Assembly (NCBI RefSeq): GCF_011604685.1
Contig: NZ_CP050063.1
Location: 952,501-1,016,500 of the forward strand
Origin: Spirosoma aureum
GTDB taxonomy: Bacteria > Bacteroidota > Bacteroidia > Cytophagales > Spirosomataceae
Reading direction: 5' to 3'
DNA length: 64,000 nt
Positions within the stretch are counted from its first letter, which is position 1. Every line of letters starts with the position of its first letter. The translations under genes were made by a program, and so were the position numbers. Positions 1-64,000 of this stretch are shown here, in pieces. Below the pieces are notes generated by a model that saw nothing but the letters and a program-made list of their open reading frames with translations, made no database searches and had not been told where the DNA came from.

Positions 1-610
1 CATCGGTGAATAACTCCTTCGCCTGCTCGATAACGGCCTCTTCCTGTCCGGCTATTGGCGCTGGCAAATACGCCACATCGAATAGAAAAGGGACAAATGG
101 AGCGGTAAACGCACTTCTTCCGCCAACAGCCATCGCACCAAATGTATCACCGTGATACGCCCCCTCCAGTGCAACCACTTTAAATCGCGGCAGACCGAGA
201 TTATGCCAGTACTGGAATGCCATTTTCAACGCCACTTCGACGGCTGTCGATCCATTGTCAGAGTAAAAAACTTTTGACTGATTTAGTGGTAAGATCTTGA
301 GCAGCCGCTCGGCCAGCTCGACGGCAGGCTGATGCGTAAAACCCGCAAAAATGACGTGTTCCAGCACCTGTAACTGTTCTGAAACCCGCTGGGCAATGTA
401 GGGGTGTGCGTGGCCATGCAGATTTACCCACCACGACGCAATCATATCGAGGTATTCGCGACCGTCGGCGTCGTAGAGCACCGAGCCGTTTGCCCGCACA
501 ATCGGGATTGGTAACGGTGCCGTTTGCATTTGTGTGAATGGATGCCAGATCACAGCTTTATCGCGCTCCGATAAGCTCTGTAAACTGGTTGGCGTAGTGT
601 CGGATAACAT
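1..610 (-). CDS. bioA: Adenosylmethionine-8-amino-7-oxononanoate aminotransferase, N-terminal part
   Basis: PLP-dependent class III aminotransferase of biotin synthesis that converts KAPA to DAPA using S-adenosylmethionine as amino donor. About 203 N-terminal residues are visible; the gene continues past the left edge. Family signatures read on the minus strand include IWHPFTQM near the N-terminus, the MIASWWVNLHGH stretch, a FYSDNGSTAVEVALKM PLP-phosphate-binding segment and ALEGAYHGDTFGAM. I chose the ATG at 610-608 because the reading frame stays open from there and gives a normal short tail before WHPFTQM; this start lies inside the 3' end of bioD, giving a 53-bp overlap and implying coupled translation. 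The PLP lysine lies outside the window. Identification is confident. Confidence 0.93.
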   Translation of the reverse strand, partial: MLSDTTPTSLQSLSERDKAVIWHPFTQMQTAPLPIPIVRANGSVLYDADGREYLDMIASWWVNLHGHAHPYIAQRVSEQLQVLEHVIFAGFTHQPAVELAERLLKILPLNQSKVFYSDNGSTAVEVALKMAFQYWHNLGLPRFKVVALEGAYHGDTFGAMAVGGRSAFTAPFVPFLFDVAYLPAPIAGQEEAVIEQAKELFTD

Positions 611-1199
611 CCTTGGTAAGACTAGTTTCCTGTCCGATTCGGCCCAGACAGGGAATGGTTGTATAAGTCAGAATAAACGATTCGGAGGTGGTAACGGTTG
701 GCCCGTTAAAGACGATTCCTGCAATTGGAATATTTCGGCTACGGCAGCACTCGATCGACAGTAATGTATGATTTATACTGCCCAGATAGTTGCGGGAAAC
801 CAGTATAATTGGCAGCCCAAGCCGCTGAACCAGATCAATGTTCAGCTCATGTTCGTTGAGTGGAACCATTAACCCGCCTGCCAATTCGACCACCAGCGCG
901 TTGCTGGTCCGCGGTAACGTAATCGCGTTTAAATCGATGTGAACACCGTCCAGGTCGGCAGCTGCATGTGGTGAAAGCGGTTGCGAGAGCCGGTATGCTT
1001 CCGGATGAAACTGCGTTGTCGGGTTACTAATTAGTTGGCGAACAGTTTCTGTATCCGAATCGTCTGCGGCTCCTGATTGAACGGGTTTCCAGTAGTCGGC
1101 TTGCAAGGCTTCAACCAATATGGCTGAGACAACCGTTTTCCCGATTTCGGTACCGATACCAGCAATGATAAACTGAGCGGGTAATTGGGCTGAAATCAT
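558..1199 (-). CDS. bioD: Dethiobiotin synthetase
   Basis: ATP-dependent carboxylase that closes the ureido ring on DAPA to give dethiobiotin in the cytoplasm. The P-loop is seen at residues 14-22 (GIGTEIGKT), directly after the first beta strand, as is usual in this family. At 213 residues it has the normal length. Its ATG overlaps the stop of bioF by 4 bp (ATGA) and its 3' end overlaps bioA by 53 bp, so the three genes form one tightly packed operon transcribed bioF-bioD-bioA. Nothing in the sequence looks damaged. Confidence 0.93.
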   Translation of the reverse strand: MISAQLPAQFIIAGIGTEIGKTVVSAILVEALQADYWKPVQSGAADDSDTETVRQLISNPTTQFHPEAYRLSQPLSPHAAADLDGVHIDLNAITLPRTSNALVVELAGGLMVPLNEHELNIDLVQRLGLPIILVSRNYLGSINHTLLSIECCRSRNIPIAGIVFNGPTVTTSESFILTYTTIPCLGRIGQETSLTKDVIRHYANQFTELIGAR

Positions 1200-2374
1200 A
1201 GATGTACTGCGTTGGTGAGAGCCGACTGAAAGACCGAAATTAATTGATCGATCTCTTTGGTCGAGTTAAATAGATGAATACAAATTCGCAATCGCTCCTG
1301 TCCGACAGGCACTGTCGGACTCAGAATGGCTCGTACGTCGAACCCTGCCCGTTGCGCTTCGCTGGCAATATGTCGCGCATGGTCATTACCCGGCACAATC
1401 AGACCTTGTATTGGTGACGAACTACGGGTCCAGGTAGTTCCGGGTAATTGACTGGCTACACGTTGATGAAAATAACGAATTCGCTCATGTAGGCTTTTTC
1501 GGGCGTTTGCTGAAAGTTGGACAAGTTGATGGGCGCAACGGATAGCCAGTAGACTATGCGGTGGAAGCGCAGTTGTATAAATAAACGGCCGGGCAAAATT
1601 GATCAGGTAATCGCGCAGAACGGAAGATCCAACAACGGCTGCACCATGAACGCCCAATGCCTTCCCGAACGTATGCACACGAGCCAGTACCCGATCTGCC
1701 AGACCCAACGCCACCACTATACCTTCGCCATTGGGGCCGTAAACGCCGGTTGCATGGGCTTCGTCGACGATCAGAGCCGCACCATATTGCTCACACAGCG
1801 CAACGATTTCAGCTAATGGAGCCAAATCGCCATCCATTGAATAAACCGATTCTACAGCTACAAAAACCTGACCCGACTGACCTGACCTGGTTGTTTGCTG
1901 AAGTTTTGACTCAAGATCGTTGAGGTCGTTATGGAGGAAACGATGGCGAGTCGCGTAGCTGAGTCTTGCCCCGTCGATCATGCTGGCATGGACAAGTTCG
2001 TCTGTCAGTAGCGTATCATTCGCTTGTGGCAAAGAGGCAAGAAGTCCCAGATTGGCATCGTAACCCGAGTTGAAAATCAGCGCAGATTCGGTCTGATAAA
2101 AAGAGGCCAGTTTATCTTCAACAGCAGCGGCCAGGTGCGTTTGACCTGCCAGCAACCGAGAGCCGGTTGCACCCGTTCGCGCATCGGAAGCGCTGGCGTC
2201 TGCTTGCTGAATGGCTTGTTTCAAATCGGCTGATCGGGCGAATCCGAGGTAGTCATTCGAGCAAAAATCGATCAGGTTATCAGCCGTGTGGAGTTGACGC
2301 AACAAGCCATTTTGCTGCCGGATCGCCAGCCGTTCGGAGAGTGTATTTATAATGGTATGTGTCAGTTCAGACAT
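1196..2374 (-). CDS. bioF: 8-amino-7-oxononanoate synthase (KAPA synthase)
   Basis: PLP enzyme that condenses pimeloyl-ACP with L-alanine, the first ring-building step of biotin synthesis. The 392-residue protein has the alpha-oxoamine synthase pattern: FCSNDYLGFA (37-46), a TGATGSRLLAG glycine-rich segment near residue 70, VDEAHATGVYG (203-213) and the PLP lysine K238 in HTFGKALGVHG. Related KBL-type synthases share this fold, but the adjoining bioD and bioA settle the role. It is the first gene of the operon, and a TAnnTTTG box ends only 5 nt before its ATG, so the transcript may be leaderless. The biotin made here would serve AccB, encoded at 25.8-26.3 kb. Confidence 0.94.
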   Translation of the reverse strand: MSELTHTIINTLSERLAIRQQNGLLRQLHTADNLIDFCSNDYLGFARSADLKQAIQQADASASDARTGATGSRLLAGQTHLAAAVEDKLASFYQTESALIFNSGYDANLGLLASLPQANDTLLTDELVHASMIDGARLSYATRHRFLHNDLNDLESKLQQTTRSGQSGQVFVAVESVYSMDGDLAPLAEIVALCEQYGAALIVDEAHATGVYGPNGEGIVVALGLADRVLARVHTFGKALGVHGAAVVGSSVLRDYLINFARPFIYTTALPPHSLLAIRCAHQLVQLSANARKSLHERIRYFHQRVASQLPGTTWTRSSSPIQGLIVPGNDHARHIASEAQRAGFDVRAILSPTVPVGQERLRICIHLFNSTKEIDQLISVFQSALTNAVHL

Positions 2375-2379
2375 GACCG

Positions 2380-2387
2380 CAAAGGTA
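2380..2387 (-). promoter_or_regulatory. Bacteroidota -7 promoter box before bioF
   Basis: TACCTTTG on the minus strand, matching the TAnnTTTG -7 consensus of Bacteroidota sigma factors. The box ends 5 nt upstream of the bioF ATG. I see no good TTG at the -33 spacing. The 13-mer TACCTTTGCGGTC at this site recurs exactly in front of yceD (30082-30089). Confidence 0.6.
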
Positions 2388-2556
2388 AAGTGGGCTGGTC
2401 ATACGATTGATTGTAAAATCGTAATATTCTGGAAATGTGAATAAAGTAATAGTTATCCACATTCTGTTTGTGGATAACTATTCTTAAATAGAATTATTTC
2501 GATAAAAAATAATTTAATGGCCTGACAGATGGACAAACCTTTATGCTAAATGATTG

Positions 2557-3603
2557 TTACTCAGTGATTTTAAGAACAAGCTTACCGAATTGTTTTCCTT
2601 CGGTCATTTTACGCATTGCCTGTTCAGTATCGGCTAACGAAAATACGTTATCGATTACTGGAACGAGTTGTTTTTCAGCAACAAATGAGATCATGTCGGC
2701 AAATTCATGTTCTGTACCCATCGTCGAACCAAAGATGCTTAGTTGTTTAAAAAAAACTTTTGCTGGTACAACATCCATGATATTCCCGGTTGTCCCCCCG
2801 TAGAACGCAATGCGTCCGCCCGGCGCAGCCACATCCACGAGTCGGGCAAATCCCGGCCCGCCGGAACTGTCGATAATCACGTCAAAATAGCCCCGGTTTA
2901 TGCCGCTCTGCGGACCTTCGCCGGTTTGAGCCATGAGTGTTTTAGCCCAATTGGCCTCCCGATAGTTTACCCCTCCTTTAGCTCCCAGTTTTTTTGCCCG
3001 TTCCAGTTTCTCATCGGAGCCTGATGTTACCCAAACTTCGGCACCGGCTGCCACTGCGAACTGTAAAGCGAACAGTGCCGCACCGCCACCAATACCTGTG
3101 ACCAGTACTTTTTCGGGCGTGTTGCTACCAGTTGCATGCAATCCGGCGCGGGTCATGAGTGTACGCCAGGTGGTTAGGCCCACGAGAGGAAGCGCAGCCG
3201 CCTGCTCGAATGATAGATGTGCGGGCTTATGATGAATGTATTTGGCGTCGACAACCACGTATTCGGCAAACGTACCGTTGTCGGGCATTCCCAGAATACG
3301 AAAATCCGGCCCATAGAATTTCGGGTTTGGACCCCAGTTGTGTCCACAATTGATGATAACTGCCTGACCACGCCAGACGCGGTCAACACCTTCGCCAACC
3401 TCAACCACGACACCGGCGCCATCGGAACCCAGAATGGCGGGCAATTTAATGGCAGGATACAAGCCTTCCTGAATAAATACATCACGGTGATTGAGTGCCG
3501 CAGCTTTGAGTTGAATAAGGACCTGGCCTGGCCCGGCGGTAGGTGTTGGCATATCAACATACTGGATGGGCTGGTGTATGCCGGGGAGATAAATCGCTTT
3601 CAT
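2557..3603 (-). CDS. Zinc-binding-type alcohol dehydrogenase / quinone oxidoreductase family protein (MDR)
   Basis: Medium-chain dehydrogenase/reductase of 348 residues, likely NAD(P)H-dependent and cytosolic. The N-terminal GroES-like half has ALNHRDVFIQEG and LGSDGAGVV; the Rossmann half has the dinucleotide loop VTGIGGGAALFALQFA. The four-cysteine structural zinc lobe of classical alcohol dehydrogenases is missing, which favours the YhdH/quinone reductase side of the family. The substrate cannot be named. It stands alone between the biotin operon and a divergent GNAT gene. Start at the ATG giving MKAIYLPG, the usual N-terminus of this family. Confidence 0.85.
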   Translation of the reverse strand: MKAIYLPGIHQPIQYVDMPTPTAGPGQVLIQLKAAALNHRDVFIQEGLYPAIKLPAILGSDGAGVVVEVGEGVDRVWRGQAVIINCGHNWGPNPKFYGPDFRILGMPDNGTFAEYVVVDAKYIHHKPAHLSFEQAAALPLVGLTTWRTLMTRAGLHATGSNTPEKVLVTGIGGGAALFALQFAVAAGAEVWVTSGSDEKLERAKKLGAKGGVNYREANWAKTLMAQTGEGPQSGINRGYFDVIIDSSGGPGFARLVDVAAPGGRIAFYGGTTGNIMDVVPAKVFFKQLSIFGSTMGTEHEFADMISFVAEKQLVPVIDNVFSLADTEQAMRKMTEGKQFGKLVLKITE

Positions 3604-3660
3604 GAGTCAAAGAGTGATTGCGTGATGAATGACTAACGTAATTCGGCCTGTCTTGCTCTT

Positions 3661-3668
3661 TATATTTG
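3661..3668 (+). promoter_or_regulatory. Probable -7 promoter box before the GNAT gene
   Basis: TATATTTG fits TAnnTTTG and ends 22 nt before the ATG at 3691. No convincing -33 TTG was found at 19-21 nt upstream, so the call rests on the -7 box and its position. Confidence 0.45.
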
Positions 3669-3690
3669 CTCAATTAATTCTGACTTAGTA

Positions 3691-4212
3691 ATGATCACCT
3701 ATAGGGAAGCTACTGTTGATGATGCAGAGCAGATAGCCAGACTACATAGCCTTAGCTGGCAGCAAAACTACGCAGGTATCTGGAGCGATGAATTTCTGAA
3801 TGGTAATGTACTTGAAAATAGGCGACAGGTTTGGCTGGAACGACTGGGTCAACCGGCAGTTAATCAAAATGTTATCGTTGCTGAGTCAGAGGGGGTAATC
3901 TGCGGCTTTGCCTGTGCCTACGCCAACAACGACCCCCATTGGGGAACGCTACTTGATAATCTGCATGTTCGTAGGGAGCAGAAAGGACAGGGAATCGGTA
4001 CAGCACTCATCAAATTGGCGGCTCGTTGGGCATACGACAAAAAACCTGATTCAGGCTTCTATTTATGGGTATTGCCCCAAAATACAAGTGCCCGAAAGTT
4101 CTATCAGAACTTAGGCGCAATAAACCACGAGCTGGTAACGCATGCCAGCCCGGACGGAGGATTTTCGGATGCTTATCGGTACGTATGGGCTGATGTGAAC
4201 CAATTAATTTGA
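3691..4212 (+). CDS. GNAT family N-acetyltransferase
   Basis: A 173-residue Gcn5-related acetyltransferase that transfers an acetyl group from acetyl-CoA; the acceptor is unknown. The N-terminal ITYREATVDDAEQIARLH is the usual beta1-alpha1 segment. Motif A with the pyrophosphate-binding loop appears as LHVRREQKGQGIGTALI around residues 92-108 (QKGQGIG matches Q/RxxGxG/A), followed by the typical NTSARKFYQNLGA segment. Full length and undamaged. It lies 70 bp upstream of ybeY on the same strand, but this need not mean a shared function. Confidence 0.88.
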   Translation: MITYREATVDDAEQIARLHSLSWQQNYAGIWSDEFLNGNVLENRRQVWLERLGQPAVNQNVIVAESEGVICGFACAYANNDPHWGTLLDNLHVRREQKGQGIGTALIKLAARWAYDKKPDSGFYLWVLPQNTSARKFYQNLGAINHELVTHASPDGGFSDAYRYVWADVNQLI

Positions 4213-4281
4213 TACAGATGAGGTGCATAGTAATCGTTTTTACTGGTAAAGGCGCCCCTGATTTTAAACAGTACACTACAC

Positions 4282-4695
4282 ATGATTCGGTTTTTCAACG
4301 AAGACGTTACCTATAAACTCCCACAAAAGCAGGTCATTCGCCAGTGGCTTAAGCAACAGGCCGAGCGCGAAGGCTATGCTGTAGGTGATTTAAATTATAT
4401 TTTTTGCTCAGACGAGTACGTGCTTCAGGTCAATCGTGATTATCTCGAACACGACTATTACACGGATATTATCACCTTTGACCAGAGCGAAGAAGAAGGC
4501 AAAATTGAGGGTGATATTTTTATCAGCGTCGATCGGGTAGGCGATAATGCTACTCTGCTAGGTGTTCCGGCTGAGCAGGAAATGCGTCGGGTTCTGGCCC
4601 ACGGCCTGCTCCATCTTTGTGGCTACGGTGATAAAACGGATGAGGAAGAAGCGCAGATGCGGGCAAAAGAGGAAGAGTGGCTACGCTATGCCTGA
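4282..4695 (+). CDS. ybeY: Endoribonuclease YbeY (16S rRNA maturation)
   Basis: Metal-dependent RNase used in 16S rRNA 3'-end maturation and ribosome quality control. The UPF0054 core is present: YLEHDYYTDIITF, EGDIFISVDRV, and the metal site in AHGLLHLCGYGDKTDEE. The first two histidines are H107 and H111; the position of the third ligand (H124 in E. coli) is occupied by D117. From memory, an Asp/Lys-rich sequence here is common in Bacteroidota YbeY, so this is likely lineage-specific rather than a loss of function. At 137 residues it is slightly short, as many family members are. Confidence 0.92.
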   Translation: MIRFFNEDVTYKLPQKQVIRQWLKQQAEREGYAVGDLNYIFCSDEYVLQVNRDYLEHDYYTDIITFDQSEEEGKIEGDIFISVDRVGDNATLLGVPAEQEMRRVLAHGLLHLCGYGDKTDEEEAQMRAKEEEWLRYA

Positions 4696-4729
4696 CAATT
4701 TATTCTCCGTTTTTTCGAATATACCTACT

Positions 4730-5662
4730 ATGCGTTTATTGACCTGCTTATTTTTCCTCCTGACCACTATTGCATCCGGTCAGAAACAGATCGCCATTAC
4801 GGTCGATGATTTACCGACGGTATCCAAATATGCCACTACCCCCGAAGCACAGCAACGGCTGACCCAAAAGTTGCTCACTCACTTCTCGACCTTTCAGGTG
4901 CCCGCCATTGGTTTTGTTATTAGTGGTTTTCTGCGGACCAATGGCCAGCCAGATTCCCTCAACGTTGCGCTCATAACCATGTGGCTGGATGCGGGCCTGG
5001 AACTCGGAAATCATACATTCGCTCATAAAGATTACAATCTCGTTTCGTTTGACGAGCTTAAAGCTGACGTGATTGGTGGTGAGCAGGTTGTGAAAGGCCT
5101 GGTTCAAAAACGCGGCAAATCGTTCCGTTATTTCAGGCATCCCTATTTGCGCAGGGGCGATACGCCCGCTAAGAAAGACTCACTTGAAGCGTTTTTGCGC
5201 CAGCGCGGATACCGGGAAGCGCCCGTTACCATCGATAATTCGGATTGGTTATTTTCGCGTGCCTACGACCATGCACTGATACTGAATGATACGGTGCTGG
5301 CGGCTAATGTTGGTAAACGCTATGTCGAGTATATGGGCAATTGCATCGCCTATTACGAAGCGCAAAGTGATTCGCTTTTTGGACGGCCGATTGCTCAAAC
5401 AATACTCCTTCATGCCAACACCATCAATGCCGATTATCTGGATGATTTACTGACTGTACTCAAACAGCGCGGCTATTCATTTGTATCGCTGGATAAAGCC
5501 CTGACGGACGAAGCCTATCAGACGGTCGATCGGTTTAGCGGGAAGGGCGGCATTTCGTGGCTGCACCGCTGGGCGCTGACAAAGGGCAAAAAAGGCTCTT
5601 TTTTCAAAGGAGAACCCGAAGTGCCCGCGATGATTGATGAACTGGCGAACCGGAAACTGTGA
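4730..5662 (+). CDS. Secreted polysaccharide deacetylase family protein
   Basis: NodB-homology deacetylase (CE4 fold), probably exported. From the ATG at 4730 the protein begins with a signal peptide (MRLLTCLFFLLTTIASGQ) and has about 310 residues. The CE4 motifs follow: ITVDDLP (motif 1, metal and base Asp), the HTFAH metal-binding pair (motif 2), and RYFRHPYLRRGDTP (motif 3). Longer in-frame starts at 4562 and 4688 exist but would place a non-hydrophobic tail before the signal peptide and overlap ybeY, so I reject them. Substrate unknown; peptidoglycan or exopolysaccharide are plausible. Confidence 0.82.
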   Translation: MRLLTCLFFLLTTIASGQKQIAITVDDLPTVSKYATTPEAQQRLTQKLLTHFSTFQVPAIGFVISGFLRTNGQPDSLNVALITMWLDAGLELGNHTFAHKDYNLVSFDELKADVIGGEQVVKGLVQKRGKSFRYFRHPYLRRGDTPAKKDSLEAFLRQRGYREAPVTIDNSDWLFSRAYDHALILNDTVLAANVGKRYVEYMGNCIAYYEAQSDSLFGRPIAQTILLHANTINADYLDDLLTVLKQRGYSFVSLDKALTDEAYQTVDRFSGKGGISWLHRWALTKGKKGSFFKGEPEVPAMIDELANRKL

Positions 5663-5664
5663 GA

Positions 5665-6441
5665 TTATCCAGCGGTCAATCCGCCATCCATCTGAAGAGC
5701 CTGGCCGGTATAAAGAGCGTTTTCTTCGGCGCAGAGCCATAAAATGGCCTGGGCGATTTCTTCCGGTTTACCTAAACGTCCAATTGGAATAACACGGCGC
5801 ATCCGTTCTTCCATGATGGGCGCTGCCAGGATAAGCTCGTCAACCAGCGCCGAATGCGTGTAGACCGGGCAAACGGCATTGATCCGAATATTTTTTTTCG
5901 CATATTCCAGAGCAGCGGTTTTTGTCAGGCCTATAACAGCATGCTTCGATGCACTATAGGGTGCGCCCATCGCCATGCCCCGGACGCCCGCAATACTGGA
6001 TACATTAACAATTTTTCCCCGATCAGAATGGTCATTTTCTGGTTGGTTCAGCATCTGCCTGATTTGCGCCTGCATGCCATAGAAAACACCGCCGACGTTA
6101 ACGGCCATAATTTGGTTAAAATCGTCGGAAGTTTGGTCAAGAAGCCGGGCAAATCGTCCGCCAATACCTGCATTGTTAATGCCAATGTCTAGCCGTCCAT
6201 ATACCTTGACCGTTTGCTGAATGGCCGCTTCAATTTGAGCCGGATCGGCAACATTACAGGTTATAAAAAGCGCATCGACGCCGGTTTCCCTGATAAGCTG
6301 AACTGTTTCGTGGCCGTTGGTTTCGTTGATGTCTGCTACTATAACCTGCGCTCCGGCCTTTGCAAATGCCAGCGCTGTTGCCCGGCCAATGCCTGAACCT
6401 GCACCCGTGATAAATGCTACCTGATTGACAAAATTTGACAT
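5665..6441 (-). CDS. SDR family oxidoreductase
   Basis: Classical short-chain dehydrogenase of 258 residues. Visible are the cofactor loop TGAGSGIG near residues 13-20, the ADI segment after beta2 (NAD preference is likely), NNAG, the catalytic Ser in VSSIAG, the YSASK Tyr-Lys pair and a C-terminal GQALQMDGGLTAG. This matches the 3-oxoacyl-ACP reductase/glucose dehydrogenase-like group, but substrate assignment from sequence is not possible. Convergent with the upstream deacetylase (2 bp apart) and divergent from the CPBP gene. Confidence 0.88.
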   Translation of the reverse strand: MSNFVNQVAFITGAGSGIGRATALAFAKAGAQVIVADINETNGHETVQLIRETGVDALFITCNVADPAQIEAAIQQTVKVYGRLDIGINNAGIGGRFARLLDQTSDDFNQIMAVNVGGVFYGMQAQIRQMLNQPENDHSDRGKIVNVSSIAGVRGMAMGAPYSASKHAVIGLTKTAALEYAKKNIRINAVCPVYTHSALVDELILAAPIMEERMRRVIPIGRLGKPEEIAQAILWLCAEENALYTGQALQMDGGLTAG

Positions 6442-6537
6442 ATATTGCTGAGCTATGAAGTCGAAAGACGTGCCGAAAATAACCCTATTTTGCAGTCTAT
6501 TCGTAGATCATTCACTAATTCCTGCCATTCCTGCTCA

Positions 6538-7473
6538 GTGAAAACCCTCTGGCGCGATCTTCGTGATCATCTCCGCACCGACTTTCGGCCCGACCTCTAT
6601 CTGTCTATAGCACTTTGGGCCGCTTTACTATTGACCGTTAATTATTATGTTGATCTCGAAGATTCGTACATCGATACGTTTCAGGGTGATCCACGCTGGC
6701 CAGTGATGTACTTCGCCCTATATGCCACGACCTACTACGTTAGTGTCTGGCTCTGGGCCCATTTTCACCATCGCCCCGACATCTGGCGAAACCGCGAATT
6801 CTGGCTTCGAAGCGGCTGGGCACTCCTTTGTTATTCGGCTTACTCAGGATTTTATGCCCACAGCGAATGGAGTCGTCAGCTTTTCGACGGGCAGATTTAT
6901 GTTTTTGCGTATTACTGCCTGCATAACCTGCAATCGGCGCTCACGATTGTATTGCCGCTTTATGTGTTTTATAAACTCATAGATCCGTATCCGAGCAGCT
7001 TCTATGGCATGGCTCCGAAGCGAAAAGGGTTGATTCTGTACGCCATTCTGCTGGGATTGATGATACCGCTCATTACACTGGCGTCCTTTCAACCGGATTT
7101 TCTGGCATCGTATCCAACTTATCACGACACCAATGCCAACGAGTTTTTCGACGTGCCCGAATGGGTCACGGCTCTGGTTTATGAACTCTGCTATGGTTGG
7201 GATTTCGTTCCGACTGAACTGCTGTTCCGGGGATTTCTGGTCATCGGTATGAGTCGCGTATTGGGGCGCGGGGCCGTCTTGCCTATGATTGTCTGGTATT
7301 GTGCCATTCATTTTGGCCGACCGTTGGGGGAGGCAATTTCTTCCCTGTTTGGTGGTTATCTGTTGGGTGTTCTGGCGCTAAGTACCCGGAGTATTTGGGG
7401 TGGTTTGCTCATTCATATCGGCATCGCATGGGGCATGGAGATTGCCGCTTTTTTGCAGCGGGCGGGGAATTAA
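6538..7473 (+). CDS. CPBP family intramembrane glutamic-type endopeptidase
   Basis: Multi-pass inner-membrane protein with several hydrophobic helices (for example DLYLSIALWAALLLTVNYY and YAILLGLMIPLITLASF). Near the C-terminus are the CAAX-protease/bacteriocin-processing signatures: TELLFRG (related to EExxxR, with Thr in place of the first Glu), WYCAIHFGRP (FxxxH-like) and GGLLIHIGIAWGME. The natural substrate is not evident. The start is uncertain: the frame is open from a TTG at 6445, but that start is only 4 bp from the divergent SDR start, and the GTG at 6538 (MKTLWRDLRDHL) gives a more natural N-terminus. Confidence 0.75.
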   Translation: MKTLWRDLRDHLRTDFRPDLYLSIALWAALLLTVNYYVDLEDSYIDTFQGDPRWPVMYFALYATTYYVSVWLWAHFHHRPDIWRNREFWLRSGWALLCYSAYSGFYAHSEWSRQLFDGQIYVFAYYCLHNLQSALTIVLPLYVFYKLIDPYPSSFYGMAPKRKGLILYAILLGLMIPLITLASFQPDFLASYPTYHDTNANEFFDVPEWVTALVYELCYGWDFVPTELLFRGFLVIGMSRVLGRGAVLPMIVWYCAIHFGRPLGEAISSLFGGYLLGVLALSTRSIWGGLLIHIGIAWGMEIAAFLQRAGN

Positions 7474-7521
7474 TAGAAAAATTGTTCACGCATAATTTTG
7501 CCACTCTGTCATTCAGATGCA

Positions 7522-7557
7522 TTTATACCGTGAATTATCGATGATTCACGGTATAAA
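7522..7557. terminator. Hairpin between convergent genes
   Basis: A perfect 14-bp stem (7522-7535 with 7544-7557) with an 8-nt loop, placed between the stops of the CPBP gene and the SNF2 gene. It lacks a long T-run on either strand, so it is at best a weak intrinsic terminator or an mRNA 3'-end stabilising structure. Confidence 0.5.
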
Positions 7558-7581
7558 CGCATCCAATTTGCTATTTGAAAT

Positions 7582-10500
7582 TTACCCCAGCATCACCAAT
7601 TCTTTCAGTTCTGCATCACTCAGATCGCCCAGCCAGGTTTCGCCGGTCTGGACACTCAGGTTTGCCAGTTCGCGTTTCGAACGGATCATCGCGTCGATTT
7701 TTTCTTCGAGCGTTCCTTGGTTCATAAGCCGGTAAACCAGTACATTTTTGGTCTGGCCGATGCGGAAGGCGCGATCAGTGGCTTGAGCCTCAACGGCCGG
7801 ATTCCACCATAAATCATAATGGATGACGTGGTTCGCCTGTGTCAGGTTCAGACCCGTACCACCTGCTTTGAGTGATAGAATAAACGTGTGATCGCTGCGG
7901 TTACGCTGGAATTGCTCTACCATCTGATCCCGCTCTGATCGGGAAGAGCCGCCGTGCAGAAATAAGGGTTGTGTACCAAACGTCTGCTGGATGAACTGCT
8001 GAAGTAGTTCGCCCATCTCGCGGTACTGCGTGAAAATCAATACTTTTTCGTGGCTGGCATAGATGTTTTCCAGCAGATTGAGCAATAACGTAGCCTTGCC
8101 CGACAGTGCAGGCGAAGGACCAGTGCCCCGGCTATTGCCTCGTTTAAGGTATTGGTAGGGATGGTTTCCAATTTGCTTCAGAGCTGTCATTAGCTTCAAT
8201 ACCAGACCACGACGCGCAATGCCATCCTTTTCCTCAATAGCCCGCAGACTCTCCTGTACTACGCTTTCATAGAGCGCTGCCTGTTCGGTTGTGAGGGAGC
8301 AGAACTGATCGTTCTCAATTTTGTCGGGTAGGTCGCTAATGATGCTGCGATCTGTTTTGATACGACGGAGCAGGAAAGGGCTCGTTACACGCCGGAATAG
8401 ATCGAGTTTCTGGTGGTCACGTTCCTGCTGAATGGGTTTCCCGAAATCCTCATTGAATTTACCTAGCCCTCCCAGATACCCTTTGTTTACGAAGTCCATG
8501 ATACTCCAGAATTCCGACAAACGGTTTTCAACGGGTGTACCACTGAGCGCAATTCGGATAGGGGCTTTCAGTGCTTTTACGGCCTTCGTTTGTTCTGTGT
8601 CCGGATTTTTGATGTTCTGAGCCTCATCGATGACGACGGTTGCCCATGTCAATTTCTTGAGCGTATCAAGGTCAGATCGGACTACACCATAAGTCGTTAA
8701 CAGCAAATCATAATCATCGGCTTTAGTGGTAGTAGCTGGTAGTTTTCGATTGGCGCCATGATAGACTCGTGCTTTTAGATCGGGGGCGAATCGGGCAATC
8801 TCTTTCTGCCAGTTGGTAAGTAGCGTCGTGGGCAGCACAACCAGCCCTTTTTGCTTCTTAAAGCGCCCTTCCTGCTTAAATTTCAACAGGAGTGCAATGA
8901 TCTGGAGCGTTTTCCCCAGGCCCATATCATCGGCCAGCAGGCTGCCCATACCCAGGGTTGTATTTTTAAGAAGCCAGTCATAGCCACGCTGCTGATAGGG
9001 GCGAAGGATAGCATTCAGCGCTTCGGGCAACGGTTGTGCTTCACTGTCCGTAAACTGCTTGACCAGCTTGCGAACCTCGGCAGTTAGCCCGATTCGGGCG
9101 CCTTTGTATTCTTCTGCCAGCGCTGCTTTAAGCAGGTCAGAGCCGGTCAACTCAGGCGGATTTTCGAGTTGTTTATACAGTTTAGTAAGCTCAGCGGGGT
9201 CGATCAGTACATATTGATCTTTAATTTTAACAAGGCCTTTCGAGGTGCTAACTAATTTCTGGAACTCGTTGACACCCACCATCTCATCGCCAAGAGCAAC
9301 CTGCCAGTCAAACATGAGCATGTCTTCCAGCCGCATGAAGGCATTTTTATCCGTGACTTTGGCTTTCAACCGGGCACCTACCTGCGGTCTGACCCAGTGT
9401 TGAAGCGACTTGGGCAACCAGAGTGCAATGCCAAGTAGTTGCATGCGGGGAAGGGTTTCCAGCAGAACCTTCACAAACTCATCGGGCGAGTACGACAGGT
9501 AAGCAGGGCCTCCCATTTTCGTCAGTTTTGCCAGATCAGGAAAGTGTCGCGACAGCACTAGTAAATCCTGTAATACGGCCATCCGAATTCGTTCATGTTT
9601 CTTTTTCGTAAGCAGTTCTGGCAGCGGAATGGGTTGTTCTGGGGCTGCGGTTGTATTCACTTCTTCGCGGTCACGAATGAGTAGACTCAACCGGAATTCA
9701 TCGCCCCATTCGCTGTCTTCAACGGCCAGAATGGGAACAAATCGTTTGTGGGTCAGAAAGAAATCATTGAGCCAAAGTTGTATGGCTAATGGCATTTCTT
9801 TTCGACCAAAGCCCTCGAAACGTAGGGTTTCAACCCCAAAAAACAGTCGGTCAGCATCTTCCAGGGGCCAACGCTCCCAGAGTTCGATCGTACTCGGTTT
9901 GATTACCCGACGCAGAAAAAGTGAGCATAACGTCAATATCTGTTGATCGTCGGGCAGGGCCAGCCATTCTTTTTGCCAACGTACCGTCAGTAACGTTGGT
10001 GGAATTTGGGTTGCCAGTTGACTGGTCAGGTCTTTAATCGTTTCGTTGAGCATGGCTGGTAGCCATCGTACCCGATACTGATCTTCAGTTGGCCCTACCT
10101 TCAGCAGTTGCGGCACTACAGCACCCCGGCGGAGCAAGGCAGCCGAAAATTGCTGAGTCAGGTACAAGGCTCTTACCGAATCACTCATCTCGGGCCAGTC
10201 GGCTTCGGTGAGCCGGTCGAGCCAGCTAGTCAGGTCACCCATGGCAAAGCCCGCAATGGAGCGCGGTTCGCCGTGTTCGCTGAACATGCTGATTTTTTTG
10301 ACCTTCATGACCTCATCGAGTTGCAGCTCAATGCTATCGCTCGGGTCAGGATGAGGTTCATCGTCTGGAAGGGGCTGTAGTAAAGACTTCTCCAGAAGTG
10401 GTTTGCTGAAGAGTCTGTACGCTTTGGACAGCGACTTATGGAAGTCACTCTTTGTAAACGTAACATCGGTTGATAATAAACCCAGCAACTGGTCGGCCAA

Positions 10501-11151
10501 AGGAGGGATGGTCGCAAAATCAAGTCCGGCCCGGATTTTATCGTCGGGATGCCAGTCTTCGTCGTCGGGCAACTCATCGGTACCTATTTCCCGAAACGAG
10601 ATAACCGTATTCATGCTGCCAGTAACAGAATCCGGCTGCCCTTTCTGTAATTCGGCCAGAATATCGAGTCCTTTCAGCAGAAAAACCTGAAATGGATTGC
10701 GGTCAATTTCGTTGGCCACCACATAAATGACAGCCGCAAGATGTTTGCAGGGAACGGCTTCATCAGGGCAGGAGCAGCCCATAATCAAATCCCGGAATGA
10801 GTGCGGAAACAGCTGTGTTCCCTGCCGATTTGCAAATTCGATCAGTTCGGGTGGGAGCTGCCGATTTAAGAGTTGAGCCAATATGGCCGGGTTTTCCCGG
10901 ATTTCGGTCAGCAAACTTTCTTTTTCGGCTTCAGTAAACAATTGCACGGTCAGCTTGGTCCGATAAGGACGAGGAGCCGACCCTTTAATGGAAGCTGAGA
11001 TCTGATTAGTAGAAATAGTTAATCCCTGTACAGCTCCTTTATTGGCATACGTTTTGCCCCGTGGTAGCCGATTGGCCATGTCAATGCTTGTCAGGGCGTT
11101 GAGCCATTGCTGTCCCCACCACGTTTTGCCGTAGGTGATGCGTTCCGCCAT
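7582..11151 (-). CDS. SNF2-family helicase with N-terminal SWIM zinc finger (HepA-like)
   Basis: DNA-dependent ATPase of 1189 residues. The N-terminus carries a SWIM zinc finger (CSCPDEAVPCKHLAAVIY, CxCxnCxH) followed by a long linker region. The SF2 core occupies roughly the last 480 residues: motif I LLADDMGLGKTLQ, motif II VIDEAQNIKN, motif III LSGTPVENR, then the helicase C half with FTQYREMG, LHGGSS, LKAGGTGLNLTQA and DRAFRIGQ. Such SWIM-SNF2 proteins are widespread in bacteria and are thought to act on DNA or transcription complexes; the precise role is unknown. No methyltransferase, nuclease or other defence partner is adjacent, so I do not call it a defence gene. Confidence 0.92.
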   Translation of the reverse strand: MAERITYGKTWWGQQWLNALTSIDMANRLPRGKTYANKGAVQGLTISTNQISASIKGSAPRPYRTKLTVQLFTEAEKESLLTEIRENPAILAQLLNRQLPPELIEFANRQGTQLFPHSFRDLIMGCSCPDEAVPCKHLAAVIYVVANEIDRNPFQVFLLKGLDILAELQKGQPDSVTGSMNTVISFREIGTDELPDDEDWHPDDKIRAGLDFATIPPLADQLLGLLSTDVTFTKSDFHKSLSKAYRLFSKPLLEKSLLQPLPDDEPHPDPSDSIELQLDEVMKVKKISMFSEHGEPRSIAGFAMGDLTSWLDRLTEADWPEMSDSVRALYLTQQFSAALLRRGAVVPQLLKVGPTEDQYRVRWLPAMLNETIKDLTSQLATQIPPTLLTVRWQKEWLALPDDQQILTLCSLFLRRVIKPSTIELWERWPLEDADRLFFGVETLRFEGFGRKEMPLAIQLWLNDFFLTHKRFVPILAVEDSEWGDEFRLSLLIRDREEVNTTAAPEQPIPLPELLTKKKHERIRMAVLQDLLVLSRHFPDLAKLTKMGGPAYLSYSPDEFVKVLLETLPRMQLLGIALWLPKSLQHWVRPQVGARLKAKVTDKNAFMRLEDMLMFDWQVALGDEMVGVNEFQKLVSTSKGLVKIKDQYVLIDPAELTKLYKQLENPPELTGSDLLKAALAEEYKGARIGLTAEVRKLVKQFTDSEAQPLPEALNAILRPYQQRGYDWLLKNTTLGMGSLLADDMGLGKTLQIIALLLKFKQEGRFKKQKGLVVLPTTLLTNWQKEIARFAPDLKARVYHGANRKLPATTTKADDYDLLLTTYGVVRSDLDTLKKLTWATVVIDEAQNIKNPDTEQTKAVKALKAPIRIALSGTPVENRLSEFWSIMDFVNKGYLGGLGKFNEDFGKPIQQERDHQKLDLFRRVTSPFLLRRIKTDRSIISDLPDKIENDQFCSLTTEQAALYESVVQESLRAIEEKDGIARRGLVLKLMTALKQIGNHPYQYLKRGNSRGTGPSPALSGKATLLLNLLENIYASHEKVLIFTQYREMGELLQQFIQQTFGTQPLFLHGGSSRSERDQMVEQFQRNRSDHTFILSLKAGGTGLNLTQANHVIHYDLWWNPAVEAQATDRAFRIGQTKNVLVYRLMNQGTLEEKIDAMIRSKRELANLSVQTGETWLGDLSDAELKELVMLG

Positions 11152-11872
11152 CTATACCGAAAAGTGATTTAGGTGTAAAAATAGGTGGTTTGCCTTCTGG
11201 CAAGTGTGCCCATCAAAAATTCACAACCAGGAATTTTAGAATGGGCTATAACCGGGTATTTGATTCAGCCCTGTTATGTCAAACGATAACGAATTATGGG
11301 TCGAAGCTAGTGTTTTCGGACGCAGCCAGCCGGATTACCACCTGTACTCTAACGGTTGATACCCCAAAGTAGTTTGAATAAGGTAATTGTTAATGGACGC
11401 ATTTTGAACAAATAAATAATGTAATTGATAAAATTCTGATAAATAATGTGAAATCAAAATAATGTATATTATTTATTAGGAAATGCATGTTGTAAATTTT
11501 GAGTGTATGTCATAATGTTGTAAACTTGTTTAACCAAGAGCTATGAAAGCTGCCTATTTTCTGATGCGGATAGCCAGAACAACGAACAAAATCCAGCGGT
11601 AAGCAATGACAGATTTTGTTGGCCAGTTGCTAAGAAATACCACTTTCCAGCTGCTAACGCAGTTATATCCTGGTATAAAGTATCTGGTTTGTTAGTAATA
11701 AAATTGACCAGATATCCTTTATGTCTAATCACTTTAATGCTATGCGATTACAAACTATAAAGGAAGCGAAGTGGCCTATTCATAGCTATAGCTCACAATT
11801 TGCCCAGGAATAAGTAGTTCATTACTTCCCGCTTACTTTTACGTATATACCTTTTCCCTCCCTATATCGCTC
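11152..11872. other. 721-bp region without a supported gene
   Basis: I found no convincing coding sequence, tRNA or terminator. The middle part (about 11380-11530) is strongly AT-rich and holds three copies of AATAATGT at 11415, 11442 and 11458, which could be promoter or protein-binding sequence but are weak evidence in AT-rich DNA. A 63-codon minus-strand frame at 11541-11732 shows no recognisable features. Confidence 0.5.
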
Positions 11873-13159
11873 ATGTCAATCGTTAATCTGGCTTTAGACG
11901 CGCCCGTCGACACGGCACTTGGTCGAGGTATCAAGCACATTGGCATTGGCAAGTACGGCAGTAAGCCGCTTACGCCTGAGTTGCTGGCCGAATGTCGTGC
12001 TGCGCTGGAAGATCCAATGTCGCATCCGCTTCAACGGGGGGCTTTTCTGGGCGCATTGATCGCGAAAGGACCGACTAAGGAAGAAATGGCGCTGGAGGAG
12101 GTAATTGGCAAGGGCGCGTTTTCACATCCCACTTTTTTTATCAATAAGGTTTGCCCTGATTTGCCGGTTGGCTTGCATCCGATTGCCACTAAGTTAGTAA
12201 GAGGCCACAATTTACAGGTAAGTGAAGCGCATCAGTTAGGTGATTATCTGTTTAGTGATGGTGCCGATGCGGATACAGATTGTGAAACGTTTCGGGGGCT
12301 GGCAGCGAGTATCATGCGGGTCAGGCACGAAACCAACGAAGAATATCATGGTCTGATGAAGGCTGCTGAGCGTACATTTTCGCCCGGTTTTGGCCCAATT
12401 AGTTGTGCCGATCGACCCCTAGTTCAGCTTGCCGAACCTTTTGATGGCGTTGATAACAGCTACCTGATAACACCGTTGCTGGCGCAGTTTTTTCAGAAGC
12501 GGGGGTATGGAGCCGTTTCGATGGTTGGGCGTTCGGGTGGCCCGAAATTTACGCTGAATGCCCTTGATTTATACATGCATCTTGGGTGCCAGTTTTTACA
12601 AAGTAATCATGAACTCGATACACCTTTGGAGCGATATGGCTGGGTACTCGACCAGAAAGCGCTTTCGCCTGCCCTTAATCGGTGGGTCGATCGGCGGCAG
12701 ACCATCATAAAACGCCCATTTCTGGCCACACTTGAAAAAGTGCTGAACCCTTGCCACGCACAAATTCTGGTGACGTCGGTATTTCATATCACCTACCAGA
12801 TGAAGATGGCCGAACTTGCTTTAATGGCCGGATTTGACGCTGCTATTGTTCTTAAACGGGGTCTGGAAGGAAGCCTTGCTCCGTCGACCAGTCGATCAAG
12901 CGGTATTTTGTGTGCCGTCAGGACGCCACGAGGACATCTGTTTTATCAGCATTTTGAGGGGGAGTCACCTGTATTTGCCCCTTTTCGTACAGAAAGTGAT
13001 GCCCAATACGAACAACCGCTGGCATCCGACAATGCCCGCCTGGTTCGGGCATTCATGACCGAAGGCCATACGGCTAATAATGATTTTGATAACCGGGTTC
13101 AGTTTGCCCACGCACTCTACGGTCGTGGCCTGGATTGGGTAGAAGGACAACTAAAGTGA
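11873..13159 (+). CDS. Anthranilate phosphoribosyltransferase-like (TrpD2/YbiB-related) protein
   Basis: A 428-residue protein with the nucleoside phosphorylase/TrpD fold, judged from an N-terminal helical bundle (RGAFLGALIAKGPTKEEM) and the GRSGGPKFTLNALDLYMHLG segment in the position of the TrpD catalytic region. A later KRGLEGSLAPSTSRSSGI segment resembles the KGxEG motif seen in YbiB/TrpD2. It is longer than TrpD (about 340) and lacks the canonical PRPP-binding GTGGD loop, so real anthranilate transferase activity is unlikely; YbiB proteins bind nucleic acids. There are no trp genes nearby. Its function is unassigned. Confidence 0.7.
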   Translation: MSIVNLALDAPVDTALGRGIKHIGIGKYGSKPLTPELLAECRAALEDPMSHPLQRGAFLGALIAKGPTKEEMALEEVIGKGAFSHPTFFINKVCPDLPVGLHPIATKLVRGHNLQVSEAHQLGDYLFSDGADADTDCETFRGLAASIMRVRHETNEEYHGLMKAAERTFSPGFGPISCADRPLVQLAEPFDGVDNSYLITPLLAQFFQKRGYGAVSMVGRSGGPKFTLNALDLYMHLGCQFLQSNHELDTPLERYGWVLDQKALSPALNRWVDRRQTIIKRPFLATLEKVLNPCHAQILVTSVFHITYQMKMAELALMAGFDAAIVLKRGLEGSLAPSTSRSSGILCAVRTPRGHLFYQHFEGESPVFAPFRTESDAQYEQPLASDNARLVRAFMTEGHTANNDFDNRVQFAHALYGRGLDWVEGQLK

Positions 13160-13180
13160 CCGGGGCCTACTAATCGAGCT

Positions 13181-13297
13181 GTTGCAAAAGTCAATGTGGA
13201 CTAAACAGGCTACCATTTTGCATTGCCCATGATAATCAACATCGTTTTATACTGGTCAGCTGATAGACTGATTCGTTGTGTCTTTGACTTTTGTAAC
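13181..13297. repeat. 117-bp stretch bounded by 13-bp inverted repeats
   Basis: The left end GTTGCAAAAGTCA (13181-13193) and right end TGACTTTTGTAAC (13285-13297) are inverted copies differing at one base. The exact complement of the left end, TGACTTTTGCAAC, occurs again at 14201-14213, beyond the map gene. No coding capacity. Could be a small non-autonomous element or paired regulatory sites. Confidence 0.45.
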
Positions 13298-13340
13298 CAC
13301 CACTGTCTTTAGCGCAATTGATGCTGAAAGGATCGGGATG

Positions 13341-14102
13341 CTAATTCCATAATTGATTTGCGGCAGTCAGAATGATCGGGTGCTTATCGGTAACGACAAT
13401 GGTGTGTTCATGCTGTACCGCAAAACTGTCCTTAGCGATTAGCGTCCATCCATCTCCCTTCTCGTGTGCATACGTGGCTTTAGTGGATAAAAACGTTTCA
13501 ATGGCCACAACCGAGTTCTTTCTGAACCGATCTTTGTTGGACCGATCATAATAGCAAAGAATCTCATGCGGCTCTTCATGCAAGCTCCGGCCTACGCCAT
13601 GCCCGGCCAGATTCTTGATGACCCGATAGCCATTTCGTTTGGCTTCGGTTTCAATAAAGCGTCCAATTGCAGCGATTTGTACACCCCCTCGGATCTGGCT
13701 AATAGCTTTGGCCAGAATTCGCTTCGACGCTTCCACCAGGGCACTATGTTGATGAATATCCTGCCCCAACACAAAGGAACCGCCATTATCTGACCAATAA
13801 CCATTTAGTTCAGCCGATACATCGATATTGACCAGATCTCCTTCCTGAAGGATTCGTTTCGCTGATGGAATACCATGACAAACTTCCTCATTCAAGCTGA
13901 TGCAGGTCCAGCCCGGAAAGCCATAGGTGAGTTTAGGGGCCGATCGGGCACCGTGCTGTTCCAGAAGTTGTCGACCGTATTGATCCAGATCAAGCGTCGA
14001 CATGCCTGGGCGGGCATATTGTTGCATAAGGTTAAGAGTTGACCCGACAATCTGGCTAATATGCTGCATACCGATCAGGTCCTCCTCAGATTTCAATGAC
14101 AT
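13341..14102 (-). CDS. map: Type I methionine aminopeptidase
   Basis: Removes the initiator methionine from nascent proteins. A 253-residue M24 (pita-bread) enzyme with all expected residues: the substrate-binding His in EEVCHGIP, the metal ligands Asp in VNIDVSAEL, Asp in WSDNGGSF, His in LAGHGVG, Glu in AIETF and Glu in QHEHT. It stands apart from the ribosomal protein operon where many bacteria keep map, so it may be a second paralogue; the other copy, if present, is outside the window. Inverted copies of a 13-bp sequence flank the gene (13181, 13285, 14201). Confidence 0.9.
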   Translation of the reverse strand: MSLKSEEDLIGMQHISQIVGSTLNLMQQYARPGMSTLDLDQYGRQLLEQHGARSAPKLTYGFPGWTCISLNEEVCHGIPSAKRILQEGDLVNIDVSAELNGYWSDNGGSFVLGQDIHQHSALVEASKRILAKAISQIRGGVQIAAIGRFIETEAKRNGYRVIKNLAGHGVGRSLHEEPHEILCYYDRSNKDRFRKNSVVAIETFLSTKATYAHEKGDGWTLIAKDSFAVQHEHTIVVTDKHPIILTAANQLWN

Positions 14103-14140
14103 AACTTTATTCTTTTAGTTCTATAATCGGTATGTATAGC

Positions 14141-14213
14141 GCAAAAGTTCTGATAAGTGTCTGTTAGCTTACCAATGTAGGACAATTTTAGGACAGGTTC
14201 TGACTTTTGCAAC
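14141..14213. repeat. Third copy of the TGACTTTTGCAAC word with a partial inverted partner
   Basis: TGACTTTTGCAAC at 14201-14213 is the exact reverse complement of 13181-13193. GCAAAAGT at 14141-14148 pairs with ACTTTTGC at 14203-14210, so this spacer between map and osmC also has inverted ends, like 13181-13297. Both spacers flank the map gene. Confidence 0.35.
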
Positions 14214-14221
14214 CGCCTACC

Positions 14222-14620
14222 TTATGTCGTCAACGTAATGCTCAGACCTTTCCTAAGGGTATTATGCACTTCTGCGATTCGGTCAGTATATAGAATCAAT
14301 TCTTCGATTTCAGCTGGTGGTGCCTCTGACACTACATTGGCTTTATACGTAAAATTTGATCCGGGCTCTCCTTCGGCACCGAATTCACCTGTAACCAGGA
14401 CTTCTACCCCCGAAACGGCTATGTTTCTCTTGCCTGCCTCCCGATAGATGTCGTTGCAGAAGCAGGTAGCCAATGACAGCAGCAGCAGTTCCCCGCCATT
14501 TATAGATGATCCAAAACCAGATGATTTTGTCGAAATCTGTATGGTTGTTGCCGATTCATTTGTCTGTACTACGGTTTCCTGATGATTAAACGTACTTTTT
14601 ATACTGGCCGAAATTTTCAT
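14222..14620 (-). CDS. OsmC family protein
   Basis: A 132-residue OsmC/Ohr-fold protein, a group of small thiol-dependent peroxidases that reduce organic hydroperoxides. It shows the central LLLLSLATCFCNDIYREAGKR helix with its conserved Cys (here a CFC pair) and a downstream VSGVEVLVTGEF strand. The distant first reactive Cys seen in Ohr is not obvious, so this may belong to the less characterised YhfA-like group. I chose the ATG at 14620 (MKISASIKS), where homology is expected to begin; the frame is open back to 14728 but the added residues look non-coding. Confidence 0.83.
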   Translation of the reverse strand: MKISASIKSTFNHQETVVQTNESATTIQISTKSSGFGSSINGGELLLLSLATCFCNDIYREAGKRNIAVSGVEVLVTGEFGAEGEPGSNFTYKANVVSEAPPAEIEELILYTDRIAEVHNTLRKGLSITLTT

Positions 14621-14897
14621 GCTAGTGAAGGGAATGTTTCCAACAGGTTGTCCATGATGCCCGGGGATGGCATTATCGCTGCTATCTATCACGGTAAGTC
14701 TTCTACCAAAGATAAATAGAATTGTCAATGTTCGATCGTTGCTTCAGGATACTCAACTGCTCATTCTAACGGTATTGGAGTCAATCTTAGCACTTGACAA
14801 GCGTAACACGCCAGTCAAATCAGGGCGAAAGCAATGGGGAGGCTGTACCGGAATTTTCGTTGTGGCCGTTTTTTAGCGATAAACTGTCGTTACGCTG

Positions 14898-14905
14898 TAC
14901 CTTTG
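14898..14905 (+). promoter_or_regulatory. -7 promoter box before lhgO
   Basis: TACCTTTG, followed by CGG, as in the boxes before bioF and yceD. It ends 24 nt before the ATG at 14930, which supports that start over the longer open frame beginning at 14834. A matching -33 TTG is not clear. Confidence 0.6.
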
Positions 14906-14929
14906 CGGCTGGCAATTAGCCATTTTGGC

Positions 14930-16126
14930 ATGACAGACGTAGTAATTATTGGCGGTGGCATTGTGGGATTAGCCACAGCTCTGCAACTAAAACAGCAACG
15001 ACCTGAACTGAAGGTCATTTTGATTGAGAAAGAACCGGCTGTTGCCCGGCACCAGACCGGACACAATAGCGGAGTAATTCACTCCGGATTGTATTATAAA
15101 CCGGGAAGCCTGAAAGCTACCAATTGCATTAACGGCTATCATATGCTGATTGACTTCTGCGATGCTGAGGGCATTTCCTATGACCTCTGTGGGAAAATCG
15201 TGGTGGCTACAAAGCAGGAGGAACTCCCTCAGTTAGATACGCTCTATGATCGAGGTCAGCGCAATGGCCTGACCGGTTTAAAACGGCTATCGCTGCCCGA
15301 GATGCGTGAAATTGAGCCGCATGTTAATGGTGTTGCGGGTATGTTTGTCCCACAAACGGGCATTATTGACTATAAACAGGTATCTGACAAATACGCTGAG
15401 AAATTTCAGGCATTAGGGGGCGAAATTCGTCTTTCAGAACGCGTGGAGCAGGTGACACCTGGCACTAGCCTGAGTATTGTAGTGACCAATAAAAACCGCT
15501 ATGAGACAAAACTTGTGGTCAATTGCGCCGGCCTGTATTCCGATAAAATTGCCCAGCTAACGCAGCGGGAACCCGTTGACGTGCGTATAGTGCCATTCCG
15601 GGGCGAGTATTACAAGATTCGGCCCGAGAAACAGTATCTGGTTAAAAATCTGATCTATCCCGTCCCGGATCCGAATTTCCCATTCCTTGGCGTTCACTTT
15701 ACCCGAATGATTCATGGGGGCATAGAGGCAGGGCCAAATGCGGTGCTGGCTTTCCAGCGTGAAGGCTACACAAAGTCAGCTATAAACCTGAAAGAGCTAT
15801 TTGAAACGCTGGCCTGGCCGGGTTTTCAGAAGGTAGCGGCCAAATACTGGCAAACCGGTCTGGGAGAAATGTATCGTTCGTTCTCGAAATCAGCTTTTAC
15901 AAAAGCCTTGCAGGAGTTGATACCCGAAGTTCAGGAAACCGATCTCGAAGAGGGTGGTGCGGGTGTTCGCGCACAGGCGTGTGATCGAACGGGCGGTCTA
16001 CTCGACGATTTTGCTATTCTGGAAAGCGATAAGGCGATCAATGTGGTCAATGCACCTTCGCCAGCTGCCACGTCGTCACTGTCGATCGGCAAAACCGTAT
16101 CGGAGAAAGTATTAGCCCGTTTTTAA
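14930..16126 (+). CDS. lhgO: L-2-hydroxyglutarate oxidase/dehydrogenase
   Basis: FAD-dependent enzyme that oxidises L-2-hydroxyglutarate to 2-oxoglutarate, at the membrane in E. coli. The 398-residue protein starts with the FAD-binding Rossmann motif VIIGGGIVGLATALQL, then KEPAVARHQTGHNSGVIHSG and SGLYYKPGSLKATNC, a stretch highly typical of LhgO, and ends with FAILESDKAINVVNAPSPAA near the C-terminal FAD contact. Length and motif order match the family. No csiD or glutarate genes are nearby, so here it probably serves as metabolite repair. The start is supported by the -7 box at 14898. Confidence 0.92.
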   Translation: MTDVVIIGGGIVGLATALQLKQQRPELKVILIEKEPAVARHQTGHNSGVIHSGLYYKPGSLKATNCINGYHMLIDFCDAEGISYDLCGKIVVATKQEELPQLDTLYDRGQRNGLTGLKRLSLPEMREIEPHVNGVAGMFVPQTGIIDYKQVSDKYAEKFQALGGEIRLSERVEQVTPGTSLSIVVTNKNRYETKLVVNCAGLYSDKIAQLTQREPVDVRIVPFRGEYYKIRPEKQYLVKNLIYPVPDPNFPFLGVHFTRMIHGGIEAGPNAVLAFQREGYTKSAINLKELFETLAWPGFQKVAAKYWQTGLGEMYRSFSKSAFTKALQELIPEVQETDLEEGGAGVRAQACDRTGGLLDDFAILESDKAINVVNAPSPAATSSLSIGKTVSEKVLARF

Positions 16127-16267
16127 GTGATCTTGGCGAACAATCGGATATAAATAAGGTTTCTCTGAGGAAAGAATTTCGACTTAAACGAACTGAATCA
16201 TGAGTCCTATAAACCAGAATGAAGCGCTGGATACCCCTCTGATCTAAAAGAGAAAGGTAGAGAGAAA

Positions 16268-16705
16268 GTGGCCGAATCGCTGAATCGTCTTGTTGCTGAT
16301 GCCTTTGCGCTGTATATAAAAACCAAGAATTTTCATTGGCATATGTCCGGGCGTCATTTCCGCGATTACCATCTGTTGCTGGACGAACAGGCCGACCAGA
16401 TTTTTGCGACGATTGATCCGCTGGCCGAACGCGTTCGGAAAATTGGCGGCAACACCATTCGATCCGTAGCCCACATTGCACAGCTACAACGTGTAAAAGA
16501 CAACGATGAAGATTTCGTAGCTCCGAAAGATATGCTCACGGATCTGATTGTCGAGAACAAAAAGATGGCTAAAAACATGCGTGATGCCCATACAATTGCC
16601 GATGATGCGGAAGATGTAGCGACAGCAAGCCTGCTTGAAGTTTACATCGACGAAACCGAACGTCGTACCTGGTTCCTGTTCGAAACAACGCGGGATCTGA
16701 ACTAA
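16268..16705 (+). CDS. dps: Dps family DNA-binding ferritin-like protein with disrupted 5' end
   Basis: Dodecameric ferritin-like protein that stores iron and protects DNA from peroxide. The four-helix core is complete, including ALYIKTKNFHWHMSGRHF and DYHLLLDEQADQIF, which carry the ferroxidase-centre His, Asp and Glu residues. The frame has no ATG; the first usable start is GTG 16268. Directly upstream, ATG 16200 opens the expected Dps N-terminus (MSPINQNEALDTP) in another frame, and SDLKEKGREK follows in the dps frame. One missing base near 16238 explains both. Either the N-terminal tail is lost or the assembly has an error here. A strong terminator follows the gene. Confidence 0.85.
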   Translation: MAESLNRLVADAFALYIKTKNFHWHMSGRHFRDYHLLLDEQADQIFATIDPLAERVRKIGGNTIRSVAHIAQLQRVKDNDEDFVAPKDMLTDLIVENKKMAKNMRDAHTIADDAEDVATASLLEVYIDETERRTWFLFETTRDLN

Positions 16706-16749
16706 ACTCCAAACCTTATTGGTCTTTTAGACCCTACTCGGTTTTTTAC

Positions 16750-16800
16750 AGCGGTCGTCTTTTCCAGCAGCAAATTGGGAAAGACGACCGCTCTTTTATA
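16750..16800 (+). terminator. Intrinsic terminator after dps
   Basis: A 16-bp stem (16750-16765 with 16777-16792, one wobble) with an 11-nt loop is followed by CTTTTATA. It lies 45 nt after the dps stop and just before the Nudix gene, which begins at 16811. Confidence 0.75.
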
Positions 16801-16810
16801 AGTTGCCTTC

Positions 16811-17263
16811 ATGAAAGTTCGCCCGTCTGCTCTTATCTGGCGTCAGAACGCCAATCAAACCGAAGTGCTATTGATGCGCTACAATTATGGCGGTCAGGAT
16901 GTGTATGCATTGCCAGGAGGAAATCCTGACCGGGGTGAGATCCTGCCCAGGACCGTTATTCGCGAACTTCGGGAGGAGTTAGGCGTTTCGGTTGATGTCG
17001 GCGAGATGATTCTGGCTGGCGAAATGCTATTGTCAGAACGAAATGACGATGTTTTGCATGTTGTTTTCGCGGCCCGAAACCTCCAAGGAGAGCCAGTGCT
17101 AAATCCGGCTGAAACAACCGCGCTCGAATTAGTCTGGAAACCGATAGCGGAGTTGGAGCAATTGAATCTATACCCCAATATTGGCAAAAAGATTCGACCG
17201 TGGTTTAGTTCGGCAACCTATCTGGGCTACGTCGGGCGAATTGAACAGCAGTATTTTGGCTAG
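16811..17263 (+). CDS. NUDIX hydrolase
   Basis: Hydrolyses a nucleoside diphosphate linked to another moiety; the particular substrate is unknown. The Nudix box is intact: it starts at GNPDRGE, continues with seven residues and ends with RELREELGV, matching Gx5Ex7REUxEExGU. The protein has 150 residues, a single Nudix domain and no extra domain. It begins 10 nt after the dps terminator, so it has its own transcript or depends on read-through. Confidence 0.87.
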   Translation: MKVRPSALIWRQNANQTEVLLMRYNYGGQDVYALPGGNPDRGEILPRTVIRELREELGVSVDVGEMILAGEMLLSERNDDVLHVVFAARNLQGEPVLNPAETTALELVWKPIAELEQLNLYPNIGKKIRPWFSSATYLGYVGRIEQQYFG

Positions 17264-17313
17264 CGAAACCCGCTTATTTGTAGTCGTTTGAAAGAACATC
17301 ATACATCCATCCC

Positions 17314-17760
17314 ATGCTTGTACAAATTCTGAAAACCTTATTTAACAGAGACCTGAATCGGTTAAAGCAGGAAATTAGCGCCTATCAGAACGAGGAAGTA
17401 ATCTGGCATATCGAACGGGGAATTGCTAATTCGGCCGGTAATCTTTGTCTGCATCTGGTCGGCAATTTAAATACCTATATCGGAGCCGAACTGGGAAAAA
17501 CGGGTTATATCCGCCACCGTGAACTGGAGTTCTCGCTTAAAGACATTCCTAAAGCAGCGCTTATAAAAAAAGTTGAGGAAACCATTACAGTCGTTAATGA
17601 CGCACTGGATGCACTCTTAGACGAGAAGCTTGACGAAGAATACCCGATGCTGGTTTTTGAAACGAAAACAACAACCGGCTATTTTTTGGTACATCTGGCA
17701 ACGCACCTGACCTATCACCTTGGTCAGATTAATTACCATCGGCGATTGATGGATGTATAA
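17314..17760 (+). CDS. DinB/DUF1572 family protein
   Basis: A 148-residue protein with the DinB-like four-helix bundle. The likely metal-site histidines are in the first long helices (WHIERGIANSAGNLCLHLVG) and in the C-terminal HLATHLTYHLGQINYHRR. Members of this superfamily include thiol transferases that use bacillithiol or mycothiol, and many of unknown function. It follows the Nudix gene by 50 bp on the same strand. Function not assigned beyond the family. Confidence 0.78.
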   Translation: MLVQILKTLFNRDLNRLKQEISAYQNEEVIWHIERGIANSAGNLCLHLVGNLNTYIGAELGKTGYIRHRELEFSLKDIPKAALIKKVEETITVVNDALDALLDEKLDEEYPMLVFETKTTTGYFLVHLATHLTYHLGQINYHRRLMDV

Positions 17761-17784
17761 GCAACTGGAAAAGAATTCGTGAGC

Positions 17785-18579
17785 TTATGCATAGCTGGTA
17801 AACTTCTGCAATTTTTTTTCTAAGAAGTCCGCGTAAAAATCAGGGATAGGACTTGAATAGATTCCCTCGATAGTCTGCTGAATAGGATAGCTAACGTTGA
17901 TAAGATCAAACGTGAGGGAATCCGGCCCAAAAGCCAACTGTTCACCCGAAACGGTCATGATCAGATAGGTTGCAAACGGATTTGCCTCTTTTGAACGACC
18001 CACCGACCCACAATTTATGGCCACCTTCGCTGGGCGCTTATCGGACGAAACCGGCAGAAAGCGTATGTATGATTGATGCGTATGGCCCATTAGCAGTACA
18101 TCCGCCTTTTTCTCATCCATCATCGCTTCCAGATCGGCCAGGTCATGTGTTTCATAGATGTATTCATCAATTGATCGCGTACTGGCGTGTACCAGAAGGA
18201 CATTGACAGCCAGGTCTGCAAACGAAAAGGACAATTGAAACTGCCGGGGAAGGCTAGTCAGAAAATCTTTATTCTCCTGGCTAATGGCCCAACGGGTATA
18301 ATCAATAGCTTTTACTCGGGCTTCCGTTTCGGTCAAATTATGCTTTGCCAGTGAAACTACAGGGTGATCGAAGGCAATTCGTTCATCGTGATTACCCATC
18401 AGAGTTGGGATGCGATACTGCCGGATCAATTCTATTACTTCGTTCGGCCAGGGGGCAAAATCAACCAGGTCACCGAGGCAAAATACCTGATCTACATTCC
18501 GATCATCGATGTCTTTCAATACTGCTTTTAAAGCGGGTAGATTAGCGTGAACATCACTTAGGATAGCTATTCTCAACAT
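17785..18579 (-). CDS. Metallophosphoesterase (YfcE/MJ0936-like)
   Basis: Calcineurin-like phosphoesterase of 264 residues with the complete dinuclear metal signature: ILSDVHANLPAL (DxH), CLGDLVDFAP (GDxxD), GNHDERIAF (GNHD), an internal LVHAS His, GHTHQSYIR (GHTH) and NCGSVG. This subfamily contains bacterial phosphodiesterases of the YfcE type. Cytosolic, with no signal peptide. Convergent with the DinB gene, 24 bp apart, with no obvious terminator between them. Confidence 0.87.
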   Translation of the reverse strand: MLRIAILSDVHANLPALKAVLKDIDDRNVDQVFCLGDLVDFAPWPNEVIELIRQYRIPTLMGNHDERIAFDHPVVSLAKHNLTETEARVKAIDYTRWAISQENKDFLTSLPRQFQLSFSFADLAVNVLLVHASTRSIDEYIYETHDLADLEAMMDEKKADVLLMGHTHQSYIRFLPVSSDKRPAKVAINCGSVGRSKEANPFATYLIMTVSGEQLAFGPDSLTFDLINVSYPIQQTIEGIYSSPIPDFYADFLEKKLQKFTSYA

Positions 18580-18751
18580 AAACGGCTTACTGGAATGGGA
18601 AATCAGCTCTGCGGTTACCAGAGCGAATCATTGGCTATGATACTTGATAAATCCATTCCTGATTGAATAGGTGCCCTTACCGTGTGATTATTTGACAGCT
18701 ATTCGTCTGATTGAGTAGGCATTTGATTGTATACTGCTCAAATACATTAGA

Positions 18752-20128
18752 TTACTGGCGTTTACCTGGGTTAAGCAGGCTGCCGGCAACCATGCCAATC
18801 GTACTGGCCAGCAGACCCCAGAGCATTGGCGAGTAATCAGTTTCTATCCATAAACAAAGTAACCAAACACTAAAACCAACCACCATTGAAGCCAAACAGC
18901 CAGTCAGGTTCGCGCGTTTCCAGTAGATTCCGGCTGCGAGCGGAACAAATAAGGATACCAGGCTAAATGCTGATGATTCGCCAACGAGATCAAAGATATT
19001 TGTGTCGCGTGTAGTACTCATCAGCACGCAGATAACCGTGATAATGACTACCGTCCATCGAATGATTTTAAGGAGCGCCTGATCGCTCAGATTAGGCCAG
19101 AAAAATTTAGCAACGTTTTCGCCAAATACGGTTGAAGGAGCCAGGATGGCCCCACTGGAAACACTCAGAATGGCGGATGTAACCGCCCCAAAAAACAGCA
19201 CCTGCAAAGGTAAGCCTCCATGCCTCATGACCATGTTTGGAATAATAAGCTGGTTATCTTTAGGCAAATCGGGATGAAGAAGTTTAGCACTTAGTGCAAT
19301 GAACAAGGGCAACATCGCTATTGTCAGATACATAGCCGATGCCAGATAAGAGGCTTTAACCGATGTATTCTCAGTTTTCGCGGCCATAACACGCTGGAAA
19401 ACGTCTTGTTGAGGGATCGATCCTAACCCAATCGTTATCCAGGCCGCGATGTAAGCCAGCCAGTCTTTGCCGGTCGATTGGGGTAAAAAACGGAAAAAGC
19501 CAGCAGGTGTTCGTTTTTGGATTGTTTCCCATCCACCAATATCGTTCCAGAGCATAAAACCAAGCACGGCCAAGGCCAGAATAATGATGAGATTGTGGAA
19601 AAAGTCAGTGACGGAGATAGACCACATACCGCCCAGAAGCGTGTAAATCATGACGATGGTGGCGCTGGCAATGATGCAATACTCGCGGGGAACATCTGTT
19701 ACAACACTTAGAACGATACCGATTGCCACAAGTTGAGCAGAAATCCAACTGAAATAGGATGGAATAACCATAACGGCCGATAGCAACTCCGCCGATCGCC
19801 CAAATCGGATTCGGAAGTAATCGCAGAAGGTGGTGATATTGAGCCGATAGAGTGGTCTGGCAAAAAAAGCGCCGACTAAAAACAGGCATAAGGCAGAGCC
19901 GAATGGTTCCTCAATGACAGCCAGAAAACCGCCCTCCACAAACATGGCTGGTGCACCCATGATGGTTTCAGAACCAAACCAGGTTGCAAAAGTTACCGAA
20001 GCCGCCAGCAACAAAGGCAACCGTCGGCCAGCCAGCACAAAATCCTGCGACGTTGTTACCCGCCGGGCGGCCCATGCTCCAACAGCTACATTGGAAAGTA
20101 GGTAAAGTGAAATGAGGAAGAGTAACAT
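18752..20128 (-). CDS. Sodium:solute symporter family transporter
   Basis: SSS-family secondary transporter of 458 residues with about 12-13 hydrophobic segments spread along its whole length. Recognisable family segments include TFATWFGSETIMGAPAMF near TM2, GGMWSISVTDFFHNLIII (a GGxxxVxxTD-like region in TM6) and GLGSIPQQDVFQRVMAAKT. The family includes proline, choline, sugar and inositol importers; the substrate cannot be read from the sequence. It is the last gene of a minus-strand run that includes myo-inositol oxygenase and another SSS transporter, but a large hairpin (20144-20194) separates it from the gene upstream. Confidence 0.87.
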   Translation of the reverse strand: MLLFLISLYLLSNVAVGAWAARRVTTSQDFVLAGRRLPLLLAASVTFATWFGSETIMGAPAMFVEGGFLAVIEEPFGSALCLFLVGAFFARPLYRLNITTFCDYFRIRFGRSAELLSAVMVIPSYFSWISAQLVAIGIVLSVVTDVPREYCIIASATIVMIYTLLGGMWSISVTDFFHNLIIILALAVLGFMLWNDIGGWETIQKRTPAGFFRFLPQSTGKDWLAYIAAWITIGLGSIPQQDVFQRVMAAKTENTSVKASYLASAMYLTIAMLPLFIALSAKLLHPDLPKDNQLIIPNMVMRHGGLPLQVLFFGAVTSAILSVSSGAILAPSTVFGENVAKFFWPNLSDQALLKIIRWTVVIITVICVLMSTTRDTNIFDLVGESSAFSLVSLFVPLAAGIYWKRANLTGCLASMVVGFSVWLLCLWIETDYSPMLWGLLASTIGMVAGSLLNPGKRQ

Positions 20129-20143
20129 CAGTAACGATTAAAA

Positions 20144-20194
20144 CATCAAGGCACAAAGTACACAAAGATTCTTTGTGTACTTTGTGCCTTGATG
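20144..20194. repeat. Perfect 24-bp inverted repeat with a 3-nt centre
   Basis: Arms 20144-20167 and 20171-20194 are exact reverse complements. Each arm is itself built of a repeated word (GGCACAAAGTACACAAAG contains CACAAAG twice). It lies between the coiled-coil gene and the transporter, both on the minus strand. No T-run follows on either strand, so it is not a standard intrinsic terminator. Confidence 0.75.
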
Positions 20195-20228
20195 ACTCCT
20201 GGCCACAGATTATGGTCTACTATTTATT

Positions 20229-20531
20229 TTAGGGCAATTTCTCGTGCAGGTACGCCAAAATGAGTTGTAGGGTTTGCTTCATGGTACCCATGTCCTGCTT
20301 AAGTTCAGTGACATCCTGCTTGAGTATAATTATTTCATTCTCTACTCTTTCAAGCCTTGCTTCAACGTTTTCAAGGCGAGTCTCTAGCTTGTCAAGCCGG
20401 GCGTTAACCTGTTTAAATCCTACAGTTTGATCATGACGAATAGTCCGAACGTCAACTGTAAGGTCGGCGATGGCACCGGCCGTTGTTTCATTCTGTCGTT
20501 CCACTTGCTCAATACGTTCTTCAAGATACAT
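20229..20531 (-). CDS. Small coiled-coil protein of unknown function
   Basis: About 100 residues from the ATG at 20531 (MYLEERIEQVERQN). Nearly the whole length shows heptad-like spacing, with charged repeats such as LDKLETRLENVEARLERVEN and ILKQDVTELKQDMGTMKQ, so a long parallel coiled coil is likely. There is no signal peptide or membrane segment. The pattern resembles small coiled-coil proteins that assemble as trimers, but no function follows from it. The frame is open back to 20573, but the longer start adds residues of different character. It sits 57 bp after the myo-inositol oxygenase gene. Confidence 0.65.
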   Translation of the reverse strand: MYLEERIEQVERQNETTAGAIADLTVDVRTIRHDQTVGFKQVNARLDKLETRLENVEARLERVENEIIILKQDVTELKQDMGTMKQTLQLILAYLHEKLP

Positions 20532-20588
20532 AGTCCAGTATTTATTTTCGGTGGGTACTATTTTCCTGAGCAAGCTTACTTATTTACC

Positions 20589-21449
20589 TTACAACCGCAA
20601 TGTTGCTGGTAAATACTTGGCGATTAAGTCCTCATAATAAGGCTTCAATTCACTCACTACCGGTGGCTTGGGACTTTTTGAATATAAGTCATACGGGTTG
20701 AACTTCCGCACCCATTTGAACATCTCATGATCATGCTCATCCATCAGGTGATTGTAGGCTTCTTCGCGGTGTTGCGAATAGAACGAGTGATAACGCATCA
20801 TATACAGAGCGGGCTCGGGCATATAATCCTTCATGATCTGGTACAGGTACTCATCATGCCCCCACGACATATGCACGTTGCGCAAACCACAATTGGGTTC
20901 ATAAACACCATATTTCGTGTTGTACCGCTCGTCGCGGCTGTCTGGATTATTGACGAAGAACTCTGGGTAAACGATCTTATCTGAATGCTGGCACCCAACC
21001 GGAAACGTGTCACCAACAACGGCCCACTGTGATTCACCAAACAGACATAATACTTTGCCCATATCGTGCAGGAAACCCGTCAGTACAAACCAATCGGGGT
21101 GACCATCCGCGCGGATAGCCTCTGCGGTTTGCAGTAGGTGCTGAAGCTGGTCAAGGTCAGTGTCAGGATCAGAATCGTCGACAAGTGTGTTCAGAAACTC
21201 CATCGCTCCCCAAACTGGTAATTCCTTCTTATCAAATTTCAGGAACTCCCGTTCTTTCTCCAGTACGAAATCGTACGTTTGATAGGTATGGTTAAGCCGG
21301 TAAAACTCCCGAACCGTGTCGCGCTCGGGTGAGTCATAGTTCCGGTAGTCTTCTTTTGATTTATGCTCCGGTTCGGGGTAGCGACTCAGTAGATCGTCTT
21401 CCCACTGATCGAGGCTAGTAAGGGGGGCGGTTTCGCTAATCATGGCCAA
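20589..21449 (-). CDS. Inositol oxygenase (MIOX)
   Basis: Diiron oxygenase that cleaves myo-inositol to D-glucuronate using O2. The 286-residue protein aligns by eye with MIOX through most of its length: NYDSPERDTVREFYRLNHTY, FLNTLVDDSDPDTD, the metal-binding HD pair in LTGFLHDMGKVL, GDTFPVGC, SWGHDEYLYQIMKD and MMRYHSFYSQHRE. MIOX is known mainly in eukaryotes, with scattered bacterial members, so it is a comparatively unusual gene here. An SSS transporter of the SGLT type lies upstream on the same strand, which suggests uptake of inositol. No glucuronate-handling genes are visible in the window. Confidence 0.93.
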   Translation of the reverse strand: MAMISETAPLTSLDQWEDDLLSRYPEPEHKSKEDYRNYDSPERDTVREFYRLNHTYQTYDFVLEKEREFLKFDKKELPVWGAMEFLNTLVDDSDPDTDLDQLQHLLQTAEAIRADGHPDWFVLTGFLHDMGKVLCLFGESQWAVVGDTFPVGCQHSDKIVYPEFFVNNPDSRDERYNTKYGVYEPNCGLRNVHMSWGHDEYLYQIMKDYMPEPALYMMRYHSFYSQHREEAYNHLMDEHDHEMFKWVRKFNPYDLYSKSPKPPVVSELKPYYEDLIAKYLPATLRL

Positions 21450-21473
21450 ATGAAAATTTTGACGGTAAATTTA

Positions 21474-21481
21474 CAAATTTA
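21474..21481 (-). promoter_or_regulatory. Possible -7 promoter box before the inositol oxygenase gene
   Basis: TAAATTTG on the minus strand fits TAnnTTTG and lies 24 nt upstream of the ATG at 21449. If active, MIOX has a promoter of its own besides any read-through from upstream genes. The surrounding sequence is AT-rich, so the match is only suggestive. Confidence 0.4.
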
Positions 21482-21526
21482 TTCCTGTTAACCAGTAAGA
21501 TAGGTGCGGTGTTAGCGCACAAGTTA

Positions 21527-22618
21527 TTATTGGGTCAGATCGTCTAAAGCCAGCATGTCAGCAACTTCCCTGGGGCTAGCGCTGGCCAACAGTTGAAGCA
21601 AAGCTGTCGCATTCGATTTATTATTGGCTCTATTCGAAAAATAAACGACCAAAAACTGTTTTTCGGGTATTGCAACCACAAAGTTGTTAAATCCACAGGT
21701 GCTGCCAGAATGAAACAGAATCGGATTGGCTGGCTGACGATAGAACCAGCCTGCACCATAATAACTACCCGTTGTTGACCGAATGGCCTGGCCGGTCCGA
21801 GCCAATACGGCAGGCAGATCAAGCAACGTATTATTCCTTAATGCATCGGCCCATTTTTGATAATCGTTTAGAGACGTATAGATGCCACCGTCGCCTTTAG
21901 TCGCACTGGTTACACTTTGGTCGGAGAATACAAATGTGCCAGTCTTGTTGCGTGCGTAACCCATTGCCCGGTCAGGAATCGGTTTCCCGGCCTCATACAC
22001 AACGGATTGCTCCATCTTTAAAGGCTGGAAAATATGCTGCTCAATAAATGATGCATACGGCTGTCCTGATACGCGCTCAATGATCAGGGCCAGCAGGCAG
22101 TAGGCCGAATTGCTATATCGAAACTGACTGCCCGGTTCAAAATATAATGAATCACGATCTTTCAGTAGTGTAAGTACATCGGCATCCAGGAGTTGTTTCT
22201 TCTGGTTTGGATTCATCACCGTTTCATAATCCAGTATCCCCGACGAATGAGTGAGCAGATTCCGAATTCGAACCTTTCGGCTGACATTACCATTGAATTC
22301 GGAAAAAAATCGGGCTAATGGATCGTCCAGCGACAGCTTTTTGTCTTTCTCCAGCAACAGAATGCCCATAGCTGTAAACTGCTTCGAGACCGAGGCCATC
22401 CGAAAGTTCGTTGTCGGTGTTATAGCCGATTTCGTTTCGACATTGGCCAGACCATAACCGTTTCGATATACCTCTTTCCCTCCAATAACAACCAACAAAG
22501 CCGTACCCGGTTGAGCAGCCTGTGTAGTCGCTTGCATAAGGGAATCAAGCCGTTCGTGCAGTTGTGCGTAAACCGAAGTTGATGCCAGCAGCAAGGTTGT
22601 CATCAGAAGTTTTACCAT
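21527..22618 (-). CDS. Serine hydrolase, class C beta-lactamase-like
   Basis: Penicillin-binding-protein-like serine hydrolase of 363 residues with a signal peptide (MVKLLMTTLLLASTSVYAQ), so periplasmic. The catalytic SxxK is S76-K79 (MASVSKQF), the YxN motif is Y168-N170 (FRYSNSAY), and the HxG-type third motif is FHSGSTCGF. Such proteins include esterases, DD-peptidases and D-aminopeptidases; true beta-lactamase activity is not implied. It begins 10 bp after the upstream transporter, so the two are probably co-transcribed. Confidence 0.85.
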   Translation of the reverse strand: MVKLLMTTLLLASTSVYAQLHERLDSLMQATTQAAQPGTALLVVIGGKEVYRNGYGLANVETKSAITPTTNFRMASVSKQFTAMGILLLEKDKKLSLDDPLARFFSEFNGNVSRKVRIRNLLTHSSGILDYETVMNPNQKKQLLDADVLTLLKDRDSLYFEPGSQFRYSNSAYCLLALIIERVSGQPYASFIEQHIFQPLKMEQSVVYEAGKPIPDRAMGYARNKTGTFVFSDQSVTSATKGDGGIYTSLNDYQKWADALRNNTLLDLPAVLARTGQAIRSTTGSYYGAGWFYRQPANPILFHSGSTCGFNNFVVAIPEKQFLVVYFSNRANNKSNATALLQLLASASPREVADMLALDDLTQ

Positions 22619-22628
22619 TCGTTTTGGT

Positions 22629-24260
22629 TTACCAGAAAACGGCGTATAGTACAGCCAAAATACTGAAAATTCCGATAGAACCTACAACAAACGAGGGCGA
22701 TACCCGGAACATCTTTCGATCGACAATCAATCCTTTAACCTGGATAGAATCTGTGAGTGATACGACAACCATCAGGGCTACGTCGATGCAAAATACCCAG
22801 GTTGTGCGGTGCAGAAAAGGAATTGGGTCGGCTGGTGCTCCGAACATCTCCGTCACTTCCGGCCAGAATTTAAGCAGTGTCGATAAGGGGATCGTGAGAA
22901 TTGCTACGGTTAGCGCAGCTCGGTTTGTGGCCCGTTTCCAGAAGAAACCCAACAGGAAAATGGCAAATACACCCGGTGTAATGAAGTTTGTATATTCCTG
23001 GATGTACTGATACACCTGATCGAGCGACCGTAGCATAGGGGCCAGGGCAATGGCTATGATGAAGGCCACAATAACGGCCCATCGGCCAACATTTACGAGC
23101 TTCTGCTCGGAGGCATTTTTATCAAAAAATTTCTTGTAAATATCCAGCGTAAAAATGGTCGATATGGAGTTGCATTTGCCCGCCAGAGAGGCCACAACAG
23201 CAGCTGTCAGGGCAGCAAAGGCCAGCCCTTTCATACCTACCGGAAGTAAGTTCATCAAGACAGGGTAAGCATGGTCGGGTTTTACCACGCCCGATGCATC
23301 GGTCATAGCCGCCCGGAATGGGCCACTCTGGTAGAGCACATAGGCTGCGATACCAGGAATAACAACGATCAGCGGGATCATCAGTTTCAGAAACGCAGCG
23401 AACAAGATGCCACTCCGGGCGGTCTTCAGATCAGCGCCTAACGCTCGTTGAACAATATATTGATTGCAGCCCCAGTACGACAGGTTATTGATCCACATGC
23501 CACCGGTTACCAGTGCCATACCCGGTAAAACGTCATAATATGGATGACCTTTCGCAAAAAACATGTGAAAATGCCCGTCTGCTTTTTGGCGTAACGACAT
23601 TAAGCCAGTCCAGACGCTCTGTGTTCCGGAGGTTTCCTGAGCTACCAATTGTAAGGCCAGATAGGTTACGACTAAGCCACCTATAATGAGCACAACGACC
23701 TGAATTACATCGGTATAACCAATTACTTTCATGCCGCCCAGCGTTATGAAAATGGCAAATATCGCCAGGCCAAAGGTGCAGGTCGTGAATGAAATTCCGG
23801 CCAATGATTCAATCGCAATGGCACCTAAATAGAGAATAGACGTAAGATTGACCAGAACATAAACCACAAGCCAGAATATAGCCAGAATAGTGCTGACGGT
23901 ATCACTATACCGTTGCGCCAGAAACTGCGGCATGGTGTAAATGTGGTTCCGAAGATAGATCGGTATGAAATAGACAGCCACAATTACCAGCGTGGCTGCT
24001 GCAATCCATTCGTACGATGAAATCGCCAGTCCCATCGCAAAGCCTGAACCAGCCATTCCAATGAAGTGCTCTGCCGAAATATTAGAGGCTATCAACGAAG
24101 CGCCAATTGCCCACCACGTTAGCGAACCCTCAGCCAGAAAAAAATCGTTTGTGTTGACCTCGTCGCGCCGTCGGCGGTGATAAACCCAGTAGCCATAGCC
24201 AACAACAACGACTAAGTAAATGAAGAAAACAATGTAATCTGCAGTAGCAAGGTGATTCAT
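22629..24260 (-). CDS. Sodium/sugar (SGLT-type) cotransporter
   Basis: SSS transporter of 543 residues from the ATG at 24260 (MNHLATADYIVFF). It has roughly 14 hydrophobic helices and hallmark SGLT sequences: FFLAEGSLTWWAIGASLIASNISAEHFIGMAGSG cut here as ASLIASNISAEHFIGMAG in TM2, LGGMKVIGYTDVIQVVVL, and NNLSYWGCNQYIVQRALGA. This subgroup includes glucose, galactose and myo-inositol carriers; with inositol oxygenase downstream, inositol is a reasonable guess. An open frame back to 24308 would run into the terminator stem, so it is rejected. Confidence 0.88.
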   Translation of the reverse strand: MNHLATADYIVFFIYLVVVVGYGYWVYHRRRRDEVNTNDFFLAEGSLTWWAIGASLIASNISAEHFIGMAGSGFAMGLAISSYEWIAAATLVIVAVYFIPIYLRNHIYTMPQFLAQRYSDTVSTILAIFWLVVYVLVNLTSILYLGAIAIESLAGISFTTCTFGLAIFAIFITLGGMKVIGYTDVIQVVVLIIGGLVVTYLALQLVAQETSGTQSVWTGLMSLRQKADGHFHMFFAKGHPYYDVLPGMALVTGGMWINNLSYWGCNQYIVQRALGADLKTARSGILFAAFLKLMIPLIVVIPGIAAYVLYQSGPFRAAMTDASGVVKPDHAYPVLMNLLPVGMKGLAFAALTAAVVASLAGKCNSISTIFTLDIYKKFFDKNASEQKLVNVGRWAVIVAFIIAIALAPMLRSLDQVYQYIQEYTNFITPGVFAIFLLGFFWKRATNRAALTVAILTIPLSTLLKFWPEVTEMFGAPADPIPFLHRTTWVFCIDVALMVVVSLTDSIQVKGLIVDRKMFRVSPSFVVGSIGIFSILAVLYAVFW

Positions 24261-24275
24261 GCGGGGGTAGGAATA

Positions 24276-24325
24276 GTAAAAAAAACGGGTGTCTTGTATA
24301 CAAAGCAAGACACCCGTTTTTTTTA
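24276..24325 (-). terminator. Strong intrinsic terminator after accC
   Basis: A perfect 21-bp inverted repeat (24276-24296 with 24305-24325) whose core CGGGTGTCTTG is flanked by eight T's on each strand, so it can work in both directions. On the minus strand it closes the accC transcript and isolates the transporter gene that begins at 24260. Confidence 0.9.
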
Positions 24326-24358
24326 CCAGATACGGCAGTTTTCGCCTGCGAATTAGTA

Positions 24359-25702
24359 CTACAATGTACTGAAATCGAACGTTTCCAGAAACGCCGTAGT
24401 GAACTGACCCGATTTGAATTTTGGATCGTCCATGAGTTTAATATGGAATGGAATCGTGGTTTTGATGCCTTCGATCACAAATTCCTGCAATGCCCGCTTC
24501 ATCCGCGTAATGACTTCCTCGCGTGATTGTCCTGATACGATCAGTTTCGCAATCATCGAGTCGTAGTTGGGGGGGATGGTGTAGCCCGTATACACATGAC
24601 TGTCTACGCGAACGCCGTGACCACCCGGCATGTGCAGCACGGTAATTTTACCCGGTGATGGCCGAAAACCATTCGCTGGATCTTCAGCGTTGATCCGGCA
24701 CTCCATCGCATAGAGTTTCGGAGTGTAGTTCCGCCCTGAAATTTCGACCCCGGCAGCCACCTTGATTTGCTCTTTAATCAAATCGAAGTCCGTTACTTCT
24801 TCCGTAATGGGGTGTTCAACCTGAATTCGGGTGTTCATTTCCATGAAATAGAACTTTCCATGCTTATCGACCAGAAACTCAACCGTTCCTGCGCCTTCAT
24901 AACCAATTGCCTGTGCACCTTTGATGGCGGCTGCCCCCATTTGCTCCCGAAGTTCCTGCGAAACAATGGGCGATGGAGTTTCTTCTACCAGTTTCTGGTG
25001 ACGGCGCTGAATCGAACAGTCACGTTCTGAGAGATGGCAGACTTTACCAAATTGGTCACCAACAATCTGAATTTCAATATGCCGCGGTTCTTCGACGAAT
25101 TTTTCCAGATAAAGTCCGTCATTACCAAAAGCAGCTCCGGCTTCGGTACGGGCATCATTCCAGGCTTTTTCAAACTCGCTTTCCGAGCGAATAATCCGCA
25201 TTCCTCGGCCTCCGCCACCAGCCGTTGCTTTCACAATGACGGGATAGCCCATTTCGGCCGAAAGGGTCTTGCCCTGTTCGATGGATTCCAACAGCCCCTC
25301 CGAACCCGGAATAACCGGAACACCAGCTGCTCTCATGGTCGCTTTGGCGGTTGCCTTATCGCCCATACCGTTGATTTGCTCGGCGGTGGCTCCAATAAAC
25401 TTAATGCCGTAATCGGCGCAGATTTGCGAGAATTCAGCATTTTCGGACAGGAACCCGTAGCCGGGGTGGATGGCATCCGCTCCGGTCACTTCAGCCGCCG
25501 AAATAATGCTGGGGATACTCAGATAAGATTGTTTGCTAACCGGTGGGCCAATGCAAACAGCCTCATCGGCAAAGCGCACATGCAGGCTGTCGCGGTCGGC
25601 TGTCGAAAAAACAGCTACCGTTTTTATACCCATTTCGCGGCAGGTCCGAATGATTCGCAATGCGATCTCACCTCGGTTGGCGATTAATATTTTCTTGAAC
25701 AT
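24359..25702 (-). CDS. accC: Acetyl-CoA carboxylase, biotin carboxylase subunit
   Basis: ATP-dependent carboxylation of the biotin on AccB, the first half-reaction of malonyl-CoA synthesis. At 447 residues it has the standard AccC length. It begins [20 protein letters not shown], has the ATP-grasp glycine-rich loop [12 protein letters not shown], the [17 protein letters not shown] segment, [14 protein letters not shown] with metal-binding Glu and Asn, and ends with the [16 protein letters not shown] region. It is the last gene of the minus-strand cluster and is separated from accB by an 87-bp spacer with 21-bp inverted arms. Confidence 0.97.
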
Positions 25703-25708
25703 AATGAG

Positions 25709-25777
25709 CGAATGAGTGAATGAGCGAATGAATGAATGTTTTGTTCGCGCCGATTTATTCGCTCATTCACTCATTCG
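25709..25777. repeat. Inverted word-repeat spacer between accB and accC
   Basis: Arms 25709-25729 and 25757-25777 are exact 21-bp reverse complements. Each arm repeats the words GAATGA and GTGAATGAG, so it is low in complexity. The 27-nt loop holds further GAATG copies. It covers most of the spacer and could fold in the mRNA between two genes of one operon. Confidence 0.75.
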
Positions 25778-25789
25778 CCCAATCACTAA

Positions 25790-26275
25790 TTAAATAGGTT
25801 CTACCAAAAACAGGGGCTGATCGTATTCGACCGGGGTCGCATTCTCGACGAGAACTTTTACGATGCGGCCAGATACCTCCGACTCGATTTCGTTGAACAG
25901 CTTCATGGCTTCAATGATGCAGACTACTTTACCTTCAGTGACGCTATCACCGACTTCAACAAATGAAGGCGTTTCGGGATTAGATGAACGGTAGAACGTT
26001 CCGATCATCGGCGATTTAATGGTTATGTAGTTTGACGTTTCAGCTTTGGGCGCTGCTGCAACCGTTGGGGCAGCAACTGCCGATGGCGCTGTGGTCTGTG
26101 GTTGTGGTGCTACAGGTGCAAACGCAGCCGGTGAAGGAGCTGTAGCCGGGGCGGTGGGTACGCCCGAACCGTACCGTTTTACGCTGATTTTAAGATCAGT
26201 CGTTTCGATATTTACCTCATCTAGGCCAGATTGGGAGATGAAGTCGATGAGTTGCTGAATGTCTTTTGTGCTCAT
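25790..26275 (-). CDS. accB: Acetyl-CoA carboxylase, biotin carboxyl carrier protein
   Basis: Carries biotin between the AccC and AccAD active sites. The 161-residue protein has an N-terminal IQQLIDFISQSGLDEVNIE segment, a flexible Ala/Pro linker (about residues 38-75) and the C-terminal lipoyl/biotinyl domain. The biotinylated lysine is K125 in the EAMKLFNEIE motif. Its neighbours efp upstream and accC downstream form the well-known efp-accB-accC order. Confidence 0.96.
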   Translation of the reverse strand: MSTKDIQQLIDFISQSGLDEVNIETTDLKISVKRYGSGVPTAPATAPSPAAFAPVAPQPQTTAPSAVAAPTVAAAPKAETSNYITIKSPMIGTFYRSSNPETPSFVEVGDSVTEGKVVCIIEAMKLFNEIESEVSGRIVKVLVENATPVEYDQPLFLVEPI

Positions 26276-26281
26276 AGCTTT

Positions 26282-26351
26282 TGAATGATGAATTATGAAT
26301 GATTAAGAACTGACAATTGCCATAGCGAATCGTTCACATTCATCATTCATA
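26282..26351. repeat. Inverted word-repeat spacer between efp and accB
   Basis: TGAATGATGAAT (26282-26293) pairs perfectly with 26338-26349, and an overlapping word TATGAATGA (26295-26303) pairs with 26343-26351. Each side thus carries two versions of the same word that compete for pairing. Confidence 0.6.
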
Positions 26352-26361
26352 AGTCAAAAAC

Positions 26362-26925
26362 TTATTTCACGCGTTCTACATAATCCCGTGTGCGGGTATC
26401 GACCTTAATTTTTTCGCCAGACTCTATAAAGAGCGGAACCATAATTTTAGCACCTGATTCTACCTCAACCCGCTTTTTGGGGCTGTTGGCTGTATCACCT
26501 TTAATGCCGGGTTCTGCATAGGTCACTTCCAGTTCGACAAACGGTGGCAGCTCACACGAAAGAGGGACTTCCGTTTCGGCATTGATCAGAATTTCAACTT
26601 CCTGGCCTTCTTTCATCAGATCGGCTCCATCAATGAGTTTTTCATCGATATTAATCTGATCAAACGACTCCTGATCCATAAAGTTATAGCCAGCTTCGTC
26701 CTTGTAAAGGTATTGGAATTTCCGGCGTTCAACCCGAACAGGATAGATCGTTACACCCGAGTTGAATGTATTATCGATTACCCGGCCCGTAGTCAGGCTT
26801 TTTAACTTTGTACGCACGAAAGCTGCGCCTTTACCGGGTTTCACGTGTTGAAATTCGGTAATTTGAAAGAGATCGTTGTTGAAGTTTAAGACTAGTCCAT
26901 TGCGGATGTCTGCGGTCGTTGCCAT
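26362..26925 (-). CDS. efp: Translation elongation factor P
   Basis: Relieves ribosome stalling at polyproline stretches. A 187-residue three-domain protein: the N-terminal KOW-like domain with the tip loop KPGKGAAF, where Lys 34 would be the modified residue of the E. coli type, then an OB domain (RKFQYLYKDEAGYNFMD) and a C-terminal OB domain ending IKVDTRTRDYVERVK. No EpmA/EpmB-type modification genes lie nearby. It belongs to the efp-accB-accC set and follows fabH in the cluster. Confidence 0.97.
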   Translation of the reverse strand: MATTADIRNGLVLNFNNDLFQITEFQHVKPGKGAAFVRTKLKSLTTGRVIDNTFNSGVTIYPVRVERRKFQYLYKDEAGYNFMDQESFDQINIDEKLIDGADLMKEGQEVEILINAETEVPLSCELPPFVELEVTYAEPGIKGDTANSPKKRVEVESGAKIMVPLFIESGEKIKVDTRTRDYVERVK

Positions 26926-26931
26926 TCTTAC

Positions 26932-27022
26932 TAGTTTACAGTTTTCAATGTAGACGTTTACAATTTTTGGCCTTTAGTTCCAGTAAAATACTGTAAACTA
27001 TTGCCAAAAAACAGTAAACTTA
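26932..27022. repeat. Inverted word-repeat spacer between fabH and efp
   Basis: TAGTTTACAGT (26932-26942) pairs perfectly with 26990-27000, and a second reversed copy, ACAGTAAACT, follows at 27011-27020. The spacer therefore has one forward and two reverse copies of the same word, as in neighbouring spacers that use other words. Confidence 0.6.
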
Positions 27023-27024
27023 TT

Positions 27025-28008
27025 TTAATACGCCCATTTCACGTAAGCAGCTCCCCATGTGAAGCCACCACCAAAAGCAGCTAATACCAGATTATCTCCT
27101 TTCTTTAGCTGTGATTCGTAATCAAATAAGCAAAGTGGTATAGTAGCAGCGGTGGTGTTGCCGTATTTATGGATATTCATCATGACCTTATCCGACTCTA
27201 TTCCCATTCGGTGAGCGGTAGCGTCAATAATTCGTTTATTGGCCTGGTGTGGCACCAGCCAGGCAACGTCGCTGCCGGCCAGGTGATTTCGTTCCATGAT
27301 TTCAGCCGACACATCGGCCATATTCTTGACGGCGAATTTAAACACAGCAGGGCCGTCCTGATAAACGTAATGCCAGCGTTTTTCGACGGTTTCGTGCGTG
27401 GGCGGATAGCGGCTTCCGCCGGCTTTCTGATACAAATGGTTTTGCCCGACTCCATCCGATTTGATGATCGAATCAATTACGCCAAAGCCGTCTTCGTTCG
27501 GTTCAAGCAAGACGGCACCGGCTCCATCGCCAAACAAAACACAGGTTGCCCGGTCGGTATAATCGATGATGGCCGACATCTTGTCTGCGCCAACAATAAC
27601 TATTTTCCGGTATTTGCCCGTCTCGATAAACTGTGATCCGATGGTTAATGCGTACAGAAATCCTGAACAGGCGGCCTGAATATCGAAACTACCGATATTC
27701 CGAATTCCCACCATATCGCAGATCAGGTTCGCCGTGCCGGGAAATACGTAGTCGGGGGTGGTTGTTGCACAGATAAGCAGATCAATGTCTTCAGGTCTGG
27801 TATTTGTTTTCTCAAGTAGACCAGCTACTGCTTTGGCTCCCATATGCGATGAACCCATCCCTTCTCCTTTCAGAATATGGCGTTCTTTGATACCCGTTCG
27901 GCTGGTTATCCATTCATCGTTTGTATCTACCATGCGCTCCAATTCGGCATTGGTCAGCACGTAGTCGGGGACATAGCCGTGGACTCCTGTTATGGCAGCT
28001 TTACTCAT
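27025..28008 (-). CDS. fabH: Beta-ketoacyl-ACP synthase III
   Basis: Starts fatty acid synthesis by condensing an acyl-CoA primer with malonyl-ACP. The 327-residue protein (from MSKAAITGV; a 5-residue-longer start is also open) carries the Cys-His-Asn triad C114 ([10 protein letters not shown]), H254 (VPHQANKR) and N284 (YGNTTAA), and ends with the [15 protein letters not shown] signature. Transcribed after plsX, as in many bacteria (rpmF-plsX-fabH). Confidence 0.96.
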
Positions 28009-28035
28009 AAGTAGGTGGTACAAAAAAGTTTATAA

Positions 28036-28104
28036 TTTAAAGTTTATAATTGTCAGTTTAGTTTCTGGTGTATCAACTGAAAACTATAGACTGTAAACTT
28101 TAAA
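28036..28104. repeat. Inverted word-repeat spacer between plsX and fabH
   Basis: TTTAAAGTTTA (28036-28046) pairs perfectly with 28094-28104; around it, AAGTTTATAATT, CAGTTTAGTTT and their reversed relatives give a longer imperfect match. The right arm runs up to the plsX stop codon. Confidence 0.55.
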
Positions 28105-29046
28105 CTAACTGAGGGCTTGTGCAATTTTAGTGTAAGCGTCTGATTCAACCTGTCGGATGGCCAGACTTATCATGTTTTTAATGGCCAACGGGGACGAGAT
28201 CCCGTGAGCAATAATTACGTTGCCATTGACGCCCAGAATCGGACTGCCGCCCACTGACTCGTAATTGGTTTTGTCTAAAAAATCATCACTGATGCCCCGT
28301 TGGGTTGCCATTGTGTAGAACGACTCACCCAGCTTAAACATCGTATTGCCTGTAAAGCCATCCGTGACAATGACATCGGCCTGTCCGGCAAAGAAATCTC
28401 CGCCCTCGATGTTGCCTACGAAATTAATTTTACGGCTATCTTTCAGGAGTTGATGGGCTGCCTGAGCCACAAGTGATCCCTTTTGCTCTTCGGTACCGAT
28501 GTTCATCAGAGCGACACGTGGGCGTTCAATACCAAACGTGTACTGGGCATAGATCGATCCAATTTCGCCAAACTGAGCCAGCATTTCAGGTTTACAGTCA
28601 GCATTGGCTCCAATATCGAGCATAACGGCATGACCGCCCGTAATTTGTGGGACAAAACCGGCGATACACGGTCGTAAAATGCCTTCAATTGCTTTAATGC
28701 TAAATAGTGCGCCTACGTGCATGGCCCCTGTGTTTCCGGCACTGCAAAAAGCGTTGACCTGACCATCTTTCAAAAGCTTAAACCCAACTCCGATGCTGGA
28801 ATTGGGTTTCTGCGAGAGCGCTTTGGTTGGGTGCTCACTCATTTCAATGACGTCGTCGGCGTTGACCAATTCGATATTGGTAACGGCTTCCGCACCGTGT
28901 TTCTGGATTAATTCCTGCACAAGTGACTGCTTGCCTATCAGCACAATAGCTACGTTCTCCGGCAGTTCAGCAGCGGCCATTACAACTCCTTCTACAATAG
29001 CTTCGGGGGCAAAATCGCCACCCATTGCGTCCACTGCAATTTTCAT
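28105..29046 (-). CDS. plsX: Phosphate acyltransferase PlsX
   Basis: Converts acyl-ACP to acyl-phosphate, the substrate of PlsY in phospholipid synthesis. The 313-residue protein starts with the typical [20 protein letters not shown] and contains [32 protein letters not shown] and [14 protein letters not shown], all conserved in PlsX. Gene order with rpmF upstream and fabH downstream is classical. Nothing unusual in the coding sequence. Confidence 0.97.
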
Positions 29047-29124
29047 TGACTCCGTTTGTTCAATACCTCCCAGATAAGCTGGTTTGCAATAAAAATATGC
29101 GTAAAAATAGGGAGGTAGCGGGCA

Positions 29125-29172
29125 ATAAAAAAGTATTTCACGTTCATCTTCGGGAAGACGTCAGCGAAATAC
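29125..29172 (-). terminator. Probable intrinsic terminator or attenuator after rpmF
   Basis: On the minus strand GTATTTC (29172-29166) pairs with GAAATAC (29139-29133), with an inner TCTTC/GAAGA hairpin, followed by CTTTTTTATT. It sits 20 nt after the rpmF stop and before plsX, so it may reduce transcription into plsX. Confidence 0.6.
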
Positions 29173-29192
29173 TCTTTATAAATGAATGATAA

Positions 29193-29387
29193 TTAGGCTG
29201 TTTTAGCGTAATTCTCAATGATAATTTGCCCTTTGTAAAATAGATTGCCCTCAAAAACGTGAGCATGATGACGCTCATGAACTTCGCCAGTCTGGGCGTC
29301 GGTCGAGAGGGTTACGGCCGTAGCCTTGTAATGAGTTCTGCGCTTATCGCGCCGGGTGCTGGAGTGGCGTCGTTTGGGGTGTGCCAT
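29193..29387 (-). CDS. rpmF: 50S ribosomal protein L32
   Basis: Small basic ribosomal protein of 64 residues. It starts [20 protein letters not shown], which is diagnostic for L32. The four-cysteine zinc knuckle of many L32 proteins (CxxCG) is missing, so this is the zinc-free type. It lies between yceD and plsX, the usual order, and a hairpin with a T-run follows it. Confidence 0.96.
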
Positions 29388-29395
29388 TTTTTTAA

Positions 29396-29485
29396 GTTGT
29401 AAAGTTGTATAGTTACAAAGTCGTAGAGTTGGCTGTGGTAGAGACTATAAATCGAAAAGCTCTACAACGTTTAAACGCTACAACT
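29396..29485. repeat. Inverted word-repeat spacer between yceD and rpmF
   Basis: AGTTGTAAAGTTGTATAGTT on the left side has reversed counterparts CTACAAC and GCTACAACTC on the right (29462-29485), and GTAGAG near 29423 pairs with CTCTAC at 29460-29465. The match is imperfect, but the same design of a short word repeated and mirrored is evident. Confidence 0.45.
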
Positions 29486-29493
29486 CAATTTAT

Positions 29494-30036
29494 TTAGTTG
29501 TCACTCAGTTTACGCAAGGCCGCCCAGCGAGGGTCAATAGCAGGCTGGTCGTCTTCATTAGTCGTTTCAGCATCAGAGCGATAGATTACTTTACCGTTCT
29601 GCTCATCGTCAATTTCGTCATCCTCATCACGAAAACGGGGATGCAGGCGCTTCATGGGTAGCGACAGACTGATGAACTCAAAAATGTAACGGGCTATATT
29701 AATGGTCGCCGTGTTACGCTCAATCAGTTCAATTTCGTCGCTCAATTCTTCGTTATGGTCACCAAACTTCAGCAGCATCGTCTGCTGCGTGTCGACGGGT
29801 TCATCATATTCATCAAGGCTCCGATCGCAAATCTGTTCAACGGCGCCCGTAATATGAAAAGCCAGCCGAATCATTGTCTCCGACTTGTCCAGAATCAGGT
29901 GCGTCTGAACGTTCCCTTTTTGGATCAAATCCTGCTCAAGCGCGGCAAAAAACGCATCCCCCGACGTAAAGTCGTATTCGTAGCGTTTGTTATCCAGCCC
30001 GACAATGTTGATGTCGTATGCGCGTAGTGTATTCAC
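29494..30036 (-). CDS. yceD: DUF177 / YceD family protein
   Basis: A 180-residue member of the YceD family, which accompanies rpmF in most bacteria and has been linked to 23S rRNA/ribosome accumulation. The family shows here in the central hydrophobic-acidic pattern, and the protein ends with the conserved DPRWAALRKLSDN. The many acidic residues (RFRDEDDEIDDEQ) are typical. I chose GTG 30036 as the start: it has a GGAG 10 nt upstream, and the alternative TTG at 30084 lies inside the promoter box. Confidence 0.85.
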   Translation of the reverse strand: MNTLRAYDINIVGLDNKRYEYDFTSGDAFFAALEQDLIQKGNVQTHLILDKSETMIRLAFHITGAVEQICDRSLDEYDEPVDTQQTMLLKFGDHNEELSDEIELIERNTATINIARYIFEFISLSLPMKRLHPRFRDEDDEIDDEQNGKVIYRSDAETTNEDDQPAIDPRWAALRKLSDN

Positions 30037-30081
30037 CTCGTATCTCCTTCGCTCCGGCAGCCCGGTCCAAAAATAAGACCG

Positions 30082-30089
30082 CAAAGGTA
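30082..30089 (-). promoter_or_regulatory. -7 promoter box of the yceD-rpmF-plsX cluster
   Basis: TACCTTTG on the minus strand; the extended sequence TACCTTTGCGGTC is identical to that before bioF. The box lies 45 nt upstream of GTG 30036, leaving room for a short leader with a ribosome binding site. Confidence 0.6.
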
Positions 30090-30273
30090 CGAAACGTTTG
30101 TTAATCAGGAAAGTGGTAGGCAGAAAAAAGGTTGTTTTGCTTTGAGAAATAATGTTTTATTATCGTTAGCTACCAGCAATCGTCAAACGAATAAAGTGAC
30201 TCATAGGCCTTCCCGCATGGCTATTACGCATTTTTTTTGTATATTTTTCTGATGCATCTATGCCAAACAACCT

Positions 30274-31167
30274 ATGCTATTAACAATTATTACCATTACC
30301 ACCTTTGCCGTTTTGATCCGAATCGTAGCCAATCCGCTCTCGAATGTATTTCAGAAGCAGTTAACGCATCGATCCGCTGATCCACTCTTTGTTATCTCAG
30401 CAACTTACGGATTCCTGGCACTGACTTGTTTGCTATTCTGGCCACAGCTTCGCTTTACGGGTTTGCCAATGGCCTTCTGGCAAAGTATGCTGGTTGTAGG
30501 CCTGTTTGCGATGGTCGGAAATGTATTTCTGGTGAAAGCGCTTCATATCGGTGATCTGTCGGTGTTAGGACCCATTAATGCGTATAAATCAGTAGTAGGC
30601 CTTATTGCCGGCATTTTTTTGCTGAACGAAATTCCGGGCTGGTGGGGTCTGGCGGGCGTTCTGCTGATCGTTGCAGGGAGTTATGTGGTGCTGAGTAATA
30701 AGCAACAGCGCAAAGGCTTCTCCTGGCATCTATTTCAGCGACAGGAAGTGAAATTAAGGCTGGCAGCGCTGGTATTTTCGGCCATTGATGGGGCATTTCT
30801 GAAAAAAGCAATTGTCCTGTCGACGCCAGCTATCGCCTTTTTCTATTGGTGCCTGTTCGGCTTCGGTTTTACATTCATCTGGATCGTGCTCACTATGAGA
30901 AATCGCTGGCAGGAGCAGACAACGCTGCTGTTTTCGCAGAAAATTACGTACTTGGCCCTGTTCCTGACTGTGGGCATTACGCAGGTGGCCAGTAATGTGG
31001 CTCTGGCCGGTATGCCAGTGGGTTATGCTCTGGCATTATTCCAGACGTCGGCGCTGGTAAGTGTAGTATTCGGATACCAGTTTTTTAACGAACAGGGTAT
31101 CGTTCGAAAGCTAATTGGAGCCGGTATTATGGTTGCTGGCGCTGTGCTGATTACCGTTCTGGGGTAA
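30274..31167 (+). CDS. EamA/DMT family transporter
   Basis: Inner-membrane transporter of 297 residues with ten predicted hydrophobic helices in two halves, the EamA arrangement. Segments such as VLGPINAYKSVVGLIAGIFL and the second-half counterpart GMPVGYALALFQTSALVSVV show the internal repeat. A short basic loop (NKQQRKGFSWHLFQRQEVK) separates the halves. Substrate unknown. It stands alone, divergent from yceD. Confidence 0.82.
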   Translation: MLLTIITITTFAVLIRIVANPLSNVFQKQLTHRSADPLFVISATYGFLALTCLLFWPQLRFTGLPMAFWQSMLVVGLFAMVGNVFLVKALHIGDLSVLGPINAYKSVVGLIAGIFLLNEIPGWWGLAGVLLIVAGSYVVLSNKQQRKGFSWHLFQRQEVKLRLAALVFSAIDGAFLKKAIVLSTPAIAFFYWCLFGFGFTFIWIVLTMRNRWQEQTTLLFSQKITYLALFLTVGITQVASNVALAGMPVGYALALFQTSALVSVVFGYQFFNEQGIVRKLIGAGIMVAGAVLITVLG

Positions 31168-31260
31168 ACATCTGCTCGCAAATCAGGTTATCGTATCTAT
31201 GTTTATAGCCGTGGTGTCAAGCCATGAACTATAGGCAATTAACCAAAAAATGTTTGTCGT

Positions 31261-31470
31261 ATGGCTAAGTACAAACTCGTAGAAAAGCACGCTGTTGAAC
31301 ACCACAATGAATATTATGAAGTAAAAATCACGCAGGATAGTGATCATCCGGAAAGCCTGTTTTTTACGACAAACGAAGAAAATCTGGAAGAGGTTGCTGC
31401 TAGCATCATAGCCGACCACAAGCCCGGCGTAAAACATTGGACCGTGATTCCGCACCGTAAAGACAGTTAA
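31261..31470 (+). CDS. Small hypothetical protein
   Basis: A 69-residue, charged cytosolic protein with no signal peptide or membrane segment. It starts MAKYKLVEKHAVEHHNEYYE and has a predicted beta-beta-alpha pattern (YEVKITQD... SLFFTTN... LEEVAASIIADH). I do not recognise a family. The open frame, an ATG start, a compact fit between two genes and normal codon use support a real gene. It precedes the hydrolase gene by 24 bp on the same strand and may be co-transcribed. Confidence 0.6.
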   Translation: MAKYKLVEKHAVEHHNEYYEVKITQDSDHPESLFFTTNEENLEEVAASIIADHKPGVKHWTVIPHRKDS

Positions 31471-31494
31471 ATTGACCGATAGAACTCAGGGTTT

Positions 31495-32280
31495 GTGACA
31501 AAGGCCTTCCTTATTATTGATACACAATTTGATTTCTGCCATCCCGATGGGGCCTTGTTTGTGCCAGGGGCTGAGCAGGACGTTGAGCGTATGGCGAACC
31601 TCATTCGCCAACATGCCGATCAGATCGATCATATTGTTGTGACGCTCGATATGCATCATCTGCTCGATATTGCTCACCCACTGTTCTGGCAGGATGAAAA
31701 TGGGCAACATCCCGCCCCTTTTACTCACATTTCAGCCGAGGACGTAGACGCAGGACGTTGGGTGCCTCGTTTTTCGGTCGAAAAGGCTCGTCAGTATGTT
31801 CATGATCTGGAGGCCGATGGCCAGTTTCAGCACTTTATATGGCCTGAACATTGCCTGATCGGCTCGCGTGGTGCCGCCCTGCACGATACATTGCTCGATG
31901 CCCTAAAAGTATGGTCGCGGAAGCGAGAACTCGATTATGTGGCCGTTCCGAAAGGACTGCATCCATTGTCAGAGCATTTTGGAATCTTTCGGGCGCAGGT
32001 GCCTGACCCGAACGTACCTGAAACGCAGCTTAACACGAAGCTAATCGCTGATCTTGAGCGTTTTGATATGGTCTATCTGATGGGGGAAGCTAAATCGCAT
32101 TGCGTAGCCAACAGTTTGAAACAGATTCTGGACTTTGCTCCGAGTCTTATCGCTAAAACTGTCGTTGTAACGGATTGCATGTCGGATGTGACCAACCTGG
32201 GCTATCTTGCTGACTCGATTTATGCGGAAGCTCATTCACGAAACGTGCGTTTTGTGACGGCTGACGCGATTTTTGGCTGA
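31495..32280 (+). CDS. Cysteine hydrolase (isochorismatase/nicotinamidase-like)
   Basis: A 261-residue alpha/beta hydrolase of the isochorismatase-like superfamily. The triad appears as Asp in LIIDTQFDF (residue 9), Lys in VPKGLHP and Cys in KSHCVANSL. A DMHHLLDIAHP segment matches the metal-binding DxH...H site of nicotinamidases, so amide release from nicotinamide or a related amide is likely but unproven. It starts with GTG at 31495 and its end overlaps the open frame of the next gene. Confidence 0.8.
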   Translation: MTKAFLIIDTQFDFCHPDGALFVPGAEQDVERMANLIRQHADQIDHIVVTLDMHHLLDIAHPLFWQDENGQHPAPFTHISAEDVDAGRWVPRFSVEKARQYVHDLEADGQFQHFIWPEHCLIGSRGAALHDTLLDALKVWSRKRELDYVAVPKGLHPLSEHFGIFRAQVPDPNVPETQLNTKLIADLERFDMVYLMGEAKSHCVANSLKQILDFAPSLIAKTVVVTDCMSDVTNLGYLADSIYAEAHSRNVRFVTADAIFG

Positions 32281-32302
32281 AAACCCGTACCTTTTCGGCG
32301 CT

Positions 32303-32932
32303 ATGGAAAAGAGGTTACCGCTGTTCCCGCTTAATCTAATCGTTTATCCGGGCGAAGATTTGAACCTTCACATCTTCGAGCCGCGCTACCGCCAACTCAT
32401 TAATGAATGTCTGGAAGAAGAGCGGACATTCGGGATTCCGGCCTTTATCAACAACAAATTGCCAGGCTACGGAACCGAAATGCACGTAACAACCCTTCAC
32501 AAGCGCTACGACGATGGCCGGATGGACATTAAATCGAAAGGGGTAACTGTTTTTCGGTTAGTCAATTTTGAAAATCCAGTAGCCGGAAAACTCTACGCTG
32601 GCGGTGATGTCGAACTGGTTGAACCCGGTGATGGCTTTAGTGCTCATGTCATTCCGCTGACAGAACGGCTGGAACGGCTTTACAATTTATTGCAGATTGA
32701 AACGGATTACGATTCTGCCAGCGCCAATTTCTCGTATAAAGTCGCTCACAAAGTTGGCCTGTCCGTTGAGCAGGAATATGAACTCCTGACGCTTGAAACC
32801 GAGGCCGAGCGTCAGCTTTTTCTGATCCAGCATCTCAATAATGTGTTGCCTGTCGTTGCCGATATGGAGCGCACCAAGCAACGCATTCGCATGAATGGCC
32901 ATTTCAGGAACCTCGATCCACTCAATTTTTGA
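32303..32932 (+). CDS. LON peptidase substrate-binding (Lon-N) domain protein
   Basis: A 209-residue protein made of the Lon N-terminal domain only: LPLFPLNLIVYPGEDLNLHIFEPRYRQL in its opening part (recognisable as PLFPLNLIVYPGE and HIFEPRYRQLI), then a beta-rich body and a helical tail. There is no AAA+ ATPase or protease domain, so it is a standalone adaptor-like protein of unknown partner. I chose the ATG at 32303 (MEKRLPLFP) over the TTG at 32273 that overlaps the upstream stop. Confidence 0.83.
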   Translation: MEKRLPLFPLNLIVYPGEDLNLHIFEPRYRQLINECLEEERTFGIPAFINNKLPGYGTEMHVTTLHKRYDDGRMDIKSKGVTVFRLVNFENPVAGKLYAGGDVELVEPGDGFSAHVIPLTERLERLYNLLQIETDYDSASANFSYKVAHKVGLSVEQEYELLTLETEAERQLFLIQHLNNVLPVVADMERTKQRIRMNGHFRNLDPLNF

Positions 32933-32946
32933 CGTTGATTGCCGTT

Positions 32947-32984
32947 CACCGTGGTGTCGGGTTTGAGAACCCGACACCACGGTG
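32947..32984. terminator. GC-rich hairpin between convergent genes
   Basis: A perfect 17-bp stem (32947-32963 with 32968-32984) and a 4-nt loop, ending 2 nt before the stop codon of the minus-strand Nudix gene. No T-run. It probably marks both 3' ends, either as a terminator of low T content or as a protective structure. Confidence 0.65.
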
Positions 32985-32985
32985 A

Positions 32986-33666
32986 TTATAGCAATTTCAT
33001 CGTTTCATAATCGCCAACGTGTTGCAGGTAGAGGAAATGAATCAGCAGACCGTTGACATTATTCACTACTTTGTGCGCTTCGGGTAATGTTGTTACTACG
33101 GTTGTAATGCGCTCAAATTCAGATTGATTGCCCATATCTTTATGGTGGAAGGCCATGATTTCGTCGCGTGGCAGTTCGCGTTCGATAAAGAAAAAATGCA
33201 TGGCTTCATCACTGGTACCCGTACTCGGGAACCACAGCCGTGGGTTTAGCTTCGTAAGATCAGCGGCTGTAACGGCCAAACCAATTTCTTCTCCTAATTC
33301 GCGGGCGGCTACTTCATCTGGAGCATCACCGGCATCGACCATCCCGGCGGGGTGTTCGTAAGTGTGGGAGCCATCCGAAATGCGACGCTGTCGTACCAAT
33401 ACCACAAATTTCTCTTTCGTCTCTTTATCAATCAGCGAAACCAGGATTGAGGCCGCATGGCCTTTCAGAAACAGGGCGGGCGGAATTTTATCGCCTTCGG
33501 GGGTGTCGGCATCTACTTCAAGCATGGCAAACAGCACTTCGCCATTATGCCGACGCCGGATATAAAAATCATTAATAGCGTTAATCTTGATGCCATTGCT
33601 TTCCATCTGACTTTTCCAGAACCGGAATTTTGGCGCATCCTGAAGGGCTTCTTGATGTTTACTCAT
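32986..33666 (-). CDS. NUDIX hydrolase
   Basis: A 226-residue Nudix protein. The box reads GMVDAGDAPDEVAARELGEEIGL: the first Glu of Gx5E is Asp, while REUxEExGU is intact, so metal binding is probably kept. The N-terminal half contains the family-type PPALFLKGHAASILVSL and FVVLVRQRRISDG. This resembles the ADP-ribose/NDP-sugar pyrophosphatase group, where catalysis is preceded by an N-terminal dimer domain, but the substrate is not clear. Confidence 0.82.
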   Translation of the reverse strand: MSKHQEALQDAPKFRFWKSQMESNGIKINAINDFYIRRRHNGEVLFAMLEVDADTPEGDKIPPALFLKGHAASILVSLIDKETKEKFVVLVRQRRISDGSHTYEHPAGMVDAGDAPDEVAARELGEEIGLAVTAADLTKLNPRLWFPSTGTSDEAMHFFFIERELPRDEIMAFHHKDMGNQSEFERITTVVTTLPEAHKVVNNVNGLLIHFLYLQHVGDYETMKLL

Positions 33667-33907
33667 GTTGGTTTATCGAATCGGAAGTACGTTGCTCAAC
33701 CTTGCAGCCTTAGCTGTTGCTGTAATGGTGACAACACACAAAGCTAAAGGGAATCGGTGTGGATCGACTAGTACTTGTTAGGCAGTGGCGGAAAATAAAT
33801 GGATAGCATCTTGTTCACTGTCAATGCTCAGAGCGTGGCCGCAAAATCAGGAAGCATAACAACCAATTACTCAGGAAAATCGGTTCCTGCCAAATGGTGA
33901 AGGTTTC

Positions 33908-34774
33908 TTATCGAATCAGTACGACGTTGCTAACAGGCCGCTCGCCGGTATGAATCCATTGTTTACTGTCAGACGGGTAATTGACCACGCCCTGGCTACC
34001 CTGACCGACCGAACGAATCCAGAGCGTTGTTGAACCGCCCCCGTCGAGGTTAATGGCATCGCGGCAACCGAGCCAGCGCATTAAGTCGGTCAGTTCGTGA
34101 AGATTCATTCCCTGGGCATTGGCATTACGGCCATCAACCGTGGCCAGAATAAGTTGTTTGCCCGGACCTAAACACAGGCAGGTACGCGGGTGACGGTTAT
34201 CGTTGAACGCATTTTTAATCAGCGGGTGTGGTTTGCTATTTTGGAGCAGGAGTGGGCCGGTTGTCATTATATGCTCTTCGGATAGCTGACGATCCCAACC
34301 GGGCCGATTCCCGCCAAATACAATCTGAACCTTGTTGCGGTGAATTACAATAGCGGCCTGTTGGTGCTCGACCAGTGGTTTGCCCGACACGCGGGTTGTA
34401 TCCATAACCTGCCCATCAATCTTGATCAGATCCACCGAACCCCCATTTTTCGTGTCGAAGAATGTACCGTTGAGGGCCACCAGTGCATTGAATTTCTGCC
34501 CAAACCAGCTGGTTGGTTTTAGGCTATCGCCCGCAGAAGCCAGGGCTACCGTTGGCCGTCGGCGCCGGTTTTTGAGGACGATCAGATTTATATTTTGTTG
34601 GGCTTTAAACAAGCTGTCGAAGTGGGCTTCCTGCCAAACGATATGTCGATTAAGGCGGGTACTTCGCCAGTTTGCATGTTTGACCTGTAACGAATCGGTT
34701 TTGGATTGAGCATACAGCGAAGCGGTACTTACTAAACCGATACTGCAAAGCAAGGCAACCCGGACTTGACACAT
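33908..34774 (-). CDS. Phosphodiester glycosidase family (NAGPA-domain) protein
   Basis: An exported 288-residue protein with a signal peptide (MCQVRVALLCSIGLVSTASLYAQ). The NAGPA domain is seen in ALNGTFFDTKNGGSVD, GPLLLQNSKPHPLI, HPRTCLCLGPGKQ, ATVDGRNANAQG and INLDGGGSTTLWI, which is the most conserved block of the family. Members hydrolyse phosphodiester-linked sugars, for example on phosphoglycans. An open frame back to 34837 exists, but the signal peptide fixes the ATG at 34774. Confidence 0.83.
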   Translation of the reverse strand: MCQVRVALLCSIGLVSTASLYAQSKTDSLQVKHANWRSTRLNRHIVWQEAHFDSLFKAQQNINLIVLKNRRRRPTVALASAGDSLKPTSWFGQKFNALVALNGTFFDTKNGGSVDLIKIDGQVMDTTRVSGKPLVEHQQAAIVIHRNKVQIVFGGNRPGWDRQLSEEHIMTTGPLLLQNSKPHPLIKNAFNDNRHPRTCLCLGPGKQLILATVDGRNANAQGMNLHELTDLMRWLGCRDAINLDGGGSTTLWIRSVGQGSQGVVNYPSDSKQWIHTGERPVSNVVLIR

Positions 34775-34877
34775 GATCTGGTATGACACAAAAGAAGCCG
34801 AAATAGTCATTGAAATCACAGCGCTTTTATGCTGCAATCGCGAATATCTCGGCTTCCTGTGGGTTTGCCAAATTAAA

Positions 34878-37085
34878 TTATTTCTGTGTCAGTCCCTGTG
34901 CATCGGGGCCAACGTACCGCTCGAAGAACTCATAAATTCTTAACATTCGGTCAATACGCTGACGAACATTACCCGACCGACTCAGTTCATGGGTGGCACC
35001 CGGCATTCGGACGTATTCGACCGGGCGGCCCAGAATTTTTAGACTCTTGTACATCATTTCACTCTGAATTGGCCCCGTGCGAAGGTCATTTTCACCGTGT
35101 TTGATCAGGAGGGGCGTTTTGATATTCTGTACGAAGGTGTACGGCGAATTGGCATCCAGTACTTTGGCATCGGGGGTCCAGGGAAAGGCAAAATAATTCG
35201 GGATCAGGCGCCAGGCATTTCCTTCGCCAAGGAATGTGGTAAGGTCATAAACACCCCGCTGGGCAAACGCTGCCTTGAACCGGTTGTCGTGCCCAACGAT
35301 CCAGGCTGTCAGGTAACCCGCATACGACCCACCCGTAATAACCTGCCGGCTCGTATCGACCCAGGCTTCTTTAGCGGCATCGGTGGCAGCTGCCAGCACA
35401 TCTTCGGCAGGGCCAGTGCCCCAATCTTTAATATTAGCCCGCTGGAAATTCAGGCCGTAACCACCTGATCCGCGCGGGTTTGCATAGACGACACCATAGC
35501 CCTGCGAACACATGTACTGAAATTCATGCCACATCGAAGCCTCACCGGGTCCCCACATGGCTGTTGGCCCACCGTGCATGTTTAGCAGAAGCGGATATTT
35601 TTTGCCAGTCTCAGCAAATGCAGGCTTCATGATCCAATAATCGACCGTTTGGCCAAGCGAGTTTTTATAGGTACGCTTTTCGGGCAAGCTAAGCTGCCTC
35701 TGAACAACCCAGTCATTATGATTGCTCAGTTTGGTTTGTGCCTTGGCTTCTGCGTTGGTAAGGTATAATTCCGATGGGTTTACGACTTCGGTTTTTGCAA
35801 AAACAACCTGATCACCGACCACGTCGAAAGCCGTTACGCCACTGTCAAACGTTGTCAGCTGGGTAACCTGTCGCGTCGCCGGATCAAGCCGATAGAGAGG
35901 AGCGCCACCGTTTGCCGATGCCGTGAAATAGATGGCATAGCCGGGTGCCGCTTTTTTGCCTTTGCCCGAAACAGGCAGTGTTGTCCAGGTCAGGTTTCCA
36001 GCAGCCCGGTCGAAGGTAACAAGCTGACTGTTCGATACCATTGCCCCTGACAGGGATGCCAGGCCAATTTGTGCGAAATTGACCCCTTCCGACGGACTGA
36101 CCAGAAAGGCTAATTGCTTGCCATCAGGTGAGATTTCGGGAGAACCGTAGCTTTTACCTGCTTCGGCCAGAACGATCGTTCGGGTGCCAGCGCCATTGGC
36201 AGGAATAAACACGATCGCATTATCCTGCTCGCGGTCGGGATGTTTTAGCGAATCGCGATCAGTTACAGCCAATAAACCCTGGCCGTTGGGCAACCAGCTA
36301 CCTGCCTGAAACGAATAGAAACCTCGCGTCAGGGGTTTGGGTATTGCTCCTTCGGCTACATCGATCACGTATAGATGGGTGAACGAGATCTCCGGCTCGG
36401 TGGTCGATTCGCCCTGAAAATTAAGTCGGGTGATAACTTTTGCTTTTTTATCGTCAACGTCTTTGTTCAGGTATGCCCGGATTTCGGCCAGCGATCCATC
36501 AGGGTTCGCTTTAATCTTTTTGTCTATTTTGATGAAGTTGTTATTGGCAAAGCCTGGTTTTTCGAGCGACCAGGCTGGGCCGTTTTTGCCTGGATTCAAT
36601 AACGAATCGGCCAGCATCTGCGTTGTCGTTACGCCACTTGAAAATGCAATCCGCTTGCCATCAGGCGACCAGATTGGATTCGATGCTCCATACGTACTAT
36701 TGGTTAGCTGCCAGGCTTCACCGCCGTTCAGTGACATGATGAAAATCTGACCTTTCCCCTTCACGGTGCGTACAAAGGCAATGCGCTGACCATCGGGCGA
36801 CCAGGTAGGCTGGCGTGCCGATTCACTTCCCCGAGTCAGTGCTTTGGGATCTCCGGCTTTTAGCCCAGTCTGGTAAATATGCGTTTTATACTCATACTCT
36901 TCCTTCTGATCGGTGTTTGGCTCAATGGTTGTCAGTGTATAAATAGCTTGTTGGCCATCTGGGGACAATTCGATGCCACCCACCTGTTTAATTCGCGTCA
37001 GGTCAGTAACAATGACTTTAGATTTGGTCTGAGCATGCACAACCTGTGCCGTCAGAAAAAGAAAGAGGAAAGTTTGTTTTAGCAT
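34878..37085 (-). CDS. Prolyl oligopeptidase family (S9) dipeptidyl/acylaminoacyl peptidase
   Basis: Secreted serine peptidase of 735 residues with signal peptide MLKQTFLFLFLTAQVVHAQ. The first two thirds form a beta-propeller of repeated WSPDGQRIAF / SPDGKQLAF units. The catalytic alpha/beta hydrolase follows: LLNMHGGPTAMWG (oxyanion region), the nucleophile Ser in TGGSYAGYLTAW, an Asp in KHGENDLRTGP and the His in PGATHELSR. This is the arrangement of S9C peptidases. Likely periplasmic peptide degradation. Confidence 0.92.
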   Translation of the reverse strand: MLKQTFLFLFLTAQVVHAQTKSKVIVTDLTRIKQVGGIELSPDGQQAIYTLTTIEPNTDQKEEYEYKTHIYQTGLKAGDPKALTRGSESARQPTWSPDGQRIAFVRTVKGKGQIFIMSLNGGEAWQLTNSTYGASNPIWSPDGKRIAFSSGVTTTQMLADSLLNPGKNGPAWSLEKPGFANNNFIKIDKKIKANPDGSLAEIRAYLNKDVDDKKAKVITRLNFQGESTTEPEISFTHLYVIDVAEGAIPKPLTRGFYSFQAGSWLPNGQGLLAVTDRDSLKHPDREQDNAIVFIPANGAGTRTIVLAEAGKSYGSPEISPDGKQLAFLVSPSEGVNFAQIGLASLSGAMVSNSQLVTFDRAAGNLTWTTLPVSGKGKKAAPGYAIYFTASANGGAPLYRLDPATRQVTQLTTFDSGVTAFDVVGDQVVFAKTEVVNPSELYLTNAEAKAQTKLSNHNDWVVQRQLSLPEKRTYKNSLGQTVDYWIMKPAFAETGKKYPLLLNMHGGPTAMWGPGEASMWHEFQYMCSQGYGVVYANPRGSGGYGLNFQRANIKDWGTGPAEDVLAAATDAAKEAWVDTSRQVITGGSYAGYLTAWIVGHDNRFKAAFAQRGVYDLTTFLGEGNAWRLIPNYFAFPWTPDAKVLDANSPYTFVQNIKTPLLIKHGENDLRTGPIQSEMMYKSLKILGRPVEYVRMPGATHELSRSGNVRQRIDRMLRIYEFFERYVGPDAQGLTQK

Positions 37086-37118
37086 AGCTGATTCAGGTAT
37101 AATTGGCGAAAATACAAA

Positions 37119-37153
37119 AAAGGGGGTATAGAATGCTCATCTATACCCCCTTT
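37119..37153 (-). terminator. Intrinsic terminator after the DinB gene
   Basis: A perfect 14-bp stem (37119-37132 with 37140-37153), with a 7-nt loop, followed on the minus strand by a T-run. It lies 19 nt after the stop of the DinB gene and before the S9 peptidase gene, both on the minus strand, and so separates the two. Confidence 0.85.
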
Positions 37154-37171
37154 CTGCGAATAGCCTGCTGG

Positions 37172-37693
37172 TTAATCAAGTAGGGGCAGATAGCGCTCCC
37201 GGATAATGGTAGCGTGGTGAAGGGCGTGGCCTACCACAACGTAACCCAGTGCCAGGGCAGAAATAGTTTGATTGAAGCAGGTGCCATCACGCATTAGCAT
37301 CTCCTCATCAAAGCTTTTGAACAGACAGATACTTGCCTTTCTGAGAATAGCGTACTCGTCGTATAGATCAATAAGTGACCGTCGGGTAGCATTAGCGTTT
37401 TGCCCGAACAACTCCTCGTCATATCCTGGTAAGGCTGTCTTGTCGTTACGGGCAAAGCGCATAGCCCGGTAGGTCATAATTCGCTCATTGTCAATAACAT
37501 GCTGCAGGATATCTTTAACGGTCCATTTCCCTGGTGCATAACGAAGGTCGCCCAGGGCTTCCAGGGTTTCAATCGGAATCAGGCTGGCAAAAGTAGCGGT
37601 TTGAGTCAGAGCCTCGATGATGTCGATATTCTCGGCCAGATTAATGTATCGGTCGAAAAACTTTGGCATCACCTGAATGTCGGATTTGGTCAT
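37172..37693 (-). CDS. DinB family protein
   Basis: A 173-residue four-helix bundle protein of the DinB_2/YfiT type. The three-histidine metal site is visible as the HVIDNER segment after WTVKDILQ and the late GHALHHATII pair. Related proteins include metal-dependent hydrolases and thiol transferases. It ends in a clear terminator, indicating an independent transcript. The other DinB-like protein of the window (17314) is clearly different in sequence. Confidence 0.83.
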   Translation of the reverse strand: MTKSDIQVMPKFFDRYINLAENIDIIEALTQTATFASLIPIETLEALGDLRYAPGKWTVKDILQHVIDNERIMTYRAMRFARNDKTALPGYDEELFGQNANATRRSLIDLYDEYAILRKASICLFKSFDEEMLMRDGTCFNQTISALALGYVVVGHALHHATIIRERYLPLLD

Positions 37694-38060
37694 GGTGGTG
37701 ATCGATTAACTTCCTGAACGTTCTAAAACTTTCGACAAGTTAGCAATTTTTGAAGGTGGGTTAGCTTTTAGCAATCAGCGGTACTATGACAATAAACTGA
37801 CCATCTGTTTCCTGAATGGATGTAGCCGGTTGGCAGGAATGGCAGCTAAGCTGATTAGTAGTAGGCGTTACTTACGTTTGAGATTTTTGCCCTATAGTGA
37901 AAAATAATGACTTGGTTAAGCTGCCAGATTGTTACAATCCATGTAAAAATAAAGATTGTAAAGCCAATTTTGACTCCTCCAGTAGCCCTAAGTTTATCAA
38001 TATGTATTTTGGCGTTAATCAGATATTGAACTTAATAGCTGAACAGTCAAGTGAGTTATT
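37694..38060. other. Intergenic region of about 370 bp, left border of the AT-rich islet
   Basis: No supported gene, RNA or repeat. Base composition shifts to AT-rich within this stretch. A 55-codon plus-strand frame from GTG 37897 to 38064 encodes a short peptide with a CYNPCKNKDC cluster and runs into the 3' end of the zinc-ribbon pseudogene; it is too weakly supported to call. Confidence 0.4.
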
Positions 38061-38432
38061 TTAAGATAACCACATTTGTTCCTCTTGCTTTATAAGTAAG
38101 AACTCATCATTTTTAAGAAGTTGATAGCCATACTCATAGCAAAATATAAATAGCTCTCCATTTTTTGCGCTGAAGTTGAAAGTATGGTAATTAAAATTGA
38201 ATCCAGCCGTTTCAAGTTTTTGTCTACTTACTCTAAATTATCCATTAATTTGAGAGTTTATATAGGCTAATTTGGAGCGATTGTTTTTCAAAATATTATT
38301 AATCTTTTTAAGCACAACATTATTCGTACACTTTACACGATTGTTGAAGCTCTTTCGGCAACTATCATTACGAAATTTTTTGTCCGACCTGCCCTTCGCC
38401 AAATGGCCACAATTTAAACATAAACGCTCCAA
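38061..38432 (-). pseudogene. Decayed Bacteroidota zinc-ribbon protein gene
   Basis: The minus strand encodes the start of a small family well represented in Bacteroidota (LCLNCGHLAKGRSDKKF ... NNILKNNR), followed by an in-frame TAA (38240-38238) and then, in the same frame, the rest of the family: VSRQKLETAGFNFNYHTF, FIFCYEYGYQLL and a stop at 38061. Two lesions are visible: the premature stop, and Arg in place of the third zinc-ligand Cys (KKFRNDSCR). A TTG at 38432 matches the usual family start (xERLCLNC); an upstream ATG at 38510 only adds unrelated residues. Confidence 0.75.
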
Positions 38433-38654
38433 AATTGATAGTTTTAATGCGTTGTTATGAGTTATATAACTAAAAATAATAAATAAATTTTCGGCTCCTG
38501 GAATTTGCACGAACTTAAATATTATACGTGTATAAGCGCTTATTACTGGTTAGTTATTTTTGAGTTCTTAACTTTATATCTCATTGTTAAACACGGCGCT
38601 CTAGTTAATTGCTCCGGTAGTTGACAAGTCGGGAAATAGTAAATTCAAAAAAAC

Positions 38655-40061
38655 ATGAAAACCGTAACACTTTACGCATTACTGCTTTTTTATTCACCGT
38701 TATTATGGGCACAGAAGACCGTTTCGATAAAATCCGAAAGTGGGCATACAACATCAAATGACCATAAAGCAAAACTTAATATTTTGCATATTCATGCTGA
38801 CGATTTTAAAGCTGATGCCATCCATTTATTGGGTAATAAAGATGTACATACGCCTAATTTAGATAAGCTAGTAGAAAAAGGATTTCATTTTTCTAGAGCA
38901 TATACCATGGGCTCAATGATTGGCGCTGTTTGTCTTCCGAGCAGAACCATGTTATTGACAGGTCGTTCCTGGTTAAGGATACCTGGACAAAAAGCCGCTG
39001 CGGGAAATGCCAGTGACTCCAACACTTTTCTACCGAAGGTTATGGAGCATGCGGGCTATCAAACCTGGCATTACGGTAAAGGAGGGAATGAATTTATAGA
39101 AGGTGTAAAAGCCTTTCAAACAAACATAATTGATGACGCAAGGGGGCAGCAAAGGGTTGAGAGCAGTAAAAATTTAGCCGATAAAACCATTGAATTTCTT
39201 AAAACACGTTCGAATAACCAAGAAAGCAGTCCATTTTATATCTATTTGGCTCCACCAGTTCCTCATGATCCAAGAATTGCTGAAGCCAAGTTCCACGAAA
39301 TGTATCAGGCAGATACCATTAAACTTTCCCCTTCATTTAAGCCATTACATCCTTTCAATAATGGTGATATGAAAGTTAGAGATGAAACACTTGCCCCTTG
39401 GCCAAGAACAGAACAGGACACCAAAAAACAATTGGCTGACTATTATGCGTGTATTACGGGGCTTGATTACCATATAGGCCGAATCTTTGATGCGCTAAAG
39501 GAATCGAATCAGTGGGAGAATACTATTATCATCTTTAGTGGGGATAATGGTCTATCGATGGGTGATCATGGTTTATTTGGAAAGCAGAATTTGTATGAAT
39601 TTGGAGGAATGCACGTTCCGCTACTATTTTTTGGCCCTGGAATTCCAAAAGGCAGATCAGATGCATTGGTTTATCTAATGGATGTCTTTCCTACGATAGC
39701 CGGAGTTGGTAATGCTCCGTTACCGGATAAAGTGGAAGGTAAGTCGCTGATGCCAATCATCACTGGAAAGGGCCAGAAAGTTCGAGAGTTGATGTATACC
39801 GGATATAAAAACTGTATGAGATCCATCCGAAATGAAAATTGGAAATTAATCCGATACCCTTTAATCAACCATACCCAATTATTTAATATAAAAGAGGATC
39901 CTTATGAATTAAATGACCTATCTGACCAGTCGCGCAAAAAAGGCTTAATTGACAAGATGATGAAATTATTAACGCAGGAAATGGCCGCATATGCTGATGA
40001 TGCACCATTAGTAGTGGACAAACCCCTAAAAAAAGATTGGAATTCGACTACTGATAAGTAA
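38655..40061 (+). CDS. Secreted sulfatase (arylsulfatase family S1)
   Basis: Hydrolyses sulfate esters, probably on polysaccharides. The 468-residue protein has a signal peptide (MKTVTLYALLLFYSPLLWAQ), a metal-binding HADDFKAD segment and the sulfatase signature AVCLPSRTMLLTGR, in which Cys 93 (CxPSR) would be converted to formylglycine; later FSGDNGLSMGDHGLFGKQ supplies metal ligands. No maturase lies nearby. Codon use is clearly richer in A/T than in flanking genes, suggesting horizontal acquisition. It is alone, without SusC/SusD partners. Confidence 0.93.
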   Translation: MKTVTLYALLLFYSPLLWAQKTVSIKSESGHTTSNDHKAKLNILHIHADDFKADAIHLLGNKDVHTPNLDKLVEKGFHFSRAYTMGSMIGAVCLPSRTMLLTGRSWLRIPGQKAAAGNASDSNTFLPKVMEHAGYQTWHYGKGGNEFIEGVKAFQTNIIDDARGQQRVESSKNLADKTIEFLKTRSNNQESSPFYIYLAPPVPHDPRIAEAKFHEMYQADTIKLSPSFKPLHPFNNGDMKVRDETLAPWPRTEQDTKKQLADYYACITGLDYHIGRIFDALKESNQWENTIIIFSGDNGLSMGDHGLFGKQNLYEFGGMHVPLLFFGPGIPKGRSDALVYLMDVFPTIAGVGNAPLPDKVEGKSLMPIITGKGQKVRELMYTGYKNCMRSIRNENWKLIRYPLINHTQLFNIKEDPYELNDLSDQSRKKGLIDKMMKLLTQEMAAYADDAPLVVDKPLKKDWNSTTDK

Positions 40062-41110
40062 TGAATTTGACTATTTGATAGCCACCATGAAAGGACTGTT
40101 TGGTTTTATTCATATTTCTTTTCGCTTACTGGATTTTGGAGCTAAGTAAATTAGAAAGAGTACAAAATTCAGTATCGAGAAGAGATTGCAAACTGGGAGC
40201 TATGAAGCTAAAGACGACACTAAATGCTTCACAACAAATAGTGCCGTAAGTGAGATTGTACTTTAAGAAATTGAAGTGTCGATATACTTCAAACCAATCC
40301 ATCCCAATTGATAATTAAATGAATTTATCGATTGGGATGGCTTTTTTATCTTTTTTTATAACCTGGTAGCTATAGTTTCATATACGTATATACTGGATTA
40401 AATTATTCCCCATCGCCTGCATTAAAGTCTTTTCCTAAGGTATATTTTTAGTAAAAAATTGTTAATCTCTAGAGATAAATCTAATTTAATAATGCCGAAA
40501 TTAAGGCTTCCTTTCCCGGCTTTTAGCTCTACTAAGTGCTATTTAGTTGAGGAAACAATATTCGCGTTATTAAGGGGGATGGAAAAGGTATAATTATGCC
40601 GTGCGAAAAGATAAAATCTCTTATCACACTGAAACGCTAAACTATTTACAGGTTTGCCTATAGGTTAGTTGCCTGAAAAATTGGACTTGCCATTGATGAA
40701 ATTCTCAAATTTAAAGAGCAGTGGTCTTACCAAGACAAGCTCTGTGAGAGGTTGTTGGAGAAAACCGTTACTGACGATGGTCAGTATCATCAGCAACGGT
40801 GATACCGGCAATGCGGAGCCAGCCGCCATTCAGGGTATACATGCGGAAAGGCCTTTAAGCGTCAGGTTCAGAAATACGGTCGCGTAGATACGATCAGCGT
40901 ATGTATGCCGTAGCTTCTAGAGGCCGAAAGAACAGATTAAAGCTGACGCATTGGCCGTTTGGGGCTATTTTTCTTCGGTGAATTCAGGGGGTGGAAATTA
41001 CGGGAAACGTATCGAAACCTGTTTACAAGCCGCTGATAGACTTGTTTGGATCGTGTACGTTTCAATCCGGCCGTAACCAAATTTTTTCGTAGTTTTGGTT
41101 GTTATATAAA
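40062..41110. other. About 1 kb without a supported gene
   Basis: Apart from a terminator at 40299-40350 nothing is convincing. Short frames exist, for example a 37-codon stretch at about 40680-40797 (IDEILKFKEQWSYQDKLCER) and one at about 40930-41060 (FSSVNSGGGNYGKRIE), which have protein-like composition but no start and no length; they may be remnants of coding sequence. The left half is AT-rich; composition returns to normal at about 40.7 kb. Confidence 0.4.
40299..40350 (+). terminator. Strong intrinsic terminator downstream of the sulfatase gene
   Basis: A 16-bp stem (40299-40314 with 40325-40340, one wobble), a 10-nt loop and then CTTTTTTATCTTTTTTT. It lies about 240 nt past the sulfatase stop, so a long 3' region or a lost small gene precedes it. 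Confidence 0.85.
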
Positions 41111-41181
41111 GACGCCGGATGCTGGACATCATACACTGGACTTTCGTCAAATCCAGCATCCAGCGCCTGATGTCCAACGTC
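41111..41181. repeat. Nested inverted word-repeats just upstream of pcrA
   Basis: GGATGCTGGA (41117-41126) pairs with 41152-41161, TGGACATCA (41123-41131) with 41168-41176, and GACG (41111-41114) with CGTC (41178-41181). The first two pairings overlap and exclude each other. The structure ends 5 nt before the pcrA ATG, so alternative folds could expose or hide the start. Confidence 0.55.
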
Positions 41182-41186
41182 TTTGT

Positions 41187-43481
41187 ATGGTTGATTACAT
41201 TTCTGGATTGAATGACCCCCAGCGGGAAGCCGTGATGCACGGAGATGGACCGCTGATGATTATAGCTGGTGCCGGTTCGGGTAAAACACGCGTTCTGACG
41301 TATCGTATTGCCCATCTGATCGAAAATGGTGTAGATCCTTTCCGGATCCTGTCACTGACGTTTACCAATAAAGCCGCCGGTGAGATGCGTCATCGGATCG
41401 AAAAGGTTGTTGGCACAGAAGCACGTAACATCTGGATGGGTACATTCCACTCCGTATTTGCCAAAATTCTGCGTATCGAAGCAAAAGCCATCGGCTATAC
41501 CAGCAATTTTTCCATCTATGACACCGACGACTCTAAGTCGCTGTTGCGTAGTATTATTAAGGAAATGGCGCTCGATGACAAGGTTTACCGTGTCAATAGC
41601 GTTTTTGGGCGGATTTCGGGCGCTAAAAACCGGCTCATTGGCCCCGACGATTACATTAACAATGCCGTGATTCAGGCAGACGATGAGGGGGCCCGGATGC
41701 CTCACATTGGTCGCATTTACAAACAGTATGCAATTCGTTGCTTTGCGGCCAACGCCATGGATTTCGACGATCTGCTGTTCAATACCAATGTGCTCTTCCG
41801 TGACCATTTAGACATTCTGAACAAATACCAGCATAAGTTTCAGCATGTGATGGTCGATGAGTTTCAGGATACCAACGTTTCGCAATACCTGATCACACGC
41901 AAACTGGCGGCTGTTCATCAGAATATCTGTATCGTCGGTGACGATGCCCAGAGTATTTATGCGTTCCGGGGGGCTAACATCGAAAATATCCTCAACTTTC
42001 AGCGCGATTACGGTAAGGAAAACGTCAAAATTGTCAAGCTCGAGCAGAACTATCGTTCCACCAAAACCATTGTGCAGGCGGCAAACTCCATCATTTCCCG
42101 CAATAAGAACCAACTTGAGAAGCACGTTTTCACCGATAATGAAGAGGGTTCACTGATCGAGATTATCAAAGCATCGTCGGACAATGAAGAAGGGCGACTG
42201 GTGGCTTCGTCAATTTTTGAGGCCAAGATGAACGGATCACTCACAAACAACGATTTTGCGATTCTTTATCGGACTAATGCGCAGTCGCGGGCGTTTGAAG
42301 AAGCACTTCGGAAGGTAAGTATCAAGTACCGCATTATTGGTGGGCTTTCGTTCTATCAGCGCAAGGAAATCAAGGATCTGATTGGCTACCTTCGGTTTAC
42401 GGTCAATCAGCAGGACGAAGAAGCCTTCAAGCGAATCATTAACCTGCCCAAGCGCGGTATCGGCGATACTACCGTTGCCAAAATCAGTGTCATAGCCGCC
42501 GAAAAAGAGGATTCGATTTGGGAAATTGTTGCCGACATTGGTAAGCACATTGCTGGACGGTCGACTTTCGCTATCGAAAGCTTTGCTACCCTGATTAAGA
42601 GCTTTAAACTACTTCTCGACCAGAAAGATGCGTTTGAAGTTGCTTCGCACATTGCCAAAACTTCGGGTTTGCTGAAGGAATTATACGATGATAAGACCGT
42701 TGAGGGTCTGGCTCGTTACGAAAACGTTCAGGAATTACTGAACGCCATTAAGGAATTTGTCGATAATCCAGATAACGAAGACAAAAGCCTCAGCGCATTT
42801 CTGCAATCGGTCTCGCTATTGACAACTGCCGACGAAAAAGAAGACGATGGCGACAATGACAAGGTAACCCTGATGACCATTCACGCGGCTAAAGGGCTCG
42901 AATTCAAAAATGTTCACATAGTTGGTCTGGAAGAGGATCTGTTCCCAAGTCAGATGATGCTCGAAAGTCGCAATGATCTGGAGGAAGAACGGCGTCTGTT
43001 TTATGTGGCCGTTACTCGTGCCGAAAAAAGACTGACCATGTCTTATGCCGAAACCCGCTATCATTACGGTCGGCTGAAGATGTGCGAACCGAGCCGGTTT
43101 CTGCTGGAAATGGACCAACAGTATCTGAAAGTGTCAAAGCAACGTTCAGCCCCCAGTCGGCTGGACTTCGATCGTCCGGAGCGGGATAAGAGCGAAAGCA
43201 CATCGACTGGTTCGATGAGTTTTGTGCGGTCGCTGGCGCAGAAAACCGCTCGGTCTCAAACTCCTCAATCGGCTGCCTCGCACACGCCTTCGCCCGATTT
43301 TGCGCCTACCAGCACGGCCGATCTTGCGGCTGGGCAACGTGTTGAGCACGCTAAATTTGGGTTTGGAATGGTGAAAAATGTAGATGTTAATGGTACCGAA
43401 CGTAAAGCGACCATCCAGTTTGAGACCGCCGGAGAGAAAGTGCTGTTGCTGAGTTTTGCGAAGCTGCGGGTGGTGGGTTAG
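41187..43481 (+). CDS. pcrA: ATP-dependent DNA helicase PcrA/UvrD
   Basis: SF1A 3'-5' helicase for repair and replication fork maintenance. From ATG 41187 (MVDYISGLNDPQREAV) it has 764 residues. Motifs in order: Q motif LNDPQREAV, Walker A GAGSGKTRVL, FTNKAAGEMRHR, Walker B VDEFQDTN, GDDAQSIYAFRGA, QNYRST, TIHAAKGLEFKNVHIVG, and VAVTRAEKRL. The C-terminus carries the Tudor-like domain of PcrA (GQRVEHAKFGFGMVKNVD), which binds RNA polymerase in other bacteria. A longer open frame to 41046 passes through the repeat-rich leader and is rejected. Confidence 0.95.
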   Translation: MVDYISGLNDPQREAVMHGDGPLMIIAGAGSGKTRVLTYRIAHLIENGVDPFRILSLTFTNKAAGEMRHRIEKVVGTEARNIWMGTFHSVFAKILRIEAKAIGYTSNFSIYDTDDSKSLLRSIIKEMALDDKVYRVNSVFGRISGAKNRLIGPDDYINNAVIQADDEGARMPHIGRIYKQYAIRCFAANAMDFDDLLFNTNVLFRDHLDILNKYQHKFQHVMVDEFQDTNVSQYLITRKLAAVHQNICIVGDDAQSIYAFRGANIENILNFQRDYGKENVKIVKLEQNYRSTKTIVQAANSIISRNKNQLEKHVFTDNEEGSLIEIIKASSDNEEGRLVASSIFEAKMNGSLTNNDFAILYRTNAQSRAFEEALRKVSIKYRIIGGLSFYQRKEIKDLIGYLRFTVNQQDEEAFKRIINLPKRGIGDTTVAKISVIAAEKEDSIWEIVADIGKHIAGRSTFAIESFATLIKSFKLLLDQKDAFEVASHIAKTSGLLKELYDDKTVEGLARYENVQELLNAIKEFVDNPDNEDKSLSAFLQSVSLLTTADEKEDDGDNDKVTLMTIHAAKGLEFKNVHIVGLEEDLFPSQMMLESRNDLEEERRLFYVAVTRAEKRLTMSYAETRYHYGRLKMCEPSRFLLEMDQQYLKVSKQRSAPSRLDFDRPERDKSESTSTGSMSFVRSLAQKTARSQTPQSAASHTPSPDFAPTSTADLAAGQRVEHAKFGFGMVKNVDVNGTERKATIQFETAGEKVLLLSFAKLRVVG

Positions 43482-43626
43482 ACTAAAAGACACCTCAATT
43501 TGTATTATGGAATTAGTGGCTGTCAATTTAACCTATAATAGATACGGTCAGCGATTCAGTGTATACAAAACTCGTCTCATTCGTCGTTTTCACTACAGAT
43601 TATCCCACTATCCTTTGCTTTATAGT

Positions 43627-45282
43627 ATGAATGCCAACGGTACTGTTGCCGCCAGTCTGATTTTTTTGCTGCTTTCCCTGACGGTCAGTGGTCAAGCCGG
43701 TGAACCTGCGCGAGGACGAGATTCTACAAAATCGGCCAGTGCGTCGAATACCCAAGTTGAAAATCTTGGTAATCAGGTCAATTCGGAATATAATGAGATT
43801 AATCCGATGATTTCGCCTGACGGCAAGACCCTTTATTTTGCCCGGATCAGCCACCCAAATAATACGCATGGCGTTAAAGGAAGTCAGGATATCTGGTATT
43901 CTGACTTCGATGCTGCCAGTAAGAAATGGGGCCCGGCCCGGCGCATGGGTTTCCCGCTCAATAAAGACGAATATAACTGTGCCTACAGCATTACCCCCGA
44001 CGGTAATACTATGCTCATCAAAGGACAGTATGTGAACGGTACCTACGAAACGCGTGGCTTTTCGATTAGTAAACGCACGGCCAGTGGTTGGACTCCGCCA
44101 CAGAAAATAGATATCCCGAACTACGTGAACATGAGCAAAGGCCAATTCGATTGTGGATTCATGTCTGCCGATGGAAAGGTGCTGCTGATGGCGTTCAGTG
44201 AGAAAAAAAACAGCAAAGAAGACGATCTTTATGTTAGTTTTCGGCAGAAAGACGGCTCCTGGACAAAACCGATGGATCTGGGTTCAGAAGTGAATACCAA
44301 GTTTACCGAAACAACCCCGTTTCTGGCTCCAGATGGGGCAACACTTTATTTTTCGAGCAATCGCGAAGGAGGGCTGGGGAGTAATGATATTTATGTCTGT
44401 AAACGCGTTGACAAAACCTGGAAACACTGGTCGAAGCCCGTTAATCTTGGTCCAAAAGTCAATACCGATGGCTACGATGCTTACTACACTTTAGCAGCCT
44501 CAGGCGATTATGCCTACCTGACGACCTTCAAAAATACACTTGGCAAAGGCGATATCGTTCGCGTAAAATTGGCGGATGATCAACCCACTAACCAGCCGGG
44601 TAAGCTGGGTGGAGGAGATGATGTAGCCGGTAAATCCGATGTTACCCGTCCAGATCCGGTAGCGCTCATCAGTGGAAAGGTAATCAATCAGAAAACAGGT
44701 AAACCCATTGAAGCCCGAATTGTCTATCAAACGTTGCCCGATGGCGCCGAAGCGGGCGAAGCGACTTCTGACCCCGTTACCGGCGAATATAAAATCGTGT
44801 TGCCTTATGGCCAGAAATACAGCATGAGAGCCATTGCTAAAGACTTTATTGCTGAAGGTGACAATGTAGATTTGACCCAGACGAAGGGATTTCAGGAGAT
44901 AAAAGGCCAGGAATTAAAGCTGGTTCCGATCGAGATAGGTGAGTCCGTAAGGCTAAATAATATTTTCTTTGATACCGGCAAAGCCGAACTTCGCCCCGAA
45001 TCTGGCCCTGAACTTGACCGCCTGGTGACTACGCTGAATGAAGCTCCTAAATTAGTGATCGAAGTTCGGGGGCATACCGATAACACGGGTTCTAACGAAA
45101 TAAACGCTAAGCTGTCGCAGGATCGCGCTGATGCCGTTCGTGAATACTTTATCAGCAAGGGGATCGAGCCCGATCGTGTGGCCAGTAAAGGGTTTGGCGA
45201 AACAAAACCCGTTGCCACAAACGATACCGACGAAGGGCGGCAGAAAAACCGGCGGGTGGAGATTGCAATCGTTAAAAAGTAA
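43627..45282 (+). CDS. PD40 beta-propeller and OmpA-domain outer membrane protein
   Basis: A 551-residue exported protein. From ATG 43627 it has a signal peptide (ASLIFLLLSLTVSGQ), a beta-propeller of PD40/WD40-like repeats (MISPDGKTLYFAR, SADGKVLLMAFSE, APDGATLYFSSN), a carboxypeptidase-regulatory-like domain (ISGKVINQKTGKPIEARIVY) and a C-terminal OmpA domain with EVRGHTDNTGSNEINAKLSQ and NRRVEIAI, which binds peptidoglycan. This combination is common in Bacteroidota and often linked to envelope integrity or gliding-type machinery. The operon context gives no more. Confidence 0.88.
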   Translation: MNANGTVAASLIFLLLSLTVSGQAGEPARGRDSTKSASASNTQVENLGNQVNSEYNEINPMISPDGKTLYFARISHPNNTHGVKGSQDIWYSDFDAASKKWGPARRMGFPLNKDEYNCAYSITPDGNTMLIKGQYVNGTYETRGFSISKRTASGWTPPQKIDIPNYVNMSKGQFDCGFMSADGKVLLMAFSEKKNSKEDDLYVSFRQKDGSWTKPMDLGSEVNTKFTETTPFLAPDGATLYFSSNREGGLGSNDIYVCKRVDKTWKHWSKPVNLGPKVNTDGYDAYYTLAASGDYAYLTTFKNTLGKGDIVRVKLADDQPTNQPGKLGGGDDVAGKSDVTRPDPVALISGKVINQKTGKPIEARIVYQTLPDGAEAGEATSDPVTGEYKIVLPYGQKYSMRAIAKDFIAEGDNVDLTQTKGFQEIKGQELKLVPIEIGESVRLNNIFFDTGKAELRPESGPELDRLVTTLNEAPKLVIEVRGHTDNTGSNEINAKLSQDRADAVREYFISKGIEPDRVASKGFGETKPVATNDTDEGRQKNRRVEIAIVKK

Positions 45283-45334
45283 TTTATGGTTCTGGTTTTA
45301 CAGGGGTTGATGTCAACTACTGTAAAACCGCTTG

Positions 45335-46093
45335 TCAGTCCAGACCTGGTCGTTGAAAAGCCCTGGCGTCGGGGAGTAGCGTCTCTAATTCCCGGCGCAG
45401 ACGACTCAATAGAGCCATCAGATCAAGTAAATCGTCGGTTTTTTCTGGAAAAAACTGAATAATTGTCTGCCAGGCCAGTAACGATCGATCGATACTAACC
45501 AGTACTAACTTAGCCTTTCCAAGGTGATAGGTAGTAAGTTGTGAATCGTGGGTGGGCTCGGCCAACGCCCGGAGCGCCGATTGCGTCTTAACCGGAATTA
45601 ATGTTCGATACCACCGAATCATTTCCCAGGCATCTTTCAGCGAGTGCAGCACGGGCATCGCTTCTTCCTGCGTTCGTAATCCCAACTCTACATCTCTGAT
45701 TTGCTGCTGGCCTGCTTGTTCTAATAATCCTTTCTCCTCATCAAGCCAGAGGCCAGTCGTTCGTAAATAGTTGCTGGCAAGTTTTGACACCACGTGGCCC
45801 TGGTTGTCGATTCGTCGGACGGCCTTTTCTTCCAGAGCAAGCGCTTGTTCGTTCGTTGGTCTATCCTTATCCGTAAGGTTCTGGACGCGGGTTAGATTCT
45901 CAACGTATTTTCTGGTCAGGTTGAGTGCTTCAGTCAGCTGCTGAACCAGATCGTCGCCAGCGTTTGGACGATTGGTTAATCCTGTTTCGTGTTGAATCTG
46001 AAAACTTTGGCACCGGCTGGTAAACAAACAGCGCTCACACCAGGCATCACAGTAATTATAAATACCAGGAATTAAATCAGATTGTATATTCAT
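45335..46093 (-). CDS. Conserved hypothetical protein with N-terminal Cys cluster
   Basis: A 252-residue cytosolic protein, mostly helical. The notable feature is an N-terminal cysteine cluster, YCDAWCERCLFTSRC (Cx3CxxCx5C), the kind of spacing that can bind zinc or an iron-sulfur cluster. The remainder has long amphipathic helices (LVQQLTEALNLTRKYVENL and LLDLMALLSRLRRELETLL). I recall similar uncharacterised proteins in other Bacteroidota, but no function. Start at ATG 46093 (MNIQSDLIPG); a longer open frame to 46138 adds an odd hydrophobic tail. Confidence 0.7.
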   Translation of the reverse strand: MNIQSDLIPGIYNYCDAWCERCLFTSRCQSFQIQHETGLTNRPNAGDDLVQQLTEALNLTRKYVENLTRVQNLTDKDRPTNEQALALEEKAVRRIDNQGHVVSKLASNYLRTTGLWLDEEKGLLEQAGQQQIRDVELGLRTQEEAMPVLHSLKDAWEMIRWYRTLIPVKTQSALRALAEPTHDSQLTTYHLGKAKLVLVSIDRSLLAWQTIIQFFPEKTDDLLDLMALLSRLRRELETLLPDARAFQRPGLD

Positions 46094-46329
46094 TTGCCGA
46101 CAGGGCAATATATATAGTATTATTCTGTAAATATACATTATTGCCGAATAATATCGTATCGGATGGTATGGGAAAATTTAGGACAGCCAGACCGTTATCG
46201 TGCGGAAACAGAATCCCGACCATTCATCCGGCAGATAATCCATTTAAAGGAAGAGAAGGTAGGTAGTCCTAATTTCCGTCGGTTGCCTTCTTGTTTGGCC
46301 TATTTTTACCCCGCACTAATTCTAACCCG

Positions 46330-46722
46330 ATGAAACAGGTTATTTTATTTCTTGCCTTTGGTTTATCGTCATTGGCAGTTTCAGCACAAACGGCAGATAA
46401 AGCGCCTGCGACTTCTGTACTGGAAATGAGTAAGTTAGACTCGCTGGCTAAATTGTCGCAGCAATTTATTAACAACAGTCAGCCAGATTCCTTATACAGT
46501 TTGATGGGTACGGCGTTTAAACAACAGATTTCTCTCGAGAAGATGAAAGAGATAATGGGACAGTTTAAAAGCCAGTTAGGAAAATGGGATTCCCTGGAGT
46601 CGCAGGGCGTAAAAGACGGGATTGCCCGTTATAAGGCAACGTTTGCCCAGTCGGCCCTCGATTTTTACATCAGCCAGGATAAACAGGGGAAGATTGAAAC
46701 GTTTTTATTCAAGCCACTGTAA
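46330..46722 (+). CDS. Exported DUF3887-like protein
   Basis: A 130-residue protein with a signal peptide (MKQVILFLAFGLSSLAVSAQ). The mature part (SLAKLSQQFINNSQPDSLYSLM, FKQQISLEKMKEIMGQFKSQ, ending FYISQDKQGKIETFLFKPL) has the helix-helix-beta layout of the DUF3887/SnoaL-like group often found fused to hydrolases. Here it is alone. Periplasmic, function unknown. Confidence 0.7.
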   Translation: MKQVILFLAFGLSSLAVSAQTADKAPATSVLEMSKLDSLAKLSQQFINNSQPDSLYSLMGTAFKQQISLEKMKEIMGQFKSQLGKWDSLESQGVKDGIARYKATFAQSALDFYISQDKQGKIETFLFKPL

Positions 46723-46762
46723 GAATAGTCATGTCCTGAAGAGGGAGAGGTACATTTTACTG

Positions 46763-46770
46763 TATTTTTG
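46763..46770 (+). promoter_or_regulatory. -7 promoter box before the DUF3467 gene
   Basis: TATTTTTG fits TAnnTTTG and ends 18 nt before the ATG at 46789. A TTG start at 46768 would lie inside this box, so the ATG is preferred. Confidence 0.5.
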
Positions 46771-46788
46771 TCAAAAATAGCGCTTTAT

Positions 46789-47112
46789 ATGACTCCGCCA
46801 CAACAAAACCCCGACGGCTCTATTGATGTCGAACTAAGCGAAGAAATCGCCGAGGGTGTATATGCTAACTTAGCCATGATCGCTCACTCGAACAGTGAGT
46901 TTATTCTAGATTTTATTCGTCTCATGCCGGGTGTACCCAAGGCTAAGGTGAAAGCCCGTATCATTCTGACTCCCGAACACGCCAAACGACTGCTGGAAGC
47001 CCTCCGTGAAAACATCAGCCGGTTCGAAGAGGCCTATGGTGATATCAATAACCCTACTGATAGCTTCAAATTTCCGACGGGTGGCTTTGGCGGACCCGTT
47101 GGGCAGGCGTAA
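46789..47112 (+). CDS. DUF3467 family protein
   Basis: A 107-residue small cytosolic protein with the DUF3467 pattern: an N-terminal IDVELSEEIAEGVYANLAMI, then HSNSEFILDFIRLMPG, KAKVKARIILTPEHAKRLLEAL and a C-terminal Gly/Pro-rich tail FPTGGFGGPVGQA. The family occurs widely in Bacteroidota and has no assigned function. Here it precedes rpsL by 190 bp on the same strand, but the -7/-33 promoter of rpsL separates them. Confidence 0.85.
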   Translation: MTPPQQNPDGSIDVELSEEIAEGVYANLAMIAHSNSEFILDFIRLMPGVPKAKVKARIILTPEHAKRLLEALRENISRFEEAYGDINNPTDSFKFPTGGFGGPVGQA

Positions 47113-47227
47113 TCGGCAAAATAGCGTTTTACTCTACTTGAAAGTCGCTGGACAAGAGAAGAATCTGGGTCTACCCGATAAACCTCTTTTATCCAGCGAC
47201 TTTTATATTTTGTCGTAGCCTTATGCT

Positions 47228-47257
47228 TTGGCATTCAAACAGTTTTCCGTATCTTTG
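47228..47257 (+). promoter_or_regulatory. Complete Bacteroidota promoter of rpsL
   Basis: TTG at 47228-47230 (-33) and TATCTTTG at 47250-47257 (-7) are spaced 19 nt, as in the phylum's consensus. The box ends 45 nt before the rpsL ATG. This is the best promoter in the window. Confidence 0.75.
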
Positions 47258-47302
47258 CACCTCAAATTTCGGGAAGACTGTTTTTTGTAAACAATTTAAA
47301 GA

Positions 47303-47734
47303 ATGCCTACTATACAACAATTAGTGCGTAAAGGCCGCGAGAAGCTTGAATTCAAGTCGAAATCGCCGGCTCTTGACGCCTGCCCACAACGTCGGGGCGT
47401 GTGCACGCGTGTGTACACCACGACACCGAAGAAGCCAAACTCGGCTCTTCGTAAAGTTGCCCGGGTTCGCCTGACGAACGGACGGGAAGTAAACGCTTAC
47501 ATTCCGGGCGAAGGCCACAACCTGCAGGAGCACTCAATCGTGCTGATTCGGGGTGGTCGGGTAAAAGATCTTCCGGGTGTTCGTTACCACATCGTTCGGG
47601 GTGCTCTGGATACGGCTGGTGTAAACGGTCGTCTGCAAAGCCGCTCGAAATATGGCGCGAAACGTCCGAAACCAGGTCAGGCTCCAGCTAAAGGTGGCAA
47701 AGGTGCACCGCCAGCAAAAGGCAAGAAAAAATAG
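47303..47734 (+). CDS. rpsL: 30S ribosomal protein S12
   Basis: Decoding-centre ribosomal protein of 143 residues. It starts [20 protein letters not shown] and contains [30 protein letters not shown] and [17 protein letters not shown], all universal. The two lysines linked to streptomycin resistance when mutated (PKKPNS and RVKDLPG) are wild type. A Gly/Lys/Pro-rich tail of about 20 residues extends the C-terminus beyond the E. coli length, as in many Bacteroidota. rpsG follows after a 160-bp spacer with inverted repeats. Confidence 0.98.
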
Positions 47735-47811
47735 TCATAAAGTCAGATAGTCATAAAGCTACACAGTTGATAACTCGACAATACACTTTATTACTATAAA
47801 TCTTTATTACT
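47733..47811. repeat. Inverted word-repeat spacer between rpsL and rpsG
   Basis: The left block 47733-47758 has AGTCATAAAG twice with a 6-nt gap; the right block 47786-47811 has CTTTATTACT twice with a similar gap. The two blocks are imperfect reverse complements over 26 nt and could form a long hairpin. Same design as the acc/fab spacers but a different word. Confidence 0.6.
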
Positions 47812-47894
47812 GTACAACTAAACAAAGACTGGGCGTTGGAAAGCTCCTCCAGAGCGGGCTACGTTCAGAGTAAGATCAAAAATCTGAAGAAATC

Positions 47895-48362
47895 ATGAGA
47901 AAGGCGAAACCGCCCAAGCGTTACGTGTTACCCGATCCTAAATATAAGGAGGTCCTCGTAACCAAATTTGTTAACAACCTGATGTACGAAGGCAAAAAGA
48001 GCCTGGCGTACTCCATCTTCTATGATGCACTTGATGTGGTCGCAAAACGCACCAACGAAAGTGGTCTGGATACGTGGAAAAAGGCATTGAACAACGTCAT
48101 GCCATCAGTTGAAGTAAAAAGCCGTCGCGTCGGTGGAGCTACCTTCCAGGTGCCAACCGAAGTACGGGCTGATCGGAAGGTCGCGGTAGGCATGAAATGG
48201 CTTATCCGGTACGCTCGTTCGCGGGGTGAAAAAACAATGGTAGACCGGTTAGCAGCCGAAATCGTCGCAGCCGCAAAAGGTGAAGGCGCAGCTGTGAAAA
48301 AGAAGGACGATACGCACCGTATGGCCGAAGCCAACAAAGCGTTCTCGCACTTCCGGTTCTAA
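47895..48362 (+). CDS. rpsG: 30S ribosomal protein S7
   Basis: Primary 16S rRNA-binding protein that nucleates assembly of the 30S head. 155 residues, starting [19 protein letters not shown], with the conserved [41 protein letters not shown] and [20 protein letters not shown]. The E. coli order rpsL-rpsG-fusA is broken: a strong terminator follows and fusA is not present in the window. Confidence 0.98.
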
Positions 48363-48403
48363 ACCAGACAAGCAGACCACAGTCCCGGTGGTCACCAAAT
48401 TCT

Positions 48404-48435
48404 AAAAAAGCCGCTCAACATTGAGCGGCTTTTTT
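48404..48435 (+). terminator. Intrinsic terminator after rpsG
   Basis: A perfect 15-bp stem (48404-48418 with 48421-48435) with AAAAAA/TTTTTT ends, closing 40 nt after rpsG. The nominal 2-nt loop must open by a pair or two. The T-run ends where the -7-like box of the next gene begins. Confidence 0.85.
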
Positions 48436-48442
48436 AGTTTTG
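48435..48442 (+). promoter_or_regulatory. Possible -7 box fused to the rpsG terminator
   Basis: TAGTTTTG overlaps the last T of the terminator T-run and ends 6 nt before the ATG at 48449. If used, it would give a leaderless transcript for the aldose epimerase-like gene. The -33 TTG is not at the expected distance. Confidence 0.35.
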
Positions 48443-48448
48443 CAGGAT

Positions 48449-49318
48449 ATGACGACTCTAGAAAACCACCACCTTCGCGTATCCATTCGTCCCAAGGGAG
48501 CCGAATTAACGTCCATCTTTCATAAATCAACTGGTATTGAACACCTCTGGCAGGCCGACCCGAGCGTTTGGGGCTGGCATGCCCCAAATTTGTTTCCGGT
48601 AGTCGGTGGCTGCCTGAATAATCAGCTCCTGGTCGATGGGAAAACGTACCCGATCGAACGACACGGTTTTGCCCGACAATCAACCTTTGAAACAACGGAG
48701 TCCACGGCGACCCATGCTGTTTTTTCATTACGCTCCAGCGAATCGACACGAATACACTTTCCGTATGAATTTGAGTTTCAGATCATTTATGAATTGAACG
48801 GCCCCGCCCTTACGATCACTTATCGGGTAGTGAACGAAGACGAAAAAACTGTTTTCTTCTCTGTTGGGGCGCATCCGGCGTTTGCGGTACCTTTTAAACC
48901 AGATGAAGCCTATGAAGACTACTTTATTGAGTTTGAGCAGGCTGAAGCCCTGGAAACACACATGCTATCGTCGGTAGGCTATTTCAACGGAGAGACAAAG
49001 CCCGTGGCGACCGAAGGAAGTCGACTGTTGCTGACAAAACACCTCTTCGATCAGGATGCGCTGGTTTTCAAAAACCTGGCGTCCCGGCGTGTTGCCATCC
49101 GAACCGAGAAGCATGCTCACAGCGTAACCGTCGACTATCCGGCATTTCCTTATCTGGGCATCTGGGCTAAGCCAGGTGCGCCGTTCGTTTGTGTAGAGCC
49201 GTGGTTAGGTTGCGCCGATAGCGAAGGACAACAGAAGCCAATTGAGGCCAAAGAGGCCATCCAGCATGTTGAACCTGGTCATGTTTTCAATGCCTCCTTT
49301 ACGATTGCAATTGCGTAA
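48449..49318 (+). CDS. Aldose 1-epimerase family protein (LacX-like)
   Basis: A 289-residue beta-sandwich protein of the galactose mutarotase-like superfamily, likely interconverting sugar anomers. It reads SIRPKGAELTSIFHKSTG, PNLFPVVGGCLNNQ, ERHGFARQSTF, FSVGAHPAFAVPF (catalytic-type His) and VCVEPWLGCADSEG near the C-terminus, where the family has a Glu base. The LacX subgroup has unclear substrates. I selected ATG 48449 over the TTG at 48440. Confidence 0.87.
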   Translation: MTTLENHHLRVSIRPKGAELTSIFHKSTGIEHLWQADPSVWGWHAPNLFPVVGGCLNNQLLVDGKTYPIERHGFARQSTFETTESTATHAVFSLRSSESTRIHFPYEFEFQIIYELNGPALTITYRVVNEDEKTVFFSVGAHPAFAVPFKPDEAYEDYFIEFEQAEALETHMLSSVGYFNGETKPVATEGSRLLLTKHLFDQDALVFKNLASRRVAIRTEKHAHSVTVDYPAFPYLGIWAKPGAPFVCVEPWLGCADSEGQQKPIEAKEAIQHVEPGHVFNASFTIAIA

Positions 49319-49357
49319 ATAAAGTCTACGAACGAAGGCAAAAGGAAATCTGTAAAG

Positions 49358-49395
49358 AAAAAGCGGTTATAGCTTCTAGGCTATAACCGCTTTTT
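49358..49395. terminator. Bidirectional intrinsic terminator
   Basis: A perfect 16-bp stem (49358-49373 with 49380-49395) with a 6-nt loop; AAAAA and TTTTT at the ends let it work on both strands. It separates the epimerase gene from the convergent OmpA-like gene. Confidence 0.88.
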
Positions 49396-49416
49396 ACGTA
49401 AGAGTTCTAGAGCTAC

Positions 49417-50301
49417 CTATTTGCTTCCGCCAGCTTGGCCGCTCGACAACAGGTTGAAGAACTGATCCATTTTCGGCGTAATGATAATTTCCGTCCGGCG
49501 GTTTTGCTGACGGCCAACAGAGGTTGTGTTATCATCCTTCGGTGAAAATTCTGAACGTCCACCAGCGGTCATCCGCTCGGGAGCTACGCTAAATTTGCCT
49601 TGCAATGTTCGTACAACCGACGTAGCGCGCAATGCACTTAAATCCCAGTTGTCTTTAATGGCACTTGTTGCAATGGGAACTGCATCCGTATGGCCTTCAA
49701 CCAGAATATCGAGTTCTTTGTGATCATTAACCACTTTGGCTACTTTGCCCAGTACAACTTCAGCAGCTGGTAAAACCTCATAGCTGCCTGATTTGAACAG
49801 AAGCTTATCAGAAAGCGACACATACACAACCCCTTTTTTCACTTCAACCTGAACGTCCTGATCGTTGATGTCGTCCAGTGAGCGTTTCAGGCTCATCACC
49901 AGTGCCAGATTCAACGAATCTTTACGTTGGATTGAGGAGTTAAGGTTATTGGTGTATTTCGTTTGCTCGTTCAGTGTTTCAAGCGATTTTTTAATACTTT
50001 CAGCACCAGACTTGCTCACAATCGACAGATCAGACATCCGGTCGAGGAGGTTTGTATTTGTCTTCTTAAGGTAATCAATCTGAGCAACAAGGTCATTTAC
50101 CTGTTTGTCTTTACCTTGCAGATCAGTGTCTTTCGCTGATAATTGCGACCGAAGATCAGCCGTACGCTGATCGCAGTCATTCAAAGAAGCAACAGCCTTG
50201 TCACGGGCCTCTTGTAAGGATTTGATTTCGGCCAGCCGCTTCTTGCTATTACAGGAAGACAGCATTGCCACAGCTGCGAAAACAATCAGAACTCGTTTCA
50301 T
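49417..50301 (-). CDS. OmpA-family lipoprotein with coiled-coil stalk
   Basis: A 294-residue envelope protein. A lipobox (MLSSC at residues 13-17) predicts lipidation. Next comes a coiled coil over about residues 20-120 (IKSLQEARDKAVASLNDC, LKKTNTNLLDRMSDL), then an OmpA/MotB peptidoglycan-binding domain with LVEGHTDAVPIATSA, DLSALRATSVVRTL, RMTAGGRSEF and the ending NRRTEIII. It presumably tethers the membrane to the cell wall. A -7 box is visible about 80 nt upstream. Confidence 0.88.
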   Translation of the reverse strand: MKRVLIVFAAVAMLSSCNSKKRLAEIKSLQEARDKAVASLNDCDQRTADLRSQLSAKDTDLQGKDKQVNDLVAQIDYLKKTNTNLLDRMSDLSIVSKSGAESIKKSLETLNEQTKYTNNLNSSIQRKDSLNLALVMSLKRSLDDINDQDVQVEVKKGVVYVSLSDKLLFKSGSYEVLPAAEVVLGKVAKVVNDHKELDILVEGHTDAVPIATSAIKDNWDLSALRATSVVRTLQGKFSVAPERMTAGGRSEFSPKDDNTTSVGRQQNRRTEIIITPKMDQFFNLLSSGQAGGSK

Positions 50302-50380
50302 AGAGATAATTGAGGATATTGAAGGGTAACGAAAAGTTAGGTTTTAATGATACCAGCTTTTACTAGAGCCAATTATTTTG

Positions 50381-50388
50381 CAAAAGTA
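50381..50388 (-). promoter_or_regulatory. -7 promoter box of the OmpA-family lipoprotein gene
   Basis: TACTTTTG on the minus strand, ending 79 nt before the ATG at 50301. The implied leader of about 75 nt is normal. The -33 position has CGTTAGCC, not a clean TTG. Confidence 0.5.
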
Positions 50389-50510
50389 AAGGATTCTGGC
50401 TAACGGTTTTAATACTATTGTTCATGTAAAAGAATTCTGTTTGCATTATTTCCTTATTATACTGCTAAAATAAGAAAAAATCATGGATTTTGTAGGGGAA
50501 AGCACGCCAT

Positions 50511-51407
50511 ATGAACCACCGATCAATTAGAAATTCCGATCTCGTTGTCAGCGAAATTGCTTATGGCTGTATGTCATTGGGGAGCAACTACACTGACAAC
50601 GCACACTTAATTCACCGCGCCCTCGACACCGGCATTACGTTATTCGATACCGCCGATTTATATGACCACGGTCAGAATGAATTAATGGTCGGTAAAGCAT
50701 TGGCCGGGATGAGACAGCAAGTCGTATTAGCCACGAAAGTGGGCAACCAGTGGCGACCCGACGGTTCTGGCTGGGATTGGAATCCAACAAAAGCGTACAT
50801 CCTGCAAGCCGTTGATGAAAGCCTACGCCGTTTACAAACGGACTATATTGACCTCTACCAACTCCACGGCGGTACACTTGATGACCCGATCGACGAAACG
50901 ATTGAAGCGTTTGAACTACTAAAGAATCAGGGGAAAATTCGGGAATATGGCATTTCGTCCATTCGCCCGGCTGTGATCCGTGAGTGGATTACCCGATCGA
51001 ACATGGTGAGCGTAATGATGCAATACAGTTTACTCGACCGCCGGCCCGAAGAGGCCTGCTTAGACTTGTTGCATGAGCATCAGATCAGTGTTCTGGCTCG
51101 CGGTAGCCTGGCGAAGGGTTTGCTGATCAATAAACCGGCTGTTCCTTACCTGAACTATACTACCAATGAGGTACAACAGGCTACCGAATCAATTGCGGCT
51201 GTATCCAATGCAGAGCGCAACCCAGTCGCTACGGCCATTCACTATGCGTTACATCATCCCGTTGTTGCTTCGGCGGTGGTAGGTATCCGCACAATGGAAC
51301 AATTGACGGAGTGTATGCAGACGGAAGAAAGTCCAGCGTTAACGGAATCAGAATGGAACCAGTTAGCAAGCACACTTCCTGCTAACCAATACGACCAACA
51401 TCGGTAG
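50511..51407 (+). CDS. Aldo/keto reductase
   Basis: A 298-residue NADPH-dependent TIM-barrel reductase. The tetrad is visible: Asp and Tyr in FDTADLYDHGQNE, Lys in VLATKVGNQW and His in LYQLHGGTL. The C-terminal cofactor-binding part HHPVVASAVVGIRTMEQL is present. The substrate is unknown. It leads a plus-strand group with a lactonase-like protein and a DUF1080 protein that may act on oxidised sugars. Confidence 0.87.
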   Translation: MNHRSIRNSDLVVSEIAYGCMSLGSNYTDNAHLIHRALDTGITLFDTADLYDHGQNELMVGKALAGMRQQVVLATKVGNQWRPDGSGWDWNPTKAYILQAVDESLRRLQTDYIDLYQLHGGTLDDPIDETIEAFELLKNQGKIREYGISSIRPAVIREWITRSNMVSVMMQYSLLDRRPEEACLDLLHEHQISVLARGSLAKGLLINKPAVPYLNYTTNEVQQATESIAAVSNAERNPVATAIHYALHHPVVASAVVGIRTMEQLTECMQTEESPALTESEWNQLASTLPANQYDQHR

Positions 51408-51452
51408 TTTAGGTGAAATCTCTGCTTATTACACAGACTCATCATTACGTAT

Positions 51453-52583
51453 ATGAACCAATTACGCAACTGTATTTTAGGAATTTCATTTGGGTTAAGT
51501 ATGGCCGCACAAGCCCAGTCTGGTAAAGAAATTATGTACGTTGGTACGTATTCTGTTCGGGGGAGCGAAGGCGTTTATGTCTTTGAATTTGATCGGGCAG
51601 CGGGTACAATGCAACCCCTTCAGTCCGTTTCAAACGCGAAAAGCCCGTCTTTTCTGGCCATTCATCCGTCGGGTAAATACCTGTACTCGGTCAACGAAGG
51701 GGCCGATAAACTTGGCGGTGTTAGCGCCTACGCCATTGACAAGGCAACCGGTAAGCTTCAATTTCTGAATGGCCAGTCGTCACTTGGGGGAGGCCCCTGT
51801 CATATCAGCATCGATCAGACTGGAAAAACGGCATTTGTGTCTAATTATGGGGGTGGGAGTTTGGCGGTGCTGCCGATTAACGCCGACGGCACATTGAGTG
51901 CAGCCGCCGATAGCGTTCAGGACGCTGGTACAGGACCGAATGAAAAGCGTCAGGAAAAAGCACACGTTCACTCAGCAACGCTGGCACCCGATAATCGATT
52001 TGTCTACGTAGCTGATTTGACCACTGATAAGCTCAATATCTTCGATGTAGATGCCAAAACTAGTACGGTGAAACCCGCTTCAACGCCTTACGTCAGTGTA
52101 AAGCCTGGTTCTGGGCCGCGCCATTTTACATTTCATCCGAATGGGAAATACGCTTATCTGGTCGAAGAATTAACCTCGACCGTGGCTGTACTTTCCCGTA
52201 ATCCGAAAACGGGTGCCTTGACCGTAATTGAGGATAATGTTAAAACGCTTCCTGCTGATTTTACGGGCCAGAATACCAGCGCCGACATCCACATTGATCC
52301 GTCGGGCAAGTTTTTATACCAGTCTAACCGGGGTGCTAACACGTTGGCTATTTTCGCTATCGGTAGTGATGGAAAGCTAACGAAGGTGGCTGACCAGCCC
52401 ACAGAAGGCAAAACGCCCCGCAATTTTCTGATTGATCCTAAAGGGGATTTTGTTTTCGTGGCTCATCAGGATTCGGACAATATCACGATTTTTAAGCGCG
52501 ATCAGAAAACAGGCAAGCTAACTTACACGGGTCAGTCGGTGAAAGTTCCGGCCCCGGTTTGTGTGATTATGGCTAGCCGATAA
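51453..52583 (+). CDS. Lactonase-fold protein (6-phosphogluconolactonase/YbhE family)
   Basis: A seven-bladed beta-propeller protein of 376 residues with a signal peptide (GISFGLSMAAQAQ), so periplasmic, which does not suit the cytosolic 6-phosphogluconolactonase role. It contains MYVGTYSVRGSEGVYVFEFD, FLAIHPSGKYLYSVNEG, GGGPCHISIDQTG, SVKPGSGPRHFTFHPNGKYA and PRNFLIDPKGDFVFVAHQDS, as in family members. It more likely hydrolyses a sugar lactone outside the cytoplasm. 45 bp after the aldo/keto reductase gene. Confidence 0.87.
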   Translation: MNQLRNCILGISFGLSMAAQAQSGKEIMYVGTYSVRGSEGVYVFEFDRAAGTMQPLQSVSNAKSPSFLAIHPSGKYLYSVNEGADKLGGVSAYAIDKATGKLQFLNGQSSLGGGPCHISIDQTGKTAFVSNYGGGSLAVLPINADGTLSAAADSVQDAGTGPNEKRQEKAHVHSATLAPDNRFVYVADLTTDKLNIFDVDAKTSTVKPASTPYVSVKPGSGPRHFTFHPNGKYAYLVEELTSTVAVLSRNPKTGALTVIEDNVKTLPADFTGQNTSADIHIDPSGKFLYQSNRGANTLAIFAIGSDGKLTKVADQPTEGKTPRNFLIDPKGDFVFVAHQDSDNITIFKRDQKTGKLTYTGQSVKVPAPVCVIMASR

Positions 52584-52658
52584 CGTAATTTTGTGGGCTC
52601 ATTCGCAACAGAATGAGATTTTGCAACTATAAAAATTAACTCTAACTCCCTGTTCTAA

Positions 52659-53255
52659 ATGAAGTATTTTATTGCCATTGGCTTCGTGCTGAGCGTTCTG
52701 GCCTTCACGGCTCCAACTAAAACGATCAATCTTTTTAACGGAAAAGATCTTTCTGGATGGAAGATTTATGGTACAGAAAAGTGGTATGTCGAAAATGGAG
52801 AACTCATCTGCGAGAGCGGTCCTGATAAGAAGTACGGCTATCTGGCAACCGAAAAATTCTACAAGAACTTTGACCTATCGCTCGAATTCAAACAGGAGGC
52901 TAACGGAAACAGTGGTGTGTTTTTTCGTTCCACCATTGATGGCACCAAAATTAGTGGCTGGCAAGTAGAAGTAGCCCCACCCAACCACGACACGGGTGGC
53001 ATTTATGAATCCTATGGCCGGAACTGGCTCGTACAAATCCCCGACGAGAAAGAAAATATTCTGAAACCTGGAGAGTGGAATAAACTTCGCATTCGGGTTG
53101 ATGGCGATCATGTTCAGACCTATCTCAATGGTACTGAAATGGTCGATCTTCACGACGAAAAAATCGGAAAGGGTGAAGGGTCAGTAGCCCTGCAAATCCA
53201 CGATGGCGGTGGTATCAAGGTCCGCTGGAAGAACTTAAAATTGCAACCATTATAG
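52659..53255 (+). CDS. DUF1080 (3-keto-disaccharide hydrolase-like) protein, short form
   Basis: A 198-residue exported protein with a concanavalin-like beta-sandwich fold. After a signal-like N-terminus (KYFIAIGFVLSVLAFTAP) the diagnostic LFNGKDLSGWKIYG appears, then SLEFKQEANGNSGVFFRS and LQIHDGGGIKVRWKNLKL. Members of this family have been shown to cleave 3-keto-glycosides; others are uncharacterised. A second, larger DUF1080 protein lies at 54500. A GC-rich hairpin follows the stop. Confidence 0.88.
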   Translation: MKYFIAIGFVLSVLAFTAPTKTINLFNGKDLSGWKIYGTEKWYVENGELICESGPDKKYGYLATEKFYKNFDLSLEFKQEANGNSGVFFRSTIDGTKISGWQVEVAPPNHDTGGIYESYGRNWLVQIPDEKENILKPGEWNKLRIRVDGDHVQTYLNGTEMVDLHDEKIGKGEGSVALQIHDGGGIKVRWKNLKLQPL

Positions 53256-53257
53256 TA

Positions 53258-53293
53258 AACAGGTAGCGCGGCTTTTCGGCCGCGCTACCTGTT
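53258..53293. terminator. GC-rich hairpin at convergent gene ends
   Basis: A perfect 15-bp stem (53258-53272 with 53279-53293), loop TTTTCG. It begins 3 nt after the stop of the DUF1080 gene and overlaps the stop codon of the minus-strand gene by 2 nt. No T-run follows. Confidence 0.65.
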
Positions 53294-54389
53294 ATAAGTC
53301 AACGTACGACATTGTATGAACATCGTCGGCCCTGGTGTTGACAAATTTCTTCTCTGGTTTATCGTAGTCGGTAATATACAATCGGTTACCTTTCAGGAGT
53401 ACTTCGGCGGGCTGGTCGATTTGCCCGCTTTTACCGTCTGTATCGCCGTTCTGCACGAGCGTAGTCACCTTGCCATCCGGCGCAATACGCATGACCGCAT
53501 TCATACGGGAATTGCATAGATAGATGAGATCGGTCTTACGATCTACGATCAGGCCATCTACGCATGGAATCTTCTCGCTCACCTTCACTACAGCTTTAGA
53601 GGCCAGGCTTCCATCGGGTTTAAGTGTTAGTTTATAGAGCGTTCCATCGCCAAAAGAGCCCGTGTAGAAATTGCCCTTGCTGTCATAATCCAGTCCGTCT
53701 GCGCCATTGTCGACTCCTGTTTCGTTGACCTCCGTTGTAAAGGTTGCCAGAATATGAGAGTCTATCGTTCTGGTCTTCAGTGAAATACGTCCTTTGTTTA
53801 ACTCATCGAGCGTAAAGTGAAATACGGCGCTGCCTTTGTCATTGTTGGGCATGTCCCATTGGCTGTCGGTGACATAGATCGTATTGCCTTTCCACACGAC
53901 CGCATTCGATAAGCCAAAACCCGTAACAACCGGTTCCACACCTTGTGCTTTGCCATTTTTTATTCGCACCCGCATTAACCGGGATTTATAATTCTTGTCG
54001 TTTTCGAATTGATTGTCGGCGTAGTACAGATTGCCATCGGGCCCAAACGCCAGATCCATTGGGCAGGCATGTTTGGTATCTGGATGTACGGGCAAGCCTG
54101 TGAAGAACTGAACCGAGTCGGGTGCAAACTTTACCAGAACGCCGGGATAACTATTGTCGGCCAGATTAGGAACTGAAAGGAAAATGGAGCCGTCGGGAGC
54201 CAGTGCCATGCCATCGGGTGTGTTGTATTTTTCTGGCAATGTATAGAGTAGTTTGGGACTGCCGATCATCGAAACGGTTTCCTTCGCACTATCGAGATCG
54301 CCGGTATTGACTCCTTTTGAGTTTTCTTTTTTCTGGCAGCTAGTGGCCAGGCCCAGTCCGAGTAGAACGGGAATAATGAACTGTTTCAT
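53292..54389 (-). CDS. NHL/SMP-30-like beta-propeller lipoprotein
   Basis: A 365-residue envelope protein with a lipobox (LATSC, Cys at about residue 18). Six or seven propeller blades are visible, for example TPDGMALAPDGSIFLSVPN, CPMDLAFGPDGNLYYAD, NGADGLDYDSKGNFYTGSFG and VDGLIVDRKTDLIYLCNS. This is the gluconolactonase/regucalcin-like (SMP-30) or NHL pattern; Glu/Asn/Asp metal ligands cannot be assigned with certainty. Between two DUF1080 genes, a lactonase role in sugar oxidation is a reasonable inference. Confidence 0.8.
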   Translation of the reverse strand: MKQFIIPVLLGLGLATSCQKKENSKGVNTGDLDSAKETVSMIGSPKLLYTLPEKYNTPDGMALAPDGSIFLSVPNLADNSYPGVLVKFAPDSVQFFTGLPVHPDTKHACPMDLAFGPDGNLYYADNQFENDKNYKSRLMRVRIKNGKAQGVEPVVTGFGLSNAVVWKGNTIYVTDSQWDMPNNDKGSAVFHFTLDELNKGRISLKTRTIDSHILATFTTEVNETGVDNGADGLDYDSKGNFYTGSFGDGTLYKLTLKPDGSLASKAVVKVSEKIPCVDGLIVDRKTDLIYLCNSRMNAVMRIAPDGKVTTLVQNGDTDGKSGQIDQPAEVLLKGNRLYITDYDKPEKKFVNTRADDVHTMSYVDL

Positions 54390-54499
54390 AGTATAACGTC
54401 GAGTAAGTAGAACTATGCCGACGTAAACCGAATGTTCGCGTAAAAGTTGAAAACGTTTAGCCTAAAGCGGATCCCCTTATTTAACCAGCGCTTATAGCA

Positions 54500-55348
54500 A
54501 TGAAATTACTTTTTCTGACGGCCTGTGCCAGCCTGCTCGTTTGTATTTCTGCCGTTGCGCAGCCGTCTCAAAAGCCAGGTAATTGGCAATCATTATTTAA
54601 CGGAAAGAACTTTAGCGGTTGGGAAACATACCTGGATAAACCTTATGTCAAAGACAGTCCGGATCGTAAAACGCCACCTTTGGGCTTGAACAACGACCCC
54701 AACCATGTGTTTTCGGTAGTTACAATAGACGGTAAACCCGCTTTACGGATATCGGGCGAAACTTTTGGCGGTATCAATACACTGGCCGAGTTTGAAAACT
54801 ACCATCTGCGGCTAGAGTTCAAATGGGGAACCCAGAAATGGCCACCCAAACTCGACCGTCCCCGCGATAGTGGGCTACTTTACCACAGTGTTGGCCCGCA
54901 TGGTACACCAATGCTGTGGATGGAATCGTTCGAGTTGCAGGTTCAGGAAGGTGATTGTGGTGACTACTGGGGTGTCATGAACGTGCTGGCCGATATTACA
55001 GCTCGCAAAAATGAAAAGGGGGCCTACGTTTATCAACCCGGAGCTGAACTGGTAACGTTTCAGGATAAAACACCAGTTGGCCGGTCATGCCTTAAAAATC
55101 CTGATAGTGAAAAGCCCTCTGGCCAATGGAATGTGCTGGAACTTTACTGCTTTGGCGATACCTGCCTACATGTGATGAACGGAAAAGTCAATCTGGTTCT
55201 GACACATACGCGCCATCTGGTCAATGGCCAGACTGTTCCGCTTACAAAAGGGAAGATTCAACTACAGTCGGAAGGGGCTGAGGTGTTTTACCGAAATATT
55301 CAGGTTCAGTCCATTAGTCTGTTACCTCCCGAACTGCTTCAGCAGTAG
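54500..55348 (+). CDS. DUF1080 (3-keto-disaccharide hydrolase-like) protein, long form
   Basis: A 282-residue exported protein (signal peptide LFLTACASLLVCISAVAQ) with the DUF1080 signature LFNGKNFSGWETYLD. Unlike the short paralogue it has an insert (KPYVKDSPDRKTPPLGLNND) before the second strand, then LRLEFKWGTQKWPP, RDSGLLYHSVGPHG and SFELQVQEGDCGDYWG. The end (GKIQLQSEGAEVFYRNIQVQ) matches the family. Both paralogues bracket the NHL-like lipoprotein gene, which supports a joint role in glycoside breakdown. Confidence 0.88.
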   Translation: MKLLFLTACASLLVCISAVAQPSQKPGNWQSLFNGKNFSGWETYLDKPYVKDSPDRKTPPLGLNNDPNHVFSVVTIDGKPALRISGETFGGINTLAEFENYHLRLEFKWGTQKWPPKLDRPRDSGLLYHSVGPHGTPMLWMESFELQVQEGDCGDYWGVMNVLADITARKNEKGAYVYQPGAELVTFQDKTPVGRSCLKNPDSEKPSGQWNVLELYCFGDTCLHVMNGKVNLVLTHTRHLVNGQTVPLTKGKIQLQSEGAEVFYRNIQVQSISLLPPELLQQ

Positions 55349-55368
55349 CTAGCTTTTGGAAGAGTAAA

Positions 55369-55854
55369 CTAAATCTCGCTCAGCAGGTCTTCCAGGTCCA
55401 GAGAATGCGTATACATGTCAATGGAGCCATCCGGTTTACGAGGCCATTGATCCATTGGGCGATCCCAGTAGAGTTCAACGCCATTCCGATCCGGATCATT
55501 GAGGTACAATGCTTCCGACACGCCATGATCTGACGCACCGGTAATCGGGTACTTTGCCTCGATAAGCCGCTGTAGGGCTACCGCCAGATCCCGACGGGTT
55601 GGGTATAAAATGGCCGTATGAAACAAACCTGCTGCCCGAACGGGGGCTGGCGGGGCATCTTTGCTATACCATGTATTCAGCCCAATATGATGATGGTAAC
55701 CTCCGGCCGAAATAAAGGCCGCTTCTTTCCCATAGGTGGTTATGAGCGAAAAGCCAAGCAAATCGCAGTAGAATGCCAGAGCACGGTCCAGATCTGAGAC
55801 CTTAAGATGAACGTGACCAATGCGGGTTTGAGCAGGGATTATGTAAGAGGACAT
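55369..55854 (-). CDS. VOC family protein (glyoxalase/extradiol dioxygenase fold)
   Basis: A 161-residue metalloenzyme-fold protein. It has RIGHVHLKVSDLDRALAFYC, with the first ligand His, then HHHIGLNTW, with a second His, and NGVELYWDRP, with the Glu, as in the CatE-type extradiol dioxygenase-like subgroup. The complete second module of CatE-size proteins (about 280 residues) is missing, so a dimer probably forms the site. Substrate unknown. Confidence 0.85.
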   Translation of the reverse strand: MSSYIIPAQTRIGHVHLKVSDLDRALAFYCDLLGFSLITTYGKEAAFISAGGYHHHIGLNTWYSKDAPPAPVRAAGLFHTAILYPTRRDLAVALQRLIEAKYPITGASDHGVSEALYLNDPDRNGVELYWDRPMDQWPRKPDGSIDMYTHSLDLEDLLSEI

Positions 55855-55933
55855 AGCCTAACGGATTAAGCAGATACGGCTAAATTTAAGTTAATACAAC
55901 TGAACAGGCATAACATACAAAAGATCCTGACCA

Positions 55934-56383
55934 ATGAACATACTTGATATTAGTCTGGCTGGTGTAGTCGGCACAGCACTCATGACGGCCTTTATGTATG
56001 CTATGACTTTCCTGACCGAACGGGTCCTGAAGGTAGTGAAAATTCTGGGGACAATGCTGACCTTTCAAACATCGCCCGATGGAAAATTATCGGATCGGCC
56101 ACGGGCTATTTCAGTCGGAATCATTGCCCACTATTTTATTGGCATTCTGTTCGCATTGTGTTATGGCTTACTGTGGTCGTGGGGAATTGGTAGTCCGGAT
56201 TTACAATCAGGCATTTGGCTGGGGATTGGCAGCGGGCTTGTTGCTATTGCGTTTTGGTATGGATTCTTTGCTATTCATCCAAATCCACCGGCAATACCTC
56301 TAAAGCATTATTTAGTCACGCTGTTTCTGGGGCATATCGTTTTTGCGTTTGGCGTTATCATTGCCTATAATTATCTGAAGTAG
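55934..56383 (+). CDS. Small four-helix membrane protein of unknown function
   Basis: A 149-residue hydrophobic protein with four predicted transmembrane helices: around LAGVVGTALMTAFMYAMTFL, IIAHYFIGILFALCYGLLW, IWLGIGSGLVAIAFWYGFF and FLGHIVFAFGVIIAY. I do not recognise a named family with certainty. A short DGKLSDRPRA loop separates helices 1 and 2. Alone between the VOC gene and the protease gene. Confidence 0.72.
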   Translation: MNILDISLAGVVGTALMTAFMYAMTFLTERVLKVVKILGTMLTFQTSPDGKLSDRPRAISVGIIAHYFIGILFALCYGLLWSWGIGSPDLQSGIWLGIGSGLVAIAFWYGFFAIHPNPPAIPLKHYLVTLFLGHIVFAFGVIIAYNYLK

Positions 56384-56516
56384 CATCATACTGTCTGGGT
56401 ACTTGCCTTCCTGCCGAAGCGGTCTTATTTTTAGGTTAATTTGTTTGCAGATACAAGTACTGTATCTGCTTTTGTCAACGAACAGATTCCTCTCAAAAGT
56501 TAACCAAGCTCTTTGA

Positions 56517-59500
56517 ATGTGCACGTCAACAACTTTACTTTTTCGCATTTTACTGGCTGCCTCATTGACCTCCCCGGTATTGGGGCAGACTCAACCGGTT
56601 GGGCCGGCCCCCAAATTTGCCTTTGCTGAGCCGAGTCTTTCGCCCGATGGAGCCGAGATCGCGTTTGTATCGGGCGGTGATATCTGGACCGTGCCTGCAT
56701 CAGGGGGCGAAGCCCGACTGCTGGTATCACATCCCGATAATGAATCGCGACCACTTTATTCGCCGGATGGTAAATACCTGGCCTTCGCTTCGTCGCGCTC
56801 GGGCAACGGTGATATTTACCTGTTGGCACTGGAAACGGGAACGATCAAACGCCTTACCTACGATGATGGCGCTGAAGTGCTCAACGCGTGGTCGCGTGAT
56901 GGTAAGATGGTCTATTTTCAATCGACCAGCCGCGATATTTCCGGTATGAACGACATTTATCGGGTGCCTGTTTCTGGGGGGACGCCGATGGCAATAACGG
57001 CCGACCGTTATGCCAATGAGTTTTATGGAATGCCTTCGCCAGATGGCAAAACACTGGCTTTTTCGGCGCGGGGTATCGCATCAAACCAATGGTGGCGCAA
57101 AGGGCATAGCCATCTGGATGAGTCTGAAATCTGGCTGTATCGTATCGACGCAAAAAAAACAGGTTCGGCTTACGAGCGCCTTACCGAAGGTGGGGCCAAG
57201 GAACTGTGGCCGATGTGGAATCAGGATGGGAAAGCGCTTTTTTACGTGTCGGATCGCAGCCAGGGGCAAAATCTATGGATACTCCCCCTTGGTGGCAAGC
57301 CCGCAATGTTGACCACATTCAACAGCGGTCGGGTGTTGTGGCCATCAATTAGTTACGATGGCCGGGCTATTGTCTTTGAGCGTGATTTTCAACTCTGGAA
57401 ATACGATGTAGCCAGCCGACAGGCCGCTCCTGTTTCGATCAGACTTCGGGGTGTTGCCGCAAGCCCTGCCATTGAGCACCTGAAACTAACCAATCAGTTT
57501 CGCGAAATGGCTTTATCGCCCGACGGGAAAAAAATTGCATTTATTGCTCATGGAGAGGTATTTGCCGCATCTGCCAAAGACGGGGGGGATGCTACTCGAA
57601 TTAGCCATAGCGCAGCCAACGAATCGCAGCCCGTATGGACGCCTAATAGCCGTAGCCTTGTGTATGTATCGACCCGCGACGGTGTAGCTCATCTTTACCG
57701 TTACGATTTCGCAACGCGCGACGAAACCCGCCTGACAGACAGTTCGCTGGATGATGGTTCCCCTGTATTCTCTCCGGACGGTAAATCGCTGGCCTTTGTT
57801 CGAAATGGTCAGGAGCTTCGTGTGCTTGACTTGTCCGCAAAAAAAGACCGACTGTTGAAAAAAGCCTATCTGGGTCGCCCGCCGTTTGGGTCTAACGGGT
57901 CTGTTGTCTGGTCGCCCGATGGGAAATGGATTGCGTTTGCTTCATACGGAGCCAAAACCTTTCGAAATATCTCAGTGATTCCGTCTGCTGGTGGCGAAAG
58001 CAAGCCAGTTAGCTTCCTGGCCAATACCTTTGGCGGTAACGTTAGCTGGAGTCCCGATGGAAAATACATCCTGTTCGGAACGACCCAGCGAACCGAAACT
58101 GCGCAAATTGCCCGCATCGATCTGGTTCCGCGTTCGCCTAAATTCCGGGAAGACCAGTTTCGGGATTTATTTAATGAAGAAGTTCCCAAGACGCTGAAAC
58201 CTGCACCAACAACACCTGCCACCGCCAAGACAACCACCCGCGATACCACGGCACGAGTATTAGGCGATACGGCTAAAGTAGAGAAGGGAGGATCTGCAAA
58301 AATCGTTTTTGAGGATATTCGTCAGCGGTTGAGTCTGCTGCCCGTTGGCGTAGATGTAGATGCACATACAATCAGTAAAGACGGAAAAACGCTGTTGTTG
58401 ATCGCAACCGTAGCTGGTCAGCAGAATTTATATACCTACTCGCTTGATGAACTAGGCCGTGAGCAAAGTGTAGCGCGACAACTTACCTCAACCGCTGGAA
58501 ATAAAAACGGCGCGCAATTTTCGCCCGATGGTAAAGAGATTTTCTATTTGGAACAGGGCAGAATTCAGTCTATAACCCTGGACAGGCGAGAAGCCAAACC
58601 GCTAAACGTGACAGCGGAAATGGACGTCGATTTCAGCGATGAAAAAGTACAGGTTTTCCGGCAGGCCTGGGATATTCAGAGCAAAGGTTTTTACGATTCC
58701 ACCTTCCACGGCGCCGATTGGAAAGCGGTTCGGGCCGAGTATGAGCCATTGGCCGCTGGTGCCCGTACACCCGACGAGCTTCGTCGTCTGATTAGCCTGA
58801 TGTTAGGTGAATTGAATGCGTCGCACTCGGGTATCTCAGCTCCGGCGGGTTCGGTTCAAACGACTACGGGTCGCATTGGGCTTCGTTTCGACCGGGACGA
58901 ATACGAAAGTAAGGGCAAGTTGAAAATCACAGAGGTCATTGCGCTAAGCCCTGCCGCCCTGTCGGGTACAATTAAACCCGGCGATTACTTAGTGGCTATC
59001 GACGATACGAAAATAACAGCCTTGACCAACCTTGATCAGCTTCTTGAAAACCAGGTGAACCGGCGAATTTCGCTTATGGTGGCTCCTTCGGCTGATGGAA
59101 CTCCACGTGAGGTGACCATCCGGCCAGTCAATCAAACGACAGAGAAAGGACTGCTTTACAAACAGTGGGTACAACAGCAACGTCAGTATGTCGATAAGGT
59201 CAGCGGGGGGCGACTCGGCTACGTACACATGTACGATATGTCGGCCGAATCGCTGGCGCAGCTGAGCCTCGATCTGGACGCAGATAATCACGCTCGGGAA
59301 GGAGTGGTGGTTGACGTTCGGAACAATAATGGCGGTTTCGTGAATGCGTATGCGCTCGATGTGTTTACACGGAAAGGATACATGACCATGACCTCACGCG
59401 GACTACCGTCGGCTCCGGCCAGGACACAGTTGGGTCAGCGTGCACTGGAAACGCCTACCATTCTGGTAACGAATCAGCACTCGCTCTCCGATGCCGAAGA

Positions 59501-59804
59501 TTTCACGGAAGGCTACCGGACGCTTAAAGTTGGTAAGGTAGTTGGCGAACCTACGGCGGGGTGGATTATCTATACATCGGCCGCGCAACTCATCGATGGC
59601 TCAAATCTGCGGCTACCATTTTCTAAAATCACAGACAATACCGGCAAAAATATGGAGCTGGCCCCACGGCCTGTAGATATTGCCGTATCGCGGCCAATTG
59701 GCGAGAGCTATACCGATAAGAATAGCCAGCTGGATACTGCCGTAGCCGAATTGCTGAAAGAACTGAACGAAGCTAAAGCCTCAAAACTGAGTAGCGGCAA
59801 ATGA
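56517..59804 (+). CDS. Tricorn-like protease: TolB-type propeller, PDZ and S41 peptidase
   Basis: Exported serine protease of 1095 residues with signal peptide (LLFRILLAASLTSPVLGQ). About 650 residues form two stretches of TolB/PD40 repeats (PSLSPDGAEIAFVSGGDIW, YSPDGKYLAFASSRSGNGD, WSPDGKWIAFASYGAK). A low-complexity Thr/Ala linker lies near residue 560. Then follow a core-like region, a PDZ domain (ITEVIALSPAALSGTIKPGD) and the S41 catalytic half with GRLGYVHMYDM, DVRNNNGGFVNAYALDVF and the nucleophile segment NQHSLSDAEDF. This is the tricorn order. It probably degrades peptides in the periplasm. Confidence 0.9.
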   Translation: MCTSTTLLFRILLAASLTSPVLGQTQPVGPAPKFAFAEPSLSPDGAEIAFVSGGDIWTVPASGGEARLLVSHPDNESRPLYSPDGKYLAFASSRSGNGDIYLLALETGTIKRLTYDDGAEVLNAWSRDGKMVYFQSTSRDISGMNDIYRVPVSGGTPMAITADRYANEFYGMPSPDGKTLAFSARGIASNQWWRKGHSHLDESEIWLYRIDAKKTGSAYERLTEGGAKELWPMWNQDGKALFYVSDRSQGQNLWILPLGGKPAMLTTFNSGRVLWPSISYDGRAIVFERDFQLWKYDVASRQAAPVSIRLRGVAASPAIEHLKLTNQFREMALSPDGKKIAFIAHGEVFAASAKDGGDATRISHSAANESQPVWTPNSRSLVYVSTRDGVAHLYRYDFATRDETRLTDSSLDDGSPVFSPDGKSLAFVRNGQELRVLDLSAKKDRLLKKAYLGRPPFGSNGSVVWSPDGKWIAFASYGAKTFRNISVIPSAGGESKPVSFLANTFGGNVSWSPDGKYILFGTTQRTETAQIARIDLVPRSPKFREDQFRDLFNEEVPKTLKPAPTTPATAKTTTRDTTARVLGDTAKVEKGGSAKIVFEDIRQRLSLLPVGVDVDAHTISKDGKTLLLIATVAGQQNLYTYSLDELGREQSVARQLTSTAGNKNGAQFSPDGKEIFYLEQGRIQSITLDRREAKPLNVTAEMDVDFSDEKVQVFRQAWDIQSKGFYDSTFHGADWKAVRAEYEPLAAGARTPDELRRLISLMLGELNASHSGISAPAGSVQTTTGRIGLRFDRDEYESKGKLKITEVIALSPAALSGTIKPGDYLVAIDDTKITALTNLDQLLENQVNRRISLMVAPSADGTPREVTIRPVNQTTEKGLLYKQWVQQQRQYVDKVSGGRLGYVHMYDMSAESLAQLSLDLDADNHAREGVVVDVRNNNGGFVNAYALDVFTRKGYMTMTSRGLPSAPARTQLGQRALETPTILVTNQHSLSDAEDFTEGYRTLKVGKVVGEPTAGWIIYTSAAQLIDGSNLRLPFSKITDNTGKNMELAPRPVDIAVSRPIGESYTDKNSQLDTAVAELLKELNEAKASKLSSGK

Positions 59805-59845
59805 AAAGTGGGGGGGAGGTGCAGTTCGTTTCCTCTTCCCTAACT

Positions 59846-60274
59846 CTATTCGTGTAATATCAGCAGAAAATAGGCACCTTCGTCAGAGGTGCCTTCTTCT
59901 TTTATGACCCACCCCTGCGTTTGATAGAACGATACGGCATTTGTATTTTGCTGTAAGCATTTCAGGGTTGCCGGTCGGTCTAGTTTCTCTAAACATCGGG
60001 TAAGCAGGGCTTTACCAATACCCTGACGGCAAAAACGCGGATCGATGTAAAGATTGTGGATGAAATTATCCGGTGGCCACCACGAAACAAAGCCAATGGG
60101 TTTATTGCCCAATATGGCAACCAATAATTCCTCATCCTGCGTTGCTTTATCGAAGTCATCGAGCTTAAACGTTGATACATCCAGCCAGGTGAACGTCTGA
60201 GCGCGTGAATTCAGATAAAGTTGCCGCAAATCGGCTAAATAGGCTGTTTGCATGCCACCAATCCGCCAATCCAT
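59846..60274 (-). CDS. GNAT family N-acetyltransferase
   Basis: A 142-residue acetyltransferase. The acetyl-CoA loop is in LYIDPRFCRQGIGKALLTRCL (RQGIGKA matches Q/RxxGxG/A), and NTNAVSFYQTQGWVI is the usual C-terminal segment. Acceptor unknown. It is unrelated in detail to the GNAT at 3691. Convergent with the tricorn-like protease gene. Confidence 0.86.
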   Translation of the reverse strand: MDWRIGGMQTAYLADLRQLYLNSRAQTFTWLDVSTFKLDDFDKATQDEELLVAILGNKPIGFVSWWPPDNFIHNLYIDPRFCRQGIGKALLTRCLEKLDRPATLKCLQQNTNAVSFYQTQGWVIKEEGTSDEGAYFLLILHE

Positions 60275-60456
60275 GAGTTCTTCGTTTTGCTAAAATAGAC
60301 TTCTAGCTGGTAGCTCAATACCTATAAATATAATGTTTCAGGCTATGACCAGGCCGGATCCGGTCAAGTGTATCCTTCCGTTCGATAAGTGCTATGAGTG
60401 AGTGGCAGCTGTATTGATTTGATAACCCGTAGCTTTCAGGCGAAAAAAAATTAGTC

Positions 60457-61104
60457 ATGCCCTTTTCCCGTACACTTGCGCTTTGGTTGGTTATTTGTTT
60501 TCCCATAACCAGATTAAGTGCTCAATCTTCCCAGAAATCAATGACCGGAGAGTATTACCTGACCGGAGTACGAGAAGTCGGCTCAGGTATCAAATTGAAC
60601 GCCGATTCTACGTTCGAATTCTTCTTTGCGTATGGCGCACTCGACCGCTTCGGGACAGGTACCTGGAAACAGCGAGATGAACAGATTATATTAACCAGCC
60701 GACCTCGCCCGCCCAAAGATTTTGCGCTCGTTACCAGTCGGAAAACGCCGGATAAAGGAATTACTATTCGTATTGTTGATCCCAACAAACAATTACTTCG
60801 ATACGTAGAATGTACGACCGGAAATGGTACTGATATTCGCCGTGAAATGGCAAATGCCGACGGTGAGATGCATTTCGCCAGCTTACCTGTCGAAGCAATT
60901 TCGTTGCGATTCGAGCTATGCCCGGATCGTTATTCGGCCTTCACGATTGATTCAAAAGCACATAACTATTTTGAATTCCGGTTTGAGCCCTGGATCGTAG
61001 AAGTATTTTTCGAGAATATTGCTTACACGCTTTCCGGTAAAGATCTGGAAGGTCCGCACCCGTTGCTTGAGCCCGGGAAAAAATATTCATTTGTGCGCAA
61101 TTAA
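60457..61104 (+). CDS. Exported hypothetical protein
   Basis: A 215-residue protein with a signal peptide (LALWLVICFPITRLSAQ). The mature part starts with SMTGEYYLTGVREVGSGIKL and FEFFFAYGALDRFGTGTWK, a beta-hairpin pattern like that of lipocalin-type or DUF4488-type domains, and ends with a second beta-rich domain (YFEFRFEPWIVEVFFENI). No catalytic signature. Presumably periplasmic; function unknown. Confidence 0.7.
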   Translation: MPFSRTLALWLVICFPITRLSAQSSQKSMTGEYYLTGVREVGSGIKLNADSTFEFFFAYGALDRFGTGTWKQRDEQIILTSRPRPPKDFALVTSRKTPDKGITIRIVDPNKQLLRYVECTTGNGTDIRREMANADGEMHFASLPVEAISLRFELCPDRYSAFTIDSKAHNYFEFRFEPWIVEVFFENIAYTLSGKDLEGPHPLLEPGKKYSFVRN

Positions 61105-61125
61105 ACCACACCAAATAAGATTAGG

Positions 61126-61629
61126 TTAGCGGGCTCGATTGAAAACAAATAAATCGCTGAATCCCCATTTGCCATCTTTGGATTGACCCCGCTGTATGAC
61201 CAGCTGGTCTTTTGACCGCTTTTCGTAAATAATTCGAATCGATCCATCTTCTTTCTCGAAGAGAGCATAGTCTTTTTTTGCTTCGATAAACGTGTATCGA
61301 TCCTGCTTGTCCTTTTCTTCCTGCCCGATTAGGCCGGGCTTAAAGTGCTTGACCAGAGCAATTGGGCCGCGCTCGGTTTGTTCGAAGATCAACATTTCGT
61401 ACATCGTAACTTTGTTGTCTTTCATCATCCGGATGAAACCCGTCAGGTTATCACCAGCGGGTGCAATCCAGACCGCATCAATGGGTCCACCGCTGAACGT
61501 TCCCTGCCAGTGCCCTTCCAGAAAACTCATATCAGCTAAAGTGCCGGTTTTAGAAGCCGTTTGGGCATTTGTAACAAAGGTTGCCAGAAGGCATAGAATG
61601 CAGCAGAAAACCAGTTTAAACGTTTTCAT
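61126..61629 (-). CDS. Exported DUF6265-like protein
   Basis: A 167-residue protein with signal peptide (MKTFKLVFCCILCLLATFVTNAQ). The mature sequence shows DMSFLEGHWQGTFSGGPIDAVW, NLTGFIRMMKDNKV, MYEMLIFEQTERGPIALVKHF and RYTFIEAKKDYALFE, the pattern I associate with DUF6265, a calycin-like beta-barrel domain. The same spacing FLxGxWxG is found in fatty-acid-binding-like proteins. Function unknown. Confidence 0.75.
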   Translation of the reverse strand: MKTFKLVFCCILCLLATFVTNAQTASKTGTLADMSFLEGHWQGTFSGGPIDAVWIAPAGDNLTGFIRMMKDNKVTMYEMLIFEQTERGPIALVKHFKPGLIGQEEKDKQDRYTFIEAKKDYALFEKEDGSIRIIYEKRSKDQLVIQRGQSKDGKWGFSDLFVFNRAR

Positions 61630-61835
61630 TAGGAAGAAAGAGGGTTGTTAATAGAAAGGAAAGCATAAATGATAAAATTTATACGGTTATAGTGCGTCTT
61701 TTTAAGTTGGGTTGACACGTAAACTGGTTTTTTTGATAAACTGGTCGGCAATAAAAACGACCCGGCACGATTAATGATGGAGAATATGATAAATAGCTTA
61801 CTGATTTTCAATCAACAACCCTGTTTAAAGCTGCC

Positions 61836-62030
61836 ATGAAATCGAAAGATAAACAACAAATTGCTGACGAGATAAAAGCTAAAGTAGCAGAGTTGGAAAT
61901 GCTAATTGTGGCAGCAGAATCGTTGGGGTTGACCGTAAAATTATCCGGTAGAACAGTAGTTAATAGTATATTTCGTCCCGAGACTCCATTGACGGTTGAA
62001 ATTCACCACTATCAGACAGAAAAGTATTAA
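61836..62030 (+). CDS. Small hypothetical protein
   Basis: A 64-residue charged protein (MKSKDKQQIADEIKAKVAEL...), with a predicted long N-terminal helix up to about residue 30, then two short beta strands (TVKLSGRTVV and LTVEIHHYQ). No recognised family. The stop codon shares its bases with the stop of the convergent zinc-ribbon gene (TTAA at 62027-62030). The ATG start and codon use support a gene, but the length makes this uncertain. Confidence 0.5.
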   Translation: MKSKDKQQIADEIKAKVAELEMLIVAAESLGLTVKLSGRTVVNSIFRPETPLTVEIHHYQTEKY

Positions 62031-62212
62031 AGTTTTATATTAAGCGTTTCTAAGAGAGTGACAACCAAATGCATGCTATCGTCAGTTACTCCTACAACCG
62101 TACCACAGGCAGTGCATTGAACAAAATACAGTTGGTATACACTATTCTTAACCGGAGCCGGTTGTAGCTCAAAAGCTGTATGCTGACAACGTGGACATCT
62201 GGATTTAGCCAT
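62027..62212 (-). CDS. Small zinc-ribbon protein
   Basis: A 61-residue protein with two Cys pairs, SRCPRCQH near the N-terminus and VQCTACGTVVGV in the middle (CxxC...CxxC), a standard zinc ribbon. Helical C-terminal tail (MHLVVTLLETLNIKL). Small proteins of this type are widespread but functionally unassigned. The 3' end overlaps that of the opposite gene by 4 bp. Confidence 0.6.
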   Translation of the reverse strand: MAKSRCPRCQHTAFELQPAPVKNSVYQLYFVQCTACGTVVGVTDDSMHLVVTLLETLNIKL

Positions 62213-63038
62213 GAGTTGAATATGAATTAGGGAGAAAGGATATGCTTAATGAATCATAGAAATTGGTGTGGTTAGCGAAAATTTTAATTGAATACCATTT
62301 ATAAGGTATCAATATTGCCCAAGTATACTCAAGGAAATGATAAATGAGAATTTTATATATGACTATTATTTATAATATGGCTATTTCTTATTTCTGTAAA
62401 ATTCAAGTTTTGTTAAAAGGAAATGGATATAAGTAAAGATAATGTTTGGTCGATTTTGCTAAATGAATACTAATGCGGCTGATAATTAGCATGATCAATG
62501 AGCTCAGAACGAAATTGAAGCTGCGTAGTGAGGAAATATTTTAGCATAATGGCAAAGTAACACCATGTTTATACTATTTAATAATTATTGATTGTACCCT
62601 TTTCTCTTGTTTGGCTGTACGATGATTCTTTTATATGATTAAACTATCTTTTTTTAAGAATAAATAATTTTCTTCTTGTTGATAGAATCCATCATAGTTT
62701 ATATTCTTCAGATTAAAATACAACTAATTTATCTATTTTAACTTTGAGTCACTGTAATTGAAATTTACTTTTAAATTAAATTATTAACTATAGGGATATT
62801 TATCCCAATATATATAAATAGATAAAATGAGTGATAATATTGATTTTTGAAAAAAAGTGGCTATCTCGCTGAAATACTATAATTTCTCTATACCACTAAA
62901 TAAAAAAACAAAAGGTGTATTTTCTAACGGATCACTTTAGTCCTTAAAGAATAGTAATTAGTAACACCTGTTGCTGAAAATTTATAATTAACATAGTGTC
63001 CTACCTGGCAACATGCCTACTGGTCGAATGAGGAGTTA
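62213..63038. other. AT-rich 826-bp gap without a supported gene
   Basis: Very AT-rich, with stop codons in all frames and no recognised tRNA or structured RNA. A small palindrome GGGATATTTATCCC lies near 62792. It may be the remains of acquired DNA or a region with promoters for the small genes to the left; nothing stronger can be said. Confidence 0.5.
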
Positions 63039-63614
63039 TCAACCAATCACTTGCTTTTCTATAAGCAGGATAAAGATGTGAATGACTTTTATATGGATTT
63101 CCTGAATTCGGTCAGCATAACCAAAATGAGGGACACGAATCTCCACATCAGCTTTTCCGGCAAGCTTGCCCCCGTCTTTTCCCGTTAGCAAAATTACGTG
63201 CATCCCTTTCGACCGGGCCGCTTCTACAGCTCTGATTATATTGGCCGAATTACCACTTGTGCTTAAACCTAGTAAAACGTCACCTTCGTTACCAAGGCCT
63301 TCAATAAATCGGGAAAACACAAATTCATAGCCATAGTCATTACTCACGCAGGAGATATGGCTCACATCAGAAATGGCAATAGCGGCCAGCGAACGCCGAT
63401 CGTCACGATAGCGTCCAGAAAGCTCTTCGGCAAAGTGCATGGCGTCGCAATGAGAACCGCCGTTGCCGCAGGATATAATTTTACGGCCTTTTTTTAGCGC
63501 ATCGGCCATAAGCCGGGCCGCCAGGTCGATAGCTGTAAGATTGTCGGGATTGCTGAGAAATGTATCTAAAACAGACTGTGCTTCAGTCAGTTCGTGGCGA
63601 ATTATGTCGAGCAT
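63039..63614 (-). CDS. gmhA: D-sedoheptulose-7-phosphate isomerase
   Basis: SIS-domain isomerase that makes D-glycero-D-manno-heptose 7-phosphate for LPS core heptose. The 191-residue protein shows [25 protein letters not shown], with substrate-binding Ser and Glu/His residues, [16 protein letters not shown] for the phosphate loop, and [18 protein letters not shown] with the catalytic-type Glu and His. Length and motifs match GmhA/LpcA. No other heptose genes are in the window. Confidence 0.93.
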
Positions 63615-63621
63615 TGAAATG

Positions 63622-63711
63622 CAGTTTTGAACTGTCTACTGCCAATGTTCAGTTGATGAAGCAGCAAACGGAGGCCAAAGTTGGCTACTATAGACTGAAA
63701 ACTCAAAACTG
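63622..63711. repeat. Inverted word-repeat spacer upstream of gmhA
   Basis: CAGTTTTGA (63622-63630) pairs with TCAAAACTG (63703-63711), and the inner GCCAA (63641-63645) with TTGGC (63681-63685); GTTCAGTTGATG and GACTGAAAACTC add further mirrored words. It lies between gmhA and the gene transcribed before it. Confidence 0.55.
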
Positions 63712-63728
63712 AAGGCAAAAATCTGATT

Positions 63729-64000
63729 TTAAAAAACCCAATTCCGATATGGAAGATTCCAGCGGAGCGCGAAACTGGCTAACTTGTCGGTATAGCTATC
63801 AGGCTGGTATTCGCTGTCTTTAAAGCGATACAATAAGCGACCTTCCAGAAAAATATTGTGCCGAATCATGTAGGAAGCCCGAAGGTCGGCGTAGGTAACA
63901 ATGGTTTTTCGGCCCTGCCCAATGAAGTTTCCTTCATTTCGAACATTACTGTAGTAATCTAACAGAATATTGCCACCATAATTACGGCCGGGTATATCGG
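63729..64000 (-). CDS. Outer-membrane beta-barrel protein, C-terminal fragment
   Basis: The last 90 residues of a gene that begins outside the window. Strands alternate hydrophobic and polar residues (GGNILLDYYSNVRNE, TIVTYADLRASYMIRHNIF, FLEGRLLYRFKDSEY, KLASFALRWNL) and the protein ends with an aromatic residue (NWVF), as required for BAM-dependent insertion. The family cannot be named from this piece. The gene is on the same strand as gmhA and directly upstream of it. Confidence 0.7.
   Translation of the reverse strand, partial: DIPGRNYGGNILLDYYSNVRNEGNFIGQGRKTIVTYADLRASYMIRHNIFLEGRLLYRFKDSEYQPDSYTDKLASFALRWNLPYRNWVF

Follow-up and report, generated by a model that had tools for sequence, protein, structure and literature searches.

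Spacers of the fatty-acid gene cluster of Spirosoma aureum contain hairpins built from short words, each word being repeated along the left arm and mirrored, as its reverse complement, along the right. The position of these hairpins, their pairing and periodicity, the inheritance of words specific to a spacer, the concerted change of both arms and the inversion of loops are established by the sequence; how the hairpins are maintained is addressed by a proposal held with a little less than even confidence, namely that DNA template switching renews them and that they are retained behind genes as a 3'-end or ribosome-termination structure.

In the proposed mechanism a stem-loop would begin immediately past the stop codon of the upstream gene and occupy the interval up to the following gene, its arms being short tracts of a 7-8 bp word that may lengthen or shorten by slippage. 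Template switching of the polymerase between the arms would copy one into the other, invert the loop and sometimes rewrite the whole hairpin; because the arms would be kept alike at the DNA level, the word could change with pairing persisting. Survival behind genes, and not between divergent starts, would follow from service as a 3'-end or ribosome-termination structure, with a putative role in keeping post-termination ribosomes away from the following gene and/or preserving the mRNA end of the upstream one. Retention behind genes probably reflects use as a stop-codon or 3'-end stem-loop, from which a translational or mRNA-stability function may be surmised; the one pointer to a transcript-level role, such as the mRNA processing, differential stability or pausing raised in the earlier note, would be the position after stop codons. 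A fuller version, which is on the unlikely side, would treat the hairpins of Spirosomataceae operon spacers as self-templating: locus-specific, vertically inherited word pairs whose arms serve as mutual repair copies, with structure rather than sequence inherited across genera and with selection for presence behind a stop codon.

Pairing in a hairpin is usually taken to prove that the RNA is under selection and that mutations have compensated one another. The present set is large and natural, covering dozens of genomes with shared gene order, in which pairing outlasts the words and the transcript strand shows no signature; with it one could measure what template switching of DNA achieves by itself in building and maintaining hairpins and, separately, test the effect of a strong stop-to-start stem on an essential operon, the phylum being one that starts translation without much Shine-Dalgarno use.

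Mirrored words in the fatty-acid cluster

The window analysed is a 64,000-nucleotide stretch of the S. aureum genome, in which an earlier note had named five mirrored spacers and their words; all five are present where it placed them, with the words it gave (Table 1), and mirroring is strong in three and weak in two. Strength was measured as the best Watson-Crick stem score of a spacer relative to 200 dinucleotide shuffles, and repeated with 500. The accB-accC spacer scores 25 against a shuffled mean of 7.7 (z 12), efp-accB 18 against 8.0 (z 7) and plsX-fabH 18 against 8.8 (z 5.7), each at the 200-shuffle floor of p=0.005, while fabH-efp and yceD-rpmF both score 14 (shuffled means 8.7 and 8.3; p=0.015 each); with 500 shuffles p is 0.002 for each of the former and 0.014 for each of the latter. 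Shuffles score below the real spacers, and the control that had been suggested for the idea did not refute it.

The longest perfect arm of the five spacers is that of accB-accC, where arms of 29 nt with two mismatches pair unbroken over about 22 bp, close to the 21 bp given previously. The run of mirrored spacers, described as consecutive, is real for its five members but is interrupted by the rpmF-plsX spacer, which had been omitted and which has no word (stem score 11, p=0.03); the terminator-like hairpin behind accC has a stem score of 21. Folding of the accB-accC spacer gives -35 to -89 kcal/mol in 32 of 33 genomes and -16.5 in the remaining one (G033), and the fold mostly ends within about 15 nt of the accC start codon. 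So strong a fold near this start should hinder accC initiation, which counts against the proposed explanation.

An Rfam search of positions 24000-30500 gave nothing at gathering score; five miRNA-family matches and one to CsrB were all far below threshold. The gene upstream of rpmF had no NCBIfam match at 1e-8, and we take it to be yceD-like, under the name used in the earlier note.

Table 1. Genes, spacers and hairpins of the fatty-acid cluster (window coordinates)
Feature	Coordinates	Strand	Length (nt)	Description
Terminator-like hairpin 3' of accC	24276..24326	-		Perfect 21-bp stem with A/T tracts; end of unit
accC, biotin carboxylase	24359..25702	-		TIGR00514, 734 bits (cut-off 626.5)
accB-accC spacer	25703..25789	-	87	GAAWGAGY (8 bp) word mirrored; arms 25705-25733 and 25753-25781
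accB, biotin carboxyl carrier protein	25790..26275	-		TIGR00531
efp-accB spacer	26276..26361	-	86	GAATGATGAAT word mirrored; arms about 26278-26306 and 26338-26356
efp, elongation factor P	26362..26925	-		TIGR00038
fabH-efp spacer	26926..27024	-	99	AGTTTACAGT word, weaker mirror; arms 26932-26945 and 26987-27000
fabH, beta-ketoacyl-ACP synthase III	27025..28008	-		TIGR00747; start ATG 28008 by gene call
plsX-fabH spacer	28009..28104	-	96	TTTAAAGTTTACAG word mirrored; arms 28033-28059 and 28081-28107, reaching 3 nt into plsX
plsX, phosphate acyltransferase	28105..29046	-		TIGR00182
rpmF-plsX spacer	29047..29192	-		No word; sequence-conserved imperfect hairpin (about 29128-29177), then T6 and a conserved promoter-like stretch (34 aligned sequences)
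rpmF, ribosomal protein L32	29193..29387	-		TIGR01031
yceD-rpmF spacer	29388..29493	-	106	AGTTGTAAAGTTGT word, weak mirror
yceD-like upstream gene (assumed label)	29494..30036	-		At matching position in 34/34 genomes

Persistence and word classes among relatives

The genus was compared over 33-34 Spirosoma genomes, the genome under study (G000) included. Pairing at p<=0.01 occurs in 31/33 genomes at accB-accC, 20/33 at efp-accB, 18/34 at fabH-efp, 14/34 at plsX-fabH and 8/34 at yceD-rpmF; the expectation that relatives keep pairing at the named positions is borne out, though thinly at the last of them, and the spread from accB-accC to yceD-rpmF suggests locus-specific retention. Pairing is kept while words change between genomes, and words turn over between genera.

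Spacers tend to retain their own word class; the GAAWGAGY class is found in the accB-accC spacer of 30/33 genomes, a descriptive count since the word-class patterns were written after the spacers had been inspected. The mirrored GAAWGAGY pattern also occurs at six distinct places of the S. aureum genome (seven matches; control 0), and in 19/291 genomes of the order, 18 of these 19 belonging to one family. The claim that each spacer has a word of its own holds in that orthologous spacers share a word class, but GAAWGAGY, being found elsewhere in the genome, is not private.

Changes in arms and loops

Mismatches in the stems were examined for a transcript-strand preference, that is, an excess of G-U over A-C, and none was found: 95 periodic co-directional stems from S. 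aureum and the relatives' loci have 110 G-U and 105 A-C, and in three species the counts are 21 and 27 in 28 periodic stems and 48 and 49 in 65 stems of a wider class. Close relatives differ by 31 single and 3 paired Watson-Crick changes, and six further hairpins by 18 and 0; changes being mostly single and uncompensated, any selection on pairing is loose.

Other changes involve both arms at once. A 4-nt insertion is mirrored in the two arms between G006 and G027, a GC-rich insert is present in both arms of G035, and whole hairpins are rewritten between G000 and G004 and between G009 and G027, long arms being replaced despite 97% identical coding DNA. G000 and G004 carry the loop at L034:10301 in opposite orientations (identity 0.94 as reverse complement, 0.56 forward; one case among six orthologs), and so do G004 and G007 the accB-accC loop (0.88 and 0.53), the latter case being one of 297 loop pairs, of which nine are alike forward; shuffled loops gave 0/297 inversions. 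The two inversions, the mirrored insertions and the equal G-U and A-C mismatches favor template switching, which had been offered as a local process making inverted repeats. Template switching rather than recombination between the arms would be the agent as we infer it; recombination could also invert a loop.

Distribution across the genome

The cluster is not the special case it was taken for: of the 60-130 nt spacers between co-directional genes in the 33 relatives' loci, 71/147 inside the cluster and 62/135 outside it reach p<=0.01. A sample of S. aureum spacers outside the cluster gives 56/243, ordinary terminators included. Inverted 9-mers within one spacer, terminators again included, occur in 74/340 co-directional spacers against 6.1 in shuffles, in 58/82 convergent spacers against 1.1 and in 1/48 divergent spacers against 1.25; direct 9-mer repeats, the mark of a short tandem word in intergenic DNA, occur in 26/340 co-directional spacers against 7.5.

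Stems with a G-rich, C-poor 5' arm form a wider class, which in three species counts 49 in co-directional or convergent spacers and 1 in divergent ones (p 3.8e-4); this class also holds plain terminators such as that of accC, and of its 54 stems scoring at least 18, over all contexts, 26 fall below 0.55 periodicity. Since plain terminators were included, stems were recounted by periodicity of the arms (lag identity >=0.65; three species), which weakened the divergent result: 20 stems in 1123 co-directional or convergent spacers against 0 in 274 divergent ones (Fisher p 0.02), and 37 against 2 at a laxer cut of 0.55 (p 0.02). The deficit of truly periodic hairpins in divergent spacers rests on small counts, and the two divergent stems at the laxer cut count against the proposed explanation.

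Repetition at lag 8 (23 arms) or 7 (9 arms) with identity of at least 0.7 is found in 32/86 arms; mean lag identity is 0.625 against 0.467 shuffled, compared with 0.424 against 0.41 in other hairpins. In gaps of 130-600 nt the stop codon is the closer end for 5/6 periodic stems and for 15/17 stems of the wider class; with gene ends from a simple caller, G-rich-arm stems lie at a median of 0.5 nt from the stop where the gap measures 40-130 nt (30 stems) and of 10 nt where it measures 130-600 nt (17 stems). Left-arm skew is >=0.4 in 27 and <=-0.4 in 3 of 117 S. aureum stems of score 18 or more, and in 63 and 2 of 135 stems from relatives; this polarity is strand-symmetric and thus uninformative on which strand is used. 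The octamer GCTGRCGC is over-represented in loops (7/100 against 0.13 shuffled), many of the 100 loops being orthologs.

Alternative explanations

The hairpins may be purely mutational products, in which slipping word tracts are mirrored by template switching and persist as neutral, self-repairing passengers, their scarcity in divergent spacers being due solely to the damage they would do to promoters there. This is a real though less than probable alternative: the balance of G-U and A-C mismatches, the predominance of single uncompensated changes, the loop inversions and the turnover of words between genera agree with it, while the uneven persistence from accB-accC to yceD-rpmF and, in few cases, the stop-proximal placement in long gaps speak against it. 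RNA-level selection alone, by which the stem is required in the transcript and a point mutation in one arm is made good by another in the opposite arm, would account for pairing that survives word change and for the three paired changes among close relatives, but it is very unlikely given the missing G-U excess on the transcript strand of periodic stems, the rewriting of long arms between genomes with nearly identical coding DNA and the inverted loops.

A dispersed mobile family (REP, MITE or STRR-like) inserting between genes is highly improbable, even with the mirrored GAAWGAGY pattern at several places in S. aureum and elsewhere in the order; the loops of all six own-genome places differ, so that copies are not alike over their full length, the word class follows the orthologous spacer, and several other words behave alike. 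The earlier note had likewise rejected copies of one mobile repeat, and in this it is upheld. A role of the hairpins as intrinsic terminators or as attenuators within the operon is very unlikely; their co-directional and convergent contexts match those of ordinary hairpins, however the arms are periodic words rather than compact GC stems, and a run of at least five T at the stem or behind it occurs in 8/88 G-rich-arm stems, a weak discriminator as the comparison class has 18/133.

Relation to known systems

The cyanobacterial STRR are tandem 7-bp words in intergenic DNA; they are not known to have been described as mirrored arms peculiar to a single spacer. Within the Bacteroidetes, Porphyromonas gingivalis reportedly has a minisatellite within a MITE, that is, tandem repeats in an inverted-repeat element, mobile to judge by the title of the paper (PMC4596501); the Spirosoma hairpins give no evidence of mobility. 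Among the papers listed by literature searches, judged by titles and abstract openings, none described mirrored-word spacers or this combination of features; intergenic word repeats, ribosome termination structures and template-switch hairpins are each known separately.

Template switching is described as creating and repairing hairpins (PMC8794818) and as inverting loops (PMC8604942), and the concerted multi-base arm changes and loop inversions found here are alike; the cases described there come from histories of RNA genes and from yeast coding genes (PMC8794818, PMC8604942), whereas here tandem words in operon spacers are involved at many loci of one genome. A ribosome termination structure (RTS) is a stable fold after a stop codon, enriched in E. 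coli where the gap is at least 25 nt, and in a synthetic operon a stable post-stop structure lowers re-initiation (PMC7518266). The Spirosoma hairpins likewise fold stably directly downstream of stop codons; unlike RTS, which may be any fold and which that account reports as depleted within operons (PMC7518266), they are long word hairpins that reach to the next start between co-directional genes, probably of one unit, and this depletion would count against the proposed explanation.

Direct repeats of the heptamer TAACTGA are intergenic in Beggiatoaceae, cyanobacteria and some Bacteroidetes, mostly just before start codons; in Flexibacter litoralis a set in reverse orientation is reported immediately behind a stop codon (PMC4679880). 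As here, short words are repeated in intergenic DNA; however, in that system a single word is repeated directly, and of the 170 sets in the main genome one is inverted (PMC4679880), while the Spirosoma words are mirrored and depend on the spacer, several words taking the place of a single genome-wide word in direct orientation. The TAACTGA word itself was found in the accB-accC spacer of Arcicella and upstream of some rpmF genes.

Word hairpins of the acc/fab cluster

Intergenic spacers of the acc/fab cluster of Spirosoma aureum (a single contig of 8.9 Mb) contain word hairpins, stem-loops whose arms consist of a short repeated word and its reverse complement; NCBIfam backs six of the seven cluster gene names, and its search gave no support for yceD. 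The earlier note described five of these spacers as mirrored word-repeats, which is borne out by best Watson-Crick stem scores against 200 dinucleotide shuffles: accB-accC (25), efp-accB (18) and plsX-fabH (18) reach the floor of p=0.005, fabH-efp and yceD-rpmF (both 14) have p=0.015, and rpmF-plsX scores 11 (p=0.03), with control scores being somewhat too low as shuffling blends the G-rich left and C-rich right spacer halves. Perfect arms of at least 22 bp cannot be explained by this mixing. The accB-accC spacer is predicted to fold as mRNA at -41.5 kcal/mol.

The efp protein points to the genus Spirosoma, having Spirosoma oryzae and S. arboris among its named relatives at 94% identity. An efp match is found in 34 of 36 genomes of the genus including our own, all 34 with identical cluster gene order; the contig of genome G024 stops short of accC. 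With 500 shuffles per spacer and a cut of p≤0.01, pairing at the spacers originally named persists among relatives to differing extents: accB-accC in 31/33 genomes (the exceptions being G028, p 0.018, and G033, p 0.012), efp-accB in 20/33, fabH-efp in 18/34, plsX-fabH in 14/34 and yceD-rpmF in 8/34; rpmF-plsX passes in 5/34. Word class goes with particular spacer across the genus, using patterns composed after the spacers were viewed. The GAAWGAGY class occupies accB-accC in 30/33 genomes with just three occurrences elsewhere in the cluster, and TATGATGTATGAT occurs in fabH-efp (13/34) and once in efp-accB. AGTTGTAAAGTTGTA is confined to yceD-rpmF within the cluster (12/34); AGTTTACAGTTTAC is found in five spacers, most often plsX-fabH (12/34), then yceD-rpmF (6), fabH-efp (3), efp-accB (1) and accB-accC (1). 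Unpaired AACTGATAACTGACAACTGTAAACTG runs, resembling the TAACTGA repeats of Beggiatoaceae, abut the rpmF start codon upstream in G006, G009 and G027 (loci L056, L059, L075).

Outside Spirosoma, 43 distinct loci were scored, mostly from the same family (46 less three duplicate-efp loci), leaving aside spacers <25 or >400 nt. Pairing at p≤0.005 occurs in 15/41 loci for accB-accC (5 unscored), 11/41 for efp-accB (4), 6/42 for fabH-efp (5) and 8/41 for plsX-fabH (11). Word hairpins there frequently use different words; Larkinella accB-accC carries GAATGAGT, the same as Spirosoma, and that of Arcicella carries CAGTTATCAGTTATC, MacGregor's TAACTGA word (PMC4679880). The Dyadobacter, Persicitalea and Aquirufa loci displayed have no word hairpins in these four spacers, which are frequently short. 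The 305-nt yceD-rpmF spacer of Dyadobacter locus L171 holds a tandem group of CGGCTTTAGCCGACGG-type palindromes.

Genomic placement

Strong pairing is not peculiar to the acc/fab cluster; among co-directional 60-130 nt spacers of relatives' loci, 71/147 in the cluster and 62/135 elsewhere reach p≤0.01, as do 56/243 outside the cluster in our own sample, counts that take in ordinary terminators. In a survey of 2.06 Mb from three species, with genes called by a simple dicodon method giving approximate starts and ends, 1123 spacers of at least 30 nt lay between co-directional or convergent genes and 274 between divergent ones. Clearly periodic stems (score ≥16, lag identity ≥0.65) number 20 against 0 divergent (Fisher p 0.02), or 37 against 2 at a laxer lag identity of 0.55 (p 0.02); a broader set, stems whose 5' arm is G-rich, has terminators mixed in and gives 49 against 1 (p 3.8e-4). 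All three tests count stems and treat them as one per spacer. Inverted 9-mers, counted in our own sample irrespective of stem class, occur in 74/340 co-directional (6.1 shuffled), 58/82 convergent (1.1) and 1/48 divergent spacers (1.25). Within gaps of 130-600 nt, 5/6 periodic, 15/17 G-rich-5'-arm and 46/63 other stems lie closer to the stop than to the next start. From orientation and stop-side placement, word hairpins mostly follow genes, as terminators do.

Role and maintenance

In their position behind stop codons word hairpins are like the ribosome termination structure, which lowers re-initiation in a synthetic operon (PMC7518266); the paper reports, however, that such structures are depleted inside operons. 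A stop-codon or 3'-end role is favoured, at a probability a little short of one half, and protection of mRNA ends may equally be the role. The main rival is that word hairpins are neutral repeats that repair themselves. If transcript pairing were required, sense-strand G-U mismatches should exceed A-C; no excess is seen in 95 periodic co-directional stems from our own sample and relatives' loci (110 vs 105), in 105 G-rich-5'-arm stems (118 vs 113) or in 65 such stems from three species (48 vs 49), sets which overlap and include non-independent orthologs. Other stems in the three-species sample favour G-U (147 vs 112, p 0.03).

Comparison of 13 non-independent close-relative pairs (plsX+efp+rpmF identity ≥88%, spacers ≥70% identical) gives 518 unchanged paired positions, 31 single changes, 13 with gaps, and double changes of which three still pair and two do not; six further orthologous hairpins of G000 (our genome) and G004 give 148 unchanged, 18 single, one unpaired double and nine gaps. 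Point changes therefore decay singly and large events are concerted. The latter, all unpolarised, include rewriting of the accB-accC hairpin in two genome pairs, G000 vs G004 at 97.4% coding identity and G009 vs G027 at 96.8%, a 4-nt insertion at mirrored positions of both arms (G006 vs G027), a GC-rich insert in both arms in G035 but in a single arm in G022, and loops inverted at L034:10301 (G000 vs G004) and in accB-accC (G004 vs G007). Template switching is described as yielding arm homogenization and loop inversion in yeast (PMC8604942) and is proposed as maker and keeper of RNA hairpins (PMC8794818). Word-hairpin arms have a 7-8 bp periodicity absent from other hairpins, which makes slippage a natural second process; at L121:8402 one arm differs by an 8-nt unit between G000 and G004.

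The short GC-rich insert breaks word tracts in several species, and its pattern has no match in 1.26 Mb of our own genome. GCTGRCGC recurs in word-hairpin loops (7/100 vs 0.13 shuffled, orthologs counted), e.g. in accB-accC of L066, L073 and L054.

Features of the cluster and its spacers
Feature	Position	Strand	Description
yceD-like, rpmF, plsX, fabH, efp, accB, accC		minus	gene names, in that order
rpmF-plsX spacer	29047-29192	minus	imperfect hairpin, 20 pairs, then T6, then conserved AT-rich stretch
Terminator-like hairpin	24276-24326		candidate end of plsX-accC unit
GC-rich insert, about CCGGNCCGCCGNNGCGG			accB-accC: L072, L083 (G035, both arms); efp-accB: L052, L081; yceD-rpmF: L053, L057

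The rpmF-plsX spacer

The rpmF-plsX hairpin (AGTATTTCG...CGAAATACT, with T6) and the AT-rich stretch ACCTCCCTATTTTTACGC are almost invariant across the 34 Spirosoma genomes, with stem variation being mostly one-sided; an Rfam search of 24000-30500 gave no match at gathering score. The arrangement suggests a terminator followed by a promoter, and the hairpin is possibly an attenuator or leader of plsX. Read as terminator and promoter, the spacer implies that plsX-accC may be a single transcription unit, which would end at the terminator-like hairpin.
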